Positions 1 to 23,275 of a stretch of 23,275 nucleotides of DNA are shown one piece after another. The DNA lies in contig NC_014132.1 in assembly GCF_000092505.1 (NCBI RefSeq), positions 1 to 23,275 of the forward strand, written 5' to 3'. Both the position numbers and the translations under genes were made by a program. The stretch is from Leuconostoc kimchii IMSNU 11154 (GTDB lineage Bacteria > Bacillota > Bacilli > Lactobacillales > Lactobacillaceae). Under the pieces are notes generated by a model that did no database searches, was not told where the DNA came from, and saw nothing but the letters and a program-made list of their open reading frames with translations. How positions within the stretch are numbered: position 1 is the stretch's first letter; every line of letters begins with the position of its first letter.

Positions 1-23
1 CTATCCCAACTTATTTTTTTATG

Positions 24-194
24 GGGTTAAGCTGACACCAGCTTGCCCAACGCGGGTAGCGTTCTGCATGACATGCTCTCACTGAAGGTGATCATGCAAT
101 GATAAATTGCCCCGTCACGGCGTGACCCGCCGGAGGTTTTACGAGCCGGATAATAGGCGCTGTAAAATAGCAGTTTCCCCAGTAGGAAGGGGAA
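24..194. repeat. Cluster of short inverted repeats upstream of oriT
   Basis: The mob leader holds several perfect hairpins: AAGCTG/CAGCTT (29-34 with 39-44), GCATG/CATGC (66-70 with 72-76), GTCACG/CGTGAC at about 115-127, and GTTTCCCC/GGGGAAAC at about 173-194. No open frame on either strand looks genuine. The region is GC-richer than most of the window. Such clusters are common next to mobilization origins, but the role of each hairpin here is unknown. Confidence 0.5.
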
Positions 195-251
195 ACGCTA
201 CTGTCAGCGCTTGTCGATGACTCGCCTCGCAGAGCCTGTCCAAAATAGCAT

Positions 252-297
252 TTTGGTATAACAGGCTATACCAGATTTTTAACGGTGTTATACTGGT
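252..297 (+). other. oriT: Predicted oriT of the pMV158 (MobV) type
   Basis: The sequence GTGTTATACT at 285-294 is identical to the nick region of the pMV158 origin of transfer (known: TAGTGTG/TTATACTTTA), which places the predicted nick between 287 and 288. Upstream, TGGTATA (254-260) and TATACCA (267-273) form a hairpin. GTATAAC (256-262) can instead pair with GTTATAC at the nick (287-293), so two mutually exclusive hairpins are possible, as in pMV158. The relaxase gene starts 42 bases downstream, the expected arrangement. The nick position is inferred from similarity. Confidence 0.7.
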
Positions 298-329
298 CTT
301 GGAAAACCTTTTTCGAGGAGGCATTTTTG

Positions 330-1565
330 ATGGCGCATTTAAAGAAAAATACGCGTGGTTCAGTTCCCGGCTTAGCCGTTCATTTTGAACGTAAAACTGA
401 CCATCACACCAACAAAGAAATTGATGTGTCGAAAACCTATCTGAATCAAGAGCTCATGGCTGATGGTTCTGATATGCTTTCACGTTTCAACGAGCGTTTA
501 AATGACGTTTATTGCATGAAAAGAGACGATGTGAAGGCGTTAGCGACGTGGATAGTCACTTTACCTGAAGAACTCACAGAAGCGTCCTACGAGCAACAGA
601 GCGCCTTTTTTGAAGCAACTAGCAATTTTCTCAATGACCGTTATGGTCAAGAAAATACCGTGGCCGCGGTGGTGCATTATGATGAGACAACCCCTCACTT
701 GCACTATGCCTTTGTCCCAGTGGTTTTTGATGATAAAAAATCACGTTATAAAGTATCTGCTAAAGAAGTGCTAACGCGACATGATCTGCAAACCTTTCAT
801 GATGATTTAGATCAGCATTTAAAAAAGGTGCTGCCCTTTTATGAACAAGGGATTTTAAATCACAAAACCTTACCGTTTGAGAATGTCGCTGAAATCAAAA
901 AATACAACGATCAGTTTAACGCCTTAAAAAACGAACTAGCTGACGTTGAAGACAATATTAGGGCTAAACAGGCCGTACTTAAAATCACGGATCAAGCCTT
1001 AACGGAAGTTGACTTAGCCGAAAAACAAATTGATGATTTTAAACAAGCCTTATCTAAAAACCTCTTTGGTAAGACGGTGCTTAAACCAGATGACTTAGAT
1101 CGCTTTAAAAACGTGTTAGCCACGATGAAGAAAGCCACCTTACAAAGCCAGCATGAGACAGAAGAACTCAAGCAAACGTTAGGCCAAGTCAAAGCGCAAT
1201 TAGCAGACGTCCAAGCAGACTATCAAAACCTGAAAGAAACGCATCAAGCGCTTCAGAAGCGGCAACGCGAACAGCAACAGCTGGATTATGCCATGCGAGA
1301 CATACTTAAAAATGATTATGCTGTCGACAAGCTATCGCATACTGATGTGGAGGCTCGGTATGTTCTTTATAAGCTGGATCATGAAGAACGCACAAAAAAT
1401 AAAAAAGTAGCCCAGTCATGGTTAAAAACACTGACGACAGCTAGAGCAGATCCAGATACGAAAATAGCGCCAACTAGATTAGATCGCGGTATCGAACAAG
1501 TTAAAGCATTAATCAATCGGATCATTGAATTAACGCGTGATCTTTTTAAAGGACCTAGTCTCTAA
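330..1565 (+). CDS. mobV: MobV-family relaxase (Mob/Pre)
   Basis: Plasmid mobilization relaxase that nicks oriT and carries the strand into the recipient. The start chosen is the ATG at 330, nine bases after GAGGAG (315-320); an earlier in-frame ATG at 285 lies inside the predicted nick region and has no ribosome binding site. The product is 411 residues. The N-terminus matches pMV158 MobM: an H-x-x-R motif at His18-Arg21, where His18 corresponds to the MobM catalytic His22, then an HTNKEID block. The metal-binding motif is His116-x-Asp118-Glu119-x3-His123-x-His125. From about residue 200 the protein is rich in Lys, Glu and Gln and probably coiled-coil, as in other Mob/Pre proteins. No type IV secretion genes are present, so transfer would need a helper element. 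Confidence 0.93.
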   Translation: MAHLKKNTRGSVPGLAVHFERKTDHHTNKEIDVSKTYLNQELMADGSDMLSRFNERLNDVYCMKRDDVKALATWIVTLPEELTEASYEQQSAFFEATSNFLNDRYGQENTVAAVVHYDETTPHLHYAFVPVVFDDKKSRYKVSAKEVLTRHDLQTFHDDLDQHLKKVLPFYEQGILNHKTLPFENVAEIKKYNDQFNALKNELADVEDNIRAKQAVLKITDQALTEVDLAEKQIDDFKQALSKNLFGKTVLKPDDLDRFKNVLATMKKATLQSQHETEELKQTLGQVKAQLADVQADYQNLKETHQALQKRQREQQQLDYAMRDILKNDYAVDKLSHTDVEARYVLYKLDHEERTKNKKVAQSWLKTLTTARADPDTKIAPTRLDRGIEQVKALINRIIELTRDLFKGPSL

Positions 1566-1709
1566 CGTTAAACCTACTTATTTGCCCGTCTAAGCGTTTT
1601 TAGCTACGAAACGTATAAATCAGCATTAACCAAGTTAAAATGGCTCTATCGACTTATTAAGGGGCAATCATATTAGATAACAAGTGATATGTCATTGGAA
1701 ATCATTCAA

Positions 1710-1764
1710 CAAAAGAATCCCACGTACAAAATTGACGTACGCAGAGGTTCTTTTGTTTTTTTTT
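1710..1764 (+). terminator. Intrinsic terminator downstream of mobV
   Basis: CAAAAGAA (1710-1717) pairs with TTCTTTTG (1748-1755), with an inner GTAC/GTAC pairing, followed by nine T residues (1756-1764). It lies 145 bases past the relaxase stop and separates mobilization from replication. Confidence 0.75.
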
Positions 1765-1872
1765 ATGGGTTCAATAAAAAGGCAAAGCCTATTATAAGTT
1801 TATCTTTTATATTTTAATCTTTTGTTCTTTTGCGCGGTTAGAAATTCAGTAATATCAAGGTTTTAATAGGTA

Positions 1873-1948
1873 ATATAGCGACAAAAAACTATGTATATAG
1901 CGACAAAAAACTATGTATATAGCGACAAAAAACTATGTATATAGCGAC
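1873..1948 (+). repeat. oriV: 22-bp iterons of the replication origin
   Basis: Three perfect tandem 22-bp copies (1873-1894, 1895-1916, 1917-1938) with core TATAGCGACAAAAAACTATG, followed by a fourth partial copy (1939-1948). Tandem 22-bp iterons directly upstream of repB are the hallmark of theta-replicating Rep_3 plasmids of lactic acid bacteria (pUCL287 type). An AT-rich stretch (about 1775-1870) lies beside them and may be where the strands open. The repeats have no spacers, so this is not a CRISPR array. Confidence 0.9.
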
Positions 1949-1953
1949 GTTTT

Positions 1954-1984
1954 AAACTATTTTGTCGCTATATAATGTTATAAT
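1954..1984 (+). promoter_or_regulatory. Inverted iteron copy and repB promoter region
   Basis: Bases 1954-1973 carry an inverted iteron copy (its reverse complement begins ATATAGCGACAAAA). Two TATAAT hexamers follow, at 1971-1976 and 1979-1984. An inverted half-iteron overlapping the rep promoter is the usual autorepression operator in Rep_3 plasmids. A clear -35 was not identified. Confidence 0.6.
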
Positions 1985-1986
1985 AA

Positions 1987-2028
1987 AAGCATAAAGAAAT
2001 TCCCGTCTAAAAGTTTTTCTTTATGCTT
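1987..2028 (+). promoter_or_regulatory. 13-bp stem hairpin in the repB leader
   Basis: AAGCATAAAGAAA (1987-1999) is perfectly complementary to TTTCTTTATGCTT (2016-2028), with a 16-base loop containing CCCGTCTAAAAG. It lies just after the -10 hexamer and ends 17 bases before the repB ribosome binding site. No T-run follows, so it is not a simple terminator. It may affect mRNA stability, translation or antisense control. Confidence 0.6.
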
Positions 2029-2060
2029 ATCCAACAACACGCCTAAAGGAGCGTATTTAT

Positions 2061-3215
2061 ATGTCTATTATAACAGAATCAAAGACAAGGCAGGTACAGA
2101 CCTTGAATGAATTATCAAAACGTAAAGTTGTTGAACATAATAGTCTAATAACGTCGATTGCCAAAATGGACAAAACCCCATTAAAGATGTTTGAATTAGC
2201 TGTCTCTTTAATTGATACAGAAAATCCCCCGAAAGACCAGACAGTTTATTTATCCAAGCAAGAGTTATTTGCTTTTTTTAACGTGGATGATAGCAATAAA
2301 CATAGTCGTTTTAAAGAAGCAATTGAAAAAATGCAGAAACAAGCATTTTTTAAGATAAAAAAAGCCAAAGAAAAGGGATATGAATTTGAAAGTATTGTGC
2401 CTATCCCTTATGTTAAATGGGCGGATTATCATGATGAAGTAACTATCCGATTTAGCCCCGAAATCATGCCTTATTTAATCAATCTCAAAACCAATTTTAC
2501 GCAACATGCCTTATCAGAAATTTCTGAATTGAATAGCAAGTATGCAATCATTTTGTACCGTTGGTTATCAATGAATTACAACCAATATGAGCATTACAGC
2601 GTTAAAGGTGGGCGAAGAAAAGAGCAAGTGGAAAGTTACCGTAATCCGATAATCACTATTCGAGAATTGCGCGATACGACCGATACGGTGAGTGAATATA
2701 AAAAGTTTACTGATTTTGAAAGAAGAGTATTAAAAGATCCGATTAAAGAAATCACAAACCATACCAGCTTTAATGTTACGTATGAAAAAGTAAAAAAAGG
2801 ACGCAGCATTGAAAGTATTGTCTTTCATATCACTAAAAACCAAGTTGCAGATGATATTAGTTACAAATTAGATGATCCCGCTTATATTGACGGTAAGATA
2901 AGACAAGAAGAAAGTGAAAAAGATCTTGTTTATGAAGCGATGAAAAGTCCATATACAAAATTGCTGATGGAACATTTCTTGTTGACATATATTGATTTAA
3001 CGGATACGACTATTTTGTCCGGGTTACAGAAAAATGTTTATCCACTTTATGACGAATTAAAAGAGTTACGTGGTTTAAAGGGCGTGAAAGAGCACTTAGC
3101 ATATATCCGAGATAAACAAGATGACTATTCGAAAAAGAATATTGCTAAGTATCTTAAAAAATCGATTGAACAGTATCTACCAATCGTTAAAAGGCAGGAT
3201 ATAGATCATGAGTGA
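2061..3215 (+). CDS. repB: RepB plasmid replication initiator (Rep_3 family)
   Basis: Initiator that binds the upstream iterons and starts theta replication. The product is 384 residues, normal for lactic acid bacterial RepB. The start is ATG 2061, nine bases after AAAGGAG (2045-2051). The N-terminal part (about 25-240) has the tandem winged-helix character of the family, with segments such as KMFELAVSLI, FSPEIMPYLINL and LNSKYAIILYRWLSM that are typical of RepB. The C-terminal part (about 290-384) matches the basic RepB_C region in character. The last eight bases overlap the next gene, so the two are probably translationally coupled. Regulation is likely by self-binding at the inverted half-iteron. 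Confidence 0.95.
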   Translation: MSIITESKTRQVQTLNELSKRKVVEHNSLITSIAKMDKTPLKMFELAVSLIDTENPPKDQTVYLSKQELFAFFNVDDSNKHSRFKEAIEKMQKQAFFKIKKAKEKGYEFESIVPIPYVKWADYHDEVTIRFSPEIMPYLINLKTNFTQHALSEISELNSKYAIILYRWLSMNYNQYEHYSVKGGRRKEQVESYRNPIITIRELRDTTDTVSEYKKFTDFERRVLKDPIKEITNHTSFNVTYEKVKKGRSIESIVFHITKNQVADDISYKLDDPAYIDGKIRQEESEKDLVYEAMKSPYTKLLMEHFLLTYIDLTDTTILSGLQKNVYPLYDELKELRGLKGVKEHLAYIRDKQDDYSKKNIAKYLKKSIEQYLPIVKRQDIDHE

Positions 3216-3729
3216 AAATTTAAAAACAATTCGAGAACTTGCAGATGAATTGGGAGTTTCAAAGCAACGAATTCAACAAATAATCGCCAAATTATCGCCA
3301 AGTAAAACGCCAAATAAGGATGGCAATAGATATGTTTTGAACGCTCGAGATGTTAAAAACATAAAGGAATCTATGGGTTTTGAAAATGACCAGTCACCAA
3401 CAAGTGAATCGACAAATAGACTTGTCGATTATGATGTTTACTTAGATGTGATAAATTCGATAAAAGAAAAAGATGAACAGATAAAAAGTTTATTAGACGT
3501 TCAAAAACAAACACAAAATCTTCTGGATCAGCAACAACGATTGGCTTTGCAAGACAAAAAACTATTAGAAGAGTACAAAGCAGAAATCAAAGATTTGAAA
3601 TCCTTAGCGATGCCGATTCGTGAGGATGAAAAAGATGTGTCACCCCAAAGTGAAACAGAACCAGCAGAAGCGCAAGCTAAACCTAAAAAGTGGTGGCAAT
3701 TTAAAAAACGAGGGCAAAAAAATGATTGA
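3208..3729 (+). CDS. Replication-associated helper protein (DUF536 type)
   Basis: A 173-residue protein of the kind often encoded directly after repB in lactococcal and lactobacillar plasmids. Residues 6-26 (IRELADELGVSKQRIQQII) form a clear helix-turn-helix. Residues 75-135 are rich in Lys, Gln, Glu and Leu and probably coiled-coil. The C-terminus ends with the KKWWQFKKR signature seen in DUF536 members. The start overlaps the repB stop by eight bases and its end overlaps the mod start by eight bases. Known relatives are linked to plasmid replication or stability, but the exact role is not established. Confidence 0.85.
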   Translation: MSENLKTIRELADELGVSKQRIQQIIAKLSPSKTPNKDGNRYVLNARDVKNIKESMGFENDQSPTSESTNRLVDYDVYLDVINSIKEKDEQIKSLLDVQKQTQNLLDQQQRLALQDKKLLEEYKAEIKDLKSLAMPIREDEKDVSPQSETEPAEAQAKPKKWWQFKKRGQKND

Positions 3730-5659
3730 TTCAAAAGTTATGGAGACAACAAAGTCCATTTTGAAAGATTTTGGTAACACCTATTTTTCAGATAAAGGCA
3801 CTCTAAAGCGCAACAAAGTAATAGAAGACCTGGATGCTTATACACCTATGTTGATGAAGGCATTACTAGCTAATCAACTAATTCATGACACTTATACGGA
3901 GTCAATTGTTATAGATGATAAAAGTGTAGAACTGTTTAAGCTAAACCAGTTTATTGAAATGTTTACGTATAAAGAATACTGGCAAGATAGCTATACAAAA
4001 TTTGAGAATAAAATTGGCCTTACTGCTGGTGGTAAGTTTATTGATGAGACTGCTGACGTAGTCCTAGATTTTCCCTTCAAAGATAGTGTTTTAAAAGCTG
4101 GTATGACGAAAGAGGATCAAAAAGATACTGATGAACCTTTTTTGCATGAAACGATAGCTAAAGCTGAAATTGATCAATTATTAGAGCCTAAAATATTTGT
4201 TAATGCGACTAAGTATGATCAAGAAAATTTAGCTGGTGCATCAACTGATAGTTTTAATGATGACAATTTGATTATCAAGGGAAACAACCTGATAGCTTTG
4301 CATAGTTTGAAAAACAGATATGCAGGCACTGTGAAGAGTATTTTCATTGATCCACCATATTTTTTTGAGACGACAAAACCAGCAGACACCTATACTTATA
4401 ATTCGAATTTTAAACTATCTGGCTGGCTCACTTTTGTTCAAAATAGAATTAAAATTGCGCATGAACTTTTAGCAGAAAATGGAACATTGTTTTTAACAAT
4501 GTCTGATGAAGGAGCCCATTATATTAAAATTTTGATGGATAGTATTTTTAATTCACAAAATTTTATAGCCGATGTGACTTGGGAATCAAGAAAATCGATT
4601 TCATCTGATGCATTAATCTCAATAAATACAAACCATGTTCTAGTTTATGCAAAAAATTTATCTCAAATAAGGAAAAATGATTTTAGATTGGCGTTAGATA
4701 TAGATACGTTTAAAAATGATGATGAGGATGGCAGAGGGAAGTATAGATTAGAGCCATTTGATGCGCCAAATTTCCGTGCTAATTTACAATATGAAATTAT
4801 AACTCCATCAGGTAGACATGTTTTGCCAGCAAATGGTAGACATTGGCGTACCGAGAAAAGCACGTATGAAAAATTATTATCAGAAAATAAAATATATTTT
4901 GGGAAAGATGGTAATGCTAAGCCCTCCCTAAAAGCTTATTATAGTGAGGTCGCAGAGGCTGGTAAGGGGAAAACAGCAAGTACTATCTGGCGAGATAATA
5001 ATTCGATTATTTGGGATGATGCTGGAACTAATACCAAAGCAACACAACATCAAGTTGAATTATTTTCTGAAAATGTTTTTACTAATCCAAAACCCGAGCA
5101 ACTCATTAAAAGAATTTTGGAAATATCTACAAACGAAAATGATTTAGTACTTGACTTCTTCATGGGATCTGCGACAACACAAGCCGTTGCAATGAAGATG
5201 AACCGTCGATTTATCGGTGTTGAACAGATGGATTACATTAAAACTGTTTCTGTCGAACGTCTCAAAAAGGTGATTGATGGCGAACAAGGTGGGATTTCTA
5301 AAGATGTTAACTGGCAAGGCGGCGGTTCATTTGTCTATGCTGAATTGATGGAAAAGAATCAAGGTTATCTCAAAGATGTCCAACAGGCCGAAACGACGAA
5401 GCAATTAGAAGATGTTGTTCATCGCATGATTGAAGGTGGCGCTGATTTTGATTTCCGAGTTGATGTTGAAAAAGTCCTACAAGATCCTGAATACCAAGCC
5501 ATGGCATTGGCTGATAAAAAGCAGCTGATAGTCAAGGTCATTGATAAGAATCAGTTGTATTATGCATACAGTGATATGGACGATCGTGATGTACAAGAGC
5601 TGATGTCTGATAGTGATATCGCCTTTAACAAGAGTTTTTATGGGGAGCGTGATCTGTAA
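3722..5659 (+). CDS. mod: Type III restriction-modification methyltransferase (Mod)
   Basis: Adenine-N6 methyltransferase and specificity subunit of a type III system. The start chosen is ATG 3722, seven bases after AGGG (3711-3714) and overlapping the previous stop. An in-frame ATG at 3620 would lie deep inside the upstream gene. The product is 645 residues. Catalytic motif IV is DPPY at 210-213 and the AdoMet motif is DFFMGSAT at 478-485; this order (DPPY first) defines the beta class, as in type III Mod proteins. The target-recognition domain should lie between them (about 240-470), and its DNA is visibly AT-richer than both flanks. The stop overlaps the res start (TAATG). No frameshift or phase-variable repeat was seen. 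Confidence 0.95.
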   Translation: MIDSKVMETTKSILKDFGNTYFSDKGTLKRNKVIEDLDAYTPMLMKALLANQLIHDTYTESIVIDDKSVELFKLNQFIEMFTYKEYWQDSYTKFENKIGLTAGGKFIDETADVVLDFPFKDSVLKAGMTKEDQKDTDEPFLHETIAKAEIDQLLEPKIFVNATKYDQENLAGASTDSFNDDNLIIKGNNLIALHSLKNRYAGTVKSIFIDPPYFFETTKPADTYTYNSNFKLSGWLTFVQNRIKIAHELLAENGTLFLTMSDEGAHYIKILMDSIFNSQNFIADVTWESRKSISSDALISINTNHVLVYAKNLSQIRKNDFRLALDIDTFKNDDEDGRGKYRLEPFDAPNFRANLQYEIITPSGRHVLPANGRHWRTEKSTYEKLLSENKIYFGKDGNAKPSLKAYYSEVAEAGKGKTASTIWRDNNSIIWDDAGTNTKATQHQVELFSENVFTNPKPEQLIKRILEISTNENDLVLDFFMGSATTQAVAMKMNRRFIGVEQMDYIKTVSVERLKKVIDGEQGGISKDVNWQGGGSFVYAELMEKNQGYLKDVQQAETTKQLEDVVHRMIEGGADFDFRVDVEKVLQDPEYQAMALADKKQLIVKVIDKNQLYYAYSDMDDRDVQELMSDSDIAFNKSFYGERDL

Positions 5660-8271
5660 TGGCCAAAAAGAAAGCACGAGAACTTGTCTTACCCATTATT
5701 CATGAGATTAATGACTATACAAATGACTTTTTAAAAAACGACGAACCCAGACATGCATTTGTTTATCCAGACTACATTAAGCACAATCTCAAACATCAGT
5801 TACGTGATTATCAAAAGCAATCACTATACAACTTGAATTACACGCAAAAGGATGCCAATGTTGCCAGTCGCTTTAATCAGTTGTTATTCCATATGGCCAC
5901 GGGTTCAGGAAAGACTGATGTGATGGCAGCTGATATGCTGTATTTTTACCATGAATTTGGCTATCAAAATTTTCTTTTTGTTGTTAATACAAACGCGGTC
6001 ATTGCTAAAACTCGTGAAAACATGCTGAATGTCCAGTCACCAAAGTATCTCTTTTCACAACCACTCAATATTGATGGTACTCCGATTGAATTGCGAGAAG
6101 TCACCCGCTTTCCAACAAACAGTGAACCAGGCGTGATCTACTTGCGGCTCACAACAATCCAAACTTTAGCGAATGAATTAAATACACCACGCGAAAATGG
6201 TTTAACTTATGGTGATTTAGAGAAACAGAAGTTGATTATTCTAGCTGATGAAGCGCATCATTTTTCTGCCGGTACAAAGAGCAAAGCAGATCAAAAAAAT
6301 AAAGCGTGGGAATATGTCTTAGATCGTATTCGACAAGCTAATAAAGCTAATCGACAGTTAGAATTCACGGCTACGATTGATTTAAATAATGAGTCTATTT
6401 ACGAAAAATATCGGGATAAGGTCATTTTTCAATATGATTTAAAAGAGTTTCAAAATGCCGGGTATTCAAAGAAAATCGCTCGGTTGCAAGCCAATGCTGA
6501 TGATAACGAAAAGATGCTGAATGCGGTATTGTTATCACAATATCGTAAGCGCATGGCAATCCAGGCGGGTATAAGAGATTTTAAGCCAGTTATTTTATTT
6601 AAATCAAACAAAATTGAAGTTTCAAAAGCGGCGCGTGATCAATTTTTGACGCTGGTGGATCAATTAACGACTGAAGATTTGGCGCAATTTATTGCAAAGC
6701 AACTCAACACCACGCAATCATCTACTTTGCGCCAAGCGTATACGTATTATCAAACAGTTGATATGGGGGGCTTGGTACGTGAATTGCAACGTGATTTTCA
6801 ACCACTGAATACTATTAACGTTAATGATACGAGTAGCAATGGGATTTTAGGTGACTTAAATGATTTACGTAATTTAAATACCCTAGAAGAACCAAGCAAT
6901 CCATTTAGAGCTATTTTTGCCGTCGCCAAGCTTTCTGAAGGTTGGGATGTCTTAAATTTGTATGATATTGTTCGAATTGGGGAGCAACCCATTACGTCAA
7001 CACAAACCAATAGTGAGGCACAATTAATTGGTCGTGGTGCGCGCTACAATCCCTTCGTCTATGAGGAGGCAACATCGTTTACGCGACGGTTTGACCATAG
7101 CACGCCAGAATTACAGATATTAGAGTCCTTACACTATCACACGATTAATGATAAAAAATATATTGATAATCTGACAAAATCTTTTGAAGCAATGCAGCTC
7201 CAAGTTGAAGATGATAAAGACTTTGATATTTTAACCACGACAGTTAAAGCGTCATTTAAGCGTTCCGATGTCTATCAATATGGCAAGCTGTATTACAATG
7301 ACGTCGAAGATGTCCCTGAGAGTGAATATAATGGGTTGGCAAAATACGGTGTTCCCGTTGCAGAACTACCTACCGTCAATATTGAGACGGCAACCCTAGA
7401 AGCAACTGCCTTTGATACACAAAATGTTGCTGGTATGAATGAGACACGACTGGTAAAGATTGATGATGCCCTCGTCAAAAAAGCAATGGCACGGAATCCT
7501 TTCTTCAGATTCAATACCATGAAAAAATATATGCCGACGCTAAATTCTATCTCGGAGTTTATGCATGAGGCACAGTGGTTGGGGCAAATAAAAGAAATCC
7601 AAGCGACGGTATCGACGGGTTCAGATGCTGTGCTTAGTCGAGAAACACAGCTATTAGTCGTTGAAAAATATCTAGCCTATATTCAGCGCATGTTAATCAT
7701 GAACTATAAGCGCCAACGCGGAACCAATAAGTTTATTGGGTTGCCCATTAAAGATGCCGTTCAGGATTATCAGAAGCGTGTTCCCGTGAACTATTCTGAT
7801 GCTGGGGTTCATGAGTTAATTCAAACCTATGACTATAAAAAGGCACCTTGGTTTGTCTATAACGAGGCTATTGTCGATAAATTGGAACGTAGTCTAATCG
7901 AACTGATCCAAGGCTATGTTGAAGAGCTGCAAAAAAAGTATAAAGATGTTTACCTGATTCGTAGTGATGAGCGTAATACTAAGCTAAAATTGCATGAATT
8001 TGCTGGAGATGTGTCTCACTATGCTGGTTTCTTACCGGACTTTGTCCTGTATTTAGCTAATGAGTCCTACATTTATCAGGTTTATATTGAACCCAAGGGT
8101 ACCCAATTGCTCGAGCAAGACCAATGGAAAGAGGACTTGTTAACGAGTATTTCGCCTGAACGTGTCGATGTTATTGGCGAAAATGATAAGGTAAAGTTGT
8201 ATGGTGTTAAATTCTATGTTGCGGGTGATGCCCGTCAGGTACGGAACAAAATTCAAAATATAGCTTTCTAA
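5659..8271 (+). CDS. res: Type III restriction endonuclease (Res)
   Basis: ATP-dependent translocase and nuclease partner of Mod. The 870-residue protein begins at ATG 5659, sharing one base with the mod stop. Superfamily 2 helicase motifs appear in order: Walker A ATGSGKT (80-86), DEAH (197-200), a TAT motif III in FTATIDL, and motif VI QLIGRGAR (455-462). Near the C-terminus is a PD-(D/E)xK nuclease core: Pro793-Asp794, 16 residues, then Glu811-Pro-Lys813. All required motifs are present, so the system looks functional. It cuts only in complex with Mod and in DNA with unmodified sites. The last gene of the rep-coupled operon; no obvious terminator follows. Confidence 0.95.
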   Translation: MAKKKARELVLPIIHEINDYTNDFLKNDEPRHAFVYPDYIKHNLKHQLRDYQKQSLYNLNYTQKDANVASRFNQLLFHMATGSGKTDVMAADMLYFYHEFGYQNFLFVVNTNAVIAKTRENMLNVQSPKYLFSQPLNIDGTPIELREVTRFPTNSEPGVIYLRLTTIQTLANELNTPRENGLTYGDLEKQKLIILADEAHHFSAGTKSKADQKNKAWEYVLDRIRQANKANRQLEFTATIDLNNESIYEKYRDKVIFQYDLKEFQNAGYSKKIARLQANADDNEKMLNAVLLSQYRKRMAIQAGIRDFKPVILFKSNKIEVSKAARDQFLTLVDQLTTEDLAQFIAKQLNTTQSSTLRQAYTYYQTVDMGGLVRELQRDFQPLNTINVNDTSSNGILGDLNDLRNLNTLEEPSNPFRAIFAVAKLSEGWDVLNLYDIVRIGEQPITSTQTNSEAQLIGRGARYNPFVYEEATSFTRRFDHSTPELQILESLHYHTINDKKYIDNLTKSFEAMQLQVEDDKDFDILTTTVKASFKRSDVYQYGKLYYNDVEDVPESEYNGLAKYGVPVAELPTVNIETATLEATAFDTQNVAGMNETRLVKIDDALVKKAMARNPFFRFNTMKKYMPTLNSISEFMHEAQWLGQIKEIQATVSTGSDAVLSRETQLLVVEKYLAYIQRMLIMNYKRQRGTNKFIGLPIKDAVQDYQKRVPVNYSDAGVHELIQTYDYKKAPWFVYNEAIVDKLERSLIELIQGYVEELQKKYKDVYLIRSDERNTKLKLHEFAGDVSHYAGFLPDFVLYLANESYIYQVYIEPKGTQLLEQDQWKEDLLTSISPERVDVIGENDKVKLYGVKFYVAGDARQVRNKIQNIAF

Positions 8272-8372
8272 AATAGGGTCGATAATTATAGGATGACTCC
8301 TAAATCTAAAAAGACAAGGCCCATTAATTTATTAACTAATAATATTGAATTTCAATTTCATAGGAAAATTGG

Positions 8373-8397
8373 TAAACTATTCAACAAAATAGTTGAA
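8373..8397 (+). promoter_or_regulatory. Probable ArsR-type operator before the regulator gene
   Basis: TTCAAC (8380-8385) and GTTGAA (8392-8397) form a perfect inverted repeat with a 6-base spacer; AACTAT/ATAGTT (8375-8380 with 8389-8394) overlaps it. The 12-base string TAAACTATTCAA (8373-8384) recurs in the thioredoxin operon promoter at 9134-9145. The position, just before the regulator's ribosome binding site, suggests autoregulation. Operator identity is inferred. Confidence 0.6.
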
Positions 8398-8411
8398 AAG
8401 GTGGGAAGAAA

Positions 8412-9056
8412 ATGTTTGAACAAGCAGTTAACTACAAAAATGGACTATATGAAGAACTGTCTAAAATTGGTAAGGGGCTAAGCAGTGATCGACGATTAGA
8501 AATTCTTGATCTTTTAACTCAAGCACCCAAATCAGTTGAAACTATTGCCAACGGGGTCGGAATAAGTGTAGCTAACGCCTCACGCCATCTACAAATATTG
8601 AAGGACAGTCATCTGGTTAAAACAAAACGAAAAGGCAATCATATTATTTATAGCCTTAGTTCTCCCAAAATTAGTGATCTTGTGCACCTATTAACCGACA
8701 TTGGTAACAGTGAACTTTCAGATATGAAAACAATTCAGGATAAATCAGACGCTCAAGATAACGTTAAAACCATTTCGTTAAAGCAAGCTCAAGAAGAATA
8801 CAAAAATTGCTTTGTCCTTGATGTACGACCTTCTGATGAATATGCAGCAGGCCACATACAATCGGCAATTAATGTCCCATTGGAAACATTAAAAGAATCA
8901 ATGCCCAAATTACCTAAAGATCAAAAGATTATTGTTTATTGCCGTGGAAGACTATGTGCTAATTCCAACATTGCCACACAGATCTTAAATAGAAATGGTT
9001 TTGACGCAGTTAGTTTAAATTCAAGTCACTATGATTGGAATAAAATAACAGAATAA
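8412..9056 (+). CDS. ArsR-family transcriptional regulator fused to a rhodanese domain
   Basis: A 214-residue fusion. Residues 20-95 form an ArsR/SmtB winged helix with recognition helix VANASRHLQILKDSHLV; residues 118-212 form a rhodanese domain (LDVRPSDEYAAGHI and active-site loop YCRGRLC with Cys177). The ArsR half contains no cysteine at all, so a classical thiolate metal site there is not possible. The three cysteines (133, 177, 182) are all in the rhodanese half. This suggests sensing of sulfane sulfur or persulfide through Cys177, but that is inference. The GGTGG ribosome binding site precedes ATG 8412. The gene has its own terminator, and the promoters of this gene and the next operon share a motif, so it is probably the repressor of the redox genes. 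Confidence 0.88.
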   Translation: MFEQAVNYKNGLYEELSKIGKGLSSDRRLEILDLLTQAPKSVETIANGVGISVANASRHLQILKDSHLVKTKRKGNHIIYSLSSPKISDLVHLLTDIGNSELSDMKTIQDKSDAQDNVKTISLKQAQEEYKNCFVLDVRPSDEYAAGHIQSAINVPLETLKESMPKLPKDQKIIVYCRGRLCANSNIATQILNRNGFDAVSLNSSHYDWNKITE

Positions 9057-9063
9057 ACAGTTT

Positions 9064-9104
9064 AAGCACGATTTAGTCATTTATTGATTAAATCGTGCTT
9101 TTAT
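9064..9104 (+). terminator. Terminator of the ArsR-rhodanese gene
   Basis: AAGCACGATTTA (9064-9075) pairs perfectly with TAAATCGTGCTT (9089-9100), followed by a short T-rich tail. It starts eight bases after the regulator stop and separates it from the downstream promoter. Confidence 0.75.
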
Positions 9105-9105
9105 A

Positions 9106-9159
9106 TTGACTTACAAAAAGTATATGATATTATTAAACTATTCAAGTAAACAATTGAAT
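9106..9159 (+). promoter_or_regulatory. Promoter and operator of the thioredoxin operon
   Basis: TTGACT (9106-9111), 16 bases, TATTAT (9128-9133). Directly downstream is the 12-base string TAAACTATTCAA (9134-9145) shared with the regulator promoter, within an inverted repeat ATTCAA-N8-TTGAAT (9140-9159). An operator around the transcription start fits repression by the ArsR-rhodanese protein. Confidence 0.65.
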
Positions 9160-9181
9160 GATTGAAAGGCAGTGACATAAC

Positions 9182-9463
9182 TTGTCTACTATTGATAAAA
9201 CGCTAACCTTAATTAATTTTGAGAATAATTGGTGCGCCCAGTGTTATACGCAGCGACCAATAATAAATAAGATTAGCCATGACTTTAATTCATATTTAAA
9301 CGTTCGGGTAGTGAATTCAGATGCTCACCCAGAACTAGCAAAAAAATACAATGTTTATTCCGCACCCAGTACTATTTTGCTGCGTGATGGAAGAATCGTT
9401 GAAAAAATTACCCGTTTTATTGATCAATCACAATTAACAACTTTAATTAAATATTACCTATAA
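9182..9463 (+). CDS. Thioredoxin-like protein, active site WCAQC
   Basis: A 93-residue thioredoxin-fold protein. The redox motif is Trp17-Cys18-Ala-Gln-Cys21 and the cis-proline is in SAPST (Pro62), both needed for disulfide exchange. It is slightly shorter than typical thioredoxin (about 105). The start is TTG 9182; AAAGG at 9165-9169 lies 12 bases upstream, and no in-frame ATG or GTG start is available upstream (the nearby GTG reads into a stop). A TTG start with wide spacing suggests weak translation. First gene of the operon; its stop overlaps the next ribosome binding site. The CAQC motif differs from the standard CGPC, so its redox potential or partner may differ from the neighbouring thioredoxins. 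Confidence 0.85.
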   Translation: MSTIDKTLTLINFENNWCAQCYTQRPIINKISHDFNSYLNVRVVNSDAHPELAKKYNVYSAPSTILLRDGRIVEKITRFIDQSQLTTLIKYYL

Positions 9464-9476
9464 AGGAGCGACTCTT

Positions 9477-9791
9477 ATGGTTAAGAACTTAACTGACAAA
9501 GACTTTGTGAAAGAAACTAGTACCGGTGTTACATTAACTGATTTTTGGGCTACTTGGTGTCCTCCATGTCGAATGCAAGGACCGATTATTGAACAACTTG
9601 ATAAAGAAATTGGCGATAAAGTCAAAATCACTAAAATGGACGTAGATGCAAATCAAGAAACACCAATAGCATTTGGAATTATGTCTATTCCAACCTTAAT
9701 TATCAAAAAAGATGGCCAAGTAGTTGATAAGCTGGTTGGCCTCCAAAGTAAGGACCAACTTAAAACCGTTCTTGCTCAATATACTAATTAG
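9477..9791 (+). CDS. trxA: Thioredoxin, active site WCPPC
   Basis: A 104-residue cytoplasmic thioredoxin, normal length for the family. The active site is Trp27-Cys28-Pro-Pro-Cys31 (DFWATWCPPC), the cis-proline is Pro72 in SIPT, and an FGIMSIPTL strand follows as in TrxA. The start ATG 9477 follows AAAGGAG by a normal distance. The CPPC dipeptide replaces the common CGPC. The thioredoxin reductase encoded three positions further on is the probable electron donor. It is the most TrxA-like of the three. Confidence 0.93.
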   Translation: MVKNLTDKDFVKETSTGVTLTDFWATWCPPCRMQGPIIEQLDKEIGDKVKITKMDVDANQETPIAFGIMSIPTLIIKKDGQVVDKLVGLQSKDQLKTVLAQYTN

Positions 9792-9811
9792 GTTAAGAGG
9801 GGAGAAGCTGA

Positions 9812-10135
9812 ATGGAACAACTATCAGTAATGAATAAAAAAGAATTTGATAAAAAACTGAAGAATGGAAAATATATTTTAGTGTTTATAGCTTCTTGGTG
9901 CCCTGATTGTAGCTTTATCAAGCCTCATCTACCAGAAATTGAACAAGAATTCAAAGATTACACTTTCATCAGTGTCGATCGTGATGAGAATACCGAATTG
10001 GCTCAAGAACTAAACATCTTTGGTATTCCAAGCTTCGTTATTTTTAGAGATGGGCAAGAAATCGGAAGACTTGTCAATAAAGATCGGAAGACTAAAGAAG
10101 AAGTCGAAAACTTCATTACCAACACTATTAACTAA
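9812..10135 (+). CDS. Thioredoxin-family protein, active site WCPDC
   Basis: A 107-residue thioredoxin-fold protein with motif Trp29-Cys30-Pro-Asp-Cys33 (IASWCPDC) and cis-proline in FGIPS. The CPDC motif resembles that of thioredoxin-like proteins with specialised partners rather than general thioredoxin. A strong ribosome binding site (AGAGGGGAG) precedes ATG 9812. Its TAA stop overlaps the ATG of the racemase remnant (TAATG), so the two were once translationally coupled. The partner is unknown. Confidence 0.88.
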   Translation: MEQLSVMNKKEFDKKLKNGKYILVFIASWCPDCSFIKPHLPEIEQEFKDYTFISVDRDENTELAQELNIFGIPSFVIFRDGQEIGRLVNKDRKTKEEVENFITNTIN

Positions 10136-10330
10136 TGAAGAGTTTTTTAACTATTCTTGGCGGTATGGGGACGTTAGCAACTGAAAGTTATGTCCGACTC
10201 CTTAATAAGAAAACTGAAACCCATAAAGACCAAGACCATTTAGATTATATAGTGGTTAACCATTATTGATGCACAAGAAGTCATTGTTAATCGTTCATTG
10301 GATAAGGGATTAGCGTTACGTGACGACTAA
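10135..10330 (+). pseudogene. Aspartate/glutamate racemase remnant with internal deletion
   Basis: From ATG 10135 the frame reads MKSFLTILGGMGTLATES and continues to a stop at 10267-10269 (44 residues). This is the characteristic N-terminus of amino-acid racemases of the Asp/Glu family. In another frame, 10268-10330 reads DAQEVIVNRSLDKGLALRDD and stops, which looks like the C-terminal end of such a protein. The roughly 150 or more codons between are missing and the frame is broken at the join, so this is a decayed gene. The start codon is still coupled to the upstream stop. Family assignment rests on recalled sequence features only. Confidence 0.65.
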
Positions 10331-10353
10331 TAAGTAGATTGGATTGAAATTTA

Positions 10354-11298
10354 ATGAGGAAATATCATGTAGTAGTGATTGGGGCCGGTCCTGGTGGAAT
10401 GACCGCTGCCTTATATGCAGCACGAGCTAATTTAAATGTAGCAATGCTTGATCGCGGTATTTATGGTGGACAAATGAACAACACCGATGACATTGAAAAC
10501 TACCCTGGTTTTACAACAATTAAGGGTCCTGAACTTGGTGAGAAAATGTATCAAGGAACCGTTAAGGCCGGAGTAAATTTTGTATATGGTGATGTCCAAA
10601 ACGTTACCGTTGATGATCAACAAATGAAGCATATTCAAACCGATAGTGACGAGTTAGTAGCAAGCGCAGTAATTATTGCAACAGGATCTAATAATCGAAA
10701 ATTAGGTGTACCAGGTGAAGAAAAGTTCTCCGGAAAAGGGGTTTCTTACTGTGCAGTATGTGATGGTTCTTTCTTTAAAGGAAAGAATGTTACTGTAGTT
10801 GGCGGTGGTGATTCAGCAATTTCTGAAGGATTGTACTTAGCTAATGTCACTGATGGAGTTAATGTCATTCATCGTCGCGATCGGTTACGGGCACAAAAGG
10901 TATTACAAAATCGTGCTTTTGATAACGATAAGATAGATTTCACTTGGAATACTAGTGTGACAGAGATTTTAGGTGATGAAAATCATGTTACTGGAGTAAA
11001 AATCCATAACAATCAGGTCGGTGATGATACAACTCTAGACACTGATGGAGTTTTCGTTTATGTCGGTAACTTTCCAAATAGCCAAATTTTCAATAATTTA
11101 AATATTACCGATCAAGCTGGTTGGATTATAACTAACGATCAAATGGAAACAACAATTCCTGGAATCTATGCAATTGGTGATGTCCGGCAAAAGCAACTGC
11201 GGCAAATTACAACTGCGGTTGGCGATGGTGGTATTGCTGGGCAAAACGCCTTTGAATATTTCGAAGCCATAAAGCATCGGCAAACGGTTAAAGATTAA
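10354..11298 (+). CDS. trxB: Thioredoxin reductase (NADPH, FAD)
   Basis: Reduces thioredoxin with NADPH through FAD and a redox-active disulfide. The 314 residues match the low-molecular-weight bacterial type. Visible features are the FAD-binding GAGPGGMTAALYAAR (10-24), the active disulfide Cys133-Ala-Val-Cys136 (SYCAVCDGSFF), the NADPH-binding VVGGGDSAISEG, and the C-terminal FAD motif YAIGDVRQKQLRQITTAVGDG. The ribosome binding site before ATG 10354 is weak, so the decayed racemase upstream may have altered coupling. It is the likely electron source for the thioredoxin-like proteins of this operon; a chromosomal copy presumably also exists. Confidence 0.95.
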   Translation: MRKYHVVVIGAGPGGMTAALYAARANLNVAMLDRGIYGGQMNNTDDIENYPGFTTIKGPELGEKMYQGTVKAGVNFVYGDVQNVTVDDQQMKHIQTDSDELVASAVIIATGSNNRKLGVPGEEKFSGKGVSYCAVCDGSFFKGKNVTVVGGGDSAISEGLYLANVTDGVNVIHRRDRLRAQKVLQNRAFDNDKIDFTWNTSVTEILGDENHVTGVKIHNNQVGDDTTLDTDGVFVYVGNFPNSQIFNNLNITDQAGWIITNDQMETTIPGIYAIGDVRQKQLRQITTAVGDGGIAGQNAFEYFEAIKHRQTVKD

Positions 11299-11316
11299 AG
11301 AGAGGAAAATTACTTT

Positions 11317-11964
11317 ATGGAAATCAAATATTGGTCAGACATTGCTTGCCCCTTTTGTTATATCGGTTCTAATCGAATGAAACGAGCAATGAAGGAAATT
11401 GGTATTTATGACACAACTGAATTAGAGTTCAAATCATTCGAGCTTAACCCTGCAACACCAAAGGAAACCGATGAAGGATACATTAATCACTTCACTCAGG
11501 GAAATAAGGCAATGGAGCCACAGGCCAAAAAGCAAATGGCTTACATCGAACAAATGGCGCATAACGATGGTCTACCAATGGATCTTGACAGTGTAGTACC
11601 TACAAATACTATGGATGCGCACCGGATTATTAAATTCGCAGAAGCTAAAAATGATCCTGATTTGACTGAACGAGTAATTAGACGCTTCTACCAAGTTTAC
11701 TTTAGTGATGGTCAATCGATTTCTGACCATGATGTGCTATTAAATGCGGCAATGGAAGCTGGGCTTGCTAAAGACGAAGTAGAAAAAGTGCTTAATTCTA
11801 ACCAATATCATCAAGCTGTGGTCAATGACGAGGCGGAGGCTCAACAATCCGGTATTCATGCTGCACCTTTTTTTGTAATCAATAATAAGTATGCAATTAG
11901 TGGTGCCCAACCATATGAAGTCTTTGTTAAAGCCTTAAAGCGAGTTCAAGAAGAAGAAAATTAG
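11317..11964 (+). CDS. DsbA-family oxidoreductase, FrnE type
   Basis: A 215-residue cytoplasmic DsbA-like protein without a signal peptide. The active site is Cys11-Pro-Phe-Cys14 in SDIACPFCYIG, close to the N-terminus as in FrnE (typical CPWC). The helical insertion with VPTNTMDAHRIIKFA and the terminal AAPFFVINNKYAISGAQPYEVF (cis-proline Pro) are also FrnE-like. FrnE proteins act in disulfide exchange under oxidative or metal stress. AGAGG precedes ATG 11317, 18 bases after the trxB stop. Confidence 0.9.
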   Translation: MEIKYWSDIACPFCYIGSNRMKRAMKEIGIYDTTELEFKSFELNPATPKETDEGYINHFTQGNKAMEPQAKKQMAYIEQMAHNDGLPMDLDSVVPTNTMDAHRIIKFAEAKNDPDLTERVIRRFYQVYFSDGQSISDHDVLLNAAMEAGLAKDEVEKVLNSNQYHQAVVNDEAEAQQSGIHAAPFFVINNKYAISGAQPYEVFVKALKRVQEEEN

Positions 11965-11976
11965 GAGGAATTTACG

Positions 11977-12105
11977 ATGGCCGAAGATAAGCCACAATTT
12001 AATACAATATTTGGCGATAATAATGATGATGCTGTATGTGGGCCAGACGGTTGTACTATCGCTGAACATCAAAAGCAAACTGAGGATAAGAAGAAAACAA
12101 AATAA
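11977..12105 (+). CDS. 42-residue peptide with a CGPDGC motif
   Basis: A small open frame lying between the FrnE-type gene and the flavoprotein gene, preceded by a strong AGGAGG (11963-11968). The product is 42 residues, acidic in the first half and lysine-rich at the end, with VCGPDGCTI at 20-28 (Cys21 and Cys26, four residues apart). No signal peptide or membrane segment. The only two cysteines sit in one tight loop, which could form a disulfide or carry a sulfur atom or metal. I do not recognise a family. Its tight placement and excellent ribosome binding site argue that it is translated. It could be a small redox or sulfur carrier for the adjacent reductase, which is inference. Confidence 0.75.
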   Translation: MAEDKPQFNTIFGDNNDDAVCGPDGCTIAEHQKQTEDKKKTK

Positions 12106-12122
12106 ATGGAGGGAAGCTATAA

Positions 12123-13454
12123 ATGAAGTTTGACTACGTTGTTATTGGCAGTGGGCCATCAGTTTATCGTTTCCTATTGGGAATGCAGAATAGCGGAAAG
12201 AAAATCGCGGTTGTTGAAAAGAATCGGTTTGGCGGAATTTGCCCTAACGAAGGCTGCGAACCCAAGATTTTCTTAGAAGGAGCAGCACGAGCAACCTTAA
12301 CTTCAATGCGTTTGCAAGGTAAGGGAATTACTCAACCAGCTAAGCTTGACTGGAAAGAACTTATTCAGCAAAAGAATAAGGCTATGGCGTCATTCCTAAA
12401 TAATATGCAAAGTATGTATGAAGGCCTGGGTGCGACTACCATCAAGGGTGAAGCATCATTTGTTGATCAACATACCATTGAAGTTAATAATAAAAAAATC
12501 ACTGCTGATAATTTTGTAATCGCAACCGGAAAAAAGCCGCATCCTCTTAACATTCCTGGCCACGAGTACCTACTTACTAGTACTAACCTTTTTGAACTCG
12601 AAGATACTCCAAAGAACGTCGCAATTATCGGAAGTGGTTACGTTGGTATGGAATTTGCTACATTGTTGTCTGCTGCCGGGGTTAAAGTAACCGTTATTGT
12701 CCGATCCGGCCAACCGCTAGAGGGATTTTACAGCCAACACGTTCATCAGTTAGTTGATGAAATGAAAAACTCACTTGGTATTAATTTTATATTTAACACA
12801 AATGTTACAGCTGTTACCGAAGCACAAACTGGCTATGAGGTTCAATCAGCTAACGGCAACCTTGGCACTTTTGATAAAGTTATTAATGCCAGTGGTAGAG
12901 TTCCTGAAATTAATGCATTGAAACTTGATAATGCTGGTGTAGAGTATAGCAACCGCGGAATTAAAGTTGATAAATATTTGACCACATCAGCAAATAACAT
13001 TTACGCAATGGGCGATATTGTTGATAAAACCGTACCAGCATTAACCTCTACGGCACAGTTTGAAGCAGACTACTTAAGTGCCTTACTTACTAATAAAACA
13101 ACTGAACCTCTTAGGTACCCAGTAATTGGAACCGTTACGTTCACATTCCCCCAACTCGCTCAAGCTGGAATTAGTATTGATAAAGCAAAGGAAGACAGTA
13201 ATTATTCAATTAAAGATATTGATATTACTCAAGGTGACTTTTTTTATGCTGGAACAGATGATCACGCACGATTATCATTAGTCTTTGACAAGCAAAATCA
13301 TCTCGTGGGCGCTGCTGAAATTAGCCAAACAGCAGTAGATGATATCAATGCACTAATTCCTGTTATGGCAATTGATGTTGATCCAAAGGTTTGGAAAGAA
13401 AAGATGATAATGGCTTTCCCTGGTTTAGCATATAAAATTAGAACATTAATTTAA
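12123..13454 (+). CDS. Glutathione-reductase-like FAD disulfide oxidoreductase, atypical
   Basis: A 443-residue pyridine nucleotide-disulfide oxidoreductase. The N-terminus has a FAD fold (VIGSGPSVYRFL; the third glycine of GxGxxG is a valine) and the redox disulfide Cys40-x4-Cys45 (GGICPNEGCEPK). The NAD(P) fold is at about 170-205 (IIGSGYVGMEF), the second FAD motif is IYAMGDIVD, and the dimerisation domain starts at FTFPQLAQAGI. The usual C-terminal His-Pro-x4-Glu proton relay appears replaced by MAFPGLAYKI, so Pro remains but His and Glu are absent. The enzyme therefore probably acts on something other than glutathione disulfide by the standard mechanism. A GGAGGG site precedes ATG 12123. 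Last gene of the operon. Confidence 0.88.
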   Translation: MKFDYVVIGSGPSVYRFLLGMQNSGKKIAVVEKNRFGGICPNEGCEPKIFLEGAARATLTSMRLQGKGITQPAKLDWKELIQQKNKAMASFLNNMQSMYEGLGATTIKGEASFVDQHTIEVNNKKITADNFVIATGKKPHPLNIPGHEYLLTSTNLFELEDTPKNVAIIGSGYVGMEFATLLSAAGVKVTVIVRSGQPLEGFYSQHVHQLVDEMKNSLGINFIFNTNVTAVTEAQTGYEVQSANGNLGTFDKVINASGRVPEINALKLDNAGVEYSNRGIKVDKYLTTSANNIYAMGDIVDKTVPALTSTAQFEADYLSALLTNKTTEPLRYPVIGTVTFTFPQLAQAGISIDKAKEDSNYSIKDIDITQGDFFYAGTDDHARLSLVFDKQNHLVGAAEISQTAVDDINALIPVMAIDVDPKVWKEKMIMAFPGLAYKIRTLI

Positions 13455-13502
13455 CAACAAGAGGGTCTATTTTTATATAATCGCCCCTAGGAAAGACCAT
13501 TA

Positions 13503-13548
13503 AAACAGCCCCCATTATCTACTAGTTGGATAATGGGGGCTGTTTTTT
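13503..13548 (+). terminator. Strong terminator of the redox operon
   Basis: AAACAGCCCCCATTATC (13503-13519) and GATAATGGGGGCTGTTT (13529-13545) form a perfect 17-bp stem with a 9-base loop, followed by a run of T. It closes the unit that begins at 9106. Confidence 0.92.
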
Positions 13549-13603
13549 TGTTAAGTGATATAATAAACCATAAAAGAAGTTTAGAAATACGGTCCTGGTC
13601 ATC

Positions 13604-13656
13604 AATAAATAAACAATTTAATTACTTAATTAATTATTTATTTAATTATTTAATTT
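13604..13656. repeat. A/T-only tract with repeated TTAATTA units
   Basis: Bases 13617-13656 contain TTTAATTA or TTAATTA at 13617, 13626, 13630 and 13641, and TTTAATTT at 13649, almost without G or C. It ends 20 bases before the recombinase gene. It could be a promoter element, a recombinase binding array or a DNA-unwinding region. Confidence 0.5.
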
Positions 13657-13676
13657 CAGAAAGGTATATATGAATC

Positions 13677-14267
13677 ATGGTGCAACAAATTGTCCTACCC
13701 ATCAAAGACTCCAACGTCTTAAAGATGGTACAAGATACACTTCTCGATAGTTTCCGTGCTGGTCGCCGAAATTACACCGTTTTTCAAGTTGGTAAGGCCA
13801 CGCTACTACGTGTGAGTGATGTCATGACATTAAAAAAATCAGATGTCTATAATCCAGACGGCTCTGTCAAAAATACAGCCTTTATTCATGATAAAAAGAC
13901 CGGTAAAGCAAACACGTTATATTTAAAGCCTGTTCAGCAAGACTTGTTGCAATATCATGATTGGCTGGTCCAAGAAAACATCAATTCTGAGTGGTTATTT
14001 CCCTCGACAGCCCATCATGATCACCATATCACCGAGAAACAGTTTTATAAAGTGATGGCGCGTGTTGGCGATCTACTAAGCATTAATTATCTAGGCACGC
14101 ATACCATGCGTAAAACAGGTGCCTATCGCGTATATACGCAGTCGAATTACAACATTGGTTTAGTCATGCACTTATTGAATCATTCTAGTGAAGCCATGAC
14201 CCTGACTTACCTTGGGTTAGACCAAGCTAGTCGCGAAACGATGTTAGATCAAATTGATTTTGGCTAA
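13677..14267 (+). CDS. Small tyrosine site-specific recombinase
   Basis: A 196-residue catalytic-domain-only recombinase, similar in size to FimB/FimE-type enzymes and to small plasmid recombinases of lactobacilli. Putative catalytic residues: Arg in LLRVSDVM, Lys in KKTGKANT, His-x-x-Arg in HTMRKTG, His in LLNHSSEAM and Tyr in TLTYLGL. The N-terminal SAM-like arm-binding domain of XerC/D is missing. ATG 13677 lies 12 bases after AAAGG (13660-13664); an ATG at 13670 is in another frame and quickly reaches a stop. Likely roles are plasmid dimer resolution or DNA inversion; the target is unknown. Confidence 0.85.
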   Translation: MVQQIVLPIKDSNVLKMVQDTLLDSFRAGRRNYTVFQVGKATLLRVSDVMTLKKSDVYNPDGSVKNTAFIHDKKTGKANTLYLKPVQQDLLQYHDWLVQENINSEWLFPSTAHHDHHITEKQFYKVMARVGDLLSINYLGTHTMRKTGAYRVYTQSNYNIGLVMHLLNHSSEAMTLTYLGLDQASRETMLDQIDFG

Positions 14268-14279
14268 TTACGCCAGCTT

Positions 14280-14347
14280 GCTCTTATGCTAGATTTACGG
14301 ACAGATTTTCTTCTGCCCTGTAAACTAATAGCATAGGAGCATTTTTT
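14280..14347 (+). terminator. Hairpin terminator after the recombinase
   Basis: GCTCTTATGCTA (14280-14291) pairs with TAGCATAGGAGC (14329-14340), with one or two mismatches; an inner TTTAC/GTAAA pairing extends it, and ATTTTTT follows (14341-14347). This hairpin may instead belong to the leader of the transposase remnant directly downstream. Confidence 0.55.
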
Positions 14348-14350
14348 AAT

Positions 14351-14464
14351 ATGATTCGATACAAAAAAGAATTTAAGCAGTCTCTTGTTGAGATGCACAA
14401 TCAGCGCCCTTTGAAATCAGCTTGTTCAATCTTTTTTTTCAGCCTTATCACGTTGCTTAATTAA
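14351..14464 (+). pseudogene. N-terminal fragment of an IS3-type transposase OrfA
   Basis: An ATG at 14351 preceded by AGGAG reads MIRYKKEFKQSLVEMHNQ, the typical opening of the helix-turn-helix OrfA protein of IS3-family elements. After about residue 18 the reading becomes unrelated and ends at 14462-14464. The rest of the element is absent, so it is a truncated relic with a junction near 14400. Identification rests on about 18 residues. Confidence 0.5.
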
Positions 14465-14580
14465 GTTATTATACTTTTCATTCATAAGCAAATTTAACCT
14501 TGAGGTTGATTAAATTCAGTGCCTTGTTCGTTGGATTGATTAGAGACATAATCATAAACGACTTTTGTCTCGCGCTCTTC
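14402..14580 (-). other. Short minus-strand gene debris
   Basis: Minus-strand frames here look like broken genes. An ATG at 14485 reads MNEKYNNLIKQRDKAEKK and then stops at 14426, just after an A8 tract (14432-14439); one frame over it continues as KIEQADFKGR, so a frameshift is possible. Another frame ends QSNEQGTEFNQPQG at 14494. None is complete and I recognise no family. Confidence 0.35.
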
Positions 14581-14581
14581 A

Positions 14582-15814
14582 TTATTTATCACGATGATAA
14601 AAATCTTTTGTATTAAAGAAGTCATTTAGAACCGTGTTCTCACCAGTCATTGTTTCATGTAAACGAATACCATCGACATTTATCCGCGCATTACGATAAT
14701 AATCATTTGTTAATTGACCCCATGATGTCTGTGACGCATCAACATTATCGAAAATACTGAAACCGCTACTCTTAAGATAAGTGTACTTTGCATTATCATT
14801 TGTGTAATTTGTAAATGAGCCAATATCTGCTCCAAATGGGAAAATCAATACTGGTGTTTTACCAACAATTGGTTGTACTTCCTTTTGCCAAAGTGCAGTG
14901 TCCTTTTTGATATCATCAACACTGGCCGTAGTCATATTTATATGACCCCAGGAATGCGATGCAAACTGCCAACCTTCCTTTTTCATAGCGTTAGCAACCT
15001 TTGTCGCTTTCTTAGCTTCGCGATGTGTCTTTTTTGTATCACCATATTGACTCTTTGATGAACGATAACCTAGCGCCCCATTATAACCCGTTTCAGCAAT
15101 CACACCCTTTGAGCCACCGTATGAGAAATCTGGATGCTTTTTGATGAAGGTATCAATAATCGGTACCATGTCATAATCACCAATTTTCTTCTGACCATTA
15201 TTGGTATATTGATTTTTAACATCACCTTGCTTATTGACGACTAATTTATCTGCAAACCCAGAATCCTTCATATACTCATAATAGTTAACATCATCCTGCG
15301 ATATAATTAAAGGCTTCTTGCCTTCAGGTAATTTGACTGGTTTGAAAGTCACCTTCCCTTGTTTATCAATCGAAATGATATCTTTAAAGTTAATTAATAC
15401 ATAGCCATTATCATATAACTGATTCAGCATCGGCATAAATTCGTCGATGGTCACCATATAATCTTTGTATCCCTGTGCCTGCTTAGATGAGAAAGCTTTA
15501 CCAGGATCAACAATTAGTGAATGATAAAAAAGATGTGAAATTTTTGTCGGATCATCCCACGTGACCAACTTTGACTGTTGCTTATTAATACTCTTTTTTA
15601 GATGATCAACTGTTGTTCCTTTGTGCCCCGATAACAATGATTTTGCCTCTTTATATTGGTACTGTTGACTTAATGATTTTGCCTGCTTTACTGCCTTAAT
15701 TGTTTGACTATCAGTTTTTGCAGCCATAACATCATCATCAATATTGCCATATAACCCTAAGCCTGCCCCCAAAATCAACCCAATGACAAGAGTAGTTTTC
15801 TTGGTTTTTATCAC
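14582..15814 (-). CDS. Secreted polysaccharide deacetylase family protein
   Basis: Putative extracellular or surface-bound carbohydrate deacetylase of the NodB fold. The start chosen is GTG 15814, five bases after GGGGGAG; a TTG at 15853 in the same frame has no ribosome binding site. The product is 410 residues. Residues 1-32 form a signal peptide (positive KTKK, hydrophobic LVIGLILGAGLGL, likely cleavage after VMAA). Residues 35-85 are Lys/Gln-rich and helical. The NodB-type metal motif is ISQDDV (Asp174, Asp175) and HSWGH (His287, His291); GKTPVLIFPFG follows as in the family. It may modify cell-wall polymers or a polysaccharide. It stands alone on the minus strand. Confidence 0.85.
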   Translation of the reverse strand: MIKTKKTTLVIGLILGAGLGLYGNIDDDVMAAKTDSQTIKAVKQAKSLSQQYQYKEAKSLLSGHKGTTVDHLKKSINKQQSKLVTWDDPTKISHLFYHSLIVDPGKAFSSKQAQGYKDYMVTIDEFMPMLNQLYDNGYVLINFKDIISIDKQGKVTFKPVKLPEGKKPLIISQDDVNYYEYMKDSGFADKLVVNKQGDVKNQYTNNGQKKIGDYDMVPIIDTFIKKHPDFSYGGSKGVIAETGYNGALGYRSSKSQYGDTKKTHREAKKATKVANAMKKEGWQFASHSWGHINMTTASVDDIKKDTALWQKEVQPIVGKTPVLIFPFGADIGSFTNYTNDNAKYTYLKSSGFSIFDNVDASQTSWGQLTNDYYRNARINVDGIRLHETMTGENTVLNDFFNTKDFYHRDK

Positions 15815-15941
15815 AGCTACTCCCCCATAATTTTTATGAATATTAAACGACAAGTTAGTACCATTCTATATCTTATTACCTCAAAAATAAAATTATTCGT
15901 ATTGTTTTATAAATAGTAAAGATATCAAAAATGCGACATAA

Positions 15942-16045
15942 TCAAACAAAAAAGGAGTGATTAAAATTACTCCCCAAAAAAATATTTTTATCAGCCATAA
16001 TTTAAGCTCCTTGTTGTCTTTAAAATGGTATCTAGTCTAATTATA
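15942..16045 (-). promoter_or_regulatory. Leader with promoter, 18-codon frame and hairpin before the deacetylase gene
   Basis: On the minus strand: -35-like CTGACG (16069-16064), 18 bases, TATAAT (16045-16040), then AAGGAG (16012-16007), ATG 15998 and an 18-codon frame MADKNIFLGSNFNHSFFV ending at 15942. The end of this frame overlaps a hairpin (GGAGT/ACTCC, 15973-15954) followed by six T. The deacetylase start lies 130 bases further on. This is the layout of a leader with a terminator that could be read through conditionally. Confidence 0.4.
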
Positions 16046-16092
16046 CTAATAAGCAAAATAATCCGTCAGCAAAACGAAATAAATTGAGTTTA

Positions 16093-16165
16093 ATGCGCAC
16101 TTACACATCACTTTTTCAAAGTGATGAAATTGCTTGAATAATTTATCAGAATGCGCACTTACACC
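16093..16165. repeat. Repeated 15-bp motif AATGCGCACTTACAC with adjacent hairpins
   Basis: Identical copies at 16093-16107 and 16151-16165, 58 bases apart. The first is followed by a perfect hairpin CATCACTTT/AAAGTGATG (16107-16127); the second by a weaker CACTT/GAGTTG-type stem. The motif is not explained by any gene here. Confidence 0.6.
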
Positions 16166-16211
16166 CCACTTCTAAAATGGAGTTGTTTGCGCTCAAAAAT
16201 ATGTATTAGAA

Positions 16212-16281
16212 GTCGCTGTTAGCGACAACTTGAAAAACAACAAAAGTTCTTGTTGCGAGCATACTATGTGTATATACACAT
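16212..16281. repeat. Hairpin and 16-bp palindrome next to an IS end
   Basis: GTCGCT-GTT-AGCGAC (16212-16226) is a perfect hairpin. ATGTGTATATACACAT (16266-16281) is a perfect 16-bp palindrome ending 22 bases before the IS1216-type end. Either could be a protein-binding site; no gene in the 300 bases is apparent. Confidence 0.55.
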
Positions 16282-16303
16282 GAGGTAAAAACATATCAAT
16301 ATT

Positions 16304-16350
16304 GGTTCTGTTGCAAAGTTTTAAATCTACTATCAAATAAGGTAGAATAA
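16304..16350 (+). mobile_element. Truncated end of an IS1216-type (IS6 family) element
   Basis: GGTTCTGTTGCAAAGTTTTA from 16304 and the adjoining AT-rich 25-30 bases match the recalled terminal sequence of IS1216 elements. The orientation points inward to the right, but no transposase follows: cadD begins 120 bases away, so only the end remains. The remnant contains TTTTAA (16319-16324), 18 bases, TAGAAT (16343-16348), a possible promoter that could now drive cadD. Confidence 0.7.
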
Positions 16351-16425
16351 CAGAATGTGTAACAAACTAACATAACTAAATATCTATTATTCCGTTTATG
16401 GAGCAATTTAAAAAGGAGTTTTTTT

Positions 16426-17088
16426 ATGAATTTAATTTTAACCATTCTCTCTGCTTTAGGGTCTTTTATAGTAACCAATATCGATGACATTTTTGTCTTG
16501 ATGTTGCTGTTCTCTCAGGCAAGTTCACAAGCTAAAGCAAGTAATGGACGAACGGTGAAGGGAAATCGTATTTATCCTAAAGATATAGTCATTGGTCAAT
16601 ATCTTGGTTTTGCACTTTTAGTTTTAATCAGTCTTTTAGCTACATTTGGAGTAACACTCATTCCTGATCAATGGGTGGGTTTACTAGGACTAATCCCGAT
16701 CTATTTAGGAGTTAAACTGTTTATAAAGGGTGAAGATGAAGATGAAGGTGCTATTCTTTCTAGTTTAAATAAATTTAATAAGTTCTATTTAAGTGTAGCA
16801 TTTATCACATTTGCCAATGGTGGAGACAATATTGGAATTTATGTTCCATTCTTTTCTACTTTAAATAACAACCAACTGGTCATTACAGTTGTTACTTTCT
16901 TTATAATGGTTGCGGTTTGGTGTTTAATCGGCTATCGTCTAGCAAGATTTAGATATGTTTCTGAAACACTTGAGAAATACGGCCGATGGGTTATTCCAAT
17001 TGTGTTTATAGGATTAGGATTTTATATCATGGCAGAAAATAATATATTTTCTAACCTGTGGTCTGACTTCGTAAATTTAAATTCCTAA
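16426..17088 (+). CDS. cadD: CadD-type cadmium resistance transporter
   Basis: Integral membrane protein of 220 residues in the CadD family, linked to cadmium resistance in Gram-positive bacteria. ATG 16426 follows AAAAGGAG. About six membrane segments are visible. The family motif TNIDDIFVLMLLFSQ is at 17-31 and a second acidic motif NGGDNIGIYVPFF occurs near 128-140, which fits an internal repeat. The usual partner regulator gene (cadC or cadX) was not found on either side. Promoter supply from the neighbouring IS end is plausible. The gene sits between two IS6-family ends. Confidence 0.9.
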   Translation: MNLILTILSALGSFIVTNIDDIFVLMLLFSQASSQAKASNGRTVKGNRIYPKDIVIGQYLGFALLVLISLLATFGVTLIPDQWVGLLGLIPIYLGVKLFIKGEDEDEGAILSSLNKFNKFYLSVAFITFANGGDNIGIYVPFFSTLNNNQLVITVVTFFIMVAVWCLIGYRLARFRYVSETLEKYGRWVIPIVFIGLGFYIMAENNIFSNLWSDFVNLNS

Positions 17089-17222
17089 TTAACCGTAATA
17101 GTTCAAAAATTTTATTGTTATATCCCCTTTCCTTTTAAAGTAATGAGTATAAATCTTTATAGAAAATAAACTTTGAGGTGACGACTTTGTATTGAATCAT
17201 TATTCTCACACTAAGTATTGAT

Positions 17223-18040
17223 TGATCTGGTGCAAACAGTGTGAGAGATGACCATCTAACCAGCTATTGATCCTATGTTGAAGGTTATGCAGCTAACAAT
17301 GCTTCTAATTCGTCCACGACTGAGAACCCGATGAGACTTAACTCTCGTCGGGTTCTTTTGCGTATTGCGTGAACAATTTCCACACCGCTCAACGTTGCAC
17401 TAGCGGTTCGAATGCTTTGAAAGCTTGCTGAGCGGACACGATGACGTTTAATGAATCGGTGGTCCTGTTCAATCAAATTATTTCGATATTTGGAACATTG
17501 GTGGGCTGATTTGCTCAAATAGTCTTGCTTTATCAGGTGCTTCACTGCTTTCAGTGTTGCCCGATATTGATCAGTGACTAATCGATCAGGCCGACCATTG
17601 GTCGTCAAGAGACGCTTCAAAAAGTGATAGGATGCGGTATAATCGCGGTGTTTTCGTAGCTCAAAATCCATGGTCAAACCGTTACTGTCAATAGCGCGAT
17701 ACAAATAGGCCCAACGGCCTTTAACTCGAATATAGGTCTCATCGATTCGCCAACTTTTAGCGTGAGCTGTTTGATGCCGACGCCATAGAGCCTTAAAGAT
17801 GGGGCCATAGTGATGAACCCAACGCATGACCGTGGTGTGATGAACAGTGATACCCCGATCCCGAAGCAATTCAACGATGTCACGATAGCTGAGACTGAAT
17901 CTGAAATAGTAGCCAACGGCTACTAAGATGATGTCCTTTTGAAAGTGGCGTCCCTTAAAGTGATTCATGCGCGCAATCCCTCGTTTCTTGGCACCCAGTA
18001 TACTAAAATCAAGTCAGCGAGGAAAATTTGCACCAGAACC
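17223..18040 (-). mobile_element. IS6-family insertion sequence
   Basis: The end upstream of the transposase gene, 18021-18040, reads GGTTCTGGTGCAAATTTTCC on the minus strand. At the other side, bases 17223-17236 match the first 14 bases of that end at 12 positions (TCTGGTGCAAA is identical), giving an element of about 818 bp, normal for the family. The outermost G of the left end is a T, so the boundary is uncertain. The adjoining 8-base sequences differ (GTATTGAT and AAATAAAC), so there is no target duplication. Confidence 0.8.
17285..17968 (-). CDS. IS6-family transposase
   Basis: Intact 227-residue DDE transposase. The start ATG 17968 follows GAGGG at 17978-17982. Order: an HTH-like N-terminal part (MNHFKGRHFQKDIILVAVGYY... 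SLSYRDIVELLRDRGI), then the catalytic DDE core with Asp in RIDETYIRVKGRW, Asp in RLVTDQYRATL and Glu in NNLIEQDHRF. It is only moderately similar in character to IS1216/ISS1 transposase, so it is a separate IS6 branch. IS6 elements move by replicative transposition and form cointegrates, so it can join plasmids. Confidence 0.95.
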   Translation of the reverse strand: MNHFKGRHFQKDIILVAVGYYFRFSLSYRDIVELLRDRGITVHHTTVMRWVHHYGPIFKALWRRHQTAHAKSWRIDETYIRVKGRWAYLYRAIDSNGLTMDFELRKHRDYTASYHFLKRLLTTNGRPDRLVTDQYRATLKAVKHLIKQDYLSKSAHQCSKYRNNLIEQDHRFIKRHRVRSASFQSIRTASATLSGVEIVHAIRKRTRRELSLIGFSVVDELEALLAA

Positions 18041-18103
18041 AAATAAACAGTTAAACCGTTTATACCTAAAACTTTTTGTATTAAACTATGTGATACACGT
18101 ATA

Positions 18104-18250
18104 TTTGATATTGGAAAATTTTTTCCATTTTCCAATATCAAAGTCTTTATTATATACTTTCCATACTCAATTTTTAAACTATTGGGGCGCTGATGTCAAG
18201 AATAGTTGTACAATGTCATAATCCAATGGTCCTCTTGAAGAGACCATTGG
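18104..18250. repeat. Two hairpins in the gap between the IS and the LacI gene
   Basis: TTTGATATTGGAAAA (18104-18118) and TTTTCCAATATCAAA (18128-18142) form a perfect 15-bp stem. CCAATGGT (18223-18230) pairs with ACCATTGG (18243-18250), with CTCTT/AAGAG inside. Neither is followed by a T-run on the plus strand. The rest of 18041-18519 contains no convincing gene. Confidence 0.55.
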
Positions 18251-18494
18251 AAAGATAAAAAAACTCAAACGTATCGGTTATGGATTTAGAAATCTTTTAT
18301 GCATTTACACAAGATATTTTACGCTCTCTCAATACTTCCTACTAGCAATGTAATCTCTCCTTCAATTTTTAGGTAATCGTTTTCAATATATTACACGATA
18401 CTATTTTCTGTTTTTTTACGTCAAATTAAATTTATCAAAATAAATTACTAAATTATTGTCATAAGTTGAAGAAATTTGTTTCAAGACAGCATGA

Positions 18495-18500
18495 TATAAT
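18495..18500 (+). promoter_or_regulatory. Possible -10 element of the LacI gene
   Basis: TATAAT at 18495-18500, 32 bases before the start chosen for the regulator. No convincing -35 was found. A cre-like sequence with one mismatch (AGGTAATCGTTTTCA, 18371-18385) lies further upstream. Confidence 0.4.
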
Positions 18501-18531
18501 TAAATTAGTTATATAACCAATGGGTGAAATA

Positions 18532-19509
18532 ATGAAAGCAAAAATAGATGATGTAGCGAAATTAGCAGGAGTTTCCAAAACTACCGTTTCAAGGGTGATG
18601 AATAAACGGGGTTATTTGAGTGAGAAAACAATTAAAAAAGTTCATGATGCGATGGATGAATTAAATTACCAACCTAATGTTGTGGCAAGACAGTTATTTA
18701 AGCAGGAAACAAAATTGGTAGGGTTGATTTTTCCAACAGTCAATAATCCCTTTTTTGGACAATTGGTTGCCACTATTGAAAAAAAGCTTTTTAGTAAAGG
18801 ATTTAAAGTTTTACTTGGTGACTCTATGAATGATCCTGAAAAAGAAAGGTTATATTTGAGAGAGCTAATGGCACATCAAGTCGATGGGTTGATTGTTGGA
18901 GCCCATAATCAAGGTATCAAGGAGTATCAAAATGCTAATTTACCCATTATTGCAATTGATAGAATTATGAATAATGATATTCCCGTAGTATCATCCGATA
19001 ATTATCAGGGCGGTAAAATGGCTACAGAATTACTGATAAAAAATGGTGCTAAGGTGATTATCCACACAAATGGACCAAAAACTTTACAAACTCCAGCTCA
19101 AAAAAGATATCAAGCATATGAAGATACTATGATTCAATATGGCTTAAAACCAATAACTTATACAGTCGACTTCAACGTTAGTTATGAGCAAAAAGCTAAA
19201 TTTCTAAAGAATATTTTTAAAGAACATCCAGATGTTGACGGTATGTTTATTTCTAATGATGTGGATGCTGCTCAAGCCATTGATATTGCTGGTGATTTGG
19301 GCTACAAAGTACCTGAAGACTTGAAAATAGTGGGCTATGATGGAGCAGAAACTACAAGAATTTTATTACCGAATTTAACGACAATTATTCAACCCATTGA
19401 TCGAATGGCAGAAACAGCTGTAAATATGCTAGTAGCAAGGATTTCTAATAATGATGCTGGGGAAAATAAGGTTCTTCCAGTTAAGGTTTGGAGAGGAAAG
19501 ACAGTATAA
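18532..19509 (+). CDS. LacI-family repressor of a sucrose-type operon
   Basis: A 325-residue LacI/GalR regulator. Residues 4-24 form the helix-turn-helix (IDDVAKLAGVSKTTVSRVMN), followed by the hinge helix region LNYQPNVVARQL, then a periplasmic-binding-type effector domain (about 62-320). ATG 18532 follows GGGTGA; an ATG at 18520 is also in frame and would add MGEI, but has no ribosome binding site. The downstream promoter carries two AACCGGTT palindromes, the likely operators of this protein. The effector is probably sucrose or a related sugar, inferred from the neighbouring genes; it resembles ScrR or CscR in arrangement. Confidence 0.88.
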   Translation: MKAKIDDVAKLAGVSKTTVSRVMNKRGYLSEKTIKKVHDAMDELNYQPNVVARQLFKQETKLVGLIFPTVNNPFFGQLVATIEKKLFSKGFKVLLGDSMNDPEKERLYLRELMAHQVDGLIVGAHNQGIKEYQNANLPIIAIDRIMNNDIPVVSSDNYQGGKMATELLIKNGAKVIIHTNGPKTLQTPAQKRYQAYEDTMIQYGLKPITYTVDFNVSYEQKAKFLKNIFKEHPDVDGMFISNDVDAAQAIDIAGDLGYKVPEDLKIVGYDGAETTRILLPNLTTIIQPIDRMAETAVNMLVARISNNDAGENKVLPVKVWRGKTV

Positions 19510-19518
19510 ATTTTGGAT

Positions 19519-19526
19519 AACCGGTT
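19519..19526 (+). promoter_or_regulatory. LacI-type operator A
   Basis: AACCGGTT palindrome overlapping the -35 hexamer of the permease promoter. A second copy is centred 74 bases downstream. Confidence 0.65.
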
Positions 19527-19553
19527 GACATAAAATATGAAAGCGCTTACAAT
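19525..19553 (+). promoter_or_regulatory. Sucrose operon promoter with cre site
   Basis: TTGACA (19525-19530), 17 bases, TACAAT (19548-19553): a near-consensus promoter. TGAAAGCGCTTACA (19538-19551) fits the cre consensus for CcpA and overlaps the -10, so carbon catabolite repression by blocking the polymerase is expected. Confidence 0.88.
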
Positions 19554-19592
19554 AAACTTTGTTAAGTGCTTATTTTTTAATAATTAAATGTC

Positions 19593-19600
19593 AACCGGTT
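19593..19600 (+). promoter_or_regulatory. LacI-type operator B
   Basis: AACCGGTT inside GTCAACCGGTTAAC (19590-19603), ten bases before the permease ribosome binding site. Its centre is 74 bases from operator A, close to seven DNA turns. Confidence 0.65.
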
Positions 19601-19625
19601 AACACAAAATAAGGAGTAATCAATA

Positions 19626-20858
19626 ATGCGTAAAAATACTTATGTTAGACTTAGTGCCTTTTTCTTCTTTTTCTTTGTCAGTTGGTCAGCTTGTTATTCA
19701 TTGTTTGCAATTTGGTTAGGTCAAGAAATTCATTTAAATGGTGAAGCAACAGGGCTTATTTTTGGAATTAACGCAGCTTTCACTTTGTTAATGCAACCTT
19801 TGTATGGATATGTTTCGGATAAGTTAGGTACTCGTAAAGATTTACTAGTTTATTTAAGCGGTATTTTGATTTTCACAGGTCCATTTTTCATTTATGTATA
19901 TGGACCATTATTAAAATTTAATGTAGTTATAGGAGCAATAGTAGGTGGAATTTTTCTAGGGGTTGGATATTTGGCCTCTGTTGGTGCGGTTGAATCTTAT
20001 ATTGAAAAAATCAGTCGTAAATATGATTTTGAATATGGACGTGCTCGGATGTGGGGTTCATTAGGTTGGGCCGTAACAACATTTTTTGCGGGACAATTAT
20101 TTATCATAAATCCTAGTTATAATTTCTGGATCGCATCAATTGCGGCAATTGTGATGTTCCTAATTATTTTGACTACTAAGGTTGAAGTTACTGATGTTGA
20201 AGCTAAGAATGCTGATTCAGTTACCGTTAAAGATGTTTTCAATTTATTTAAGTTAAAGGATTTTTGGTTCTTTGTTATCTTTGTTTTAGGTGTTACATGT
20301 GTTTATGGGGTTTATGATCAACAATTTCCACGTTATTTTGCAGAACAATTTGCAACAGTAAAATTAGGTGATCAAATGTTTGGTTATTTAAATTCATTCC
20401 AAGTTTTTCTTGAAGCTGGAATGATGTTTTTAGCACCAAAGATTGTTAATAAAATTGGTGCTCGTAATTCACTTTTGCTAGCAGGATTTCTGATGGCATT
20501 TCGAATTACGGGGTCAGGCTTGGTTGATGGACCAATTTTAATTTCAATGATGAAACTAATTCACTCATTTGAATTACCAATTCTGTTAGTTTCTGTATTT
20601 AAATACTTAGATGCCAATTTTGAAGCTAGATTATCCTCTATTCTATATTTGGTTGGTTTTCAGTTTTTTGGTCAGATCGGAACGATTGGGTTATCTTCAC
20701 TTGTAGGTAAAATGTATGATTCACTCGGATTTAAAATAACTTATTTATATCTTGGTATTTTTGTTTTTGTCTTTGCAGTAATAGCAGTGTTTACTCTGAA
20801 AAAGGGTAATTCACAAATAACTAAAACAAATTCAATTGATGCTCATGTTCAAAGTTAA
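19626..20858 (+). CDS. LacY/CscB-type sugar:proton symporter (MFS)
   Basis: Oligosaccharide:H+ symporter of 410 residues, twelve hydrophobic segments, cytoplasmic membrane. The LacY-family signature is visible: motif A GYVSDKLGTRKD near residue 60-72, VESYIEKISRKYDFEYGRARMWGSLGWA (Glu in VESYIEK and Arg in GRARMWGS match LacY Glu126 and Arg144). The MWGSLGWA form is like that of the sucrose permease CscB rather than LacY. AAGGAG precedes ATG 19626. The GH32 gene follows with overlapping ribosome binding site. Likely substrate is sucrose, possibly also short fructo-oligosaccharides. Uptake is without phosphorylation, so the product enters as free sugar. Confidence 0.88.
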   Translation: MRKNTYVRLSAFFFFFFVSWSACYSLFAIWLGQEIHLNGEATGLIFGINAAFTLLMQPLYGYVSDKLGTRKDLLVYLSGILIFTGPFFIYVYGPLLKFNVVIGAIVGGIFLGVGYLASVGAVESYIEKISRKYDFEYGRARMWGSLGWAVTTFFAGQLFIINPSYNFWIASIAAIVMFLIILTTKVEVTDVEAKNADSVTVKDVFNLFKLKDFWFFVIFVLGVTCVYGVYDQQFPRYFAEQFATVKLGDQMFGYLNSFQVFLEAGMMFLAPKIVNKIGARNSLLLAGFLMAFRITGSGLVDGPILISMMKLIHSFELPILLVSVFKYLDANFEARLSSILYLVGFQFFGQIGTIGLSSLVGKMYDSLGFKITYLYLGIFVFVFAVIAVFTLKKGNSQITKTNSIDAHVQS

Positions 20859-20868
20859 GGAGAAATTT

Positions 20869-22296
20869 ATGCAAGAAGTAGAAAGTAAAAAGATAAAATT
20901 AAATAATACACGTTATAGATTGGGATACCATATAATGGCACCATCTGGATGGATTAATGATCCAAATGGTTTTTGTTATTTTCAAGGATATTATCATATT
21001 TTTTACCAGCATTATCCTAATGATTCTAAATGGGGACCAATGCATTGGGGACACGCTAGAAGTAAGGATTTAGTACATTGGGAGAGTTTGCCAATAGCAC
21101 TTACTCCTGGAGATAAAGAAGATGAAGATGGCTGTTTCTCAGGAAGTGCAGTTGTCTATAATGGCAAGATGTATTTGATTTATACAGGCCATCATTATTA
21201 TGGAGATGGTGATTCGGATCATTTTTGGCAAAATCAGAATTTGGCAATTAGTGAAGATGGGATCCATTTTGAAAAATATGAAAATAATCCGATTATATCT
21301 CAAGCGCCTGAAGATAATACTCAACATTTTCGTGATCCTAAAGTCTGGTATAACAATGGAAAATGGTATTTGATATTAGGAAGCCAAAATAAGCAAGAAA
21401 TGGGTCGAGTATTACTTTATAAATCGGACAATTTAATTGATTGGATTTTAGTAGGTCCAGTTGCAGAATCAAAAGATACAAAAAAAGAAGGTTATATGTG
21501 GGAATGTCCAGATTTCTTTAGATTAGGAGATAATGACTTTCTTCTAATGTCTCCACAAGGAATAGAGGCTGATAAAGGACGTTTTAAGAATCTTCATGAA
21601 ACAGGTTATTTGGTAGGTAATTATCGTTATAACGATAATAATTTTGAACGTGGAGATTTTAATGAACTAGATAATGGACATGATTTTTATGCAACACAGA
21701 CTACCTTAACCCCAGATGGTCGAAGAATCGTTATTGGTTGGATGGATATGTGGGAAAGTCCAATGCCAGAAAGTGCCGATGGTTGGGCTGGAGCATTAAC
21801 TATTCCACGAGAATTGATTTATCAAGATGGAATTCTAAAAATGAAACCAATTAAGGAATTAGAAAAATTAAGAACCAGAGAACTATTGAATAAGAATTAC
21901 CTGGTTAAAGGTAATCAGAATATAGTTTCTAATTCTAGAAACTATGAGGCTAAATTAAATCTTAATGTTGGAGATAATGATGAGGCCGGTTTTGAACTAA
22001 GAAATGAAGAAAACAATTTAATTTTAAGAGTTGTATATGATAAGAGAAATAATAGAATTGTTTTAAATCGTTCGGGAGATGATCCTGAACGCGAAGCAAT
22101 TTTGTCAAAAAGTGAACAGTTAAAATTCCATTTATACGTTGATACCAGTTCAATTGAAATATTCGTTAATAACGGGGAAAGAACCTTCACAGAAAGATTT
22201 TATAGTGACGGAGCCAAGTTAAACGTTATTTCTGAGAATGATATGAAAGTTCAGGCGTCAGTTTATCAGTTAGATAAGAATGCAGTGAAGTTTTAA
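20869..22296 (+). CDS. GH32 sucrose hydrolase (invertase / sucrose-6-phosphate hydrolase family)
   Basis: Intracellular beta-fructosidase of 475 residues. The start chosen is ATG 20869, six bases after AAGGAG; the ATG at 20836 in the same frame is inside the permease gene. Catalytic residues: nucleophile Asp31 in WINDPNG, transition-state Asp156 in FRDP, and acid/base Glu212 in the motif EC (Glu212-Cys213). Residues 28-330 form the five-bladed propeller, and about 340-475 the C-terminal beta-sandwich. No signal peptide. Because the permease is not a phosphotransferase, the substrate is probably free sucrose, and the enzyme is better described as an invertase of the CscA type. Confidence 0.92.
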   Translation: MQEVESKKIKLNNTRYRLGYHIMAPSGWINDPNGFCYFQGYYHIFYQHYPNDSKWGPMHWGHARSKDLVHWESLPIALTPGDKEDEDGCFSGSAVVYNGKMYLIYTGHHYYGDGDSDHFWQNQNLAISEDGIHFEKYENNPIISQAPEDNTQHFRDPKVWYNNGKWYLILGSQNKQEMGRVLLYKSDNLIDWILVGPVAESKDTKKEGYMWECPDFFRLGDNDFLLMSPQGIEADKGRFKNLHETGYLVGNYRYNDNNFERGDFNELDNGHDFYATQTTLTPDGRRIVIGWMDMWESPMPESADGWAGALTIPRELIYQDGILKMKPIKELEKLRTRELLNKNYLVKGNQNIVSNSRNYEAKLNLNVGDNDEAGFELRNEENNLILRVVYDKRNNRIVLNRSGDDPEREAILSKSEQLKFHLYVDTSSIEIFVNNGERTFTERFYSDGAKLNVISENDMKVQASVYQLDKNAVKF

Positions 22297-22301
22297 GAAT
22301 C

Positions 22302-22336
22302 AAAAAGGTTAAACCAATCGAGGTTTAACCTTTTTT
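22302..22336 (+). terminator. Terminator of the sucrose operon
   Basis: AAAAAGGTTAAACC (22302-22315) pairs with GGTTTAACCTTTTT (22322-22335), six-base loop, T-run. It lies six bases after the hydrolase stop. Confidence 0.92.
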
Positions 22337-22531
22337 AGTAGATAGTATGTGTAGAATCATCTTTGAAGTTATCGAAAGCTTTAATAGTTGCTCTTATACT
22401 AAAAAAATGGACTATTTTTATTCAGTCCGTAAAATGAAAGTATATGATTAATTAATATCATTTCCTAGTTTTAGATAATTGAATCCTCTCCTATTTCTTA
22501 TTAAACTTGTTTTAGGAAAAAGGGGGCTACA

Positions 22532-22963
22532 ATGATTACAAAATTAAACAGTTTTTCAGACAGGGATTTAGAACAATTGGCACAGATTTGGTTGAATGGC
22601 AATTTACAAGCACATTCATTTATTCCCGCTCAGTATTGGAAAAATCAATTTGTGAACATTAAAAAAATGTTGCCTGAAGCAAATATTTTTTTGTATAGGA
22701 ATAATGAAATAATTATCGGTTTTTTAGGCAAATTAGATGGTTACATAGCTGGATTATTTGTTGACATGAACTACAGAAAGCAAGGTGTTGGTAGCCGATT
22801 AATTAATTACCTAAAACAAATAAACGACAAATTAACACTTTCAGTCTATGTAGATAATATTAATGCCGTTAATTTTTATGAGAATAAAGATTTTATCATA
22901 GACAGTGTAGGTATGGATACTGAGACTGATTCAAAAGAGTATCGTATGACTTGGGAAAAATAA
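22532..22963 (+). CDS. GNAT-family N-acetyltransferase
   Basis: A 143-residue acetyl-CoA-dependent transferase. The acetyl-CoA loop is RKQGVGSRLI (about 87-96), preceded by the strand IAGLFVDMNY and followed by LSVYVDNINAVNFYENKDF, the usual GNAT C-terminal pattern. The N-terminal AHSFIPAQYWK resembles the YjaB subgroup. AAGGGGG precedes ATG 22532. The substrate is unknown; 235 bases separate it from the sucrose operon and no terminator is needed to place it in its own unit. Confidence 0.85.
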   Translation: MITKLNSFSDRDLEQLAQIWLNGNLQAHSFIPAQYWKNQFVNIKKMLPEANIFLYRNNEIIIGFLGKLDGYIAGLFVDMNYRKQGVGSRLINYLKQINDKLTLSVYVDNINAVNFYENKDFIIDSVGMDTETDSKEYRMTWEK

Positions 22964-22981
22964 AAGGTAAAGACTTTTTTT

Positions 22982-23001
22982 ATAAAAGCTTTGCTTTTTA
23001 T
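22982..23001. terminator. Short hairpin between convergent genes
   Basis: ATAAAAGC (22982-22989) pairs with GCTTTTTAT (22993-23001), one bulge, three-base loop, with T-rich tails on both strands. It may act in both directions. Confidence 0.4.
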
Positions 23002-23150
23002 TTTGCAATAAATAATGCTAATGTAAGTGACAGAATAATTAGTACCAATATCGCTAAGACACTTTTGATGCCAAAAGCAATAGTTAGACTTATCAAAATA
23101 ATAAGTGGCAAATAAAAATAGTCCAATTTATTGACTTCTGAGCAATCCAT
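22998..23150 (-). CDS. Possible small membrane protein (50 residues)
   Basis: On the minus strand, ATG 23150 opens a frame that ends at 22998 (50 residues). After a short polar start (MDCSEVNKLDYF) it contains two hydrophobic stretches (LPLIILISLTIAF and VLAILVLIILSLTLALFIA) joined by GIKS, a credible two-helix membrane peptide. No ribosome binding site is visible, and a stop codon lies five codons upstream. It converges with the acetyltransferase gene. It could be a real small protein or a remnant of a larger one. Confidence 0.35.
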   Translation of the reverse strand: MDCSEVNKLDYFYLPLIILISLTIAFGIKSVLAILVLIILSLTLALFIAK

Positions 23151-23275
23151 ACCAGTGTAGATTTATTAAAATTGTTACCAAAAAAGCGCGTGTAGTTTGC
23201 TTACAGGGAATATTGGTCATAACTTAATACGATGAGAAATTATATTAGCATTCAAAATAAGTTGAGATACAGATA

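Follow-up and report, generated by a model that had tools for sequence, protein, structure and literature searches.

A plasmid-borne ArsR-rhodanese and thioredoxin module of Leuconostoc kimchii with a probable role in the tolerance of plant thiosulfinates

The window analysed here, a stretch of 23,275 nucleotides from Leuconostoc kimchii IMSNU 11154 (NC_014132.1), contains a module of eight genes, which encode an ArsR-rhodanese regulator, three thioredoxins, the thioredoxin reductase TrxB, a FrnE protein, a 42-residue CX4C peptide and a flavin disulfide reductase. Pfam and NCBIfam models call HTH_5 together with Rhodanese, three thioredoxin-family proteins, TrxB, DSBA and Pyr_redox_2. An ArsR-rhodanese gene in front of a thiol-reduction operon is what the original prediction had described, and all the genes it named are found where it had placed them. 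The features, in order of position, are:

8271 to 13549, forward strand: mobile module; the similarity shared with 15 other lineage-I loci stops close to its two ends
8379 to 8398, no strand: operator-like repeat ATTCAA-N8-TTGAAA, with one mismatch, 5' of the arsR-rhodanese gene
8412 to 9056, forward strand: winged-helix ArsR domain joined to a rhodanese domain, presumed repressor and sensor, C177 and C182 conserved
9064 to 9100, forward strand: intrinsic-terminator-like hairpin between regulator and operon, put forward by its position (scan count not above shuffles)
9106 to 9133, forward strand: sigma-70-like promoter TTGACT-16-TATTAT, put forward by its position (scan count not above shuffles)
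9140 to 9159, no strand: exact operator-like repeat ATTCAAGTAAACAATTGAAT, just 3' of the -10 hexamer
9182 to 9463, forward strand: thioredoxin-like protein X (CAQC), from Pfam/NCBIfam
9477 to 9791, forward strand: thioredoxin TrxA (CPPC), above the TIGR01068 cut-off
9812 to 10135, forward strand: thioredoxin-like protein C (CPDC), from Pfam/NCBIfam
about 10135 to 10269, forward strand: aspartate/glutamate racemase gene remnant, matching only the first 43 positions of a 236-position model
10354 to 11298, forward strand: thioredoxin reductase TrxB (CAVC), above the TIGR01292 cut-off
11317 to 11964, forward strand: FrnE (DsbA family, CPFC), without a C-terminal CX4C tail
11977 to 12105, forward strand: 42-residue dithiol peptide (CGPDGC), putatively the CX4C tail of FrnE encoded by a gene of its own
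12123 to 13454, forward strand: flavin disulfide reductase whose sole cysteine pair is CPNEGC and whose His-Glu pair is replaced in MAFPGLAYKI
13502 to 13546, forward strand: terminator-like hairpin at the module end

The module is a discrete plasmid-borne unit. Homology to the other lineage-I loci breaks at 8269-8286 on the left (n=15) and at 13546-13754 on the right (14 loci whose contig continues). In PLSDB, 82 records match it, and the supposition that this neighbourhood might not be conserved elsewhere, on which the original prediction would have fallen, clearly fails. At least 50% of the module is covered in 71 of the 76 matches listed, 5 of the 76 containing a terminal scrap only, and the 71 module-bearing records span six lactic acid bacterial genera. 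The L. kimchii genome carries two diverged copies on two contigs, as does a second genome (G008); among the 15 genome loci are some from species that owe their name to kimchi (miyukkimchii, kimchii, kimchiensis), and diverged forms are found in Apilactobacillus micheneri and Secundilactobacillus silagincola. Thioredoxin, TrxB and the flavoenzyme each occur in 6/8 lineages, so that the flavoenzyme was dropped as the regulator's commonest partner. All seven proteins 3' of the regulator are two-cysteine dithiol proteins; this was not retained as a special adaptation, since the chromosomal TrxB also has two cysteines. The racemase remnant inside the operon, absent from the original prediction, is probably not functional. 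A search with its exact 25-mer, too strict a criterion, recovers it in 1/12 loci; the distance between trxC and trxB does not vary across the lineage-I loci compared. The same plasmid also carries cadD.

The rhodanese domain of the regulator is recognized at a Pfam E-value of 2.5e-16, and its active-site cysteine lies in a CRxG-type loop, which reads YCRGRLC in this protein and YCRG..C in all eight lineages. Cysteines are present at 133, 177 and 182 alone, as originally predicted; the ArsR domain of the L. kimchii module protein has none, which bears out the earlier exclusion of a thiolate metal site in that half. Priestia is the one lineage of the eight with a cysteine there (C25). C133 is not conserved, being G, I, V, T or S in other lineages and S in one lineage-I copy; the C177/C182 pair is found in 8/8 lineages, and the only conserved cysteines of the regulator sit in the rhodanese active-site loop. 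The protein passes the NCBIfam HTH_metalloreg cut-off, and its ArsR domain contains neither the cysteine metal site of ArsR/SmtB thiolate metalloregulators nor the two conserved cysteines of the SqrR/BigR type. The Cys177/Cys182 pair could read a thiosulfinate-type or a persulfide-type signal; persulfide-type sensing is possible because both sulfane sulfur and an S-thioallyl group could be taken up by these two cysteines.

The repeat ATTCAA-N8-TTGAAT stands at the operon promoter in all eight lineages examined, a Priestia plasmid among them, and the number of exact sites expected by chance is at most 0.017 per locus in the lineages computed (VIII left out). A third exact site in the L. kimchii genome was considered as an extra regulon member and set aside as chance, as it lies inside a long reading frame. 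In Priestia, about 12 kb around the ArsR-rhodanese gene hold TetR, AhpD-type, FrnE, OsmC, OYE, SDR and Trx genes, or 7/10 of the gene kinds listed for the allicin-resistance region PfAR-1. Operator-like sites precede the SDR, ytxJ and trxA genes there, and no site with at most one mismatch was found 5' of the FrnE, AhpD-type, OsmC or OYE genes, so that the regulon link in Priestia extends to SDR, ytxJ and trxA only; locus L006 has no site at all. In Paenibacillus, an exact site lies 5' of an OsmC gene adjoining an OYE piece.

Module FrnE has a DsbA domain, a CPxC site and FrnE sequence similarity, and the FrnE-type identity proposed earlier is upheld by its best PDB match, the 'FrnE protein' 5cp1/5cnw (9e-35), which we take to be that of Deinococcus radiodurans. 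Many, not all, FrnE proteins carry a C-terminal CX4C on the same chain; here a CX4C is encoded by the next gene. Among the matches listed, such a tail occurs in 0/120 FrnE of the lactic acid bacterial type vs 119/120 of the Bacillus type. In five lineages (I, II, III, V, VIII) the 42-mer has a reading frame of its own that immediately follows FrnE. It co-occurs gene for gene with lactic-type FrnE (6 and 6 across 100 genomes) and has 9 invariant positions among the four of these lineages that were aligned; the peptides of lineages II and III beat shuffled sequences by only a modest margin, their scores being reached by 30 and 21 of 500 shuffles. The 42-mer matches nothing in Pfam, NCBIfam or PHROGs; it has a weak dockerin match only in the PDB (E 1.6) and one homologue in the protein database. 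The dicysteine 42-mer of the original prediction, confirmed as a real gene by its recurrence 3' of FrnE and its invariant positions, is now read as most likely the detached CX4C tail of the FrnE C terminus, encoded by a gene of its own. Stop read-through into a FrnE-peptide fusion was also considered: the two frames agree in L. kimchii and differ in lineages II, III and V, which makes a separate peptide gene the better reading. In an AlphaFold model of the FrnE-peptide read-through protein, built from a 49-row alignment (A6), the peptide stays at pLDDT <50 (residues 228-262).

The flavoenzyme, predicted to be glutathione reductase-like, holds up as a flavin disulfide reductase, but without a His-Glu pair it does not qualify as a GSSG reductase: the C-terminal His-Glu place is Phe-Pro in 7/7 cassette-type sequences aligned, the L. 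kimchii module included, and the protein falls below the cut-off of the GR models listed. Its only cysteines are 40 and 45. The closest solved structure by PDB sequence match is the mercuric reductase GbsMerA (8k40), which likewise has no His-Glu pair but needs Tyr437, whose change to Phe abolished activity (PMC10587081); the module enzyme has Phe there in the alignment, and neither that Tyr nor the C-terminal Cys pair of mercuric reductases is present.

Source labels, classified by eye from the listings, read kimchi in 41 of the 71 PLSDB records and pickle, fermented vegetable or garlic-cabbage in 5 more; other carriers are labelled human (7), cow milk, silage or mealworm faeces. The kimchi share is 10/18 vs 6/52 against a Lactiplantibacillus control (p 4e-4) and 12/14 vs 14/28 against RepB relatives (p 0.025, only just significant for Leuconostoc-type plasmids). 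Pooled over the two controls, the enrichment has an OR of 7.8 (p 2e-5), in a collection where kimchi lactic acid bacteria are over-sampled and records are not independent; the association with an Allium/Brassica niche is subject to this sampling bias.

We consider, with a probability of roughly 60%, that the module is an operon for thiosulfinate tolerance which has spread horizontally among lactic acid bacteria, many of which come from ferments that contain garlic, onion and cabbage. Judging from gene content, operator sites and sources, plant thiosulfinates of the allicin type are most likely the stress, over endogenous persulfide; of the persulfide, disulfide or electrophile stress first proposed, the plasmid-borne dithiol reduction set stands, and the stress itself is narrowed to thiosulfinates, with persulfide sensing as a possibility. 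At rest, the ArsR-rhodanese protein would bind ATTCAA-N8-TTGAAT at the operon start and 5' of its own gene and repress both. Thiosulfinates, or the S-thioallyl or persulfide groups they leave, would react with Cys177 of the rhodanese loop; resolution by Cys182 would give a Cys177-Cys182 disulfide, and the repressor would leave the DNA. To judge by the protein families, electrons would then pass from NAD(P)H via TrxB and the second flavoenzyme to the three thioredoxins and FrnE, which may strip S-thioallyl groups off proteins and small thiols. FrnE would be re-reduced through a CX4C dithiol, which Bacillus relatives carry at the C terminus of the protein itself; homology supports the separately translated 42-residue peptide as its counterpart in the module, where it would act in trans. 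Several points count against the thiosulfinate reading: the module has no AhpD, OYE, SDR or TetR of the alt clusters, the Priestia operator does not lie 5' of the FrnE, AhpD-type, OsmC and OYE genes, kimchi lactic acid bacteria are over-sampled, and some carriers do not come from vegetable ferments. Its peptide part is weakened by the low pLDDT and by the modest scores of peptides II and III.

It is unlikely that the module serves persulfide or sulfane-sulfur homeostasis instead, in which case the rhodanese loop would sense intracellular persulfides that arise from cysteine or when garlic polysulfides break down, and the enzymes would reduce them and release sulfide. The rhodanese active-site cysteine fits such a role, as does the regulated stretch of Priestia, where a gene annotated as sulfurtransferase (no Pfam match) accompanies a CsoR-type repressor, as in sulfane-sulfur clusters; however, the module genes include no persulfide dioxygenase, sulfide:quinone oxidoreductase or sulfite exporter, and the regulator is the only rhodanese. 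Somewhat less probable still is general disulfide or electrophile stress without thiosulfinate specificity, caused by diamide, by isothiocyanates of radish, mustard or cabbage, or by hypochlorite or hypothiocyanite. The seven dithiol proteins would suit it, the flavoenzyme matches RclA and HOSCN-reductase models at family level, and Brassica-rich ferments also supply isothiocyanates, but these matches stay far under cut-off (153 of 740 and 145 of 650 bits) and isothiocyanate adducts are not disulfides. A similarly slender chance is given to a proposal that concerns one part only and is compatible with thiosulfinate tolerance, in which the peptide is a gene-encoded thiol of low molecular weight in its own right, with the second flavoenzyme as its reductase: the two genes adjoin in lineages I, III and V and the L. 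kimchii genome has no bshC (bacillithiol) match, yet the peptide tracks FrnE, lineages VI and VII having the flavoenzyme and neither FrnE nor peptide, VIII having both and no flavoenzyme match within its 15-kb stretch, and Bacillus-type FrnE carrying fused equivalents. Resistance to As, Cd or Hg, as the annotation 'metalloregulator', HTH_metalloreg, cadD and GbsMerA might suggest, is very improbable given an ArsR half free of cysteine in 7/8 lineages (Priestia C25 excepted), a module without metal pump or ArsC, and a flavoenzyme with no C-terminal Cys pair and Phe at the Tyr437 place.

Thiosulfinate tolerance can be taken one step further, to a tentative proposal that we hold at rather less than even odds: Gram-positive food-borne thiosulfinate resistance with a new ArsR-rhodanese sensor (S-thioallylation or persulfidation via Cys177-Cys182) and a split FrnE, whose diffusible 42-residue resolving dithiol would be a ribosomally made cofactor for FrnE and perhaps for other carriers in cells without bacillithiol. 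If the thiosulfinate reading is true, it would help explain how kimchi and pickle bacteria grow amid garlic and cabbage toxins and imply that plasmids spread thiosulfinate resistance among lactic acid bacteria of food. A protein now annotated as a metalloregulator would gain a function, the peptide gene would be an example, open to testing, of how the tail of an enzyme can become a gene of its own, and starter-culture work would have a concrete marker.

Among known systems, the ArsR-type persulfide and sulfane-sulfur repressors SqrR, BigR and SoxR share the ArsR fold, inverted-repeat operator and thiol chemistry with the module regulator; their sensing cysteines lie inside the ArsR fold, whereas its candidate cysteines are only in the fused rhodanese domain. 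D. radiodurans FrnE (PDB 5cnw) resembles the module protein in sequence and CPxC site, but has its CX4C (239-244), proposed to regenerate the active site, on the same chain and not on a separate 42-residue product (PMC8945050). In the open-licence PMC literature, no paper was found that describes a cluster for thiosulfinate tolerance from lactic acid bacteria. The alt clusters of Pantoea and Burkholderia are likewise mobile, with reductive enzymes (PMC12306174, PMC13178969, PMC8417944) and a DsbA-family altC (PMC8417944), to which module FrnE corresponds as a DsbA/FrnE-family oxidoreductase in a thiol-redox cluster. They also have a Cys-based repressor that controls itself and the cluster, as the module regulator presumably does, although AltR is of the TetR type with Cys100 and the hosts are Gram-negative; the module has an ArsR-rhodanese regulator in its place, and altA (alkene reductase/OYE), altB (SDR) and altE (AhpD/CMD) are absent from its eight genes and the remnant scanned. 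PfAR-1 of Pseudomonas fluorescens was also acquired horizontally; its thiol-redox genes include Trx and a DsbA/FrnE-like protein, it is present in more than one copy, with extra flavoprotein disulfide reductase (gor) copies on two of the islands, and its niche is rich in plant sulfur compounds. Either the dsbA/frnE-like gene or ahpD by itself increased the resistance of Pseudomonas to allicin (PMC7119367). PfAR-1 differs in having TetR, AhpD, OYE, 4-OT, KefF/KefC, SDR and OsmC, the module in having ArsR-rhodanese, TrxB, two more thioredoxin-like proteins and a split FrnE. Altogether, gene content, the SDR and OsmC operator sites and the source bias point to the module as a Gram-positive counterpart of the alt and PfAR-1 allicin-tolerance clusters.

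The original prediction placed an ArsR-rhodanese gene before a thiol-redox operon, and its reading frames, domains and cysteines all match those recovered here for the module at window 8271-13549. The suffixes in trxX and trxC are labels coined in this analysis. Shuffled sequence yields promoter- and terminator-like sites at least as often as the region itself, so these calls rest on position. The module is arranged as follows:

start 8412: arsR-rhodanese, first gene of the module
9064-9100: terminator-like hairpin between arsR-rhodanese and the operon (by position)
9106-9159: promoter (by position) and operator before trxX
start 9182: trxX
start 9477: trxA
start 9812: trxC
start 10135: racemase remnant between trxC and trxB
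start 10354: trxB
start 11317: frnE
start 11977: gene of a 42-aa peptide (42-mer)
start 12123: flavin disulfide reductase gene (flavoenzyme)
13502-13546: second terminator-like hairpin, after the flavoenzyme gene (by position)

The remnant (10135-10353) is the 5' part of an aspartate/glutamate racemase gene, and the trxC-trxB spacing is kept in the compared loci of the window type (lineage I).

A megablast of the module against PLSDB matched 82 records. Sorted by the leading word of the organism name, these are Leuconostoc (26), Lactiplantibacillus (21), Weissella (10), Levilactobacillus (9), Pediococcus (7), Latilactobacillus (7) and two others (1 each). Among the 76 matches listed (six fall outside the listing), 71 cover at least 50% of the query, and five terminal scraps (≤2%) were left out. 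The neighbourhood is kept elsewhere, as the original prediction required: cassette identity across the 71 is at least 97.6%, whereas the flanking genes differ. In six fetched plasmid records the left neighbours are an ATP-binding protein, Dps, arsC or adhE, and the right neighbours a GIY-YIG nuclease, a hypothetical gene with IS30, toxin-antitoxin pairs or FetB genes. Homology breaks at 8269-8286 on the left (window against 15 lineage-I loci) and at 13546-13754 on the right in the 14 loci whose contig continues; in one locus (L056) the match is split into two pieces. High identity, varying neighbours and these breaks together mark the cassette as a mobile module. Scanned once, the GTDB species genomes yielded 15 loci, of which nine are 98-99% identical; a second, diverged cassette lies on another 21-kb contig of the window's own genome, and a relative genome (G008) likewise carries a second, diverged copy. 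GGG[GT]C[GT]AT-like AT-rich motifs stand at the borders (8265-8295 and 13455-13490), and five of six fetched plasmid records have a tyrosine recombinase gene (window 13677-14267) close to the right border, from which the module may be one of site-specific recombination. The left flank (3620-8271) holds a type III restriction-modification-like pair, named from related records. A cadmium transporter of the CadD family is encoded at 16426-17088; its identity is at least 99.5% in Enterococcus and Pediococcus plasmids and 86-92% in Bacillales plasmids.

Diverged cassettes form lineages II (L. plantarum/P. pentosaceus plasmids), III (a plasmid of a kimchi Leuconostoc, of the type found as the second copy in the window's genome), IV (a Priestia megaterium plasmid), V (Companilactobacillus futsaii), VI (Apilactobacillus micheneri), VII (Companilactobacillus kimchiensis) and VIII (genome G055), with regulator identities of 43-66% in II-IV and 49-51% in V-VIII. 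Trx, TrxB and the flavoenzyme each occur in six of the eight lineages; the smallest cluster, VI, comprises regulator and flavoenzyme, and VII comprises regulator, trxA, flavoenzyme and trx. Two loci (L024, S. silagincola; L028, Paenibacillus) have the flavoenzyme, with no regulator found in the stretch, and were left unnumbered. A MarR regulator and two OsmC genes lie downstream of the lineage II cassette (L001 14417-15865, L004 11227-12675), and trxB of lineage VIII lies in two overlapping frames (L050 9031-9922), perhaps through a frameshift.

The inverted repeat ATTCAA-N8-TTGAAT occurs at the operon promoter in lineages I, II, III, V, VI, VII and VIII and before trxA in IV, against 0 to 0.017 exact sites expected by chance per locus (first-order Markov, 60 sequences per locus; lineages except VIII). 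A second operator-like site precedes the regulator gene in II and VII and, with one mismatch, in I, V and VIII; none was found there in III, IV and VI. Across the whole genome there are three exact sites, one at the window promoter, one at the promoter of the second cassette and one within a long reading frame, and 0 exact matches to the reversed control pattern. Priestia has further sites, with 0 or 1 mismatch, before an SDR gene and ytxJ, and none before the FrnE, AhpD-type, OsmC or OYE genes. In Paenibacillus maysiensis an exact site lies before an OsmC gene whose neighbour, where the fetched stretch ends, is an OYE-family piece; a site with one mismatch lies about 350-450 bases upstream of the flavoenzyme gene.

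Regulators of the SqrR/BigR type sense through a Cys pair within the ArsR fold. Because the ArsR half of the window regulator has no cysteine, such a pair is excluded for this protein, and so is a thiolate metal site in that half, as the original prediction had argued; that half lacks cysteine in all lineages but Priestia (C25). The pair conserved in all eight lineages sits in the rhodanese loop YCRG-x-x-C (window Cys177 and Cys182), and C133 is not conserved. In Pantoea AltR, thiosulfinates are reported to de-repress through Cys100 (PMC13178969); by analogy, Cys177 would take a mixed disulfide or persulfide, which Cys182 would then resolve.

Deinococcus FrnE is described as carrying a CX4C in its C-terminal part (239-244), which has been proposed to regenerate its CXXC and is missing in some FrnE (PMC8945050). 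The motif lies within the last 45 residues in 0 of 120 LAB-type versus 119 of 120 Bacillus-type FrnE (best 120 of 756 and of 7888). The 42-mer, whose gene directly follows frnE, aligns with the fused tails across linker and motif (one alignment row in two shown). A profile of 116 fused tails scored the peptides of I, II, III and V at 16.3, 4.4, 4.9 and 9.2 bits; the top score among 110 CX4C decoys drawn from other frames was 4.1 bits (the decoy set omits CGP-containing pieces so as to exclude the peptides themselves); 0, 30, 21 and 1 of 500 Cys-keeping shuffles, respectively, reached the peptide score. Among 100 relative genomes, FrnE of at least 57% identity is encoded by six genes in four genomes, and the six peptide genes lie on the same six contigs; genomes hosting the six distant FrnE (37-39%; cut-off E 1e-40) gave no peptide match, nor was a peptide found in the clusters without FrnE (VI, VII). 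The frnE and peptide genes overlap by one base in V and are two bases apart in VIII. This is good sequence evidence that the 42-mer is homologous to the FrnE tail, and we infer that it would act on FrnE in trans; a structure model left it unplaced.

By family and motif the flavoenzyme is a disulfide reductase, its substrate possibly a small sulfur compound. Its only cysteines are Cys40 and Cys45, and FPGLAY stands where GR/RclA have their C-terminal His-Glu pair; Phe-Pro holds this position in all seven cassette-type sequences aligned, a set excluding the chromosomal paralogues L009 and L010. By sequence, its top PDB match is 8k40, which is GbsMerA, in which Tyr437 replaces His and Y437F is reported inactive (PMC10587081), whereas the window enzyme has Phe there. 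In the window's genome bshC had no match, and a gshF-type model matched in its first half only, below the cut-off.

As to function, seven of the ten gene kinds listed for the Pseudomonas allicin-resistance regions PfAR-1 (ahpD, oye, trx, frnE, tetR, sdr and osmC; PMC7119367) lie within about 12 kb of the Priestia ArsR-rhodanese gene, a likeness at the level of gene kinds, with TetR and Trx assigned by annotation only. The Priestia plasmid (L003, L006) holds a large thiol-stress island in which GcvH/DUF2553 pairs recur beside TetR genes and several OsmC, AhpD-type, OYE, SDR, YtxJ and CsoR genes; it resembles what an allicin-resistance island might be in Bacillus. In Pseudomonas, dsbA/frnE-like or ahpD is reported to raise allicin resistance by itself; the same source reports that Gor matters in E. 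coli and, citing others, that Staphylococcus YpdA reduces S-allylated bacillothiol (PMC7119367); cabbage methyl methanethiosulfinates are reported effective against Leuconostoc mesenteroides (PMC7761819).

Kimchi is the stated source in 41 of the 71 cassette records (a further one, outside the 41, by its full-record entry); five are from other fermented vegetables or garlic/cabbage, five lack a source and 20 have others (food/fermented food 6, Thai product 2, human 7, and one each from Korean adult faeces, mealworm faeces, silage, soybean paste and cow milk). Because kimchi strains are over-sampled, two control sets were used. In Lactiplantibacillus, kimchi accounts for 10 of 18 cassette plasmids (19 listed of 21, one without source) versus 6 of 52 prgP-bearing controls (56 found and listed, four without source; Fisher one-sided p = 0.0004). 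Among 60 listed of 135 RepB relatives of the window plasmid, it accounts for 12 of 14 with the cassette versus 14 of 28 without (46, less 12 Lactococcus/Enterococcus, leaving 34, 28 with a named source; Fisher one-sided p = 0.025). Pooled, the odds ratio is 7.8 (p = 1.9e-5). This supports a link to kimchi and is not proof, because rows were classified by eye, with counts entered by hand, and records are non-independent.

Because Priestia gene kinds, the allicin and thiosulfinate literature and source bias point the same way when taken together, thiosulfinate tolerance is the best reading of the module, with a probability of about 0.6. Of the persulfide, disulfide or electrophile stress originally predicted, persulfide sensing by the regulator, to which a persulfide on Cys177 would belong, remains a rival, as does general electrophile stress; the same three lines now favour thiosulfinates.

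The main text of a 2025 survey of alt-like clusters (PMC12306174), in the parts available, makes no mention of Leuconostoc, Lactobacill-, lactic acid, Gram-positive, Firmicutes or kimchi. The alt clusters combine a TetR regulator with altA/B/E, whereas the window module has neither and for that reason is not classed among them. It may nonetheless work like an alt cluster, as a variant of the thiosulfinate-tolerance kind; the titles and abstract openings searched yielded no earlier report of such a cluster in lactic acid bacteria.
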